Shown here: positions 1 to 48,576 of the stretch, piece after piece
Numbering within the stretch: position 1 is the stretch's first letter
How the letters are laid out: each line of letters opens with the position of its first letter
Origin: Fibrobacter sp. UWR4
GTDB taxonomy: Bacteria; Fibrobacterota; Fibrobacteria; Fibrobacterales; Fibrobacteraceae
NCBI RefSeq assembly: GCF_003149045.1
Contig: NZ_QGDU01000028.1
Span: 1-48,576, forward strand
Direction of reading: 5' to 3'
DNA length: 48,576 bases
The notes under the pieces: generated by a model
Seen by the model: the letters and a program-made list of their open reading frames with translations, nothing else
What the model was told of the DNA's origin: nothing
Database searches by the model: none
Made by a program: the position numbers and the translations under genes

Positions 1-95
1 GAACAATCGGCCGAGAAAACGACTTGGATTTCTCACCCCATTAGAGTATATTTCTAGGCAAGTTAAACAAATTTACTTGGCGACTTAAATTCGCC
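1..95 (+). mobile_element. IS30-family insertion sequence, 3' end (left copy, cut by window edge)
   Basis: The first 95 bases are repeated perfectly, in reverse complement, at the other end of the window; identity stops abruptly after GGCGACTTAAATTCGCC. Frame 2 encodes the C-terminal end of an IS30-type transposase followed by the element's terminus. The end carries GGCGA/TCGCC as a short inverted pair. The flanking DNA from base 96 is unique. This marks the boundary of an insertion downstream of the minus-strand operon that ends at 126. The rest of the element lies outside the window. Confidence 0.8.
2..88 (+). CDS. IS30-family transposase, C-terminal fragment
   Basis: An open frame enters from the window edge and reads NNRPRKRLGFLTPLEY before ending at TAA (86-88). 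The pattern N-N-R-P-R-K-x-L-G-x-x-T-P is the typical C-terminal signature of IS30-family DDE transposases. Only 28 codons are visible, so the catalytic residues cannot be seen. An identical copy sits at the opposite end in the opposite orientation. Confidence 0.75.
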   Translation, partial: NNRPRKRLGFLTPLEYISRQVKQIYLAT

Positions 96-125
96 CTCAA
101 TATAGGTTATTCATTTAAAAGTAGA

Positions 126-782
126 CTACTTTTTTTCCTGGGGGACCAAGCGTTCCACAATGCGGAAGAGGTCGTTATAGATTTCCAGGAAGTCTTCAAT
201 CCAGATGGGATCGCGTTCGCCCACCACATGGAAGGTTTCTTCCAAAGTATGACGGGCATTGTACAAGCCAACCAGGCTACCTGCAGGCTGAACCACATTT
301 CCCTGATACAAGTCAGCGGCAACAAGACGGGCTCTGTAGCTACGACGCAAACGGGAAATCAAAGCCCCGCGAAGGGACAGAAGTTCCTCATGAGCAGCCA
401 GGACGTTACCATTCTTCACCCAATCTTCCACCAGACTCAGGCGACGCAAAATAGTTTCACGTTCTGTATTAGGAACAAGGGATCGCTTTTCGTTAAGAGT
501 TTTCTTGATTCGCTCAGAAATACCGCCCAGGATTTCTGCGTTCCAGAACACCATGGGATTTTCCGCAAAGCGATTATCAGTTTCCACCTTAGGAGTATGG
601 GAGGAAATCCAGCGGTCCAGCTTATCAGCCACCATCTGGGCTTCCGGCAGGCGGTCCACAGCCAAATATTCCCCAGCGCGAGTCAGCAGGTTATCTGCAT
701 AGACCATACGCCAATGAGGAAGCTTTCCGCTCTTGCGGATTGCATCAATGGACTGTTTCAATGTATCAAGACGTGTCTGCAT
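126..782 (-). CDS. Unknown cytosolic protein, last gene of the MotAB-like operon
   Basis: This is a 218-residue protein that I do not recognise. It has no signal peptide or membrane segment and looks largely helical, with many charged residues and the motifs WNAEILGGISERIKK and WVKNGNVLAAHEELLSLRG. It starts 8 bases downstream of the MotB-like gene, so it is almost certainly co-transcribed and probably translationally coupled. By position it could be a cytosolic partner of the MotA-like tail, but nothing in the sequence proves this. It ends at TAG 38 bases inside the window, 30 bases before the IS30 end. I see no clear terminator in that short gap. Confidence 0.75.
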   Translation of the reverse strand: MQTRLDTLKQSIDAIRKSGKLPHWRMVYADNLLTRAGEYLAVDRLPEAQMVADKLDRWISSHTPKVETDNRFAENPMVFWNAEILGGISERIKKTLNEKRSLVPNTERETILRRLSLVEDWVKNGNVLAAHEELLSLRGALISRLRRSYRARLVAADLYQGNVVQPAGSLVGLYNARHTLEETFHVVGERDPIWIEDFLEIYNDLFRIVERLVPQEKK

Positions 783-789
783 TAAAAGC

Positions 790-1428
790 CTAGTTAGTCT
801 TTTCCATCATCTGGAGCGGAGTCACACCGATTTCCACACGACGGTTCAGGCGGCGGTGTTCTTCACTATCATTGGGATACTTGGGCTGGTGTTCGCCAAA
901 GCCCGCTGCAAACAGACGTTCCGGCGGGAATCCTTCCTTGATTAAGGTCTTCACCACGTTCACCGCACGTTCCGTAGAAAGGTTCCAGTTGGTATATGTG
1001 GAAGACTTAATAGGAGTATCATCCGTAAAGCCACTGACCATGATAACGTCCGTAGAATCCATCGCTTCCAGAAGGCCCTTGCTAATTCCACGAATCACGC
1101 CTACACCTTCCTGAGTCAGATCTGCACCGTTAATCGGGAACAGGAACTGAGCCTGAATCTGAATCTTGCCACCTTCCAAGGCGATAAGACCCGCTTCAAT
1201 AGAAGTCTGCAAGCTCTTGGAAAGAAGGGCGTTTCGTTCAGCGGCAATCTTTCGCATTTCTTCCTGGCAGCTCAGCACTTCTTCTTCGGTACGAGTCAAG
1301 TCTTCTGCCTTCTGTTCCTTCAAGGTAGCCATTGCTACAAAGGCCAGAATAAACAGCGAGACCAGGGCCACACCCAAGTCGGTATAGGCCATCCAGGGAT
1401 TGCTGTTTTCGTCTCTCTTGAAACGCAT
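790..1428 (-). CDS. MotB/ZorB-like inner-membrane protein with OmpA peptidoglycan-binding domain
   Basis: The 212-residue protein has one N-terminal membrane helix (about residues 14-34) preceded by AYTDLGVALVS, which lines up with the MotB AYaDF segment. The aspartate at about residue 17 matches the ion-conducting Asp of MotB and ZorB. A short coiled linker follows. The C-terminal half is an OmpA/MotB domain with NWNLSTERAVNVV, the loop GFGEHQPKYPND and the closing RRLNRRVEI, the residues that grip peptidoglycan. It is the likely cell-wall anchor of a stator formed with the upstream MotA-like protein, whose stop is 3 bases before this start. It is shorter than flagellar MotB (about 300 residues) and no flagellar genes are nearby. 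A Tol/Pal-type or Zorya-type role is possible. Confidence 0.9.
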   Translation of the reverse strand: MRFKRDENSNPWMAYTDLGVALVSLFILAFVAMATLKEQKAEDLTRTEEEVLSCQEEMRKIAAERNALLSKSLQTSIEAGLIALEGGKIQIQAQFLFPINGADLTQEGVGVIRGISKGLLEAMDSTDVIMVSGFTDDTPIKSSTYTNWNLSTERAVNVVKTLIKEGFPPERLFAAGFGEHQPKYPNDSEEHRRLNRRVEIGVTPLQMMEKTN

Positions 1429-1431
1429 AGA

Positions 1432-3321
1432 TTATTCCTCGACTTTGGATTCTTCTGCAGGTACGGCAGCTGCGGAAACGGAGTGGCCTACGCGCTGAGT
1501 CTGTTCCAGAACTTCCAGGAGGATTTCCTGAGTCTTGACCGCATTTTCCATGAGCACTTCGCTGGCGCGTTCGTGGAAGGCTTCCAGAGACTGGTTGAGA
1601 TGTTCGATGAAGTTTTCTTCTTCATCACGTTCAGCAGTATCACCGCTGAGCTTTTCAAGGATAGTTTCCAGACCAGCACGGAGCATTTCCAGGTTGGCGC
1701 TCAGTTCGGACTGGTTTACACGCATCAGTTCTGCGGTTTCTACAATGTTGCCGCCAAGAGCGTCGGTTGCTTCCTTTTCCTTGACCACACGATTGTCAAT
1801 GCTTTCAGTGAGAGCCTTCTGGGCTTCAAGCAGCACGGAAGAGGTTTCGGAAAGCTTCTGGAAAGCAGCCAGAATATCGTTGGAAAGAGTCCCAAGCTTT
1901 TCGGAAACAGAGGCGGAAAGTTCTGCAGAACCAGCCTGAGCCTTTTCTGCAACCTGAAGGGCAACATTCTTGAGAGTTTCAAGACCTTCACGCTGTGCAT
2001 CCACATTGGAGGTAGCACGTTCTTCCAGACGTTCCATAAATTCGTTCCACTGAGCGTTGGACTGCTTTACCTGATCGGCAATGGATTCAGCAATGCTGGT
2101 AGAAGAATCGGCAAGAGAACTCTGGGCGGATTCACTGACCTTGTAAAGGCCATCATAGACACTGCCGGATACATCGCTCAGCGCAGACTTGACATCATCA
2201 GCAACGCCGTTCAAGCCAGCCTTTACTCCAGAAGCAATATCACCAAGACCATTATCCAAAGCAGAGGAAAGGCCATTCAACTTTTCGTCCAGCTTAGACG
2301 GGATGGATTCCACGGATGCGGACAGAGCCTTCACGCTGTTTTCCATAGGAGCGAAGGCCGTGGAAATGGAAGCGCTTACAGAGTTCCCCAGATCCTTAAC
2401 TGCATTATTCATGCCGCTCATTGCAGTTGCCAGAGATTCGTTGAGAGTCTTCACGGAGGTCGACATATCTGCGGAAACCTTCTGGACGGAAGCATTCACG
2501 CTTGCAGAAACCTGCTCAACGGAAGCGGACACACTGCTATTCATCTTGGCGGTAGTAGCGGACAATTCCTCCCCTACCTTGTTTACGACGCCGGTAAGGC
2601 CTTCCTGCACGGAAGCGGTAACAGCAGCCAAGTTCTTCTCTACACTTTCGAACAGACGTTCAAGACCAGTCTTGTCGGATTCTTCTTCGGGAACATCGCC
2701 CTGCATATCCAGAGTCAGGGCATCCAGACGAGCCATGAAACTATCGCGGGAAGCGATCATCAAGGAACGAGTTGCATTCAGGATCAATGCGGCAAACAAG
2801 CCACAGAGGGAAGTACCGAAGATACCCTTCATGTTCTGGAACAAGTGCTGGATGGTATCCAAAGTGCCCTGGGTCGTTGTATCCATAGCGCCACCAGCTG
2901 TCGCGATGGAAGCCATGAGACCGAAGAAGGTGCCCATCAGGCCAAGGAGAATCACCGTACCGCCAGAACTGCGGGGAACCTTGATTTCCATATTGTTATT
3001 CAGGACTTCGTAGGCGATGGGAGAATCCAGACGGATGTTCTTGCTCAGAAGACGCTTTGCAAGAGCGATACGTTTTGCCACTACGCCATCACCAGAGATT
3101 CCATAAATACCGCGGCTCTCGCAAGTTTCAAGAACGGAAGTTTCTGCAGCCACCTGCTTAATCTTCTTGAGGGCGACGACCTGTTCCACGATGAACACCA
3201 CGAAGATGGCGATCATGATCATCCAGCCAAACAGCGGAGCGCCGAAATAGCTAGCGCCTGCCAATAGAACCGCAAGGCCCACAATTGTTAACAACAAGAC
3301 GGATGTGAATGTATTCTTCAT
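1432..3321 (-). CDS. MotA/TolQ/ZorA-like proton-channel protein with a long repetitive helical tail
   Basis: The 629-residue protein has four predicted membrane helices at roughly 5-26, 29-50, 120-143 and 166-190. The third contains LLGLMGTFFGLM, the signature of the MotA/TolQ/ExbB channel family. After about residue 200 the remaining 430 residues are soluble and extremely rich in Ser, Ala and Val, with repeated phrases such as VSASV. Between about 275 and 430 hydrophobic residues recur on an 11-residue period (e.g. VKTLNESL, MSGMNNAV, LGNSVSASI), as in hendecad coiled coils. MotA is about 290 residues; a long cytoplasmic helical tail is known from ZorA of Zorya defence systems. It probably forms a ring with the MotB-like product of the next gene. 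The RBS and ATG lie close to the stop of the preceding gene. Confidence 0.88.
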   Translation of the reverse strand: MKNTFTSVLLLTIVGLAVLLAGASYFGAPLFGWMIMIAIFVVFIVEQVVALKKIKQVAAETSVLETCESRGIYGISGDGVVAKRIALAKRLLSKNIRLDSPIAYEVLNNNMEIKVPRSSGGTVILLGLMGTFFGLMASIATAGGAMDTTTQGTLDTIQHLFQNMKGIFGTSLCGLFAALILNATRSLMIASRDSFMARLDALTLDMQGDVPEEESDKTGLERLFESVEKNLAAVTASVQEGLTGVVNKVGEELSATTAKMNSSVSASVEQVSASVNASVQKVSADMSTSVKTLNESLATAMSGMNNAVKDLGNSVSASISTAFAPMENSVKALSASVESIPSKLDEKLNGLSSALDNGLGDIASGVKAGLNGVADDVKSALSDVSGSVYDGLYKVSESAQSSLADSSTSIAESIADQVKQSNAQWNEFMERLEERATSNVDAQREGLETLKNVALQVAEKAQAGSAELSASVSEKLGTLSNDILAAFQKLSETSSVLLEAQKALTESIDNRVVKEKEATDALGGNIVETAELMRVNQSELSANLEMLRAGLETILEKLSGDTAERDEEENFIEHLNQSLEAFHERASEVLMENAVKTQEILLEVLEQTQRVGHSVSAAAVPAEESKVEE

Positions 3322-3332
3322 TTTTCACCTGC

Positions 3333-4241
3333 TTAGGCCTTAGGAGAGGCCACTGTTTCAAACAAATTCAACTGACCACGGTTAAAGCCGCGGAGGAACA
3401 AGGCCCACTTGCTCTGGTACCATTCAATGACCTGAATGGTAAGACCGCGGGCATAATCGCAAAAATCATCAGTAAAGGCCAGGAAGCCGTTTTCGTAAGC
3501 GTAATGGGGATTCCAGTAGCGACCTACATTTCGTGCGCAAGAAGTAGCAGAACTGTAGTAGTGTCCAGAACCCTTGGTAGCAAATGCCGCTGCAAAACGT
3601 TTCTTGGCAAGAGCATTCAGAGAACTACGCAAGGAAACCACCATGGAGTTTTCCTTATCCCTAAGGGAGGCTTCCAGACTGGGCAAGAGTTTGGATACGG
3701 CATCCACAGCGGATTCTCCGTGCCAGTACTTGCACAATTTTTCCTGTAGCTGCATCACACGGCCATGCATACGCACAAACAGCGGTTCTGCATCGCTGAC
3801 CAGCAAATGGATGGTAGCGGAATAGAACGCGTTAATGTCCTGCTTGTTATTCTTTACGGTAAGAGTCCAGCCCTTCTCCTCGTCATGCTGGAGGAAATCT
3901 CCTCCCTCGAGAAGCAAGCGCGTCACTTCTTCCGTAGAGAAGCGCTGCATCCACTTGGTGCGGAACTCGTCATAAAGTTTATTGGCATCCGCGATGATCT
4001 GAGGGAAACTGGCATCGGCCAGTTTCCATGCGGTATCACTGTAGGAAATCAATTCCGAGGATCCAACTGTTGCAGTCGGGTCGTTCAGCATGGCATCCAG
4101 ATGTTCGTAAAGAACGATAGACCACGTCACCATCATGGACTGGGACAAATTAGCCACCATAGATGAACGGTTCGGTCGTACGTTCAGACGGACACTGCTG
4201 CCCGTCATCTTACGAATAGATCTGCGGAAGGAATCTTGCAC
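3333..4241 (-). CDS. Unknown cytosolic protein of the MotAB-like operon
   Basis: The protein has 302 residues, starts with GTG and has AGGAG about 7 bases upstream, so this start is well supported. There is no signal peptide or clear membrane helix. It looks helical, with a basic N-terminus (RRSIRKMTGSSVRLNVRPNR) and an aromatic, Tyr/Trp-rich C-terminal half (RYWNPHYAYENGFLAF). I do not recognise a family. It sits 11 bases upstream of the MotA-like gene and 8 bases after the beta-helix gene, so it belongs to the same transcript. A cytosolic component or regulator of the stator is a guess from position only. Confidence 0.8.
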   Translation of the reverse strand: MQDSFRRSIRKMTGSSVRLNVRPNRSSMVANLSQSMMVTWSIVLYEHLDAMLNDPTATVGSSELISYSDTAWKLADASFPQIIADANKLYDEFRTKWMQRFSTEEVTRLLLEGGDFLQHDEEKGWTLTVKNNKQDINAFYSATIHLLVSDAEPLFVRMHGRVMQLQEKLCKYWHGESAVDAVSKLLPSLEASLRDKENSMVVSLRSSLNALAKKRFAAAFATKGSGHYYSSATSCARNVGRYWNPHYAYENGFLAFTDDFCDYARGLTIQVIEWYQSKWALFLRGFNRGQLNLFETVASPKA

Positions 4242-4249
4242 TTAGTCTC

Positions 4250-4969
4250 CTAGAATGCAGTTTCGATGCGCTGCCAGATGGAGCGGTTCACGCGCTTGTT
4301 CTGGCTAGCCAGTTCTTCGGATTCCTTACGGATATCAGATTCAAGATTGTTCTTGACCAAGGACTGATCACCTTCAAACTGACCACCAGCTTCCAGATAC
4401 AGACCATAGACGTTATTGGAAATCTTGGTCTCTGCAGAGATTGCCTTACTTGCACGAGCAGAAAGAGCAAAACGGTTGCGGTTGAATTCGCAACGAGACA
4501 GGAAAATTTCGGGAGCGTCGTCCAACCACAGTCCGTAGTAGTTGTTCACAAAATGGACATTTTCAAAAATGCCCTTGGAACGGAACACAGTATTGCGGAA
4601 TGCATTTTCCACCACCAGGTTCTTCACTTCGAAGGGGCGGTTCAAAGAAATGAAATGGATGCCGTTCCAGCTATAGGACGGATTCTGACTGCGGAACACC
4701 ACAGGCTTTTCTTCGGAGCCCTGAATACGTACCGTACCGCGGAACGTAATCTTGGCATATTCTCCCATAAGGACGGTCACCCCAGGTTCAATGTTCAGAG
4801 TGTCGTTAGCGGAGAACACCACGCCCATTTCAAGCAGGTAGGGACTTTCAGAAGCGAGCAAGTTTACCTTGCCGTTTTCTACCTGAGGGAAAGGTCTTTC
4901 GCCAGCAACAGCCAAAGAGGCCAGAGCGAGAAGGCCAGTAAGACAACGAGTCAACTTAGCAAAGCGCAT
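4250..4969 (-). CDS. Secreted right-handed parallel beta-helix protein
   Basis: The 239-residue product opens with a Sec signal peptide (basic start, then LTGLLALASLAVAGE, probable cleavage after AVA). The mature part has short beta-strand repeats with the spacing of a parallel beta-helix (VTVLMGEYAKITFRGTVRIQG, cut here into one rung pair, then FENVHFVNNYYGLWLD and SRCEFNRNRFALSARA). Such folds often bind or cleave polysaccharide, but no pectate-lyase catalytic motif is visible. It overlaps the preceding lipoprotein stop by one base (TAATG), showing translational coupling. It is therefore a periplasmic or exported member of the MotAB-like operon. Confidence 0.82.
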   Translation of the reverse strand: MRFAKLTRCLTGLLALASLAVAGERPFPQVENGKVNLLASESPYLLEMGVVFSANDTLNIEPGVTVLMGEYAKITFRGTVRIQGSEEKPVVFRSQNPSYSWNGIHFISLNRPFEVKNLVVENAFRNTVFRSKGIFENVHFVNNYYGLWLDDAPEIFLSRCEFNRNRFALSARASKAISAETKISNNVYGLYLEAGGQFEGDQSLVKNNLESDIRKESEELASQNKRVNRSIWQRIETAF

Positions 4970-5796
4970 TAAAATTCACTCCTCAGCTTAATCTTCTGGA
5001 TGACGTGCATATCGGGAATAATGCTTCCGGAAACGATGTCATTCATCTTCAAGTCGCCAGAAAGTTCAATGCTAGCGTTCACCAGGACGCCATGAGTTAC
5101 ATCAAACAAAATGTCACCGGAGCCCAGAATGAAACCGTTGCTTTCCATCAGCACATCGGAAGTGGAATCTGCTGTTTCCCTGTACTTCAGGTTCATACCC
5201 ACGCGGGCCATCTGTACGCCGTCGTGAACGTACTGTTCCTTAAAGGTAAAGGTCTTGTACACCGTAGTGTTGCCGTTACGCCCCGGAATTTCAGTAGGAC
5301 GTTCCCAGGTTTCGCCAACGGAAACAGCCTTACCCGGAAGGATGGGCTGAATCTTCAGGAACAGACGGACCAGGTTCAGAGCTTCTGTTCCCAGCGTAAG
5401 GGAGTCTTCCAGGATTGCAGAACTGATCATGCCATCCTTAGCCATCTTGTACTGGAAATTTTCGGTAGCGACAGCCTTTTCCATTTCGCGGAATTCTTCC
5501 ACGGTACGCTTGTCGGACTGATAGTCAACGGAATCCACGTTCAATTCGAACTTTGCAGTGCCATCATCGTAGGCGGTCAGCATGCTATTGGAGGCACGGA
5601 CCTGAAGGTGGGTGGTCATGGCTTCCGGAGAAGTGGAAGTGGAATCCATAGGAAGAATGGAATTCAGGTTGGATTCAAGGTGATAAGTCTGTACGGGAGC
5701 ATTTTCAGTATTGAATGCGAGGACGTACTGATCATTATCACAGGAACATAAGAAAAGCAGTGCAGCAGAGCTGGCGAGATATTTAATAAAAGTCAT
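4969..5796 (-). CDS. Lipoprotein, first gene of the MotAB-like operon
   Basis: The frame is open from 5853, but the ATG at 5796 gives a clean lipoprotein signal peptide, MTFIKYLASSAALLFLCSC, with a lipobox ending at Cys19. The longer start would lie inside a terminator hairpin, so I prefer 5796. The mature 257 residues are mostly beta with alternating hydrophobic residues (FILGSGDILFDVTHGVLVN, SIELSGDLKMND), resembling lipid- or ligand-binding beta-clam lipoproteins. I cannot assign a function. It leads the six-gene operon and is coupled to the beta-helix gene by TAATG overlap. Confidence 0.82.
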   Translation of the reverse strand: MTFIKYLASSAALLFLCSCDNDQYVLAFNTENAPVQTYHLESNLNSILPMDSTSTSPEAMTTHLQVRASNSMLTAYDDGTAKFELNVDSVDYQSDKRTVEEFREMEKAVATENFQYKMAKDGMISSAILEDSLTLGTEALNLVRLFLKIQPILPGKAVSVGETWERPTEIPGRNGNTTVYKTFTFKEQYVHDGVQMARVGMNLKYRETADSTSDVLMESNGFILGSGDILFDVTHGVLVNASIELSGDLKMNDIVSGSIIPDMHVIQKIKLRSEF

Positions 5797-5813
5797 GGTT
5801 AAAATGTAGCAAA

Positions 5814-5852
5814 GACATAAAAAAACAGGGTCCCTCGCTTGCCGAGAGACCA
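5814..5852 (-). terminator. Rho-independent terminator of tadA
   Basis: On the minus strand GGTCTCTCG-GCAAG-CGAGGGACC forms a nine-base stem with one mismatch, followed by CTG and a run of seven T. It lies directly after the tadA stop and ahead of the lipoprotein start at 5796, separating tadA from the MotAB-like operon. Confidence 0.8.
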
Positions 5853-5857
5853 CTGAA

Positions 5858-6397
5858 TCAGGCCTTTTTTCCGGAGTCCCCTTTTTCCAGTCGCATCCGC
5901 TGGAAGAAGGCCTTCAGGATCCCAAGACATTCTTCGGCAAGAACGCCTCCTGTAACGGGCACGGGACGTTTTAGGGCGTTATCCGTAATCACGTCGATGG
6001 TAGTTCCGCAACCGCCAAAACGAGTATCGGGAGAACCATAGACCACACGGGAAACTCGACTATTCAGAATAGCGCCCGCACACATGGGACAAGGTTCAAG
6101 CGTTACATACAAAGTACAACCATCCAGACGCCAGTTGTCCAAAGCACCTGCAGCCGTACCGATGGTCAAAATTTCAGCGTGGGCAGTAGCATCCTTCAGC
6201 ATCTCGATTTGGTTATGACCTTTACCGATCACGACCCCATCCTTCACGATGACGCATCCAATGGGAATTTCCTTTTCGTCAAAAGCCTGCTGCGCCTCAC
6301 GAAGAGCCATGCGCATGAAGCGTTCGTCTTCTTCCGCCAGCAACTTTGCCGCAATCTCCATCGGGTCAATATCACCCACTTTTTTCAGGTCTTCCAT
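5858..6397 (-). CDS. tadA: tRNA-specific adenosine deaminase
   Basis: TadA deaminates the wobble adenosine (A34) of tRNA-Arg to inosine in the cytosol. The 179-residue protein has the zinc motif His73-Ala-Glu75 and PCPMC (Cys103, Cys106), the three zinc ligands and the catalytic Glu, plus SRVVYGSPDTRFGGCGT typical of bacterial TadA. It carries about 20 extra residues at the N-terminus compared with E. coli TadA; translation may begin at a later codon. It ends in the terminator just downstream. The neighbour upstream is an unrelated coiled-coil protein. Confidence 0.95.
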   Translation of the reverse strand: MEDLKKVGDIDPMEIAAKLLAEEDERFMRMALREAQQAFDEKEIPIGCVIVKDGVVIGKGHNQIEMLKDATAHAEILTIGTAAGALDNWRLDGCTLYVTLEPCPMCAGAILNSRVSRVVYGSPDTRFGGCGTTIDVITDNALKRPVPVTGGVLAEECLGILKAFFQRMRLEKGDSGKKA

Positions 6398-6409
6398 AAA
6401 TTCGGCCTG

Positions 6410-6835
6410 CTAAATAAAAAGGTTTACGGCGGAAAGGATCAAAGCCAATATACCGCAAACCAAAGCGGCAATGGACGCCGGAGAAATAGAACGTTCCTTG
6501 GAATCCGTACTTTCATCCAGGCGAACATTTTCAGGAAGCATTTTCATCAAATGACGGATCTGCTTTTCCATAGAATTGCAGCGGGCATCAAGGTTCTGTA
6601 ATTGAATATCGTGTTCTTCGTCCTTCACCGCCTGCCTATGGATTTCGGCATCCTGAGCCCCATTCTTATTTACCAGGGAATCCAAGCGGAAGTCATGTTC
6701 CTTATCCTTGGCCACCTGGGATTTCAGCTTAAAATCCTGAGTCTGATTTTGAGCACTCAAGGAATCCAGACGGGAGTCGTGCTCACGATCCTTTTCGCGG
6801 AGTTCGCTAATCACTTCTTCTTCATTTTCAGACAT
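6410..6835 (-). CDS. Repeat coiled-coil protein with C-terminal membrane anchor
   Basis: The protein has 141 residues. The N-terminal hundred are highly charged and built from a repeat of about 28 residues whose most conserved part is KDxEHDxxLxxL: KDREHDSRLDSL, KDKEHDFRLDSL, KDEEHDIQLQNL. This should form a coiled coil. The last 20 residues (IAALVCGILALILSAVNLFI) are a single membrane helix with no residues after it, so it is a tail-anchored protein facing the cytosol. No family is recognised. It lies 11 bases after the radical SAM gene and 12 before tadA, all on the minus strand. Confidence 0.75.
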   Translation of the reverse strand: MSENEEEVISELREKDREHDSRLDSLSAQNQTQDFKLKSQVAKDKEHDFRLDSLVNKNGAQDAEIHRQAVKDEEHDIQLQNLDARCNSMEKQIRHLMKMLPENVRLDESTDSKERSISPASIAALVCGILALILSAVNLFI

Positions 6836-6846
6836 TGAGTACTCCC

Positions 6847-7839
6847 CTACTTTAATCCACGGCCATAGGCACAGTTGTTATCTTCGTGCATGTAGTCGCC
6901 ATCATGATAGTAGGCAGCACGGGCTCGACAACCACCACAACGGTCGTTATACTTACACTTGCCGCAGGAGCCTTCGTAAGCCTTGGTACGAAGTTTCTTG
7001 AACACCTCCGCATTTGCCCAGATTTCGTCAAAGGGGGCATCATGAACATCGCCGGCAACTTCCATCATATAGGCGCAGGGGCGAACCTCTCCCACCGGGT
7101 TAATGATACAGTAGTCCAAGCCGGCAAGGCATCCGCGAGTGTAGCGGGTCTTAATATCCAGCTGATCAGCAATACGCAGGAACTGAGGGGCACATGTAGG
7201 CTTTACAGGAATACCCAAAGTTCGGCTCTTTTCCATAATGTCACGGAGAAGTTTCTCGTATTCCGCCACATGGAGCGCATGGTCTGCAATTTCTTTACCA
7301 CGACCAACAGGCACCAGGAAGAAAATCTGATGGTTTACGGCACCTATACTCTTGACCCAATCCATAATGTCGAAAATTTCAGACTGATTCCAGTCCATGA
7401 TGGTGGTGTGAATCTGGAACGGGAGACCTGCGGCCTTACAATTTTCAATGCCGGCCATCGTCAATTCAAAAGCATTTTCCAGACCGCGGAACTTGTTATG
7501 GCGAGCAGGATCGATACTGTCGATGCTGATTCCCATGGCCATGGCCCCGGCCTTCTTCAGATTCTGGGCCATTTCGGCGGTAATCATGGTGCCATTGGTA
7601 CCGAAAACCGGACGGAGACCAACGCGAGAAGCATGTTCCACCAATTCCACAATATCCGGGCGAGTCATGGGTTCGCCACCACTAAAGATCATAATCTTGA
7701 AACCGGCCTTGGCAATTTCATCAATAAGCTTGTGGCCTTCTGCGGTCGTAAGCTCACGATCCCTATGGTCACCGGCATTCTGGTAACAATGCTTGCAGGT
7801 CAGGTTGCACTTATTGGTGGTCATCCAAGATACGATCAT
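6847..7839 (-). CDS. Radical SAM/SPASM protein of the NirJ2/AhbC-AhbD group
   Basis: From the ATG at 7839 the protein is 330 residues. AGAGGA lies about 5 bases upstream, whereas the longer start at 7890 would sit inside a terminator stem. Cys11-x3-Cys15-x2-Cys18 binds the SAM iron-sulfur cluster; IFSGGEP is the usual glycine motif. The C-terminal SPASM-like part has CLAG, CAYM and CGKCKYNDRCGGC for further clusters, and the closing GGCRARAAYYHDGDYM is typical of NirJ2-type proteins. Relatives act on heme precursors (removal of acetate or propionate side chains from siroheme-derived intermediates). hemL lies 1.6 kb upstream, which fits tetrapyrrole synthesis, but the exact reaction cannot be read from sequence. 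Confidence 0.85.
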   Translation of the reverse strand: MIVSWMTTNKCNLTCKHCYQNAGDHRDRELTTAEGHKLIDEIAKAGFKIMIFSGGEPMTRPDIVELVEHASRVGLRPVFGTNGTMITAEMAQNLKKAGAMAMGISIDSIDPARHNKFRGLENAFELTMAGIENCKAAGLPFQIHTTIMDWNQSEIFDIMDWVKSIGAVNHQIFFLVPVGRGKEIADHALHVAEYEKLLRDIMEKSRTLGIPVKPTCAPQFLRIADQLDIKTRYTRGCLAGLDYCIINPVGEVRPCAYMMEVAGDVHDAPFDEIWANAEVFKKLRTKAYEGSCGKCKYNDRCGGCRARAAYYHDGDYMHEDNNCAYGRGLK

Positions 7840-7868
7840 GATTATCCTCTTTTTATTACAATCGCAAA

Positions 7869-7902
7869 TATAAAAAATGGGATTCCCCATCAGGGAAACC
7901 CA
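7869..7902 (-). terminator. Rho-independent terminator after the small Cys protein
   Basis: On the minus strand GGGTTTCCC (7901-7893) pairs with GGGGAATCCC (7888-7879) with one mismatch, followed by ATTTTTTATATTTG. It follows the stop at 7931 and precedes the radical SAM start at 7839, so the two genes are probably not one simple transcription unit. Confidence 0.65.
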
Positions 7903-7930
7903 TTCTAGTATTGATTGAAAACGAAACTAA

Positions 7931-8197
7931 TTAAAGTTCAAAATCGAAATCGCCGTCGTCTTCCAAATCATCACAGGACTTATTTGCAAAAGCCTTGTCA
8001 TAGAAATAGGTGGTAACACCATCTTCGTCAGTGCACTTCAGGACAGAACCGCTGGGGCAGCCAGAACCTTTCTTAGCGGTCATTTCCATGACGACACCTT
8101 CGTCTTCTTCTTGCTGGCTAACGCAGCGTTCATCCACATTAGCCTTATTGCTTGCAGTATTGTCCATTTCAGCACAAGTATGGGTGTTCATTTCCAT
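7931..8197 (-). CDS. Small acidic Cys-containing protein, unknown
   Basis: An 88-residue product with five cysteines (8, 25, 47, 55, 75) and a strongly acidic tail (DDLEDDGDFDFEL). The central part (GCPSGSVLKCTDEDGVTTYFYD) looks like a small beta fold, cut here only for description. The in-frame codons upstream read LFVSFLFCLADV, which looks like a signal-peptide core but has no ordinary start codon; an unusual start such as ATT is not excluded. It lies just upstream of the radical SAM gene, yet a terminator separates them. I do not recognise a family. A peptide substrate for the radical SAM enzyme is possible but weakly supported. Confidence 0.55.
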   Translation of the reverse strand: MEMNTHTCAEMDNTASNKANVDERCVSQQEEDEGVVMEMTAKKGSGCPSGSVLKCTDEDGVTTYFYDKAFANKSCDDLEDDGDFDFEL

Positions 8198-8277
8198 AAC
8201 GTCGGCCAGACAAAAGAGAAAACTTACAAAAAGAGTACAAGAAATTTATTTCAGCCCAGCTTTTTTTTGCTTGAGTT

Positions 8278-9453
8278 TTAAACTTTCTTGATTCTTGCAG
8301 CAAAAGTCAACGCTGCAGATATTACAACGGCCAGCAAAGTGGGTCCAACAGCCTCGAATCCCGTAGTAACAGCCACCTGATAAACTGCGAAACCCGCAAG
8401 CCAGGCGAACAGATTCCAGATCCAAAAGCACTTCTTCTCCAGATGTTCTTTCACGAAATAGAAGGAAACCAAGAGTACAGCGGCCATGGGCGCAAAGACA
8501 GAGGCAATCATGTACAGGAAGTGAATGTAGTGATCCACAATGCCCCAGATGGCAAGAACCGTACTGAGTGCACAGACAACAACGCCAGTAATTTTAGGGT
8601 TCAGCCTGTTAACAATGGCCTTGGCAGATTCGCCTGCAGAATTTGCAGCCAAGAAGTTGGTAGTCACCGTAGAAAGGGCCACAATGAGAATTCCCGGAAT
8701 ACCGATACCCGCCAAAAGAATAGCCTGGGCAATGTTGGTTCCCACACCGAGACCCGCAATCTGCAAACCGATGAAGTACATCCAAAGGCTTGCAACCGTA
8801 TATGCAATCGCAGAAACGGCCGTCGCCTGGACAGGCTTCTCCACGTCCTTCGTATAGTCGGAAATGACCGGCAGCCAGGAAAGAGGCATGGCAATGGAAA
8901 TTTCAAAAACAGTCCAGAAGTTAAAAGTCGGAAGATTTGCAGATGCACCTGCCGCAGCAGAATCTAGACCGAAGAACTTAGCAGTCAGCACCACCAGAAG
9001 GACCGCAAGGAGACTCATGACCACTGTAGTAATCTTCTGAGTTTTACGAAGTCCCACAAAAACCCATGCGGCAATTAACGCAGCAATAATAACGCACGTA
9101 ACGGGAAAAGAAATAGGAAGATTAAGGCCACCTAATGCTAGAGCGCCCTGGGCATTCAGGACTGCAATCCAGCCAATCAGCTGCAACAGGTTCAAGGACG
9201 CAAAAAATTTGGAGCCGTACTTACCGAATGTAGAAGCGGTAGTTTCCATGGCGTTCAGACGAACTCGAGCACCAATAAGGCCCACGAAGTACAACATGAT
9301 GCCACCCAAGACATGCCCCAGAATCAACGGAAGCCAAAGTCCCTGGGGCGTATTTGCAGCACCGATTTCAATACCACATTCAATTTCGGAAACGGAAATG
9401 GCGACACCAAACCAGATGGCACCATTCGTAAACAGGTTCGTTTTCTTTTCCAT
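8278..9453 (-). CDS. NCS1-family permease, CytX-like (hydroxymethylpyrimidine or cytosine uptake)
   Basis: The 391-residue integral membrane protein has about 12 hydrophobic segments and no signal peptide. FTNGAIWFGVAISVSEIECG near the start and PLSWLPVISDYTKD in the middle are characteristic of the NCS1 nucleobase transporters; the overall form is closest to CytX, the putative thiamine-precursor (HMP) permease. It starts 16 bases after hemL and so is probably read from the hemL transcript. There is no space for a TPP riboswitch directly upstream, which weakens a thiamine assignment. Cytosine or a related base is the alternative. Confidence 0.82.
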   Translation of the reverse strand: MEKKTNLFTNGAIWFGVAISVSEIECGIEIGAANTPQGLWLPLILGHVLGGIMLYFVGLIGARVRLNAMETTASTFGKYGSKFFASLNLLQLIGWIAVLNAQGALALGGLNLPISFPVTCVIIAALIAAWVFVGLRKTQKITTVVMSLLAVLLVVLTAKFFGLDSAAAGASANLPTFNFWTVFEISIAMPLSWLPVISDYTKDVEKPVQATAVSAIAYTVASLWMYFIGLQIAGLGVGTNIAQAILLAGIGIPGILIVALSTVTTNFLAANSAGESAKAIVNRLNPKITGVVVCALSTVLAIWGIVDHYIHFLYMIASVFAPMAAVLLVSFYFVKEHLEKKCFWIWNLFAWLAGFAVYQVAVTTGFEAVGPTLLAVVISAALTFAARIKKV

Positions 9454-9469
9454 CTGCGAATCTCTAAAC

Positions 9470-10756
9470 CTAAATATTCTTCAGCACCTTCTGGGCAGCG
9501 GTGATGGTTTTCTCGATATCTTCATCCGTATGGGCAGAGCTAACGAAGATTGCTTCAAATTGACTGGGAGCCAGATAGATGCCTTCGTCAAGCATTCCCA
9601 GGAAGTACTTGCGGAACAGTTCCAGGTCGGACTTCTGTACATCGGCAAAGCAATTTACGGGACCTTCCGTAAAGAAGACACAACCCATGGAGCCTACCTG
9701 GTTGGTCGTCATGGGAAGGCCAGCCTCGTCTGCTGCGGACTTAAGGCCCTTCAGCAGTTTTGTAGTGCTGGCTTCGGCGCGAACATAATGTTCGGGATTG
9801 CCGCTGAGTTCTCGCATGGTGGCAAGGCCTGCAGCCATAGCCACCGGATTGCCAGACAAGGTGCCTGCCTGATAGATTCCGCCCAAGGGAGCGATCTGCT
9901 GCATCACGTCCAGGCGACCGCCATAAGCACCCACAGGCATGCCGCCACCGATGATCTTACCGAAGGTAGTAAGGTCTGGAGTAATGCCGTACAGACCCTG
10001 TGCGCAGTGAATGCCCACGCGGAAACCCGTCATGACTTCATCCACAATCAGGAGAGCGCCATGCTTTTTGGTTTCGTCGGAAAGGGTCTGGAGGAATTCC
10101 CTGGTTGCAGGAACAACCCCCATGTTGCCAGCCACAGGTTCCACAATGACACCGGCGATTTCATTACCGATGGCGTTAAACGTTTCGCGGACACCAGCCA
10201 CATCATTGTACTGGAGAGTCAAAGTGTACTTGGCAAGATCAGCAGGAACACCCTTACTGCTGGGCTTACCGGTGGTCAACATTCCGGAGCCAGCCTTGAT
10301 TAAAAGGCTATCGCTATGACCATGATAGCAGCCTTCAAACTTGATAATCTTGTCGCGACCGGTAAAGCCTCGAGCCGCACGGATAGCGCTCATGGTGGCC
10401 TCGGTACCGGAGTTCACCATACGAATCATCTGGATACTGGGCACCAGCTGCATGACCAGCTTTGCAAGTTCTGATTCCAGACCGCAGGGAGCGCCAAAGC
10501 TCAAGCCGTTCTGTGCAGTTTCAGCAACCGCCTTGATAACAGCGTCATGAGCATGCCCCAACATCATGGGACCCCAGGAGCCCACGTAATCCACATAGTC
10601 ATTTCCATCCACATCATAGATGTGACTTCCCTTAGCACGGGCAATAAACGGAGGGGTAGCCCCCACGTTACCAAAGGCTCGAACAGGACTATTGACGCCA
10701 CCAGGCATCAGGGACTTTGCTTCAGCAAACAGTTTTTCACTAACAGAATGATTCAT
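9470..10756 (-). CDS. hemL: Glutamate-1-semialdehyde 2,1-aminomutase
   Basis: HemL converts glutamate-1-semialdehyde to 5-aminolevulinate using PLP, a first committed step of tetrapyrrole synthesis by the C5 route. The 428-residue protein has the family's full length. [10 protein letters not shown] and the PLP lysine in [18 protein letters not shown] are present, as are GVNSPVRAF near the N-terminus and YHGHSDS. I took the ATG at 10756 rather than the GTG two codons upstream. It heads a two-gene unit with the permease. The NirJ2-like radical SAM gene nearby acts later in related pathways. Confidence 0.96.
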
Positions 10757-10816
10757 GAGCACGAAAATAAAAAAAACTCAGCTCGTAAAAAAATATCACC
10801 CCCAAAAATAACACCA

Positions 10817-12040
10817 TCATTGATGCATTATTTCCAGACCTAAATAGGTTCCGTCTTTTTTGTACAATGTTCCTTCCCAGTCCAGCATCACATCTCCATG
10901 AGACAATTCTTCCTTTGCCGCGTAAAAATCCTTCGTGCTAAAGCGAAACAGAGCCATTCTAGAATCTATAGCGTCACACATATCCATCGCTCCCGCACAT
11001 ATATGTTTTACATTTCTTTCTTCCAGCATTTTACAGAACCTCTCTAATTTTTCATTTTTCTCCCTTACCAACGCATACAATTCACTGCAGCGAACACCAT
11101 TCTGGGATTTACAAAAATGGCTGTTTGACATTCCATCATAAACAAAGGCTTTCATCGTTAAACTTTTTTGGTAAGAAACAGCAATTAAGGTATCCCCATA
11201 ATTTTCTGCCGTTTCCTTCACAAAAGCTCGCTCCTGCGGGGATAATCCACAGGGAACCGCAAAACCATTTTCATAACACATTTCAAAGGGTATCAGAGAA
11301 TCAACCTCATTTTCCCTATAGAAGTGCTTAAGGCTCCTTTCAAAAATAGAGGCTAGCAGCGAATCTATTTCTAAATCTTTGGGGAATTTATTTTCATTGA
11401 TGCGAACATAGTAGCGTTCCGGTACCCAAGTAGAGCCATCCTCTTCCAGGAACTTTCCCATTGAAAATTTCTTTGAAAGAATTACTTGAGCATAAAGATC
11501 ATCGCACTTCTTGCCATCCTTCGAAGCACAGGCAGCTTCAAGAGATCCATCTTCATTGAGAATCATTTTCGACATTGTCGGAACACCATCAACAACGGAT
11601 TGCGCATAGCTGATAGATTGTAGTTTAATGCGAAGCCCCTTTAGAGAGTCTTCACCATTCATTTTCTTCACCACATTCACAAGCAGTGCAGAATCCAGGG
11701 AACAAGGATGACGAGTTTCTACCCCATCTACGTCTGAAAAACAAACCCTATAGACAAGATCCTGGGACTCGGTTTGAAGCGAATCTTTCACCGATGTTTT
11801 CTTCTTGGATAATTTTGTAATATCATCAAGAACCTTTTGAATATCCTTGCTAAAGGAAGCTAATCTGGTATCAAAGAACTTTTCGATTAACACGGAGTCC
11901 AACACAGTATACGTCATCAAGGAAACAGGCTCATTGACAACTTTGTCATCTGCAAACTTTTTCACGGACTTCGATGTATCATTTTGACTGCAGCCTGACA
12001 GAACAGCTAAAACGCAAAGAAACAATACTCTAAAAAACAC
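10817..12040 (-). CDS. Lipoprotein of unknown function
   Basis: The open frame extends to an ATG at 12148, but that would put 36 non-signal residues before the signal peptide. A GTG at 12040, with GGGG about 8 bases before it, gives VFFRVLFLCVLAVLSGC, a good lipoprotein signal with Cys17 as the anchor; a TTG four codons earlier is an alternative. The mature protein (about 390 residues) has several Cys pairs (e.g. CASKDGKKC, CKSQNGVRC) suited to periplasmic disulfides and predicted coiled segments. No family is recognised. It is divergent from leuB, with the shared upstream region at 12041-12212. Confidence 0.75.
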   Translation of the reverse strand: MFFRVLFLCVLAVLSGCSQNDTSKSVKKFADDKVVNEPVSLMTYTVLDSVLIEKFFDTRLASFSKDIQKVLDDITKLSKKKTSVKDSLQTESQDLVYRVCFSDVDGVETRHPCSLDSALLVNVVKKMNGEDSLKGLRIKLQSISYAQSVVDGVPTMSKMILNEDGSLEAACASKDGKKCDDLYAQVILSKKFSMGKFLEEDGSTWVPERYYVRINENKFPKDLEIDSLLASIFERSLKHFYRENEVDSLIPFEMCYENGFAVPCGLSPQERAFVKETAENYGDTLIAVSYQKSLTMKAFVYDGMSNSHFCKSQNGVRCSELYALVREKNEKLERFCKMLEERNVKHICAGAMDMCDAIDSRMALFRFSTKDFYAAKEELSHGDVMLDWEGTLYKKDGTYLGLEIMHQ

Positions 12041-12141
12041 TCTAAACCCCAAAGATGGATGCCCATTTTCGTTCAAATTAGCAAAATTGCAATCAAAGAT
12101 TGCATTTAGCAGCGGCTCGGCAATGTCAAAGCATAAATACT

Positions 12142-12171
12142 TTGCCACTGCGCTCGCCTTTTTACTAGATT
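12142..12171 (+). promoter_or_regulatory. Possible leuB promoter
   Basis: TTGCCA (12142-12147) and TAGATT (12166-12171) are spaced by 18 bases, about 40 bases before the leuB ATG. The match to sigma-70 is only fair. AAGGA occurs shortly before the start codon as the ribosome binding site. Confidence 0.35.
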
Positions 12172-12191
12172 TGTCCCGTTCAAATAATTAA

Positions 12192-13304
<1,113 letters not shown>

Positions 13305-13319
13305 TTCGAGCATAACAAT

Positions 13320-13364
13320 GCGAAAAAAGACCAGTTCTCATTTTTGAGGCTGGTCTTTTTTTAC
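13320..13364 (+). terminator. Bidirectional terminator after leuB
   Basis: AAAAAAGACCAG (13323-13334) and CTGGTCTTTTTT (13350-13361) form a perfect 12-base stem around a 15-base loop. T-rich on the plus side and A-rich on the other, it can serve leuB; the minus-strand gene ending at 13396 may use it too. Confidence 0.9.
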
Positions 13365-13395
13365 CCAAACAAATTTTATCCAAATAAATCTCGAA

Positions 13396-14919
13396 TTAAT
13401 ACGCGGCGACTACACTCGTATAATCCGCAATCCTTTTTTGCAGCCAGCTTTTGAGGGCTACGACATCCGTAGTGTAACTGCGCTTGGGTTGCCAGCGGGC
13501 GGCATCATTTTCCAGAGCATTCTGGCACAGCGCCACATATTCATCTAGATTGGCGGTTGCATAATCATACAAAACATCTTTCAGTTCGTTCCAGCGTGCC
13601 TTATAGGCTGCCAGGAATTCTTCGTTACTGAACATGTTGGTAAAGAAACCACTTTCGCCGTAACCGTTCCAAGCAGCACCCGCGTTCACATTTCCGCCCG
13701 GACCAAATCCGCCGAATCCACCCATACCGCCGCGGCCTCCTGCCCCATTATTTGCAGTGTTACAATAAACCCATGCGCTCATGTTTTCGGCAATGCAGTT
13801 GAAAGGGCTCTTGCTAGGATTGCCGCTACTCAAGATCCAGGAATTTTCGCCAAAGTATTCAGAGGTTTCTTCATTCCAGCTGTAGCCAAAGCCTCCATCG
13901 TAATCCCAAATAGGACCGAAGGCGTATTTACCCTCAGCGCTTTCCTTATAGAGGTAAGTACTGCGGGGAGCCTCCAGTTCCACATTGCGGGTCACTTCCT
14001 GAATAATCAAATAGTCGATGAATGTGGCAACATCCATCAAAGCGGAGAACGTAGCGAAATCACCATCGGCAATAGCCTGCTCCACCTTGGAGAAATCCGC
14101 CTGGATGGATTCCAAGGCGGTAGCCGTAACATCCTTAGGGTACTTCACGGCCATGGGCAACTTGTAAACGCTACTCCAGAAATTATTGTGTTCCCAAGTG
14201 TTCAATTCCGGACCATCGTCCTTATCCATATTGAACAGCACACCTGTGGCCTTGTCAATGTTCACGCGGCTGGCAGCCTGTTCAATCTGTTCCGTCAGCT
14301 GGTAGATTCCCTTGTAATCCCCGTTCACTTCTACTTCTACAAAACGGTTGGCGTTCACGAACTTGAAGTTTCCCATGTTGCGGGCCATATCAAAAACAAC
14401 CGCATTCATGAACTTGCTCTGATCGCGGTAATTGGCTAGCAACACCCAGTCCTTATTGGCAGCTAACCCAAGTAGCTCAGCCTTTTCGTTAAACTTGATG
14501 CGGTACGGTTTCTTCGGGTACCACAGGCGTGTGGAATTTCCGCGGTAGCGCACCTTCCCCGCCATCGCAGGAACATTCCCATACAAGCCATTGCCCGCAA
14601 TCTCAATGACGGCCTCGCTATAGACAGCCTCGCCATTTTCTGTTGTATCATTTAGTGCGACACTATCGGGAACTGTAATGCGAATATAAGGAATGCCGTT
14701 ATTCGGCAGGGGGGCAGACACAGAACTGGAGCTTTCCTCAAAAGTCGATTCATCACCAGTCTCTGGACTTGCAACATTTTCGGGGGTTGCAATATTTTCT
14801 GGACTCGCAACATTTTCGGAGTTCGCAATATCTTCCGGACCTGTGGAATTTTCCCCACAGGCAATCATCAAGCCACACCATACAAAAACAGCCACCCAAC
14901 GCCAAAACATCCCGATCAT
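13396..14919 (-). CDS. CotH-kinase-like lipoprotein
   Basis: From the ATG at 14919 (GAGG six bases upstream; the longer frame begins with TTG) the protein has 507 residues and a lipoprotein signal ending in GLMIAC. A low-complexity linker follows: four six-residue units of the type (V/I)A(S/T)PEN, then a Ser run. The CotH domain shows KVRYRGNST, YPKKPYRIKF, LLANYRDQSKFMN and IWDYDGGFG, the nucleotide and metal-binding elements of these atypical protein kinases. A Gly-rich insertion (GGRGGMGGFGGFGPGG) interrupts the C-terminal third. CotH domains phosphorylate secreted proteins in spore formers and occur widely in cell-surface proteins of fibre-degrading bacteria. It is probably anchored in the envelope. 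The target is unknown. Confidence 0.88.
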   Translation of the reverse strand: MIGMFWRWVAVFVWCGLMIACGENSTGPEDIANSENVASPENIATPENVASPETGDESTFEESSSSVSAPLPNNGIPYIRITVPDSVALNDTTENGEAVYSEAVIEIAGNGLYGNVPAMAGKVRYRGNSTRLWYPKKPYRIKFNEKAELLGLAANKDWVLLANYRDQSKFMNAVVFDMARNMGNFKFVNANRFVEVEVNGDYKGIYQLTEQIEQAASRVNIDKATGVLFNMDKDDGPELNTWEHNNFWSSVYKLPMAVKYPKDVTATALESIQADFSKVEQAIADGDFATFSALMDVATFIDYLIIQEVTRNVELEAPRSTYLYKESAEGKYAFGPIWDYDGGFGYSWNEETSEYFGENSWILSSGNPSKSPFNCIAENMSAWVYCNTANNGAGGRGGMGGFGGFGPGGNVNAGAAWNGYGESGFFTNMFSNEEFLAAYKARWNELKDVLYDYATANLDEYVALCQNALENDAARWQPKRSYTTDVVALKSWLQKRIADYTSVVAAY

Positions 14920-15008
14920 AAAGCACCTCAAAAGGCAATTTAGACCAATCTGTTTTTCATGAAAAGGGCTGTTTCCAAGATTCAGAACAATTTCGTGTTA
15001 AGGATGTG

Positions 15009-15497
15009 TTAAGCCTTGAGCAAATTCTCAATATCTTCTCGACTCAGGTAAGTGCGCTGTTCCAAGCCTTCCACAATGGCGAGCAAGGATTTCTGGCAGG
15101 CCATCAGAATGTTGTAGCACTGTTCCACCACGTTGGTTTCCGCCAGCTGGAAATAATAGCAGGCGGCCTGAAAACTCTGATAGTCAGCGTCACTGCGGTT
15201 CAGTTCCATAGGGAGTTCCCGCATCACCGTGTCCAAGTTGCAAGCGAATTCCTTGCGGATAATGAACTCGGAAATATGTCCGGCGATAGCGATGTGGGCG
15301 GAGCCGTCCAGTTCGCTTCCCGTAATGCGGGTAATGCCCGGACGTTCCTTGGAGTTCACCATCTTCACGTATTCCAGCGGACGCTTGAACAAAAACGCAA
15401 CGAGGGCATGGCCTGCTTCGTGGCGACACAATCGGGTATATTCTTCTGCACCGAAGAATTCCACCAAGGATTCACGAGTTAAAATCTGTTCAGACAT
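15009..15497 (-). CDS. Stand-alone M41 (FtsH-type) peptidase-like protein
   Basis: The 162-residue protein has HEAGHALVAFLF, the HExxH zinc motif in the form used by FtsH (HEAGHA), followed by a region with IAIAGHISEFI that resembles the FtsH LaGRaAE helix. Neither the AAA ATPase nor membrane helices of FtsH are present; full FtsH is about 640 residues. It is therefore an isolated peptidase-like domain, cytosolic by its lack of signal. Its substrate and whether it is active are unknown. It stands alone between a CotH lipoprotein and a ZIP transporter. Confidence 0.7.
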   Translation of the reverse strand: MSEQILTRESLVEFFGAEEYTRLCRHEAGHALVAFLFKRPLEYVKMVNSKERPGITRITGSELDGSAHIAIAGHISEFIIRKEFACNLDTVMRELPMELNRSDADYQSFQAACYYFQLAETNVVEQCYNILMACQKSLLAIVEGLEQRTYLSREDIENLLKA

Positions 15498-15551
15498 ACT
15501 TCAAATCTAGAAATTTCAAAAATCAAATTTGCGGCACAGATCCTCTGCCAA

Positions 15552-16397
15552 TTAAAGTGCCGTATCCAGCACCATCATCAGGGAGAATCCTAAAGCAAAA
15601 AGCAAGGTCACCCCATCGAAATGAATTCCGTCGCTTGCCTCGGGCAGCAATTCCTCCACCACCACATAGATCATTGCACCTGCTGCAAGGCTAAGCAAAT
15701 AGGGCATTGCCGGCAGCAAGGCGCTGGCCAGGAAAATGGTAACGATTGCGGCACCCGCTTCTGCAATTGCGGAAACAACGCCCAGCCAAAAGGACTTAAG
15801 GCGGGTTTCACCTTCAGCACGTAGCGGCAAGGAAATAATCGCACCTTCCGGAAAATTCTGCAAAGCCATACCAATGGAAACCGCTACCGCAGACGCCAAG
15901 GATACAACACCTGCGACACTCTCCGCCACACCAACTGATACCGCAGCACCATCCGTAACTGCGACCGCCCCCGCAAGCCACCCGGCAAACACAACGCCAA
16001 TGGCCATGCCTTCAGGAATATTATGGATGGTTACAGCCAGCGCAAGCATGGTGGTGCGTTTCATCTTCACCTGGGGGCCTTCGGGTTCGTCACTGCCCAA
16101 GTGCAAATGAGGCGTAAGCTTGTCAATTAAAAAGAGCAAAAGAATGCCAGCCCAGAAACCAGCCACCGGCGGAACAAAGGCAAGCTTACCGTAATTTCCA
16201 GAGGACTCAATGGAAGGCAGCAGCAGGCTCCACACAGAAGCTGCCACCATCACGCCTGCAGCAAAGGCAATCATCCCACGCTGCACCTTGGGCGGCAAGC
16301 TTCCCTTCACGAAAAAAACGCAGGCAGCCCCAAGAACAGTCCCTAAAAACGGGATTCCAATTCCATAGATTACAGGCAAGTAACGTGCAATATCCAT
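15552..16397 (-). CDS. ZIP-family divalent metal transporter
   Basis: The 281-residue protein has eight predicted membrane helices. HNIPEGMAIGV in the fourth and NFPEGAIISLPL in the fifth are the paired metal-binding motifs of ZIP transporters of the ZupT/GufA type, which import zinc, iron or manganese through the inner membrane. The loop between helices three and four carries a short His/acidic stretch (PHLHLGSDEPEG). The start has GAGG about 6 bases upstream. Length exceeds ZupT (257) by a longer central region rich in Ala and Val. The preferred metal cannot be told from sequence. Confidence 0.9.
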   Translation of the reverse strand: MDIARYLPVIYGIGIPFLGTVLGAACVFFVKGSLPPKVQRGMIAFAAGVMVAASVWSLLLPSIESSGNYGKLAFVPPVAGFWAGILLLFLIDKLTPHLHLGSDEPEGPQVKMKRTTMLALAVTIHNIPEGMAIGVVFAGWLAGAVAVTDGAAVSVGVAESVAGVVSLASAVAVSIGMALQNFPEGAIISLPLRAEGETRLKSFWLGVVSAIAEAGAAIVTIFLASALLPAMPYLLSLAAGAMIYVVVEELLPEASDGIHFDGVTLLFALGFSLMMVLDTAL

Positions 16398-16470
16398 AAT
16401 CCACCTCGTCAGTCAATTTACTTTACACCCCCATTTCCCATAATAGCAAGAAATAGGGATCCTTGCATAC

Positions 16471-16502
16471 AAGAAATGCCGCAAAAAAGCGGCACTTCTA
16501 AT
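16471..16502 (-). terminator. Hairpin after the beta-barrel gene
   Basis: AAATGCCGC (16474-16482) and GCGGCACTT (16489-16497) form a nine-base stem, with one wobble pair on the minus strand, around a loop of six T (minus strand). The following T tract is short, so termination may be incomplete. Confidence 0.5.
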
Positions 16503-16520
16503 TTTTTCAGAAACGAGGCA

Positions 16521-17600
16521 TTACCTTTTCTTCTTGGATTTTGCCTTAGACTTCTTCTTAGTAGTCTTCTTAGTAGTCTTCTTAGAAGACTTTTTCTTGC
16601 TAGCCTTCTTTGCGGCAGGCTTCGGAGCCGGCTCAGGAGCAGCTTCCTCCGCTACAGGTTCTTCTGCAGCAGGTTCTGCTACGGCTTCTTCAGCCGGTGT
16701 CTCTTCTGCGGGAGCTTCTTCTGCGGAAGCTTCTTCAGCCTGTGCAGGTTCTTCTGCAGCGGGTTCTTCAGCCGGAGTTTCTTCGGCAGCAGGTTCTGCA
16801 GTTTCTTCCGCGACAGGTTCAGCAGCAGGTTCCTCAGCTACAGGTTCTTCTGCAGGCTGTTCAGTAGAGGAATCGCTATAGCTAGAGTAGTAATCCTCAT
16901 AGGAAGCAGGTTCTGTATTTTCGCTTTCAGAGGAAGAACTTTCTGCGGCAGGTTCTGCAGTAGGTTCTGCGGCAATGTCGCCCCATTCGTCAGACTTTTT
17001 CTTTGCGCTAGCAGAACCACCGAACAGATCAAAATGAACCGTGATGGAACCACCAAACTTCATTGAACTCAGGCGGAAATTAACGTCAGCCAAATCTTCG
17101 AACTTCTTGTTCATGGTCAAGTAAGTCCAATCCAGTTCAATGCCCACGTTATACGGCAACTGGGCGCCCACAGCAACCGTTGCAAAGAAATTCAGGGGAC
17201 TTCTCCACCAGGTAATGTAATTTGTGGCAGGAATCGGATAGCCAATTCGAGCTTCAAAATAAGGACGAGTGCCCCATTCTTCAGGACCGATTACACCAAC
17301 AGAACCCCACAGAGGGATCGAAGGCATGACAATGTTATTGTCACCATCTTTCTGCACACTGAAGAGGCCAAGACCGCCACCCACCATCAACGGGCCTGCG
17401 GGGAACACTAAAAATTCACCACCAAAACCAAAAGAAATATCGGAATTGAGATCCGTGTTGGTGTCGATACCCTTTGCAGTTTTCTTTTGCTGGACGTTAC
17501 CAGGAGCATATCCAGAAACAAAGCCCTGAATTTGAGCAGCAGAACTAAATGTAACGCAAGCGCCCAAAGCGAGAGCCAATACAGTAGAAACTCTTTTCAT
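16521..17600 (-). CDS. Outer-membrane beta-barrel-like protein with Ala/Glu/Pro linker and Lys-rich tail
   Basis: The 359-residue protein begins with a Sec signal peptide (MKRVSTVLALALGACVTFSS, cleaved near SAAQ). Residues about 25-180 have the alternating pattern and aromatic girdle of a small outer-membrane barrel (FGFGGEFLVFPAGPLMVGGG; PYFEARIGYPIP). Then comes about 120 residues of imperfect repeats of AEEPAAEEP/VAEE type, a long flexible acidic arm. The last 30 residues are almost only Lys, Ser and Thr (KKSSKKTTKKTTKKK). The tail resembles histone H1 C-termini and could bind peptidoglycan, LPS or other anionic polymers. A similar acidic-then-lysine ending occurs in the 188-residue protein at 21980-22546. 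Confidence 0.75.
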   Translation of the reverse strand: MKRVSTVLALALGACVTFSSAAQIQGFVSGYAPGNVQQKKTAKGIDTNTDLNSDISFGFGGEFLVFPAGPLMVGGGLGLFSVQKDGDNNIVMPSIPLWGSVGVIGPEEWGTRPYFEARIGYPIPATNYITWWRSPLNFFATVAVGAQLPYNVGIELDWTYLTMNKKFEDLADVNFRLSSMKFGGSITVHFDLFGGSASAKKKSDEWGDIAAEPTAEPAAESSSSESENTEPASYEDYYSSYSDSSTEQPAEEPVAEEPAAEPVAEETAEPAAEETPAEEPAAEEPAQAEEASAEEAPAEETPAEEAVAEPAAEEPVAEEAAPEPAPKPAAKKASKKKSSKKTTKKTTKKKSKAKSKKKR

Positions 17601-17895
17601 TTCAAAACCCTTTCTAATGAATGCAAATATAGCTTTGTCGTACTAGAGTTCCTCGTAATTTTTAACTAACAATTGCAATCCGCGAAACACGCATAAACTT
17701 TTGTAAACATTGTCAAAAATCCGACGCAGGAATCAGGGTTAAGTATTAAAAAAACCGCCCCCTGCAGGTGATGCAGGAAGCGGATATTTAGTAGACAGTA
17801 GGCAGGGATTCGGGAGATGAACCTCGCCTGCGTCACAGGCCGACCTCACACCTGTTTAGCCCACAAAAATACGGCCAGGCCGCATTCGACCCTAG
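17601..17895. other. Intergenic region between the barrel gene and purL
   Basis: About 295 bases without a gene. It holds the promoter side of the barrel gene, the purL terminator (17747-17784) and an imperfect repeat of the last bases of purL: ACAAAAATACGGCC occurs at 17863-17876 and again at 17903-17916 inside the purL 3' end, 40 bases apart. I see no RNA gene. Confidence 0.6.
17747..17784 (-). terminator. Rho-independent terminator of purL
   Basis: On the minus strand CCGCTTCCTGCA (17783-17772) pairs with TGCAGGGGGCGG (17766-17755) around a five-base loop, with two internal mismatches, followed by seven T. It lies about 110 bases after the purL stop. Confidence 0.7.
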
Positions 17896-20800
17896 CTACC
17901 CAACAAAAATACGGCCGTTGCGGAACAGCTGCATCCACGGGCCGTCTTCGCCCCATTCAGCCGGATGCCAGGAGTACTGGCAGGTACGGAATACACGTTC
18001 CGGATGCGGCATCATGACGAGAGCACGACCGTCTTCAGAGCAAAGGCCGTTGATTGCAAACGGAGAACCGTTGGGGTTCAGCGGGTAGCGTTCGGTGTAT
18101 TCGTGCTTGCCGTCCACGTAGCGGAGGGCTACGAGGCCAGTCTTCAAGCAGGCTTCTGCAGCTTCACGAGAGGCGAATTCTGCGCGGCCTTCACCGTGAG
18201 CCACAGCGATGGGCAATACGGAACCAGCCATACCCTTCAGGAGAACAGCCGGGGTATCTTCAACCTTCAGAGAGCAGTAACGGGCTTCGAAACGTTCAGA
18301 GAGGTTCTGAACGAAGCGGGGCCAATGCTTTGCGCCAGGAATCAAGTCCTTCAGGTTGGAAACCATCTGGCAGCCGTTGCAGACGCCCAGAGTGAAGGTG
18401 TCCTTACGGTTGAAGTAGGCTTCGAATTCTGCGCGAGCCTTGGGGTTGAACAAGATGCTCTTTGCCCAGCCTTCGCCAGCGCCAAGAACGTCACCGTAGC
18501 TGAAGCCACCGCAAGCCACCAGACCATTGAAGTCCTTCAGGCTTACGCGACCGCTCAAGATGTCGGTCATGTGAACGTCGATGGATTCGAAACCGGCCTT
18601 GGCAAATGCAGCAGCCATTTCCAGTTCACCGTTAACGCCCTGTTCGCGGAGGATAGCCATCTTCGGGCGGCTAGAGTAATCCTTGATGATCTTTGCGCTT
18701 GCATTGAGATCGAAGGTGACCTTCGGGGTGATACCCGGATCATCCTGTTCAAGCTTCAGCTGGTATTCGCTTTCGGCGCAAGCCGGATTGTCGCGGAGGG
18801 CGGCGATGCGGCGAGTGGTATCGGACCAGATAGCGCGAAGGTCAGAGAGGCCTTCTGCGTAGTCGCCAATGACGATGTTGTAAGTGTTGTTCAGCTTACC
18901 GATTTCAGAAATGGTGTCGCCAAGACCTGCAGCAGCGAAGGCAGCCTTAACAGCAGCAACGTCTGCATTTGCAACCTGAAGCACAGCGCCCAGTTCTTCG
19001 TTGAAGAGAGCGTCGATGATGTTGCCCTGGAGAGAATTTACATCCAAAGTAACACCAACGTGGCCTGCGAACGCCATTTCGGTAACGGTGGTATAGAGAC
19101 CGCCATCAGACTTATCATGGTAAGCCATGATCTTGCCGTCGGCATTGAGCTTCTGGATGGTTTCGAAGAAGGCGCGGAGTTCCTTAGCGGAATCAACGTC
19201 CGGAGCCTTGTCGCCAAGCATGTTATAGACCTGAGCTGCAATGGATGCACCCATACGGTTCTTACCGCGAGCCAGGTCAACCAGCATCAAGGTAGTCTCC
19301 TTGTTCTGGATGAGCTGCGGGGTCATGGTCTTGCGAACGTCGGCGCAGGGAGAGAAGGCGCTGATGACCAGGGAGATGGGAGCGGTCACGCGGTGGCTAC
19401 CCTTTTCGTCCTGCCATACAGTGCTCATGGACATGGAGTCCTTGCCCACCGGAATGGTGATGCCTAGTTCCGGGCAGAGTTCCATACCGATTGCCTTCAC
19501 AGCTTCGTACAGGTCGGCACCGTCACCTTCGTAGTTGGGAGTTGCCATCCAGTTTGCGGAAAGGTTTACGCGGCCCATATCCGGAACGTAAGCGGCAGCC
19601 ATGTTGGTGAGGGATTCAGCAACAGTCATGCGGGCTGCGGCAGCCGGAGAGATGAGAGCGATAGGAGCGCGTTCGCCCATGGACATGGCTTCACCTTCGT
19701 AGGTGTCCAGAGTTGCGCTAGTGACAGCGCAGTCAGCCACGGGAACCTGCCAGGGGCCAACCATCTGGTCGCGGCAGATCATACCGGTCACGGAACGGTC
19801 ACCGATGGAGATCAAGAAGGTCTTGTCTGCCACAGTGGGGTTAGCGAGAACGCGGTGTGCAATATCCTTGATGGTTGCATCAGCAGGAACCACCTGAGAA
19901 GTGAGCGGACGCTTCTGGCTCTTTTCGTTACGGATCATGCGAGGCGGCTTGCCCAAAAGGACTTCCAGCGGCATGTCGATAGGAGTAGAACCGAAGTGCT
20001 TATCGGTAAGAGTCAAGTGCTTTTCAGGAATAGCTTCGCCAACCACTGCATACGGGCAGCGTTCACGCTTACAGATAGCGTCGAACACGTCAAGCTTGTT
20101 ACCAGCAACAGCGATCACATAACGTTCCTGGGATTCGTTACTCCAGATTTCGAAGGGGCTCATACCCGGTTCGTCGTTAGGAACGTTACGGAGTTCAAAC
20201 TTACCGCCGAGACCGCCATCGTTCACCAGTTCCGGGAAGGCGTTGGAAAGTCCACCTGCACCAACGTCGTGGATGAAGGTAATGGGGTTTTCTTCGTCCA
20301 TTGCCCAGCAACGGTCGATGACTTCCTGGCAACGGCGTTCCATTTCGGGGTTTTCGCGCTGCACAGAGGCGAAGTCCAGAGATTCGTTACCGGCACCGTT
20401 AGCCACAGAACTTGCAGCACCGCCACCAAGGCCGATGAGCATAGCCGGACCACCGAGAACAACCAGGTGGTCACCCGGGTCGATGTGGCCCTTTTCGATG
20501 TGGTCATGCTTGATGTTGCCGAGACCACCAGCCAGCATAATGGGCTTGTGGTAACCGCGAACTTCGGTACCCTTTTCAGCAGAGACTTCCTGTTCGAAAG
20601 TACGGAAGTAACCGAGAATGTTCGGGCGGCCATATTCGTTGTTGAATGCGGCACCGCCCAGAGGACCTTCAATCATGATGTCCAGAGCGGAAGCGATACG
20701 GCTGGGGCTGCCAAAATCCTTTTCCCAAGGCTGAACTGCGCCCGGCAGCTTGAGGTTGGAAACGCTGAAGCCAGTGAGACCGGCCTTCGGCTTGGAACCC

Positions 20801-21771
20801 TTACCAGTTGCACCTTCGTCACGGATTTCACCGCCACTACCGGTTGCAGCACCGGGGAACGGAGAAATTGCAGTGGGGTGGTTATGAGTTTCCACCTTCA
20901 TCAAGATATCCACTTCTTCGTTGTGGAAGTCGTACTTGTTGGTGCGGGGGTCTGCGTAGAAACGACCGGCGGTTGCACCCTTCATCACGGCAGCGTTATC
21001 CTTGTAGGCGCTGAAGATGTTGGTGTTGTGCAGAGCGTAGGTGTTCTTGATCATCTGGAACAGGGACTTGTCCTGCTTGACGCCGTCGATGGTCCATTCA
21101 GCACCGAAAACCTTGTGGCGGCAATGTTCGGAGTTGGCCTGAGCGAACATGTACAGTTCCACGTCGGTGGGATTGCGCTTGAGGGCGGTAAAGTTGTTGA
21201 CCAGGTAGTCGATTTCGTCGGCGGAAAGAGCGAGGCCCATGGCCTTGTCTGCCTTGACGAGAGCTTCGCGGCCTTCAGTGAGGACCGGAATAATGTTCAG
21301 GGGGCGCGGTTCTTCCTTGCTGAAGAGAACGTCCAGGGAAGCCTGATCAGCGAACACGGCCTGAGTCATGCGGTCGTGGATTTTGGCTTCGATAACCTTG
21401 CGGGCGTCGGCGGAAGCGGCACCGTCAAACTTTACGTAGTAGGCGATGGCGCGTTCGATACGCTTGATGGCGGGCAGGCCGCAGATGTGAGCGATATCGG
21501 TAGCCTTGGAGCTCCAAGGGCTGATGGTACCGGGGCGCGGGCAAACCACGAACATTTCACCTTCCAGAGCCTTGGCTTCACGCATGGGGCCGTAGTGGAG
21601 CACCTTTTCCAAGGTGGTCTTTTCGTCTGCAGTCAGATCTGCGGACAGATCCACCACATGGAGGAATTCAGCGTAAACGCTAACGACGTTCAGGTTTTCT
21701 TTCTTGAAGTCAGCCAGAAGTTTCTGGAGACGGAAGTCCGACAGAGCCGGAGTACCACGAAGAATGAGCAT
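17896..21771 (-). CDS. purL: Phosphoribosylformylglycinamidine synthase, single-chain form
   Basis: This enzyme converts FGAR, glutamine and ATP to FGAM in purine synthesis. At 1291 residues it is the large one-chain type (E. coli about 1295), not the PurS/PurL/PurQ complex. The N-terminal PurS-like part is followed by two synthetase domains ([41 protein letters not shown]). The C-terminal glutaminase has LGVCNGCQM with the nucleophilic Cys, HGEGRAEF and [10 protein letters not shown] with the catalytic His and Glu. GAGG precedes the ATG. A small hairpin (GCCGG/CCGGC) sits just upstream of the ribosome binding site. Strong codon bias creates a 652-codon open frame on the other strand, which is not a gene. 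Confidence 0.97.
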
Positions 21772-21884
21772 TTTTACCTCTTGCCGGGGTTAGCCGGCAC
21801 CTTGTGTTTTTGATTTTTACGGGGTAAAATTTAGCTTTTCTCCCCTACCCTTTAAAGTTGCAAATTGCTTAAATTCGATTAAAA

Positions 21885-21920
21885 ACAACAAAAAACGGTC
21901 CGAAACTCGGACCGTTTTCG
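21885..21920 (-). terminator. Rho-independent terminator after the 188-residue membrane protein
   Basis: ACGGTCCGA (21895-21903) and TCGGACCGT (21907-21915) are a perfect nine-base stem around AAC, extended by A/T pairs. On the minus strand it is followed by TTTTTTGTTGTTTTT. It isolates purL from the membrane-protein pair. Confidence 0.9.
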
Positions 21921-21979
21921 TAACTCGTTGTAAGTCAAAGAGATAGCATTCAGTTCGCCGCAACCAAAGTCGCAGGCGA

Positions 21980-22546
21980 TTACTTACGCTTCTTGCCCTT
22001 CTTACCCTTAGCAGCCTTCTTGGGAGCAGGTGCCGGAGCTTCTTCAGCCACTTCTTCTTCGCCTTCTTCATCTTCGTCCAGTTCTTCTTCAGCAGCTGCT
22101 GCAGAAGGATTGCCCTGGAGAGCGGAGATGTTCAGGCCGGAATAGCCGGCGAGAGTCTTCAGGTTAGTCTTCTTGTCTTCGGAAATGCTCTTGAAGGAAG
22201 CTTCAATGAAGTAGCTGGGAGCGATTTCGAAGCGGTGAACCAGGGTCTTGAAATTGTCGGAGCCCTTTACGGAAGGAGCTACGGCACGTTCGATGGCCTT
22301 AATATCACTGGAGGTCTTTACACCCTTTTCGGCAACACCGCAAGCAACAGCCCAAACCTGCTTGGAAAGCATGATGTTGGTGCTTACGTATTCGAGAGTG
22401 CTAGAACCATACTTCTGGTAGGCGCCGCTGCTCTTGGCATAAGCGTCATTTGCCTGAGAGGCATAGCCATTCTTCTGAACAAGAATCATCACCAAGAGGA
22501 GAGCGGCTACGCAAGTAAAAACGATGGAAAAAACTTTAACGTTCAT
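21980..22546 (-). CDS. Single-pass membrane protein with acidic linker and Lys-rich tail
   Basis: The 188-residue protein has an N-terminal membrane helix (VFSIVFTCVAALLLVMILV) and an extracytoplasmic or cytoplasmic helical middle part. From about residue 150 it becomes acidic (EEELDEDEEGEEE), then Ala/Pro-rich (EEAPAPAPKKAA), and ends KGKKGKKRK. GGAG lies before the ATG. It is the second gene of a pair; the first ends 12 bases upstream and encodes a similar single-pass protein, so they probably work together. No family is recognised. The tail design resembles that of the barrel protein ending at 16521. Confidence 0.75.
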   Translation of the reverse strand: MNVKVFSIVFTCVAALLLVMILVQKNGYASQANDAYAKSSGAYQKYGSSTLEYVSTNIMLSKQVWAVACGVAEKGVKTSSDIKAIERAVAPSVKGSDNFKTLVHRFEIAPSYFIEASFKSISEDKKTNLKTLAGYSGLNISALQGNPSAAAAEEELDEDEEGEEEVAEEAPAPAPKKAAKGKKGKKRK

Positions 22547-22557
22547 TATTCGATCTC

Positions 22558-23205
22558 CTATTCAAAGTGGAACGGGGCCGGTTCGCCCACCTTAAATGCT
22601 TCGGTCATGTTGATCTTCTTGAGTGCTTCGTAATCAACGGACTTCAGCTTCTTGCCGTCGAAATTAAAGGTCACCACGCAACCCTTACCGCAAGCAACTT
22701 CCTTGACGTTTGCTTCGTCCTTTACTAGGAAGGATTCAGCAAGACCACGTTCACCATATTCAGCCAGAGCCTTGTTGATGATGGTTTCGGAGTTGTACAT
22801 GTTCAAGAGAGCGTTCTTGTAGATGTAATTCAACTGAGTAAGACGAGCATCCTTGTTTTCTTCCACAGCCTTCACATTTGCCTGGAAAGAAGCGAGGGAC
22901 TTGTCGCTATTCAGGGTAGCATAGACCAGATTCCAAGCCATGTTGTACTGGTCCACGGACTTCCACAATTCGAAACGAACTTCGTCAACGGAAGTCTTGT
23001 ACGCAGTCATCTGGGTGTCGTAGGAGGACTTGGCCTGTTCTTCGTAAGAGCTCTTCATGCACATCATCAAGATGAACAGACCGACAATCAGGACGATATC
23101 GGCAATGAGCAGGATCTTAAACTTCTTCATGTTAGCGGGAGCCTTTGCTGCAGTTTCTGCTGCATCGGATTCCGTAGCCACGGTTTCAAGTTCTTCGTTA
23201 TTCAT
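22558..23205 (-). CDS. Single-pass membrane protein, partner of the 188-residue protein
   Basis: The 215-residue product has an N-terminal hydrophilic, Ala/Glu-rich segment of about 28 residues, one membrane helix (ILLIADIVLIVGLFILMMCM) and a helical domain with many Tyr, Asn and Lys residues. A CGKGC pair sits near the C-terminus (about residue 174), possibly a disulfide or metal site. AAAGGA precedes the ATG. It is the first gene of a two-gene operon. No recognised family; conserved only by design with its neighbour. Confidence 0.75.
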   Translation of the reverse strand: MNNEELETVATESDAAETAAKAPANMKKFKILLIADIVLIVGLFILMMCMKSSYEEQAKSSYDTQMTAYKTSVDEVRFELWKSVDQYNMAWNLVYATLNSDKSLASFQANVKAVEENKDARLTQLNYIYKNALLNMYNSETIINKALAEYGERGLAESFLVKDEANVKEVACGKGCVVTFNFDGKKLKSVDYEALKKINMTEAFKVGEPAPFHFE

Positions 23206-23306
23206 AGGTTTCCTTTTTAAAAGATTTCTGCATAGAATATAATTCCTTACAACAAAACTGCAAGTTAACTTTTATAAAAATAGGGGTTATTGCTATATTT
23301 TTGCCC

Positions 23307-23834
23307 ATGAACGAAACCACTGAACAGAAAAAACTCCCCTCCCAGATCATCTTCGAGAACCTGAAGGAACTTCTGCGCGCAAAAAACACCGCCCACGAAT
23401 CCATGTTCAAGTTCCACTGGAAGAAAATGTGGCCATTCTCCATGTTTTGGCCGCAGGTGGATTTCGAGCGTATCGTCCGCCTCATGAGCGAACTTCGCAA
23501 AACAGTCATTAACCAGAAGAACCTGGTGGCACAAGCCAAGGGCAAGTCCAAGGATTTCGAGAAGACTTTCCTGAACGCCGTCCCCGCCTACCTCGACGCC
23601 CTGGACGTTTCCTGCAAGTTCCTGGGAGAAGCCGCCCAGTGGAAACAGGACATGCTGTACAAACGCATCCATAAAGATGTAAAATTCAAGCGAGACGTTT
23701 CTGAATGGAGCCGCATCCTGAAGGACTACGAAACCGCCCAGGGAGATTTAACCCGCGCAGGCGCTTTTGTCCAAATGGGCTGGCAGGAATTTGTCAATGC
23801 AGGAGGCTTCGTAGCAGAGCCAAGCGCCACTTAA
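23307..23834 (+). CDS. Hypothetical helical cytosolic protein
   Basis: The protein has 175 residues from the ATG at 23307; the frame also opens with TTG two codons earlier. It is basic, rich in Lys, Phe and Trp (FKFHWKKMWPFSMFWPQVDFE), with no signal peptide or membrane helix, and is probably all alpha. I do not recognise it. It is divergent from the membrane-protein pair (101 bases between starts) and its last 41 bases overlap the 3' end of the glycosyltransferase gene on the opposite strand. Confidence 0.7.
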   Translation: MNETTEQKKLPSQIIFENLKELLRAKNTAHESMFKFHWKKMWPFSMFWPQVDFERIVRLMSELRKTVINQKNLVAQAKGKSKDFEKTFLNAVPAYLDALDVSCKFLGEAAQWKQDMLYKRIHKDVKFKRDVSEWSRILKDYETAQGDLTRAGAFVQMGWQEFVNAGGFVAEPSAT

Positions 23835-24489
23835 CGCGCTGCACTAGACCACGAGATTTGCCGCCCACCAGCTGGGTGGCATTTTTTTCATGAATTCGAT
23901 ACTGGATCAGGCATTCCTTTACAGCCACCACAGAAAAGTGACGTTCACCCATCAGCCCCAACCACTGGTCATGCATGGGCAAACCCTTCGGGAACGGCAA
24001 GGCCTTTTCCAGCAGTTCCCGACGAAACGCCATGCAGCAACCTGTATAAGTATTCTTGAGCCAGTTGGCGAACACACCGGACTTGTAGGGACGTTCCTTC
24101 CACATGGTCCCTAAGGTGGCAATAGGCTTGCCTTCCCCATCCATGAAATTTGCATCATGAACGGCCAGGACGGAATTTTCCAGAGCAGACAACATCTGAG
24201 GAACTTTACCCGGAATCCAGAAATCGTCCTGATCCGACAGGAAAATCACATCGCCCTTGGCTTCCCGAAGGGCACGTTCAAAATTGTACGTAGGTCCCAG
24301 GTGCTCCGACTGCGGGAGAATTCGTACACGGCCATCCCCCACGGCTGCAATCACATCCAGAGTCCCATCCGTAGAGCCGTCATCTGCCACCACAACTTCA
24401 GCATTCTCGGGCAGCTGGGAAAGGATACTCTCCAGCTGTTGCCTGATATAGGCGGATCCATTATATGTCGCAATGCAGACGGAAATCAT
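23794..24489 (-). CDS. Family 2 glycosyltransferase
   Basis: The 231-residue protein begins with SVCIATYNGSAYIRQQLESI, the nucleotide-sugar binding start of GT-A enzymes. VVVADDGSTDGT and FLSDQDDFW (DxD-type metal site) follow. The LSDQDD form is common in rhamnosyltransferase-like enzymes of O-antigen loci. It lacks membrane helices and should act at the inner face of the cytoplasmic membrane. At 231 residues it is slightly short, but start and stop look intact. It is the last gene of the fdtB-flippase-GT-GT run, starting 3 bases after the previous stop, and its end overlaps a convergent gene by 41 bases. Confidence 0.9.
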   Translation of the reverse strand: MISVCIATYNGSAYIRQQLESILSQLPENAEVVVADDGSTDGTLDVIAAVGDGRVRILPQSEHLGPTYNFERALREAKGDVIFLSDQDDFWIPGKVPQMLSALENSVLAVHDANFMDGEGKPIATLGTMWKERPYKSGVFANWLKNTYTGCCMAFRRELLEKALPFPKGLPMHDQWLGLMGERHFSVVAVKECLIQYRIHEKNATQLVGGKSRGLVQRVKWRLALLRSLLH

Positions 24490-24492
24490 GAG

Positions 24493-25377
24493 CTAGTGTT
24501 TTAACAGGAATGACGGAATAAAAAGTTTTGGCAAGCGTTTCAAGAACGGTCCAGTAAAGCTAGCCAATTGGGGAAGACGTTTCAGCGCTTCCCATTTCTG
24601 TTCATAAGCCAGGGCGGAGAACCAGCGAGCCTTCCAGACTTTTACCGCCCGTGAATAAAGCTCGTGTTCCTTGTACAGTTCTATTATTTTCAGAAATTCC
24701 CCGTACATGCGGTTATGATTGGCATGCATATTATTCCCGTGATCCCGGTAGTAACAGCATTCAATATCCGGAGAAACCGGCTGCGGTCCAAATTCATACA
24801 GGACCCGCAGGTACAGCGGATAATCCTCAAAGAAGAACCGGGAGTCGTAACCGCCAAGGCCACGAACGTTTTCCGTACGGAACATTTCCGCACAACCGTG
24901 AAGTCCCTTTTCCCCTAGGAAGAACGTCTCAAAATCAATTTCAGGAACAGCCTTCAGAAACTGAGGGTCCAAATCATCCCCCACAACGCCATCGGCAGTC
25001 ATTGGCTTGACCTGTCCAAAGCAGGCTACTGCCTGAGGGCGACTTTCCAGAAACTGAGACTGCTTCGCCAGGCGATCCGGAGGCATGATGTCGTCAGAGG
25101 AGAACGTGCAGTAAAATTTTCCGCGAGCATAGGAGAGCAATTCATTGCATGTCGCTACAACACCTTTGTTGGGACGATGCACAAACCTAAAGCCCAGTTC
25201 TTCGGACAGACGCTTCAAGATTTCAGGGGAACGGTCGGAGCTACCGTCGTCCACCACAATCAGTTCAAATGAAACGCCCCTCTGTTCCATGACAGAACGG
25301 ACTGCGGCTTCCACAAACTTTTCATGATTGTAGCTTGCCAGCAGCACCGATACCTGAGGGGTTGTTACGGATTCCAC
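24493..25377 (-). CDS. Family 2 glycosyltransferase
   Basis: The start is GTG with GGAGG five bases upstream, inside the end of the flippase gene (13-base overlap). The 294-residue product has SVLLASYNHEKFVEAAVRS, LIVVDDGSSDRS and CTFSSDDIMPP, the GT-A donor-binding and DxD elements. The acceptor half has PVSPDIECCYYRDHGNN, as in many lipopolysaccharide glycosyltransferases. It probably adds one sugar of the repeat unit on a lipid carrier. The donor cannot be named from sequence, though an Fdt-type amino sugar is made by neighbours. Confidence 0.9.
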   Translation of the reverse strand: MESVTTPQVSVLLASYNHEKFVEAAVRSVMEQRGVSFELIVVDDGSSDRSPEILKRLSEELGFRFVHRPNKGVVATCNELLSYARGKFYCTFSSDDIMPPDRLAKQSQFLESRPQAVACFGQVKPMTADGVVGDDLDPQFLKAVPEIDFETFFLGEKGLHGCAEMFRTENVRGLGGYDSRFFFEDYPLYLRVLYEFGPQPVSPDIECCYYRDHGNNMHANHNRMYGEFLKIIELYKEHELYSRAVKVWKARWFSALAYEQKWEALKRLPQLASFTGPFLKRLPKLFIPSFLLKH

Positions 25378-26621
25378 TTTACCCTCCGGACCATAAAGAA
25401 CATAGCGATAAAGTACAGCAGATTTTCCATAGCATAGCCCACCATGGGGCCATTAAATTCAAAAGACTTCATCTGCATGCACACTACAGAGGAAACCGCC
25501 AAAAAGACTTCAGCCAGAATTTCTACCGTAAGGAATTTCTTGGTTTCCTGACGGGCAATCAGAACCAGAGCAAGAGCGAAACCGCCAGTCCTGAAGAAGT
25601 CCCCAACCAACTGATACAGCAGGTAATCGGCGGCACCCATATAGGCCCTGGAAAAAAGTACTTGCACTAGAATCCCGCGGCAGAAATAAAGAGCCACAAC
25701 CATTACCAGGGAAATCCCCATGACACGCAAAAGCAAGGGATTGAAAAGTTTGAGGAATTCCTGACGAGTCTGTTTGGCTGATACCTTCGGTAAAATAATT
25801 ACCGTCAAAATGGCAGACATCATCATGAACAAGAAGTCGGAAACTTTCCATACGCTCTGCCAAATACCGGTGGCATCATTTCCAAAATTGGAAGCCACGG
25901 AGGTTCGAATAACGGTCAGCACCACAGGGCTTAAGATCATGGGAACCAGCCCCATCAGAGCATAGGACAGCCAAGGCCCGCGAACATCCGCAGCAGTCGA
26001 CCAGATTCTCTTCAGGCTAAAGCCAGCCTGGCTTGCCACACGGATTGCAAAGAAGGCGGCAACAATAGACTGGGTCGCAATAATGGAAAGAACGGAAAGT
26101 CGGCCGGAATAAAGGAAGAAGGCGACCCAGATAATTTGCCACATGGAAGTGACCATATTGATGAGAGCCCACTTCTTGTTCTCCCCCAGCCCATTCATTA
26201 CGGCAGCTGTAATAGTAATGATGTTCGTGGACAGAATGCCGGGCAAGGCGAACAGGATAGCCGCCTGGACCAGCCGAGTGTTCATTCCCGGGAAAAGACT
26301 TTCCAGGGGAGCCATGAAGCAGAAGAGCACCGCGGCAATTGCCGTAAACAAGGTGGCAAAGGTAGTGAGCCTAAAACCACCATGCCAAATTCCCAACAGT
26401 TCCTTGTCATTATTCTTATTTTGTGCAGAAAGACTCGTCCAACCATTCTGGAGAGCAAGGCTAGAGGTCGCCTGTCCGATGGAAAGCAAGTTCATGAACT
26501 GTCCCACGCAGGCAAAAGCGGCAGGCGGCAGGAAGATCGCCAGCAATTTGTTGATGGCAAAAGCCCGCAAGGCATTGAACGCGGTTACAGCCCCGGAGCC
26601 CAGAAAACTCTTCATAAACAT
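25365..26621 (-). CDS. Polysaccharide flippase, Wzx/MOP superfamily
   Basis: The 418-residue protein has about 12 to 14 hydrophobic helices and starts with ATG overlapping the fdtB stop (TAATG), which favours this start over the TTG two codons before. The N-terminal GSGAVTAFNALRAFAINKLL and the helix pattern match lipid-linked oligosaccharide flippases of the WzxE/O-antigen type. It should move the undecaprenyl-linked unit made by the two glycosyltransferases across the inner membrane. No polymerase (Wzy) is seen in the window. Confidence 0.85.
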   Translation of the reverse strand: MFMKSFLGSGAVTAFNALRAFAINKLLAIFLPPAAFACVGQFMNLLSIGQATSSLALQNGWTSLSAQNKNNDKELLGIWHGGFRLTTFATLFTAIAAVLFCFMAPLESLFPGMNTRLVQAAILFALPGILSTNIITITAAVMNGLGENKKWALINMVTSMWQIIWVAFFLYSGRLSVLSIIATQSIVAAFFAIRVASQAGFSLKRIWSTAADVRGPWLSYALMGLVPMILSPVVLTVIRTSVASNFGNDATGIWQSVWKVSDFLFMMMSAILTVIILPKVSAKQTRQEFLKLFNPLLLRVMGISLVMVVALYFCRGILVQVLFSRAYMGAADYLLYQLVGDFFRTGGFALALVLIARQETKKFLTVEILAEVFLAVSSVVCMQMKSFEFNGPMVGYAMENLLYFIAMFFMVRRVKWNP

Positions 26622-27799
26622 TAACAATCCACCTTAAAACTGTTGACGCCATCAATAACAGCCTGAATTTCTTCATCGCTCATAAAGGGATGAAGAGGCA
26701 AGCTCAATTCTTCACGGGCCAAACATTCTGCAACAGGATATTCCACCATTCCATAAGCGTCAGAGAAAGCCTTTTGCAGATGAGGCGGCGTAGGGTAATG
26801 GATGAGGGTTTCGACCCCCAGTTTCGCCAGATGTTCGCGAAGTTCGTCGCGGCAGCTGGAGCCATCGGGACGTTCGCAGTGTACTGCAAAAATATGCCAC
26901 ACACAATTGGCGTCGGCTGACGCAGGCAAGCGAATCAAGGGATTCTTAATTTCAGTCTGATACCGCTTGGCGATTTCGCCACGGCGGGTATTCTCCCCAT
27001 CCAGGCTTGGAAGTTTTTCGGACAGAACTGCGGCCTGCATTTCGTCCAGGCGGGAATTTTCGCCCACATACTCGTGAACGTACTTTTTCTCGGATCCATA
27101 GTTCGCCAGCATGCGGACTACGGCAGCAAGTTTTTCATCGTTGGTCACCACGGCACCTGCATCACCAAGGGAACCCAAGTTCTTACCCGGATAAAAACTG
27201 AAGCCAGCAGCGTCGCCCAGATTTCCGGCACGGCACACCTTTTGAGATCCGTCAACGCAAGGCATATTCATGGCAGCACCATGGGCCTGGGCGGCATCTT
27301 CCAGCAAAAGCAAGTTTCGATCTTCCGCATAGGCACGGATTCGGTCCATGGGGCAAAGGCGGCCATATAGATGAACCGCAAGAATTGCCTTGACAGCAAC
27401 ACCGCTCAGTCTTGCATTGGTAAATGCATTTTCAACCGAAAGCAAGGACAGTACACACGTATCCTTATCCGGTTCTGCCGGGAACGGTACAAGTCCGGCT
27501 GCCTTTACAGCAAGCCAGGTTGCGATAAATGTATTGCTAGGAACAATGACTCCATCACCCGGTTCCAATCGGCCGAGTTCAATGTAGCCCTTCAAAATCA
27601 AGGAAAGAGCTTCCAGACCATTCCCTACCCCGACGCAGAATTTGGCACCGCAATATTCAGCAAAACTTGCCTCGAATTTGCGACATTCCTCGCCACGAAT
27701 GAACCAGCCAGATTCCACCACACGGGAAGTTGCCTGCTGCAAGCGTCCATGATAGGAATCTACCACACGCTTTAAAGGATAATAGGGAACTTGAATCAT
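26621..27799 (-). CDS. DegT/DnrJ/EryC1 sugar aminotransferase, FdtB-like
   Basis: PLP-dependent transamination of a dTDP-3-oxo-6-deoxyhexose is the likely reaction. The 392-residue protein has the family elements GVGNGLEALSLIL, LLEDAAQAHGA, FSFYPGKNLGSLGDAG with the PLP lysine in PGKNLG, and NSRLDEMQAAVL. The form VPYYPLK near the start and the presence of an FdtA-like isomerase 1.1 kb away suggest the FdtB/QdtB subgroup. I chose ATG 27799 by comparison with family lengths; an ATG at 27823 is possible. It heads the minus-strand glycan operon and is divergent from the acyltransferase gene. Confidence 0.85.
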   Translation of the reverse strand: MIQVPYYPLKRVVDSYHGRLQQATSRVVESGWFIRGEECRKFEASFAEYCGAKFCVGVGNGLEALSLILKGYIELGRLEPGDGVIVPSNTFIATWLAVKAAGLVPFPAEPDKDTCVLSLLSVENAFTNARLSGVAVKAILAVHLYGRLCPMDRIRAYAEDRNLLLLEDAAQAHGAAMNMPCVDGSQKVCRAGNLGDAAGFSFYPGKNLGSLGDAGAVVTNDEKLAAVVRMLANYGSEKKYVHEYVGENSRLDEMQAAVLSEKLPSLDGENTRRGEIAKRYQTEIKNPLIRLPASADANCVWHIFAVHCERPDGSSCRDELREHLAKLGVETLIHYPTPPHLQKAFSDAYGMVEYPVAECLAREELSLPLHPFMSDEEIQAVIDGVNSFKVDC

Positions 27800-27868
27800 A
27801 TAGTGTAAAGTAGCAAATTCCATGAAACAGATACAATTTAAATCGCCGTGTTTTTCTACTTTAAGGAC

Positions 27869-28852
27869 ATGTACGAAATTTTGCCCTACACCAAGGAATT
27901 GGATAGTCGCCTAGACCGCTTTGTGAACCAGGATTCCGTGAACGGAACATTCCTGCAAAGCAGGCGTTTCTTGAACTATCATCCCGAGGGCCGTTTCGAC
28001 GAAGCAGGTTTCGCCCTACAAAAAAGTGGGATCATCGCAGCCTATTTTCCCGGTGTAAAAATTGTTGGCAACGTAAATGAAAAGCCTGCATTCATTTCCC
28101 ACGCGGGATCCACTTTTGGTGGACCCATTATGGGCAAGCCTTTTTACAATGGCGCAAAAATTCAGGAAGTCCTTTCCGAAGCCGACGCTTACTTGTCACA
28201 GAATTTTTCTGAAGTTCGTCTCAAAGTTACGCCAGCCCTTTTCTCCGAAGAAAGCCCTGACCTGCTTGAATATATTTTGGAACATCTCGGCTATCAGCGC
28301 CACACGGAACTGAGCTGCAGTACACCCATCAAGAAAGGCGAAGATCCCCTGGAACGTTGCGATGCAAAGCACCGTCATCAGTTTGCAGCCAGCGAGAATT
28401 ACAAGCTCACTTACCGTGATCTGGAAAGCGAAGAAGATTTCGCCACGTTCTACAAGTTCCTTGAAATTTCCAAGGCCAAGCATCAAACCAAGCCGGTCCA
28501 CTCCTTGGCAGAACTTTTGGATTTAAAGAAACGAATCAAGAAGAGCATTCGGTTCAAGAGCCTTTGGCTGGACAATCGCTACATCTGCGGCATGATGCAG
28601 TTCCTGTTCCCGAAAACAGGTGTGGTTCACGACCAGTATATTTCTGCGGACGAAAGTTTTGATTTGTTCCACCACACTACAGCAATGCATGTGTACGCCA
28701 TGCGCGAAGCTGCCGAGGAAGGCTACACCAATTTTTCCTGGGGAATCTCCACCGAAGAACACGGCGACATCCTCAACGAAAACCTCTATCGATTCAAGGA
28801 AGCCTTTGGCGCAAAGCCCTGCGTCAACGTAACCTTCACCAAAAAATTCTAG
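27869..28852 (+). CDS. FemAB/GNAT-type acyltransferase
   Basis: The 327-residue protein (from ATG 27869; a GTG at 27848 is possible) has the layout of FemAB-like acyltransferases with two GNAT halves. These are an N-terminal half with GSTFGGPIMGKPF and a C-terminal half with LWLDNRYICGMMQFLF and WGISTEEHGDILNENLYRFKEAFG, where the last segment is typical of Acetyltransf_6 proteins. It lies between the FdtB-like and FdtA-like genes, so N-acylation of the 3-amino sugar is a plausible job, replacing the usual hexapeptide FdtC. That is inference from context. It converges on fdtA. Confidence 0.8.
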   Translation: MYEILPYTKELDSRLDRFVNQDSVNGTFLQSRRFLNYHPEGRFDEAGFALQKSGIIAAYFPGVKIVGNVNEKPAFISHAGSTFGGPIMGKPFYNGAKIQEVLSEADAYLSQNFSEVRLKVTPALFSEESPDLLEYILEHLGYQRHTELSCSTPIKKGEDPLERCDAKHRHQFAASENYKLTYRDLESEEDFATFYKFLEISKAKHQTKPVHSLAELLDLKKRIKKSIRFKSLWLDNRYICGMMQFLFPKTGVVHDQYISADESFDLFHHTTAMHVYAMREAAEEGYTNFSWGISTEEHGDILNENLYRFKEAFGAKPCVNVTFTKKF

Positions 28853-28863
28853 TCCCACAATGA

Positions 28864-28888
28864 AGCAAGGGGTGGTCCCCCTTTTGCA
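28864..28888. terminator. Bidirectional hairpin between convergent genes
   Basis: AAGGGG (28867-28872) pairs with CCCCTT (28878-28883), continuing with two T on the plus side and, on the minus side, A-rich coding flank. It fills the 36-base gap between the acyltransferase and fdtA stops. Confidence 0.5.
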
Positions 28889-29293
28889 TCATTTAACTTC
28901 CTTCAAGAAGTCTTCGTATTCGTAGATGTAATCTTCGGCATCGTAATGTTCTGAAGCCAAGACCATGCACACGGCGCCGGAGGAGAAATTCTCGATTTCA
29001 CGCCAGGTCATGGTGGGAATGTACAAGCCCTTGTAGGAACGGTTCAACTGGAACTTCTGACGGGTTTTGCCGTTATCCAGAACCACGTCAAAACTGCCGC
29101 TGGCAGCAAAAATCAGCTGGCGGAGTTTCCGATGGGCATGACCGCCGCGAGTGGATCCACCCGGAACGTCGTAGAGATAATAAACTCGCTTAATATCAAA
29201 GGGGACCAGCTGGCCACCCTCCACAACACTAAGGTTGCCACGTTCATCATGAACGATGGGGATGTCAATCAGTTGCGGTTCATTCCAATTCAT
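28889..29293 (-). CDS. fdtA: dTDP-4-oxo-6-deoxyglucose 3,4-isomerase-like cupin (FdtA/QdtA)
   Basis: From ATG 29293 the protein is 134 residues, the usual size; the longer frame only translates a heptamer repeat. It is a single cupin: FDIKRVYYLYDVPGGSTRGGHAHRKLRQ holds the metal-free active-site histidines of FdtA (RGGHAHR), and LYIPTMTWREIENFS, SEHYDAEDYI complete the family pattern. FdtA moves the 4-keto group to C3, and FdtB then aminates C3. RmlA and RmlB, needed to make the substrate, are outside the window. QdtA (glucose-configured product) is the alternative. Confidence 0.88.
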   Translation of the reverse strand: MNWNEPQLIDIPIVHDERGNLSVVEGGQLVPFDIKRVYYLYDVPGGSTRGGHAHRKLRQLIFAASGSFDVVLDNGKTRQKFQLNRSYKGLYIPTMTWREIENFSSGAVCMVLASEHYDAEDYIYEYEDFLKEVK

Positions 29294-29306
29294 GGTATAC
29301 AATATA

Positions 29307-29348
29307 GTAGGAAGTAGGAAGTAGGAAGTAGGAAATGGGAAGTAGGAA
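29307..29348. repeat. Six tandem heptamers, GTAGGAA
   Basis: Six units of seven bases, five exact GTAGGAA and one ATGGGAA, begin 14 bases upstream of the fdtA start. An inverted copy, TACTTCCTACT at 29374-29384, can pair with AGTAGGAAGTA at 29341-29351, so the fdtA leader may fold. Confidence 0.9.
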
Positions 29349-29422
29349 GTACAGAAAAAAGCCAACAACCGTCTACTTCCTACTAAAAGGCACTCCTCGG
29401 GTGCAAGTCTTCCCTTCTCGGG

Positions 29423-29451
29423 TTGAAATTCCTGTCAAGATTTTCTATATA
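29423..29451 (+). promoter_or_regulatory. rpsD promoter
   Basis: TTGAAA (29423-29428), 17 bases, then TATATA (29446-29451): a strong sigma-70 match about 80 bases before the rpsD ATG. The leader between could carry S4 autoregulation, but I recognise no known S4-binding structure. Confidence 0.7.
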
Positions 29452-29531
29452 TGGGTCACAACTTAGCGTATGTCGTGTTAAGCTCTACCAACATACGTGT
29501 TAACCAAAGAGCTTCCTTTAACGAGGTTAAT

Positions 29532-30137
29532 ATGTCCTCTTTCCGTGGACCTAAGGGCAAGGTTGCCCGTTCCCTGGACCTTGCTGTTTCTCAGAAGACT
29601 CAGAAGGCTCTCGACCGTCGTCATTTTGCACCTGGCCAGCATGGTCAGAACCGCAAGAAGTCCGCTTCTGTGTACAAGCAGCAGCTCGTCGAAAAGCAGC
29701 GTCTTCGCTTCACCTACAACATTTCCGAAGCTCAGCTTGCTAAGGCTTATGCCGAAGCAAACCGTCGCGCCGGTTCTGCTGGTGATAACCTGATGATCTT
29801 GCTCGAAACCCGTCTGGACGCAGCAGTGCTCCGCATGGGCTTCGCTCGCACCATCTTTGCTGCTCGTCAGTACGTTGCACACGGTCACTTCACCGTGAAC
29901 GGCGTCCGCAGCTTCTCTCCGTCTCGTCAGCTCAAGGCTGGTGACGTGATTGCAGTTCGCGAACAGTCTAAGGAACACGTTCAGATCAAGGAAGCCCTGG
30001 CAGCAGGTGCAACCGTTCCTGAATATCTGACCGTTGATGCCGGCAAGATGCAGGGCTCTCTCGTGAAGCTTCCGCTCCGCGACCAGATCCCCGTTCAGCT
30101 GCAGGAACAGCTGGTTGTGGAATACTACTCTCGCTAA
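29532..30137 (+). CDS. rpsD: Ribosomal protein S4
   Basis: S4 is a primary binder of 16S rRNA in the small subunit. The 201-residue protein has SSFRGPKGKVARSLDLA, HFAPGQHGQNRKK near the N-terminus and the S4 RNA-binding domain RLDAAVLRMGFA, ARQYVAHGHFTVNG. The frame is open from 29451, but the ATG at 29532 has GAGG about 8 bases upstream and gives the family's length. It stands alone, not in an rpsM-rpsK-rpsD-rpoA group, with its own promoter and terminator. Codon bias is strong, as expected for a ribosomal protein. Confidence 0.97.
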   Translation: MSSFRGPKGKVARSLDLAVSQKTQKALDRRHFAPGQHGQNRKKSASVYKQQLVEKQRLRFTYNISEAQLAKAYAEANRRAGSAGDNLMILLETRLDAAVLRMGFARTIFAARQYVAHGHFTVNGVRSFSPSRQLKAGDVIAVREQSKEHVQIKEALAAGATVPEYLTVDAGKMQGSLVKLPLRDQIPVQLQEQLVVEYYSR

Positions 30138-30173
30138 CGCTAGAGTTGATCCAACGACAACTGGAACATTTGG

Positions 30174-30208
30174 AGACACCTCGCGCAAGCGGGGTGTTTC
30201 TTTTTTAT
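30174..30208 (+). terminator. Rho-independent terminator of rpsD
   Basis: ACACCTCGC (30176-30184), loop GCAA, GCGGGGTGT (30189-30197): a nine-base stem with a wobble pair followed by TTCTTTTTT, 40 bases after the stop. Confidence 0.9.
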
Positions 30209-30232
30209 TCCGCCCACCGTTCCGCCTATACA

Positions 30233-30267
30233 GAAAAAGCCCCCGGCATTCGCCGAGGGCCCTTTTG
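30233..30267 (-). terminator. Hairpin terminator facing rpsD, serving the 58-codon gene
   Basis: GCCCCCGGC (30239-30247) and GCCGAGGGC (30252-30260) form a nine-base stem with one mismatch. On the minus strand TTTTTCTG follows; on the plus strand CCTTTTG follows, so it may act both ways. Confidence 0.7.
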
Positions 30268-30294
30268 TTCGATTGAGGGAGTTTCTAGTAGCCA

Positions 30295-30471
30295 CTACCA
30301 CTGATTCTTGCCGTGAGATTCTTCGGTCACGGGGCGGGACTTAAGACCTGCATGGCGGTAGACTACAGCGTGACCGGTGACCACGTTGGGAGTCAAGGTG
30401 ATGGAGGAGGAATCTACAGGGACCCCTGCGGATTCCGTGATTCCAGACAGAAGTTTGTGGGAGTAGTGCAT
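30295..30471 (-). CDS. Small 58-residue protein behind the acetolactate synthase-like gene
   Basis: ATG at 30471 is preceded by AAAGGA with 7-base spacing and lies 17 bases after the preceding gene's stop; a terminator follows 28 bases after its own stop. Start, spacing and terminator make it a believable gene. The product has no signal peptide or membrane helix; it begins MHYSHKLLSGITESAGVPVD and ends ESHGKNQW, with several His and Ser residues. I recognise no family. It is too unlike ACT domains to be the acetolactate synthase regulatory subunit. Confidence 0.65.
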   Translation of the reverse strand: MHYSHKLLSGITESAGVPVDSSSITLTPNVVTGHAVVYRHAGLKSRPVTEESHGKNQW

Positions 30472-30488
30472 TTGTTTTTCCTTTGTTG

Positions 30489-32129
30489 TTAAACTTTTAA
30501 ATTTTTCAGTCGTTCAGACAGTTCCATGTTGGCGGAGTAATCCACCGGGCACTCGATGATGGAGGGTACATCTTGTTCGAAGGCTTCGCGTAACGTGGGA
30601 ATAATGTCCTCAGTGCGTTCGATGCGGTAGCCCTTCAGGTGCATGGACTCGGCGTACTTCACGAAATCCGGGTTGGTGAAATCGATGGCGTAACTATCGC
30701 CGTAGCGTTCTTCCTGCTTCCACTTGATGAGGCCGTAGTTGCCATCAGTAAACACCAGCGTTACGAAAGGAATTTTTTCGCGGTAAGCCGTTTCCAGTTC
30801 CTGGCTGTTCATCATGAAGCCGCCATCGCCTGTAACCGCAAGCACCTTCTTTTCGGGATTCAGAAGCTTTGCCGCAATGGCCCCCGGCACCGCAATCCCC
30901 ATGGTAGCGAAACCGTTGGAAATAATGCAAGTGTTGGGATGATAGCAGTGGTACTGACGAGCGATCCACATCTTGTGAGCGCCCACATCCGAAAGAAGGA
31001 TGTCGTCCTCCCCCATGACGATTCGAATGTCGTGAAGAATCTTCTGGGGCTTGGGCGGGAAACTCTTATCCAAGTCATAGCGGGCGTGGTCTGCAGCCAT
31101 CTTCTCACGAATGTACAAAGCCCATTCCGGATCGGAGGTCCTGCGGCACATGCAGCATAGGGACAACAGGGATGCGGAAATGTTTCCGATGACTTCTTCG
31201 ATGGGCTGATAGAATTTATTGATGTGGTTAGGCGTTTCGTCAATATGGACAATGGGCTTGTCGCCGGTGGGATTCCACCTTGCGGGAGCGTACTCCACAA
31301 CGTCGTAACCAATGGCGATCACCAAGTCGGACTGTTCCATGATGTAGTTCTGGTAATCCTTCTGGGGAATACCGATACACCACATGGAATAAGTGTTGTC
31401 GCAAGGAATCACGCCCTTGGCCATCATGGTGCTGACCACAGGAATCTTCGCAGTAGAGGCAAACTTGGTAAGGGCATCGGAAGCACCGTTACGAACCGCA
31501 GAATGGCCTGCAAGAATCACAGGACGCTTGGCTTCGGAAATCATGGCAGCCACCGACCTCAAAACATCATCGCTGGCATACACCATATTTTCGCGGTGAT
31601 GCTTCAGAGGCGCCTGAGCCACCTCTCCCGCCACTTCCATGGCCGCAATGTTACAAGGCAAGTCAATATGACAAGCGCCCGGTTTTTCCATTTCGGCATA
31701 CTTGAAAACAATACGGACAATTTCATTCACCGTGTCCGGACGGACCACCTGCTTGCTGCGCTTGGTAATCGGCGTAAACATGTTCACCAGATCCAGGTAC
31801 TGATGGCTGGTCAAGTGCATGCGTTCGGTACCCACCTGGCCTGTTATGGCAATGAGGGGCGCACCGTCGGAATTGGCATCGGCCACGCCAGTCACCAAGT
31901 TTGTAGCGCCAGGACCCAGAGTAGAAAGACAAACGCCCGCCTTACCTGTCAAACGACCATAGACATCCGCCATAAAGGCCGCCCCCTGCTCATGACGGAC
32001 CGTAATAAAACGGATGGAGGAATTCTTGATGGCCTCCATCAACTCCAAGGTTTCTTCGCCAGGGATTCCAAAGATATACTTGACACCTTCATTTTCAAGA
32101 CAACGGATTAAAACTTCTGCGGTATTCAT
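30489..32129 (-). CDS. Acetolactate synthase-like thiamine-diphosphate enzyme (IlvB/AlsS type)
   Basis: The 546-residue protein should join two pyruvates to 2-acetolactate. FGIPGEETLELMEAI and RHEQGAAFMADVYGRLTG carry the catalytic Glu of the ThDP family; STLGPGATNLVTGVADAN follows; the C-terminal ThDP motif is GDGGFMMNSQELETA ending with DGNYGLI. Form and the lack of a neighbouring regulatory subunit fit catabolic AlsS (acetoin formation) as well as IlvB. It forms a unit with the 58-residue gene. Four heptamer units lie 7 bases upstream of the start. The sequence is intact. Confidence 0.88.
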   Translation of the reverse strand: MNTAEVLIRCLENEGVKYIFGIPGEETLELMEAIKNSSIRFITVRHEQGAAFMADVYGRLTGKAGVCLSTLGPGATNLVTGVADANSDGAPLIAITGQVGTERMHLTSHQYLDLVNMFTPITKRSKQVVRPDTVNEIVRIVFKYAEMEKPGACHIDLPCNIAAMEVAGEVAQAPLKHHRENMVYASDDVLRSVAAMISEAKRPVILAGHSAVRNGASDALTKFASTAKIPVVSTMMAKGVIPCDNTYSMWCIGIPQKDYQNYIMEQSDLVIAIGYDVVEYAPARWNPTGDKPIVHIDETPNHINKFYQPIEEVIGNISASLLSLCCMCRRTSDPEWALYIREKMAADHARYDLDKSFPPKPQKILHDIRIVMGEDDILLSDVGAHKMWIARQYHCYHPNTCIISNGFATMGIAVPGAIAAKLLNPEKKVLAVTGDGGFMMNSQELETAYREKIPFVTLVFTDGNYGLIKWKQEERYGDSYAIDFTNPDFVKYAESMHLKGYRIERTEDIIPTLREAFEQDVPSIIECPVDYSANMELSERLKNLKV

Positions 32130-32135
32130 AGGATA

Positions 32136-32163
32136 GTAGTCAGTGATTAGTGGTTAGTGATTA
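32136..32163. repeat. Four tandem heptamers, GTGATTA type
   Basis: GTAGTCA, GTGATTA, GTGGTTA, GTGATTA follow each other directly, 7 bases upstream of the acetolactate synthase-like start. The unit length and position match the repeat upstream of fdtA, though the sequence differs. Confidence 0.75.
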
Positions 32164-32362
32164 GGAACGCGGGAGATGTACTCCTATTGCATTCCAAACC
32201 ACCTCCATAGTTTTCTGTTGGGACATTCGCAAAATGCGTGCCATAGCGGATAAAAAACGTCAAATTTATTCGAATCGGCCGTCTTTTACAAGAAATGAAA
32301 CAAAAATGTAAATCCTAGGACTTCTTAAACGAAGAAAACATATTTATCTAGCAACTTTTACA

Positions 32363-32410
32363 AACAATTTCTGTAACATATTCAAAAAATGTATCTACGA
32401 AATTGTTACA
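32363..32410. promoter_or_regulatory. Candidate enhancer-binding site upstream of urtA
   Basis: AACAATTTC (32363-32371) and GAAATTGTT (32399-32407) are a perfect nine-base inverted repeat; TGTAACA (32372-32378) and TGTTACA (32404-32410) add a second inverted pair. The centre lies about 140 to 155 bases before the sigma-54 promoter, the usual distance for an NtrC-type activator. It does not match the enteric NtrC consensus. Confidence 0.45.
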
Positions 32411-32514
32411 CGAAAATTATCTAAAACTGCATTCTAGATTCTTTCCTTCGCAATGTTTTAAAATTCTTTAATTCACTGGGTTAGAATGGCAAACCTGTCC
32501 TGCAATTAAAACTT

Positions 32515-32530
32515 TGGCACGGCTTTTGCA
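32515..32530 (+). promoter_or_regulatory. Sigma-54 promoter of the urea uptake and urease operon
   Basis: TGGCACG-N4-TTGCA fits the -24/-12 consensus of RpoN with the GG at 32516-32517 and GC at 32528-32529. Transcription would start near 32541, about 22 bases before the urtA ATG. RpoN promoters need an ATP-driven activator and are typical of nitrogen-scavenging genes. Confidence 0.8.
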
Positions 32531-32562
32531 TTTGGTAGGGCGAAACCAACAAGGAGACCCCT

Positions 32563-33798
32563 ATGAATATCGCACGCAAGTTCCTATCCACCATTGCAGC
32601 TAGCGCTGTAGTCCTGGGCGCCTTTGGCCTCATGGGTTGCAACGAAGAAAAGGCTGCAGAATCCGCAACCGTAAAGGTGGGCTTGCTTCACTCTCTGACC
32701 GGCCCTATGGCCATCAGCGAAAAGTCCGTCCGTGACGCCGAAGTTTTGGCCATCGAACAAATCAACAAGGCCGGCGGCGTTCTCGGAAAGCAGATTGTTT
32801 TTGTCGAAGAAGACGGCGCTTCCGAACCATCAACTTTTGCAACCAAGGCAGAAAAGTTGATCGACATCGAAAAGGTCGCTACCGTTTTCGGCTGCTGGAC
32901 CTCTTCTTCTCGCAAGGCTGTAAAGCCCATTTTTGAAGAATACAAGTCCCTGCTTTGGTACCCGGTACAGTACGAAGGTATGGAAATGTCTCCGAATATT
33001 GTCTACACCGGTGCCGCTCCTAACCAGCAGATTGTTCCGGCTATTGAATACTTGATTTCCAAGGGATACAAGAAGTTGTTCCTGCTGGGTTCCGACTATG
33101 TGTTCCCCCGCACCGCCAACATGATCATCAACGCTCAGGCTAAGGCTGCAGGCATTTCCGTGGTCGGCGAAGAATACGCAGACATGGATCAGACCGACTT
33201 CGCAGCAATCATCGCAAAGATCGAAGCCGCAAAGCCTGATGTTATCGTGAACACCTTGAACGGTACCGGCAACGTTTCCTTCTTCAAGCAGATGTCCGAA
33301 AAGAACTACTCCAGCAAGGAATACATGACCATGTCCTTCTCCATTGCTGAAGAAGAAGTAGCAACCATCGGCCCCGCCATCTTGAAGGGTCATCTGGTTT
33401 CCTGGAACTACTACCAGACCACCTCCACTCCTGAAAACACTGCATTCGTTGCTGCTTACAAGGAAAAGTTCGGCGCAAACCGCGTAACCTCCGACCCGGC
33501 AGAAGCTGCTTATGACGCAGTTTATCTGTGGGCAGAAGCTGTGAAGGCAGCAAAGAGCTTTGAAGTGGATGCAGTTCTTGCAGCAATCAAGTCCGGTTCC
33601 ATTTCTTACAAGGCTCCGGAAGGCGTTGTGGCTATCGACGGCAAGAGCCAGCACCTTGCAAAGCCTGTCCGCGTGGGTGAAGTTTCCGAAGATGGTCTCA
33701 TCAAGGAAGTTTACGCCACCGCAGCTCCTGTTGCACCGGATCCTTACCTGACCACCTATGATTGGGCAGTGAAGGCAGGTCTCCAGCCGCTGAACTAA
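32563..33798 (+). CDS. urtA: Urea ABC transporter, substrate-binding lipoprotein
   Basis: UrtA captures urea in the periplasm. The 411-residue protein has a lipoprotein signal with the lipobox LMGC (Cys26), then VKVGLLHSLTGPMAISEKS and DGASEPSTFATKAEKLI, the urea-branch form of the Leu/Ile/Val-binding fold; KAVKPIFEEYKSLLWYPVQY is characteristic of UrtA rather than LivJ. AAGGAG precedes the ATG with good spacing. First gene behind the sigma-54 promoter. A hairpin after it may set its level above the membrane genes. UrtBCDE follow in order. Confidence 0.95.
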   Translation: MNIARKFLSTIAASAVVLGAFGLMGCNEEKAAESATVKVGLLHSLTGPMAISEKSVRDAEVLAIEQINKAGGVLGKQIVFVEEDGASEPSTFATKAEKLIDIEKVATVFGCWTSSSRKAVKPIFEEYKSLLWYPVQYEGMEMSPNIVYTGAAPNQQIVPAIEYLISKGYKKLFLLGSDYVFPRTANMIINAQAKAAGISVVGEEYADMDQTDFAAIIAKIEAAKPDVIVNTLNGTGNVSFFKQMSEKNYSSKEYMTMSFSIAEEEVATIGPAILKGHLVSWNYYQTTSTPENTAFVAAYKEKFGANRVTSDPAEAAYDAVYLWAEAVKAAKSFEVDAVLAAIKSGSISYKAPEGVVAIDGKSQHLAKPVRVGEVSEDGLIKEVYATAAPVAPDPYLTTYDWAVKAGLQPLN

Positions 33799-33846
33799 AA
33801 TATACCCATCCTCATAAAGACCGCAGGCTTTTCGCTTGCATTCTAT

Positions 33847-33884
33847 AAAGGGAAGCGGGTCTCTGGGCCCGCCACCTTTTATTT
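33847..33884 (+). terminator. Hairpin between urtA and urtB
   Basis: AAAGG (33847-33851) with CCTTT (33875-33879) and GCGGG (33855-33859) with CCCGC (33868-33872) form a two-part stem, followed by TATTTCC. It could be a leaky terminator or 3'-end protector giving more UrtA than UrtBCDE, as is usual for transporter-binding proteins. Confidence 0.45.
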
Positions 33885-33937
33885 CCACACTTCATTCAAC
33901 AACTTCAAAAACTAAACGCAACCGGACCGAGGACACC

Positions 33938-34840
33938 TTGGAACAGACCATCAACATCCTTTTTAACGGCTTGAGTCTCAGCTCCATTATTTTGCTGACT
34001 TCGCTTGGCCTAGCCATTACCTTTGGCGTCATGCGCGTAATCAATATGGCCCATGGTGAATTCGTCATGATCGGCGCTTACATGACTTTTGTGGTCCAGC
34101 AGCTTTTCGCCAAGTTCCTGCCAGAATCTATTGGCGGACTCTATTACTTCGTAGCCATCATCGCCGCATTTGGCGTCGCATTCGGGCTAGGAAGTCTTCT
34201 TGAAAAATTCGTGATTTCAAGACTGTACGGTCGTGAAATCGACAGCCTTTTAGCCACATGGGGCATCAGCTTGATTTTACAACAAGGCGCACGCTCCATT
34301 TTTGGATCCCAGGGTGTGAACGTTACGGCTCCTTCCTTTTTAAGTGGCGGCATCACTCTCGGAGAATGCACTTTCTCCTATAACAGAATTTTCATCATCT
34401 TGCTGGTAGCTCTTTGCATGGGTGCCGTTTGGCTTGTGATGTACAAGTCCAATTTTGGTCACCAGATGCGAGCCGTCATGCAAAATCGCCCCATGGCACA
34501 GTGCATGGGCATCAATTCCCGCAAGGTGGACAACTTGACTTTCGCAATGGGCTCTGGATTTGCAGGTATCGCAGGATGCTCCGTAGCACTTCTCGGCTCC
34601 ATTGACTCTACTGTCGGACAAAGCTATATCGTCAACTCCTTCATGGCAGTTGTTCTCGGAGGCGTTGGAAATTTGATCGGAACAGTCATCGGCTCCGGCA
34701 TCATCGGCATCAGTTCCATCTTTACCGAAAACTACACTTCCTCCACCATCGCCAAGGCCGTGGTATTGCTGATTGTGATTGTATTCCTGCAAAAGAGACC
34801 TCAGGGACTGTTCGTTATCAAGAGCAGAAATTTGGATTAA
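33938..34840 (+). CDS. urtB: Urea ABC transporter permease
   Basis: The 300-residue permease has about eight membrane helices. SIILLTSLGLAITFGVMRVI and NMAHGEFVMIGAYMTF are the standard N-terminal signature of the LivH/UrtB branch; VLGGVGNLIGTVIGSGIIG is the coupling region. The open frame runs back to 33836, but the extra residues are soluble and include the hairpin; TTG at 33938 with GAGG upstream gives the family start (LEQTINILF). It pairs with UrtC. Confidence 0.93.
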   Translation: MEQTINILFNGLSLSSIILLTSLGLAITFGVMRVINMAHGEFVMIGAYMTFVVQQLFAKFLPESIGGLYYFVAIIAAFGVAFGLGSLLEKFVISRLYGREIDSLLATWGISLILQQGARSIFGSQGVNVTAPSFLSGGITLGECTFSYNRIFIILLVALCMGAVWLVMYKSNFGHQMRAVMQNRPMAQCMGINSRKVDNLTFAMGSGFAGIAGCSVALLGSIDSTVGQSYIVNSFMAVVLGGVGNLIGTVIGSGIIGISSIFTENYTSSTIAKAVVLLIVIVFLQKRPQGLFVIKSRNLD

Positions 34841-34871
34841 GGTTTAACGAATAAGGATTACTGGTACAAAT

Positions 34872-35945
34872 ATGAAAGCATTAAGACTTTTCGAAAGACA
34901 CGGATCCAACATCACTTTTGGAATTATCGTTTTTATTCTCGCCATGATGCCCGTCCTTTTGATGATGGGCGTCGTAAGCGGCGGTTCCACCATTTTGTTC
35001 CTGGGCAAGTGCATTAGTTTCGCCATTGTGGCCATCGGTATCGACTTAATCTGGGGCTATACAGGAATCTTGAGTCTCGGACACGGATTGTATTTCGCCC
35101 TGGGTGGATATGCCATGGCCATGTACCTGAAAATGCAGGCAACTGGCGGCCATTTGACCGATTTCATGCACATCGGTGGCCTTACCGAGATGCCTCTGAT
35201 TTGGGTTCCTTTTACACTTTCTCCGGGAAGCCTTTTGCTGGTGATTATTGCACCTGCCGTAGTTGCCTGGATTGTAGGGTACTTTATTTTCAAGAATCGC
35301 GTAAAGGGCGTGTACTTCTCCATTATTTCTCAGGCTCTTACTTGGGCAGCTTGCTCCCTGTTCATCGCCATGTCTCCCTATACCAACGGAAACGTAGGCA
35401 TTACAGAGATCAAGTCCATCTTTGGAAGCATCAAAGGCAGCGCCAATCAGGGAAACATGTTCCTTCTATTTTATGTGTCCCTCATCGCCTTGATCGCTGT
35501 TTACGCACTTTCCAAATTCCTTGTAGAACGTAAGTTCGGTAAGGTTCTGATTGCCATTCGCGATGGCGAAAACAGGACTTACTTCTCTGGATATCCTGTA
35601 AGTCGCTACAAGACTTTCATCTACGTTCTCTCCGCTATTTTCGCAGGCATTGCAGGCGCAATCTTTGTCAACTTCAATGGATGTATCACTCCTTCCCAGA
35701 TGACCATCACCTACTCCATCGGCATGGTGATCTGGGTGGCCATCGGTGGACGCGGAACCATTATCGGCGCAGTCATCGGAGCCTTCTTCATTAACATCTG
35801 CGAATACAATTTGAGTTCCGGAAGCACTGTAGAAATTTGGCAGTACATCATCGGCGTCCTTTTCTGCGTTACCATTCTGTTCTTCAAGGGCGGCATCGTA
35901 GGCTTAGTTCGCGACAAGGTTCCTTCTCTGTTCAAAAAGGTCTAA
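34872..35945 (+). CDS. urtC: Urea ABC transporter permease
   Basis: The 357-residue protein is the LivM-like second permease with about nine membrane helices. IDLIWGYTGILSLGHGLYFALGGYAM is split here as the signature region GYTGILSLGHG; VFAGIAGA-type segment IFAGIAGAIFVNFNG and WVAIGGRGTIIGAVIGA follow, matching UrtC. Start ATG 34872, 31 bases after urtB. Together UrtB and UrtC form the membrane channel energised by UrtD and UrtE. Confidence 0.94.
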   Translation: MKALRLFERHGSNITFGIIVFILAMMPVLLMMGVVSGGSTILFLGKCISFAIVAIGIDLIWGYTGILSLGHGLYFALGGYAMAMYLKMQATGGHLTDFMHIGGLTEMPLIWVPFTLSPGSLLLVIIAPAVVAWIVGYFIFKNRVKGVYFSIISQALTWAACSLFIAMSPYTNGNVGITEIKSIFGSIKGSANQGNMFLLFYVSLIALIAVYALSKFLVERKFGKVLIAIRDGENRTYFSGYPVSRYKTFIYVLSAIFAGIAGAIFVNFNGCITPSQMTITYSIGMVIWVAIGGRGTIIGAVIGAFFINICEYNLSSGSTVEIWQYIIGVLFCVTILFFKGGIVGLVRDKVPSLFKKV

Positions 35946-35954
35946 GGAGTTTTT

Positions 35955-36785
35955 ATGCAAAACGAAATCGTATCAAAAGAAGAACTTCTTGCCAAGAACC
36001 CCGCACCTATCAAAATCGCACAGCTTTCAGAATCTGTATTGGATATCAACCATGTTTCTGTTTGCTTTGATGGGTTTTATGCTCTAACCGATGTAAACAC
36101 AAAAGTCAAGAGAAATACAATTCATTTCTTCATTGGCCCCAATGGTGCAGGGAAAACAACATTACTTGACATTATCTGCGCCAAAACTAAACCCACCCAA
36201 GGCAATGTGGTTTACCATCCTATGTACAAGGAACCCGTAACCTTGACGGGAATGAAGGAATACAAGATCGTCTGGCTTGGAATCGGCAGAAAATTCCAGG
36301 TTCCCTCGGTGTTTGTAAACCTGACTGTGGAAGAAAACATGATTCTCTCCCTGAAAAAAGGCAAGAGAATTATGGACACCATTCTGCGCAAGCCCAAGAA
36401 GGAAGAGTTGGATAACATCGATGCCACTCTGCAGAAAGTGGGCCTTGCCGACAAACGTCAATGGCGCGCAGGAGCTTTGGCTCACGGCGAGAAGCAATGG
36501 CTCGAAATCGCAATGCAGCTGGTGCAAAAGCCGGAAGTCATTATGCTGGATGAACCCGCCGCCGGCATGGGCAAGCCAGAAACATTTAAAACCGGAGAAA
36601 TCCTGAAGGAAATCAAGAAGGATTGTACCGTCATCGTTATTGAACACGATATGGATTTCGTGAAGCAGGTTGCCGACAAGGTGACAGTCCTTCATGAAGG
36701 AAAAATTCTGATGGAAGGCAGCGTAACGGAAGTTCTTGCCGATCCTACCGTGCAGAAAGTTTACCTGGGTCGTGGTGGAGAATAA
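35955..36785 (+). CDS. urtD: Urea ABC transporter ATPase
   Basis: A 276-residue ABC ATPase of the LivG branch. Walker A is GPNGAGKTT, the signature loop is the UrtD-type ALAHGEKQWLEIAMQL, and Walker B is VIMLDEPAAGM; VIEHDMDFVKQ has the switch His. The first 35 residues before the fold (MQNEIVSKEELLAKNPAPIK) are an extra hydrophilic lead, also common in UrtD. AAGGAG lies upstream. Start is 9 bases after urtC. Confidence 0.95.
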   Translation: MQNEIVSKEELLAKNPAPIKIAQLSESVLDINHVSVCFDGFYALTDVNTKVKRNTIHFFIGPNGAGKTTLLDIICAKTKPTQGNVVYHPMYKEPVTLTGMKEYKIVWLGIGRKFQVPSVFVNLTVEENMILSLKKGKRIMDTILRKPKKEELDNIDATLQKVGLADKRQWRAGALAHGEKQWLEIAMQLVQKPEVIMLDEPAAGMGKPETFKTGEILKEIKKDCTVIVIEHDMDFVKQVADKVTVLHEGKILMEGSVTEVLADPTVQKVYLGRGGE

Positions 36786-36787
36786 TT

Positions 36788-37501
36788 ATGCTTTATTTGA
36801 AAAACATGGATTCCTATTATGGGGAAAGCCGAGTCATTGAAGGTTTGAGCCTGGACATCCCTAAAGGAAAAATCGTAAGCCTCATCGGTCGAAACGGCGT
36901 TGGAAAAAGCACCACACTAAAGAGCATTATGGGGCTAGTAAAGACGGGCCCCGAAACATCTCTTGTTTTTGACGGAAAGGAAATCGCAAAACTTCCCGCC
37001 TACGAACGTGTACGCTGCGGCATTGGCTACGTCCCGCAAGGTCGAGATATTTTCCCGCAGATGACTGTCCAGGAAAATCTGGAATTGGGCATACAGCCCA
37101 TTCTTGGCCGTGGAGAAAAGGTGGGTAAGAACAAGATTCCCGAATATCTCTACGACCTGTTTCCTATCCTGCCCAAATTCGCCAAACGCCGCGGTGGCGA
37201 CCTTTCCGGCGGTCAGCAACAGCAACTTGCCATCGCACGCGCCCTAGTGCAGGACCCAAAAATTTTGATTCTTGACGAACCTACCGAAGGTATCCAGCCA
37301 TCCATCATTAACGACATTGGCCGCGCCATCCGTAAGATTAACGAATGGAAGGGCATTACCGTTTTGCTGGTGGAACAGTATCTGGATTTCGTTATGGAAA
37401 ACAGCCACTACATCAACATCATGGAAAAGGGAAACATCATTTTCCACAGGGAAACATCCCTTTGTGACAAGGCTGAAGTCCAAAAATTGATGACGGATTA
37501 A
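36788..37501 (+). CDS. urtE: Urea ABC transporter ATPase
   Basis: A 237-residue LivF-branch ABC ATPase. Walker [10 protein letters not shown], signature [15 protein letters not shown], Walker [15 protein letters not shown] and the switch region LLVEQYLDF are all present; the GIQPSII form and GKST Walker A are typical of UrtE. It starts 2 bases after urtD and ends 2 bases before the urease gamma/beta gene, so the transporter and urease are translated from one message. Confidence 0.95.
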
Positions 37502-37503
37502 TT

Positions 37504-38184
37504 ATGCATTTAACTCCTAGAGAAACCGAAAAGTTGATGCTGCACTATGCAGGCATTGTTGCAAGCGAAAGACTGCAACGCGGACTGAAACTGAATTATC
37601 CGGAAGCCATCGCCTACATTTCCAGCAAGTTATTGGAATTGGCTCGAGATGGCAAGACCGTTGCAGAATTGATGTCCGAGGGTCGAAAGATGCTGACTGC
37701 CGAACAGGTGATGGACGGCGTCGCAGAAATGATTCATGAAGTTCAGCTGGAAGCCACATTCCCTGACGGAACAAAGCTGGTTACCGTACACGATCCAATT
37801 CCTGCTACCGGGAAATTGATTCCTGGCGAAGTTCTCGTGGAGGAAGGTTTCATCGAACTGAATGCGGGCAAGAGAACACTTACTCTAGATGTTACCAATA
37901 CGGCAGATCGCCCAGTTCAAGTAGGTTCCCATTTTCACTTCTTTGAAGTCAACAAAAAACTGGATTTCAATCGCATGGCAGCCTATGGCATGCGTCTTGA
38001 TGTACCCGCGGGAACCGCAGTACGTTTTGAACCCGGCGAAACAAAGACCGTAAACCTGGTTGAAATCGGTGGTAGCCGCGAAGGTCATGGATTGAACGGT
38101 CTAGTAGAAGGCCCTATGGATGATGAATTCGTAAAAACGGCTGCATTTGGCAGAGCATCAACCTCTGGTTTTACGGGAGCTTAA
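37504..38184 (+). CDS. Urease gamma-beta fusion subunit
   Basis: The 226-residue protein joins the gamma subunit (residues about 1-100: [46 protein letters not shown], cut here in two statements) to the beta subunit (about 105-226: [48 protein letters not shown]). Most bacteria have separate UreA and UreB; the fused form is known from Helicobacter, where it is called UreA. It binds the catalytic UreC in the trimeric enzyme that hydrolyses urea to ammonia and CO2. Spacing to urtE is 2 bases. Confidence 0.95.
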
Positions 38185-38185
38185 C

Positions 38186-39898
38186 ATGTACAAGATTTCC
38201 AGAAAAGATTACGCTCAAATGTACGGTCCCACCGTAGGCGACCGCATCCGTCTTGCAGATACCTCCCTTATTGTAGAAGTAGAAAAGGATTATTGTGTTT
38301 ACGGTGACGAAGCCAAATTCGGTGGCGGAAAATCATTGCGTGATGGCATGGGCCAGGCAGCGCCCTTTAAGGATGACGAATGCCTAGACACTGTCATTAC
38401 AAGCGCGCTTGTCATTGACGCCACTGGAATTTTCAAGGCCGATATTGGCATTAAGGACGGAAAAATTGCTGGCATCGGAAAAGCCGGCAACCCCCACATG
38501 ATGGATGGCGTTACCCCAGGCATGATCATCGGCAGTTCCACCGAAGCCATTGCTGGCGAAGGCCTGATCTTGACTGCCGGCGGTATCGACACTCACATTC
38601 ACTTTATTTCTCCCACGCAAGTTCGTACAGCTCTTTATAGCGGCGTCACCACCATGATTGGTGGCGGCACAGGCCCTGCTGACGGAACCAACGCTACCAC
38701 TTGTACGCCCGGCGCATTCAACATTCACAAGATGCTGGAAGCTGCAGAAGATTTGCCTGTCAACTTAGCCTTCCTCGGCAAGGGAAATGGGTCCTGTGCA
38801 GAAACCTTGAGAGAACAGGTGCGTGCAGGAGCTGCAGGCCTGAAGCTTCACGAAGACTGGGGTTCCACTCCCAAGGCTATTGACACTTGCCTAGGCGTCG
38901 CGGATGAATTCGACGTCCAGGTTTCCATCCACACGGATACATTAAACGAAGGCGGCTTCGTAGAAGATACCATCTCAGCCTTTAAGGGACGCACCATCCA
39001 CACCTACCATACGGAAGGTGCTGGCGGTGGACACGCTCCCGACATCATTCGCGCAGCCGCCTTCGAAAATGTCTTGCCTTCTTCAACAAATCCGACAATG
39101 CCCTTCACCAGAAATACCATTGACGAACATTTGGACATGTTGATGGTATGCCACCATCTGGACAAGAACAATAAGGAAGACGTAGCTTTTGCCGATTCAC
39201 GAATCCGTCCGGAAACCATCGCCGCCGAAGACATCCTTCACGACATGGGAATTTTCTCCATGATGAGTTCTGATTCTCAGGCCATGGGCCGCGTAGGTGA
39301 AGTGATCACCCGCACTTGGCAAACCGCAGACAAAATGAAAAAACAGCGCGGCACTCTCGAAACAGACTGCGAACGCAACGACAACAATCGCATCAAGCGT
39401 TACATTGCCAAGTATACCATCAACCCGGCCATTACCCACGGCATTTCAAAGTACGTTGGTTCCGTAGAGGTTGGCAAAATCGCAGACCTTGTCCTTTGGC
39501 GTCCCGACATGTTCGGAGCCAAGCCCGAAATGATCCTGAAAAACGGTTTTATTTGCGCATCCAAAATGGGCGATGCCAATGCCAGTATTCCCACCCCAGA
39601 GCCAGTTGTATATACCGATATGTTCGGTGCCCACGGCAAGGCTTTGGCAAAAACCTGCATCACCTTCGTTTCGGAATACGCTTTTGCAAATGGCATCAAG
39701 GAAGAACTGGGCCTCGAAAGAATGGTCCTCCCCGTAAGCAACTGTCGAAACATCAGCAAGAAGGACATGGTTCACAACGACCGCATCGCAAAGCTGGAAG
39801 TAGATCCTGAAACCTACACTGTAAAGGTGGATGGCGAAAGAATTACCTGCGAAGCCGCCACAGAACTTTCTCTTGCAAGAAGGTACTTCCTTTTCTAA
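38186..39898 (+). CDS. ureC: Urease catalytic alpha subunit
   Basis: UreC, 570 residues, holds the dinuclear nickel site. [20 protein letters not shown] opens it; GGIDTHIHF has two nickel-binding His; [14 protein letters not shown] contains the Lys that is carbamylated to bridge the nickels; [15 protein letters not shown], and the flap MVCHHL with its Cys and catalytic His, complete the active site. Length equals the family's. The start at 38186 (GGGAG upstream) is preferred to the longer frame at 38147 that overlaps the preceding gene. All key residues are present, so it should be active once matured by UreDEFG. Confidence 0.98.
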
Positions 39899-39923
39899 AA
39901 AGCAATCTGCAAGGAGTCAAAAA

Positions 39924-40433
39924 ATGATTGCCGATAAAATTCTCGGAAACATCCATCACGGAAACGAAGTTCCTTCCAAGACCGTGGTAGACATTCCATT
40001 CGAATGGTTTGAACTGGACAAGCATCGTATTTTTAAAGTTGCCGATGACGGAACCGAATTAGGAATTCAGATTGAGGAATCCCTTTCTGATGGCGATGTT
40101 CTCGCCGTCAGTCCCGATAAAATTTACGTTGTAAAGATCAACAAGGCAAAGCTGGTTCGCATTCCCGTCAAGACTATGGAAGATATGGGGCGCCTTGGAT
40201 TTGAATTGGGTAACAGGCATCTTTCCCTGCAAATTACAGAAAAGGATGTCACCATTCCTTATGACGAGCCCACCTTCGAATACCTGGCCCGTTTGGGATT
40301 TTTCCCTCAGGTTGTAGAAGATGTTTTTTCTGACTACATCGTCTGCAAGGCACACGGCGCAAGTAACGGCCACCCCCATAGCCACGGTCATGATCATAAT
40401 GAGCATGGTCATCACCACGAGCACCATCATTAG
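39924..40433 (+). CDS. ureE: Urease accessory nickel chaperone
   Basis: UreE hands nickel to the UreG-UreF-UreD complex. ATG 39924 has AAGGAG ten bases upstream and gives 169 residues. The N-terminal domain reads DIPFEWFELDKHRIF; the second domain has LGFELGNRHLSLQI with the conserved metal-binding GNRH. The C-terminus is a His-rich tail (HPHSHGHDHNEHGHHHEHHH), a nickel reservoir found in some UreE proteins, e.g. Klebsiella. The longer open frame from 39831 overlaps ureC and is not used. Confidence 0.94.
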   Translation: MIADKILGNIHHGNEVPSKTVVDIPFEWFELDKHRIFKVADDGTELGIQIEESLSDGDVLAVSPDKIYVVKINKAKLVRIPVKTMEDMGRLGFELGNRHLSLQITEKDVTIPYDEPTFEYLARLGFFPQVVEDVFSDYIVCKAHGASNGHPHSHGHDHNEHGHHHEHHH

Positions 40434-40441
40434 TACTAAAT

Positions 40442-41134
40442 ATGCTAGCCACTCTCCGGATGATTCAGGTTTGCGACAGCCTCTTTCCCATTGGAGCATT
40501 CACACTCTCCAATGGTCTTGAGACTTTAATTGCTAACAAGACCATCACAAACGGAGAAACCCTTCAAGAATACGTTTCTAGCTTTTTGAATGTACTTCCC
40601 TACAACGATCTAGGCGTTATGATGCTCAGTTATGATCATGCCGCCGATTTTGACTACATTCAAAATTTAGACAGTTTCTCTATGGCCTTAAAAGCACCGG
40701 AAGAAGTCCGCACAGGTTCCAAAAAACTCTGCAGCAGATTTTTAAAAATCTATGGCGAATTTGAAGGTGCAAAAAACAACTGCTTTCCATCTCTGGACTT
40801 TTATCGAGATGAAGTTTTAAAAAATGGCTCTTGCATCGGAAACCACGCCATTGCAATCGGACTCTTCGCAAACGACATCGGTTTAAACAAGGAAGAAGCC
40901 GCAAGCATTTACACCTACAGCTTGCTAAACGCCATTGTCACAAACGGCGTCAAGATGATTCCCCTAAGTCAAATGGTCGGCCAAAAGATTTTAAGCAATT
41001 CCCAAAAGAAAATCATCCAAGCCGTTCAGCGAGCCTGCACGCTGGACATGGATGACTTGGGCGTAGGCGGAACTGGCATAGATATTGCAGGAATGAAACA
41101 CGAAGAACTTTATTCCCGACTTTATATGAGTTAA
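40442..41134 (+). CDS. ureF: Urease accessory protein UreF
   Basis: The 230-residue helical protein has the UreF pattern: [21 protein letters not shown] near the start (cut: [20 protein letters not shown]-like), DKGxE-type region replaced by [15 protein letters not shown], and C-terminal [20 protein letters not shown] followed by [13 protein letters not shown]. UreF binds UreD and gates UreG GTP hydrolysis in urease activation. It is 8 bases after ureE. Sequence is divergent but position and the ends fit. Confidence 0.92.
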
Positions 41135-41144
41135 TGAGCAAAAT

Positions 41145-41753
41145 ATGAGTTATGTAAAAATTGGCGTAGGCGGTCCCGTTGGATCTGGAAAAACCGCATT
41201 GATTGAAAGACTTACCCGCAAGATGAGTAAGGAATACAGCATCTGCGTAGTAACCAACGACATTTACACCAAGGAAGATGCCGAATTTTTAATCAAGAAT
41301 TCAGCCCTGCCTCCCGAAAGAATCGTCGGTGTAGAAACTGGAGGATGCCCCCATACCGCCATTCGTGAAGACTGTTCCATGAACCTGGAAGCAGTAGACG
41401 AAATGGCCCGCAAGTTTCCAGATGTCCAGATTATTTTTATCGAAAGCGGCGGAGACAACCTGTCGGCCACCTTCAGCCCCGACCTGGCCGACGCAAGCAT
41501 TTATGTTATCGACGTTGCCCAAGGCGAAAAGATTCCCCGTAAGGGTGGTCCCGGCGTTATGCGTTCCGACCTGCTAGTCATCAACAAAACGGACCTGGCT
41601 CCTCTTGTAGGCGCAAGCCTTGAGGTCATGGCCCGAGATTCCGAACGGATGCGAGAAGGCCGCAAGTACTTATTCACAAATCTCATGAGCATGGATGGTG
41701 TAGATGACGTCATCGCATGGATCAAGAAAGCTGTTCTTTTTGAAGGTATTTAG
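41145..41753 (+). CDS. ureG: Urease accessory GTPase
   Basis: UreG, 202 residues, is the SIMIBI GTPase that drives nickel insertion. The P-loop is [15 protein letters not shown], then [29 protein letters not shown] with the nickel-binding Cys-Pro-His, [18 protein letters not shown], and the guanine motif VINKTDL. All fit UreG closely. The start is 10 bases after ureF. The next 40 bases lead to a small membrane-protein gene. Confidence 0.97.
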
Positions 41754-41791
41754 CCCGTCGAAACATTTACCATTTTTTAAAGGAGTCACTT

Positions 41792-42157
41792 ATGGCATGT
41801 TTTGTTGTTCCTGCCGCAGAGGCGTTAATCACCACAGCCGTCACTTTGGTGGTTGAAAAAAAATTCCCCGATAAAGCCCCGTTGCAGGCTCCCCGCCGTT
41901 TATCAAAATTGCTGTGGGGCGGTTCCGCTCTGCTTGCTTTTGAGCACTTCTGGCACGGAGAAATTCAACCTTTCTACCCTTTCTTGACTGCAGCACAGGA
42001 TCCCGAATCCTCGCAAGTCATGATTCATGAAATGTCCACTGTGGGCGTTGGGATGGCTTGCATGGTCACATTGGCGTGGGCGGCCTCCTTGATATTCCTA
42101 AAGGTTCGGAAACCATCAAGCAGCCACGCAACAGTCAACCATTCCAAGGGGGCTTAA
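41792..42157 (+). CDS. Small membrane protein between ureG and ureD, unknown
   Basis: The 121-residue protein has about three hydrophobic helices (near 5-22, 38-55, 84-105). Striking polar motifs sit at membrane edges: FEHFWHGEIQPFYPFLTA and MIHEMSTVGVGMACMVT, giving several His and Glu residues that could bind metal or ammonia. AAGGAG precedes the ATG. It starts 38 bases after ureG and ends one base before the next gene. I know of no urease accessory protein like it: it is not UreI, UreJ/HupE or a Yut transporter by length or motif. Co-transcription with ureD suggests a role in nickel, urea or ammonia traffic, but this is inference. Confidence 0.8.
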   Translation: MACFVVPAAEALITTAVTLVVEKKFPDKAPLQAPRRLSKLLWGGSALLAFEHFWHGEIQPFYPFLTAAQDPESSQVMIHEMSTVGVGMACMVTLAWAASLIFLKVRKPSSSHATVNHSKGA

Positions 42158-42158
42158 A

Positions 42159-42470
42159 ATGACTTTACTCATTACCGTTTTCGCAGCTATCATTGCAAGC
42201 CTTCTCTGGTTCAACCAGATAAAGACTCATGGCAAGGACACCATGAAGTATTCCACCCTCTGCTACATGTTCTGGGGCGCTTCCCTCATGTGGCTGGTAG
42301 ACGCTATCGCTGAATACGCAGAACTTGGTGCAGAATACTTTACCCCTGCAGCAGCTGATATGCTGAACGACGCCTTCCTGGGTGTTTCTGTAGTGGCACT
42401 TGCACTCGTTATTTGGTTAGCACGTCTCCTCTGGTCCGCAAGAGACCTATGCAGAGCACACTCCGCATAA
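42159..42470 (+). CDS. Second small membrane protein in the urease operon, unknown
   Basis: The 103-residue protein has three hydrophobic helices (about 1-18, 33-52, 72-96). The middle one, CYMFWGASLMWLVDAIAEYAEL, is cut here as MFWGASLMWLVDAIAEYAEL; it carries Asp and Glu residues within a membrane segment. The C-terminus (ARLLWSARDLCRAHSA) is basic. It follows the first small membrane gene by one base and overlaps the ureD start by 22 bases, so all three are translationally linked. I recognise no family. The two proteins probably form a complex. Confidence 0.78.
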   Translation: MTLLITVFAAIIASLLWFNQIKTHGKDTMKYSTLCYMFWGASLMWLVDAIAEYAELGAEYFTPAAADMLNDAFLGVSVVALALVIWLARLLWSARDLCRAHSA

Positions 42471-43201
42471 AGACTTGCCTGCGAAATGGCATGACCGAAA
42501 TCGGGGACGCTTTCTACACGTCCCCTTACAAGGTTATGCACCCGTTCCACAACGGAAAACACTCAGACATTATGATGATGGCAGCCTCCGCCGGACTTCT
42601 CGGCGGAGACCATTTTTCGTTGCAGCTTGAATTCGGCGAGGGTAGCGACGCCACATTTCTTTCTCAGAGTTACGAGAAAGTTTTCAATACCGACGGAAAA
42701 ATTGCCTCCAAGGATATCGTCATTAACGTCGGGGCCGACGCCCGCGTCAATTACATGCCCTATCCGGCAATCCCTTTTGCCGGCAGCAATTATCAAAGTA
42801 CCGCCAGAGTCCAGATTCATCCTTCCGCAACATTTTATTACACCGACATTTTCACTTGTGGCCGTACAGGCATGGGCGAATTTTTCGCCATGGAAAAATT
42901 CCAAAGCAAGAGTCGCTTTTATGTAGGCGAACATTTAGCCTTTGCCGACCACACCCTGATTGACCCTAAAAAATTCGATTACACGAAAATCGGCTTTTGG
43001 GGCAATTACACCCATAACGGAATGTTTTTTGCGTACAGTCCCGAAAAAGAAATGCTTATCCAACTCAAAGAAAAAGTTCGAGATATGGGCAAAAGCTTTG
43101 ACGGCGTCATTGGAACATCTTTTGCGGAAAAAGGTATAATCATCCGCGCGTTAGCCATGCGTGGCGAAACTATTTGGGAACTATTCAAAAATTTCAACTA
43201 G
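42449..43201 (+). CDS. ureD: Urease accessory protein UreD (UreH)
   Basis: UreD is the scaffold on which UreF and UreG load nickel into apo-urease. The 250-residue protein from ATG 42449 has the UreD pattern AASAGLLGGDHFSLQLEFGEG, cut to GLLGGDHFSLQLEFGEG, then FLSQSYEKVF, NYMPYPAIPFAGSNY, TGMGEFFAMEKFQSK and C-terminal GTSFAEKGIIIRALAMRGE. The longer frame from 42413 is less likely. It is the last gene of the operon; no clear terminator follows before the convergent gene that ends 8 bases away. Confidence 0.92.
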   Translation: MQSTLRIKTCLRNGMTEIGDAFYTSPYKVMHPFHNGKHSDIMMMAASAGLLGGDHFSLQLEFGEGSDATFLSQSYEKVFNTDGKIASKDIVINVGADARVNYMPYPAIPFAGSNYQSTARVQIHPSATFYYTDIFTCGRTGMGEFFAMEKFQSKSRFYVGEHLAFADHTLIDPKKFDYTKIGFWGNYTHNGMFFAYSPEKEMLIQLKEKVRDMGKSFDGVIGTSFAEKGIIIRALAMRGETIWELFKNFN

Positions 43202-43209
43202 AGAGGGCC

Positions 43210-43926
43210 CTAACATTTCACTCCTTCCAACTTCATCTTTCGCATTTCCCAATCAGGCATTCTGCGTTCCAGAAGCCTGTAAAAAGCCTTGCCGTGATCA
43301 TTGTGAACCAAATGACATAACTCATGAACGATCACATATTCAATGCATTCCTTCGGTGCTGCGATGAGTTTTGAATTGAGTGTTAGAATTCCCCCTTTGG
43401 AAAGCGAACCCCACCTAGTTTTCATAAAGCGCACTTGCATTTGCAGGGGCGTTTTTACTGCATATTTTACCTTGTAAAAATCAAGAATTTTTCCGAAGTT
43501 GAGTACAGCTTTTTCGCGCAACCACTCGTCTAGTAATTTTTTTACAGTATGCGGATTGTCCTGCCTTGCAGAAACAACGACGAATCCACCTGAGATTTTT
43601 ACAGGTTTATTGCATTGCTCACACGCATCCAAAATTTCAATTTTCAAACGATATCGTCGGCCCAAATATAGATGGGTTTCGCCACTCAAATACTGCCGCG
43701 GAGAACTTTTTTGCGGAAACTTCGCAAACCAATCCTGTTTTTCAACGATCCATGCCGCTCGCTTTTTCACCTTAGCGGCAACAAGATCTTGTGACGAACC
43801 AACTGGAGCCTTCACCTCAACGGATTGATCAGGCAAGACAGAAATTTCCATGGTCTTTCGTTCACAAAACGCAATTCGATAGGAAATTTGTCGATCACCA
43901 TAGGCTATGCGATATTCATTATTCAT
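43210..43926 (-). CDS. YgjP-type (DUF45/M48-like) metallopeptidase
   Basis: The 238-residue protein from ATG 43926 has VIVHELCHLVHNDHGKAFYRLL, here given as HELCHLVHNDHGKAF: the HExxH zinc motif and downstream His of the YgjP-like family. An N-terminal beta part and MKTRWGSLSKGGILTLNSKL (the TRWGSCS-like motif) also fit. Such genes often sit in type I restriction operons, but their role there is not established. It overlaps the hsdR end by 8 bases, so it is coupled to it. Confidence 0.88.
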   Translation of the reverse strand: MNNEYRIAYGDRQISYRIAFCERKTMEISVLPDQSVEVKAPVGSSQDLVAAKVKKRAAWIVEKQDWFAKFPQKSSPRQYLSGETHLYLGRRYRLKIEILDACEQCNKPVKISGGFVVVSARQDNPHTVKKLLDEWLREKAVLNFGKILDFYKVKYAVKTPLQMQVRFMKTRWGSLSKGGILTLNSKLIAAPKECIEYVIVHELCHLVHNDHGKAFYRLLERRMPDWEMRKMKLEGVKC

Positions 43927-46900
43927 GAGAGCGTCGCCTTGCCACATTCATAATCCTGTCTTCAAACTCATCAATATTTTCACTAGACCAACCTAGATTT
44001 TCACGAACTCCAATTTCATCGTACAACAGGTTGTCAAGTTCGTCTCGAACGCGATTTTGGGCGTCCGTATCTTCCCAGAACTGAACCTTGTTATGGTCAA
44101 TAAAAGCTTGGTCAATAAACAGGGCGGCTTTTACTGCGAAACTTTTGGCTTCGTCTATTGAACATTTATCTTTTTCTTTAAAGGCTGCCAGAGCTACGCC
44201 GTAATACGCCGCAGCATCATCGTTCCCTATCAATTCTTCGGGAAGATCATCGCGTTTTTTATTCCGTTCCTGTTCCTGCAATTCCGTTACAGACTTCAAA
44301 TAAGCGTCATCGGAAATTTTATGTGCCAAGAACTGATCAATAACATCCTGAATCATCTTGGAGAATTTTTCGTAGAATGCAGGATCCTCTTCCATCTTTT
44401 CTGAAATGGACTTTTTTAAGGCGTGTGCAATTGCATCGGCGCGGGCAGCCGGAGTTCTGGCGTCGTAACCAGCCTCGCCGTCATGAAAACCTTGGCGGAA
44501 AGATTTGTCAAGAATGTTTGTGGGAGCTTGCGTTTGCGTTACGGAATTGGATTTAATATGAGTGTCCAGCAGTTTCTTGATTTTCGGTTCATATTCGCTA
44601 TAGTCAACATCGTCGGCATAACGATGCTTCACAGACACTCGCAGGTTTGTAAACGCTCTGAATTCCTGACGGTAACGATCGACATCTTTTTTCGGAGTCT
44701 TTTCAAGGAATTTTTGAGAGGATATTGCGATGCTCAAGCACTTTCCAAAATCACGCAAGGCCTTGTAGAAATCATTGCGACGTTTTTCATCTGCCAAATG
44801 GCGTTCCATCTGTTCTGGGTCTTGCTTGTTCTTTACACCCTTGAAAATATCCCAAACAGCAGAATGCAACTGGGGCAATCTGTCTATTTGTGAGGAAATG
44901 TCGGTAAAAGCCCCTTCAAGATCTGCTGGGTCAAATCCTTCCAGGGAATCATACAAGGCTAGAGCAGAATCCAAGTCGTCTCGAACATTGGCGTAATCAA
45001 CGATGTAACCGAATTCTTTTTCTTTGCCGTCTTCTTCAAAAAGGCGGTTTACACGAGCGATAGCCTGCAAAAGCGTGTGTTCTTTCAATGTTCTGCATAA
45101 ATACAAAACAGTATTTCGTTCCACATCAAAGCCAGTCAGAAGCTTGTCGCATACAATTAAAATTTCAGGACCACTACCGGAATCAAAACGATCAATAATG
45201 GAATTGTTATAGTTCTCTTCGGACCCGTATCTTTCCATCATTTTTTTCCAGAACTTGGCCACACGATCGGTAGGTTCTTCATCAACCTCGCTGTAGCCTT
45301 CGCGTTCATCTGGACCCGAAATAATGACTTCCGACGATACAAGGCCTATTTCTTTAAGAAATTCATGATAAAGGACAGCAGTATCTTTACTCGGGGCTAC
45401 CAACTGTGCTTTAAACGGAGTTTCCTGCCAGTTTGCTCGGAAATGCTCACTGATATCAAAGGCCCGCATATAAATGACTTGTTCGGCCTTGTTGAGCATA
45501 TCTGCGCGGGCGTACTTTTTCTTAAGATCGGCCTTCTGCTTATCCGTCAAGCCGGCAGTATATCTTTCGAACCACAGGTCAATCGCTTCCTTGTCCTGCT
45601 TTAGTTCTGCATGGCGACCCTCATAAAGCAGCGGCACCACGGCACCATCTTCGTTTGCCTGGCGAATAGTGTACGATGGCCCAATAAGGCCGCCAAACTT
45701 TTTAAAGTTATTCTTCTCCTTTTTCATCAGCGGGGTTCCCGTAAAGCCGATGTAACTGGCGTTAGGGAGCATCTGCCTCATGCGAGCATTAAGGTTCTTG
45801 AATTGAGTGCGGTGAGCCTCGTCCACCAAAAGGAAAATGTTGTCAGAAGGCTCCGTATAATTGCGAACGTTTAGAGCCTTGTCAAACTTGTTGATGATGG
45901 TTGTGACGACAGCGGAGTGATCAGGGCCCAGCAAGTCTAAAAGATTCCTGCCAGAGGTTGCCTTTTCTACATCGAGCCCGCAATGTTTGAAGGTGTCACA
46001 AATCTGTTTGTCCAGATTGGTTCTGTCGGTTACAAGTATTATGCGAGGATTCTTGATATTTGTATTCGGATCGTATGTCGCTGTAAGTGCAATGCCCTTG
46101 GCAAGCATTACCATGGAAAGAGACTTGCCCGAACCTTGCGTATGCCAAACAAGGCCGCCCTTGCGTTTACCTTCTTTATCAAAATTTTGAATGCGTTCAA
46201 GTGCGGAACGGACTACAAAGAATTGCTGATAACGGGCAATCTTCTTTTTGCCTTCATCAAACAATGTGTAGCGATAGGCGATTTCCAACAGGCGGGATGG
46301 CTTGCAAAGACTGTAAATCAATTTATCCTGTTCGGTGACCTTGCGTTTTGTCTGCTTACAGGTTTTGCGGAATGGTTTAAATTTTGGCTCAGAAAAAAGT
46401 CTATCTTCATCCTCTTCCGAAAGGAACTTGTTTACCGTTCTTTCTATTTCGGAGTCCTTAATTTCCAGTTCGTGCCAATAACTCCAGAATTTTTCAGGAG
46501 TTCCCACTGTTGCGTATTTTGCATCATTCATGCTAACGGAAAGCAAAGCCTGGCAATATATAAACAGCCCTGGAATAAACTCCTTGCTTTGATTCCGTAG
46601 CATTTGTGAAATTCCCTGTCCAATACCTTCTTCGGGGGACTTATTTTCTATGACAGCAAAGGGAATTCCGTTTACAAAGAGAACGATATCTGGGGTTGCA
46701 CATTTCGTTGACTTGGAACGCTCTACGGAATATTCCGCAACGGCATGGAAAACATTGTTTTCGGGTTCCTGCCAGTCAACATAGCGAATATTGTAACTAC
46801 GCTTATCGCCTTCCACCGATTCTTCTTCGGACTGGGGTAGAGTCAGCATGTCGTAAACTTTCAGGTTCGTACGAACAAGACCGTCGAACTGCTGGTTCTT

Positions 46901-47149
46901 TAACTTGAGCATCGCGTTGCGCAGGTTCTCTTCGCTAAAGTCATGCTTGACTCCCTTATGGGTAAAGGAATTCAGCTTGCGCAGTTGGGACATTAGAATA
47001 TCTTCAAGAAGAACATTCGTCAGCTTTCCCTTGCGTTGCAAATTGACTTCTGCAGGAGTCAAAATCTTATAGCCCAAATTCGCAAGCAAACGCATCGCAG
47101 GAATTTGCGATGTAGGAATCTCTTTGTAATCAAGTTCTGGAGTGTTCAT
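43919..47149 (-). CDS. hsdR: Type I restriction endonuclease subunit R
   Basis: HsdR is the motor and nuclease subunit that translocates and cuts unmodified DNA. From ATG 47149 it has 1076 residues (a TTG at 47176 is possible). The N-terminal nuclease domain has PDIVLFVNGIPFAVIENKSP, the D-ExK pattern of the PD-(D/E)xK site. The motor has VWHTQGSGKSLSM (Walker A), LLVDEAHRTQ (DEAH-type Walker B), TGFTGTPL-type motif FTGTPL and the late helicase motifs QAIARVNR. A C-terminal helical region should bind HsdM. It is full length. hsdM is outside the window. Confidence 0.95.
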   Translation of the reverse strand: MNTPELDYKEIPTSQIPAMRLLANLGYKILTPAEVNLQRKGKLTNVLLEDILMSQLRKLNSFTHKGVKHDFSEENLRNAMLKLKNQQFDGLVRTNLKVYDMLTLPQSEEESVEGDKRSYNIRYVDWQEPENNVFHAVAEYSVERSKSTKCATPDIVLFVNGIPFAVIENKSPEEGIGQGISQMLRNQSKEFIPGLFIYCQALLSVSMNDAKYATVGTPEKFWSYWHELEIKDSEIERTVNKFLSEEDEDRLFSEPKFKPFRKTCKQTKRKVTEQDKLIYSLCKPSRLLEIAYRYTLFDEGKKKIARYQQFFVVRSALERIQNFDKEGKRKGGLVWHTQGSGKSLSMVMLAKGIALTATYDPNTNIKNPRIILVTDRTNLDKQICDTFKHCGLDVEKATSGRNLLDLLGPDHSAVVTTIINKFDKALNVRNYTEPSDNIFLLVDEAHRTQFKNLNARMRQMLPNASYIGFTGTPLMKKEKNNFKKFGGLIGPSYTIRQANEDGAVVPLLYEGRHAELKQDKEAIDLWFERYTAGLTDKQKADLKKKYARADMLNKAEQVIYMRAFDISEHFRANWQETPFKAQLVAPSKDTAVLYHEFLKEIGLVSSEVIISGPDEREGYSEVDEEPTDRVAKFWKKMMERYGSEENYNNSIIDRFDSGSGPEILIVCDKLLTGFDVERNTVLYLCRTLKEHTLLQAIARVNRLFEEDGKEKEFGYIVDYANVRDDLDSALALYDSLEGFDPADLEGAFTDISSQIDRLPQLHSAVWDIFKGVKNKQDPEQMERHLADEKRRNDFYKALRDFGKCLSIAISSQKFLEKTPKKDVDRYRQEFRAFTNLRVSVKHRYADDVDYSEYEPKIKKLLDTHIKSNSVTQTQAPTNILDKSFRQGFHDGEAGYDARTPAARADAIAHALKKSISEKMEEDPAFYEKFSKMIQDVIDQFLAHKISDDAYLKSVTELQEQERNKKRDDLPEELIGNDDAAAYYGVALAAFKEKDKCSIDEAKSFAVKAALFIDQAFIDHNKVQFWEDTDAQNRVRDELDNLLYDEIGVRENLGWSSENIDEFEDRIMNVARRRSHE

Positions 47150-47208
47150 AAAATCAATTCTGATTGAATTATTCAAAATCTATTAGATAACTTGAATTTC
47201 ATAAGTGT

Positions 47209-48027
47209 CTATTTTCGATTTGATCGATTTAGAATGGATTGCATTAGTTTCATAGATTGAACTCGTTCCGAATCTTCAAAATCAATATAATCCTGTCCAC
47301 AATACAGTTGATGATTCAATCTTAAACAGGTGTGATTGTCTCCTGGCCAAACTTCATGTACTGAAGAAAACGGAAGGTTAACAGAATATTTATTATCATA
47401 CACTAATTTGAAAACATCATCTGAGTTTTCAATCCATTCGAAGAACCACTTTGAAGGACGTCCTCCCCTGGGATTTGGGTATATAACAACACTATTGTTG
47501 CCTACAATATGTTTTTTCAATTTGAGAAACATTGATCGACTTCTATTGTCTATCATTCTTTTTTCCACATCCTCGTATGTCATAAATCGATTACCAAATT
47601 CAGTACGATAAGGAAAGCAATATTGCAAACGATCTCTATTAAGACATACGCCCACTAAATTTACAGAAGGCTCTACATTAACAGCCGCAATAAGATTACT
47701 ATTCACAACAATCGGAACAACTTGAACTTCGATATTCGGAGAAATCAAATCACGAACTTGTGTATGAATTTTTTTCCTTATAAATTCAATATCAATATTT
47801 GGAATAAATCCCGATGCCACTTTGCGACCATCTTTCGATGTTTCAGCTACACCAATTAATAGAATTCCTCCGAAAGTATTGGCAAACGCTGCCAAGTCAA
47901 TGGCTATATCTTCCAAATTATTTGAATTGAAAGATTGTTTATAATCCCAATGAATGCTTTCCGATGTTTCATCAAAATGGATGAAACTAAGAAAATCTAC
48001 TTCATTTTTAAACGGTTTGTAAAGCAT
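47209..48027 (-). CDS. Schlafen/AlbA_2-type putative nucleic-acid-binding protein
   Basis: The 272-residue protein has an N-terminal AlbA_2 domain: ESIHWDYKQSFNSNNLED, DLAAFANTFGGILLIGVAE and CFPYRTEFGNRFMTYEDVEKR. This is the bacterial Schlafen-like module (formerly AAA_4), found in many regulators and defence proteins. The C-terminal 100 residues are not recognised. It lies between hsdS and hsdR on the same strand, with 59 bases to hsdR and 21 to hsdS. Low GC and AT-rich codons resemble the rest of the restriction locus. A regulatory or added-defence role is inferred. Confidence 0.82.
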   Translation of the reverse strand: MLYKPFKNEVDFLSFIHFDETSESIHWDYKQSFNSNNLEDIAIDLAAFANTFGGILLIGVAETSKDGRKVASGFIPNIDIEFIRKKIHTQVRDLISPNIEVQVVPIVVNSNLIAAVNVEPSVNLVGVCLNRDRLQYCFPYRTEFGNRFMTYEDVEKRMIDNRSRSMFLKLKKHIVGNNSVVIYPNPRGGRPSKWFFEWIENSDDVFKLVYDNKYSVNLPFSSVHEVWPGDNHTCLRLNHQLYCGQDYIDFEDSERVQSMKLMQSILNRSNRK

Positions 48028-48048
48028 ATTTAATCTTATCCATACAAC

Positions 48049-48481
48049 CTATTTTACTCGCCATTCGCCGGTGAGAAGTTTTTGCATTAAGCCTTGCTTT
48101 TGTTTTTTGTATAAGGCAAGTTGCTGTTTGAGGAGAGATAGTTCTTTTTCATTTGCAAGCAAAAACTCTGCAATTCTTTTTTGTTCATTCAAGGAAGGAA
48201 CGGGGACTGACATATTAAAGAAATCTTCTTTGGAAACATTCAAAAGACCATGATTTCTAGCGCCCTCTCGACAAATCAAAGACAGCTGTTTTTCCAGACA
48301 ACCGGATTCGAATAGGTAGACAAAAAAATCTGAGTAGCATTTTTTTTCGTTTTTTATACCCATACATAGGTATAATGTGGATAACACTCCGGTTTCATAC
48401 CTATCCAAGCGTTTTACAACACCAAATGGATAACCTGTGGAAGAACTTCTATTATACGCAAATTCGCCTTTCTTTAACAAA
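48049..48481 (-). pseudogene. hsdS: Type I specificity subunit, C-terminal part cut by IS30
   Basis: The remaining 143 codons encode the middle and end of an HsdS target-recognition protein: KGEFAYNRSSSTGYPFGVVK and the spacer helices LNEQKRIAEFLLANEKELSL and YKKQKQGLMQKLLTGEWRV (ends of the second TRD and the conserved coiled coil). Full HsdS is about 400 residues. Upstream the frame runs into the IS30 end at 48482 and meets an in-frame TAA at 48511-48513, so the first TRD is separated from this part. The gene is probably inactive here unless a second hsdS exists. No start for the fragment is supported. Confidence 0.82.
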
Positions 48482-48490
48482 GGCGAATTT
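48460..48490. repeat. Palindrome spanning the IS30 junction
   Basis: AAATTCGCCTTT (48460-48471) and AAAGGCGAATTT (48479-48490) are a perfect 12-base inverted repeat around seven bases. The right arm begins in hsdS and runs into the IS end at 48482; the left arm is hsdS coding sequence for Lys-Gly-Glu-Phe. Confidence 0.9.
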
Positions 48491-48576
48491 AAGTCGCCAA
48501 GTAAATTTGTTTAACTTGCCTAGAAATATACTCTAATGGGGTGAGAAATCCAAGTCGTTTTCTCGGCCGATTGTTC
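48482..48576 (-). mobile_element. IS30-family insertion sequence, 3' end (right copy, cut by window edge)
   Basis: Reverse complement of bases 1-95 without a mismatch. The terminus GGCGAATTTAAG sits in hsdS, separating the visible C-terminal part from the rest. The transposase reads leftward, into the window, as the left copy reads rightward. Confidence 0.8.
48489..48575 (-). CDS. IS30-family transposase, C-terminal fragment
   Basis: Identical to the fragment at 2-88 but on the other strand: NNRPRKRLGFLTPLEY and a TAA at 48489-48491. The rest is beyond the window edge. Confidence 0.75.
   Translation of the reverse strand, partial: NNRPRKRLGFLTPLEYISRQVKQIYLAT

What the first reader, a model, noticed from the sequence alone, without database searches (positions are those of the whole stretch)
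126..5796. A six-gene MotAB-like envelope motor operon without flagellar or known Zorya effector genes
Seen: a MotA/TolQ-type channel protein with four membrane helices and a 430-residue tail is followed directly by a MotB-like protein with the membrane Asp and an OmpA peptidoglycan domain. Both sit in one transcript with a lipoprotein, a secreted beta-helix protein and two unknown cytosolic proteins; overlaps such as TAATG show coupling. Known: MotAB-type pairs power flagella, Tol/Exb and Zorya anti-phage systems, and ZorA carries a long helical tail. Inference: this set could be an ion-driven machine that links the cytosol to the wall and an extracytoplasmic beta-helix protein. It may act in gliding, secretion, envelope upkeep or defence, and it lacks ZorC, ZorD and ZorE.
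Basis: partly seen in the sequence, partly recalled or inferred. Interest (0 to 1): 0.75.

Follow-up and report, generated by a model that had tools for sequence, protein, structure and literature searches.

The report
Zorya-III-like motor operon in Fibrobacter
A six-gene Fibrobacter operon encodes an ion-driven, wall-anchored membrane motor whose four-gene core is a distant relative of the Zorya type III anti-phage system, yet it is inherited like an ordinary core gene set across a whole bacterial class, and two lineages keep its tail and cytosolic partners while lacking the motor.

Summary
The six minus-strand genes are real, tightly packed (spacings -1 to +11 bp) and set off from the upstream tadA-like gene by a terminator-like hairpin. 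All six recur in the same order in every Fibrobacter locus examined.

MotB-like is clearly closest to ZorB of Zorya III. The channel half of MotA-like matches ZorA of Zorya III, and the 218-aa protein matches DUF2894, by profile comparison. The 302-aa protein matches DUF3348 only marginally, though predicted helix order agrees. Curated HMMs for DUF802, DUF3348 and DUF2894 do not fire, so this is a divergent relative, not a Zorya III locus as defined.

It behaves as a core gene set: 120 of 168 phylum genomes, confined to one class, with the few misses there all in incomplete genomes. Two lineages lack MotB and the channel helices yet keep the membrane-anchored tail and both partners. I favour an ancient envelope machine related to Zorya III over a mobile defence system. 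Function is untested.

The parts
4969..5796 (-). Lipoprotein, 275 aa, signal peptide with lipobox ending LCSC, weak DUF6263 match
   Evidence: DUF6263 E 1.1e-5, 25.7 bits, just under the cut-off of 26.7; conserved Cys motif in relatives; also present upstream of the tail genes in family f3 genus g5
4250..4969 (-). Secreted right-handed beta-helix protein, 239 aa, signal peptide; start overlaps the previous stop (TAATG)
   Evidence: PF13229 E 5.8e-6, over cut-off; found only in family f1
3333..4241 (-). F: 302-aa cytosolic all-helical protein in the DUF3348 position
   Evidence: found in 120 of 168 phylum genomes; marginal profile match to DUF3348; same predicted helix order
1432..3321 (-). A: MotA/ZorA-like channel subunit, four membrane helices and about 430-residue coiled-coil-like tail
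   Evidence: channel half vs ZorA of Zorya III, E 1.8e-16; below the PF01618 cut-off, 16.2 bits
2752..2967 (-). Pore helices of A (residues about 119-190): LLGLMGTFFGLM ... FGTSLCG
   Evidence: both motifs in 55 of 55 pored relatives, 65 of 65 Zorya III ZorA and 0 of 18 poreless relatives
1486..1749 (-). Conserved C-terminal module of the A tail (residues about 525-612): NQxE ... ENxxxxQEILxExL
   Evidence: kept in pored and poreless forms (profile E 1.8e-43 between them)
790..1428 (-). B: MotB/ZorB-like subunit, one membrane helix with Asp17 (codon 1378-1380) and OmpA peptidoglycan-binding domain
   Evidence: ZorB3 143 bits against 68 for the next ZorB; E 2.1e-54 vs ZorB of Zorya III
126..782 (-). 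G: 218-aa cytosolic protein in the DUF2894 position, C-terminal G[PL]YN ... DPxW ... FLExY motif
   Evidence: profile match to DUF2894 above all 150 shuffles
5829..5851 (-). Terminator-like hairpin with T tract between the tadA-like gene and the operon
   Evidence: 9-pair stem, 6 G-C pairs; 12 sites found against a mean of 7.1 in shuffles, this one the strongest

Best explanation
The operon encodes an inner-membrane, ion-driven A5B2-type motor that is a divergent relative of the Zorya type III core (DUF3348-ZorA-ZorB-DUF2894), with a lipoprotein and a beta-helix protein added in the envelope. Proposed working: B anchors to peptidoglycan; ion flow past Asp17 turns or strains the A pentamer (inferred from MotAB and ZorAB); the motion passes down the long cytosolic tail to its conserved C-terminal module, which binds F and G (inferred from their invariant linkage). 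In Fibrobacterota this is a vertically inherited core envelope machine that couples the state of the cell wall to cytosolic partners, not a mobile defence island. Shown: gene content, order, homology of A, B and G, distribution, and poreless versions. Inferred: stoichiometry, ion flow, binding of F and G to the tail, homology of F to DUF3348, and the housekeeping role.
For: B: best defence model ZorB3 1.8e-42; the nearest non-Fibrobacter places among 84,980 species' genomes are proteobacterial loci, nearly all with the full DUF3348-ZorA-ZorB-DUF2894 set. A channel half vs ZorA of Zorya III: E 1.8e-16. G vs DUF2894: E 9.6e-5 local and 1.8e-7 global; with cleaned sets the local score is 28.2 against at most 18.6 in 150 shuffles. 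F vs DUF3348: same position; score 24.0 against at most 22.0 in 150 shuffles; same predicted helix order. Core behaviour: F in 75 of 80 genus genomes, the five misses at 62-88% completeness, and in 120 of 168 of the phylum; conserved order and neighbours; the six proteins diverge in step, r 0.63-0.93. Poreless forms: 0 of 18 have pore motifs and no B is found in those genomes, but F, tail module and G persist.
Against: No functional data. Zorya III from Stenotrophomonas protected E. coli against phages (PMC8565338), so relatives can act in defence. Curated DUF802, DUF3348 and DUF2894 models do not match here. The F match is marginal: the reversed profile scores 21.5. The tail-module match to ZorA of Zorya III was exceeded in 1 of 100 shuffles. 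The F structure model is only moderately confident (pLDDT 67.6).
Confidence: 0.55

Rival explanations
1. It is a true anti-phage defence system of Zorya III kind that became fixed in the class: infection disturbs the wall, the motor fires, and F and G act as cytosolic effectors or regulators.
For: Gene order identical to Zorya III, homologous A, B and G; Zorya III tested as protective in E. coli (PMC8565338); peptidoglycan binding, tail and ion flow needed for defence in Zorya I/II (PMC11890865).
Against: Universal, syntenic and generally single-copy in a whole class, unlike typical mobile defence; tail, F and G persist in 26 genomes of lineages without B or channel helices, where a motor-triggered defence could not work as in Zorya I/II.
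Confidence: 0.27
2. Only the MotAB pair is related to Zorya; F and G are unrelated helical proteins, and the operon is a Fibrobacter-specific secretion, adhesion or envelope motor working with the beta-helix protein and lipoprotein.
For: Curated DUF3348/DUF2894 models do not match; F-DUF3348 match marginal; lipoprotein and beta-helix protein co-inherited in the family.
Against: G matches DUF2894 beyond every shuffle and collinearly over the whole length; both proteins sit in the exact Zorya III positions; the beta-helix gene is missing outside family f1 while F and G are kept.
Confidence: 0.13
3. An ordinary TolQR/ExbBD-type or flagellar MotAB motor.
For: Weak MotB_plug (0.037) and clear OmpA matches; similarity of the OmpA part to solved MotB/PomB.
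Against: A falls below the MotA_ExbB cut-off while six other channels of the genome pass it; no flagellar genes in the operon or its conserved neighbourhood; ZorB3 is by far the best B model among defence models.
Confidence: 0.05

Closest known systems
Zorya type III (DUF3348 - ZorA with DUF802 tail - ZorB - DUF2894), Proteobacteria
   Same: Four-gene order; B (E 2.1e-54) and channel half of A (E 1.8e-16) homologous; G homologous to DUF2894; long A tail ending in a similar module
   Different: No DUF802, DUF3348 or DUF2894 model match; extra lipoprotein and beta-helix genes; class-wide core inheritance; poreless relatives
Zorya types I and II
   Same: ZorAB-type motor with wall anchor and long cytosolic tail
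   Different: No ZorC, ZorD or ZorE; ZorB1/ZorB2 models score far lower than ZorB3
MotAB / PomAB flagellar stators
   Same: Membrane Asp and OmpA peptidoglycan domain in B
   Different: A has a 430-residue tail and is not recognised by MotA_ExbB above cut-off
TolQR, ExbBD
   Same: Same superfamily of ion-driven motors
   Different: B carries an OmpA domain; the genome's six canonical channels are separate genes elsewhere

Membership tests
Zorya type III | ZorB of type III | tested here: met
   ZorB3 1.8e-42, 143 bits, next ZorB 68 bits; profile-profile E 2.1e-54
Zorya type III | ZorA with four-helix channel and long tail | tested here: met
   channel half profile-profile E 1.8e-16; both pore motifs shared
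Zorya type III | DUF802 repeats in the ZorA tail | tested here: not met
   no PF05650 match in the window protein, while proteobacterial ZorA match it
Zorya type III | DUF3348 protein upstream of ZorA | tested here: inconclusive
   curated HMM negative; profile-profile score 24.0 vs shuffle maximum 22.0 and reversed 21.5; same predicted helix order
Zorya type III | DUF2894 protein downstream of ZorB | tested here: inconclusive
   curated HMM negative, but profile-profile homology above all 150 shuffles
Zorya type III | anti-phage activity | not testable with these tools
   needs plating assays
Zorya type I/II | ZorC and ZorD, or ZorE | tested here: not met
   no such models among the six proteins at E up to 10
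Flagellar MotAB | MotA family match and flagellar context | tested here: not met
   PF01618 16.2 bits, below cut-off 22.9; operon neighbours are not flagellar genes

The most novel reading that the evidence does not exclude
The conserved heart of this system is not the motor but the membrane-anchored tail with F and G: an ancient core module that works with or without an ion motor, lost its motor in two Fibrobacterota lineages, and shares its origin with the Zorya III defence system.
Probability: 0.3. Interest if true: 0.8.

Novelty: new variant of a known kind. Interest (0 to 1): 0.6.

Why it matters
No mechanism for the Zorya III partner proteins was found in the papers read. A vertically inherited relative spread over a whole class, with natural motorless versions, gives a comparative handle: it separates what the tail and the two cytosolic partners do from what the motor does, and asks whether a phage-defence machine and a core envelope machine share an origin. 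It also cautions that similarity to Zorya III models need not mean defence.

Tried and rejected
Curated HMM scans of F and G found nothing usable. Foldseek of the predicted F and DUF3348 models against the PDB gave no significant match. The S85 proteome papers mention FSU_0286, a 'fimbriae-associated' protein with an ExbB/MotA motif, which may be the A orthologue, and FSU_0151, an OmpA protein of similar size; neither could be matched (GRAVY -0.566 reported for FSU_0151 against -0.27 for the window MotB). A single origin of the poreless forms is not rejected (AU p 0.239). Correlation of divergence with the flanking genes was weak (0.11-0.49), so vertical descent rests on distribution and synteny, not on that test.

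Full report
What is there. Six minus-strand ORFs at 126-5796 were confirmed. Spacings of -1, +8, +11, +3 and +7 bp and a terminator-like hairpin upstream at 5829-5851 fit one transcription unit; no convincing promoter was found, and promoter-like sites were no more frequent than in shuffles. The window is a complete contig of the genome (G000:C28) and ends 125 bp after the last gene.

What the proteins look like. The MotB-like protein (B) has an OmpA domain, an invariant membrane Asp17, and ZorB3 as its best defence model by a wide margin. The MotA-like protein (A) has four hydrophobic helices and a tail of about 430 residues; it misses the MotA_ExbB cut-off (16.2 bits against 22.9), whereas six other channels of the genome pass it. 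The lipoprotein and beta-helix protein have weak to modest family matches. The 302-aa (F) and 218-aa (G) proteins have none.

Which system it resembles. Zorya III was defined as ZorAB flanked by a DUF3348 and a DUF2894 protein (PMC8565338). The best plasmid-collection hits of the MotB-like protein lie in loci annotated exactly DUF3348-DUF802-OmpA-DUF2894, and a scan of 84,980 species' genomes returned Fibrobacter loci and then proteobacterial loci of that type. The Fibrobacter order F-A-B-G is the same. Profile comparisons: B E 2.1e-54; A channel half E 1.8e-16; G against DUF2894 E 1.8e-7 global and 9.6e-5 local, and with cleaned alignments 1e-5 and 0.0014, with scores of 30.3 and 28.2 against shuffle maxima of 10.6 and 18.6 and only 15.2 locally for the reversed profile. 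F against DUF3348 is marginal: 24.0 against a shuffle maximum of 22.0, reversed 21.5. AlphaFold2 models of F (pLDDT 67.6) and of a Stenotrophomonas DUF3348 protein (85.2) show the same order of long helices; in residues, F against DUF3348: 29 against 8+12, 32 against 19, a loop with strand elements, 34 against 32, 41 against 26+15, and 32 against 34. That comparison is by eye from secondary structure, not a structural superposition. The last part of the A tail aligns end to end with that of Zorya III ZorA, but weakly (E 0.0042; 1 of 100 shuffles scored higher).

Distribution. F was found in 120 of 168 genomes of the phylum: 75 of 80 of the genus, 30 of 31 others of the family, both of the order, and 13 more of the class, with no hit in the other families listed. 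The misses within the genus and family have 62-88% completeness. Order and neighbours are conserved. B was found in 92 of those genomes. Divergence of the six proteins is correlated (r 0.63-0.93).

Motorless relatives. In genera g8 and g10 of the same family and in families f3, f4 and f5, A has one or two membrane helices and neither pore motif (0 of 18, against 55 of 55 pored relatives and 65 of 65 Zorya III ZorA), and no B is found in those genomes at E 1e-30. F, G and the tail's C-terminal module persist (tail module pored against poreless E 1.8e-43). In g8/g10 the coiled-coil-like tail is replaced by proline-rich IPKIE-type repeats, as if a spacer were needed between membrane and module. 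The tree puts the two poreless groups apart, with g8/g10 among pored forms, but a single poreless clade is not rejected (AU p 0.239).

Interpretation. The anatomy supports a wall-anchored, ion-driven motor whose tail reaches cytosolic partners, working like Zorya (peptidoglycan binding, tail and ion flow matter in Zorya I and II, PMC11890865). Class-wide, syntenic inheritance and persistence of tail, F and G without the motor argue for a core role over a mobile defence role; these are inferences from distribution, and no experiment was available. It fails Zorya III membership on DUF802 and, by curated HMM, on both partners, so it is filed as a divergent relative that probably works like a Zorya motor.

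Naming caution. The Zorya III paper calls the DUF3348 protein ZorF and the DUF2894 protein ZorG, while the PADLOC models carry the names the other way round. DUF names are used here for that reason.

Noticed in passing
L176, L178-L183 (genera g8/g10), A-position genes: Tail replaced by IPKIE/proline-rich repeats between one membrane helix and the conserved C-terminal module.
   Followed up: partly
window 6847-8197: A radical SAM gene with a short ORF of 88 aa upstream of it (7931-8197), with several Cys and many acidic residues; the short ORF had no match in the relatives' loci fetched.
   Followed up: no
PADLOC-DB models PDLC00652-00658: ZorF3/ZorG3 names are attached to DUF2894/DUF3348, the reverse of the published naming.
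   Followed up: no
L023:7878-9176, L034:7367-8671: In some relatives the gene after G encodes a Fib_succ_major domain protein; a convergent argininosuccinate lyase-like gene lies next or takes its place.
   Followed up: no
genomes G110 and G118: Two copies of F and of B on different contigs in these genomes; may be duplication or assembly contamination.
   Followed up: no
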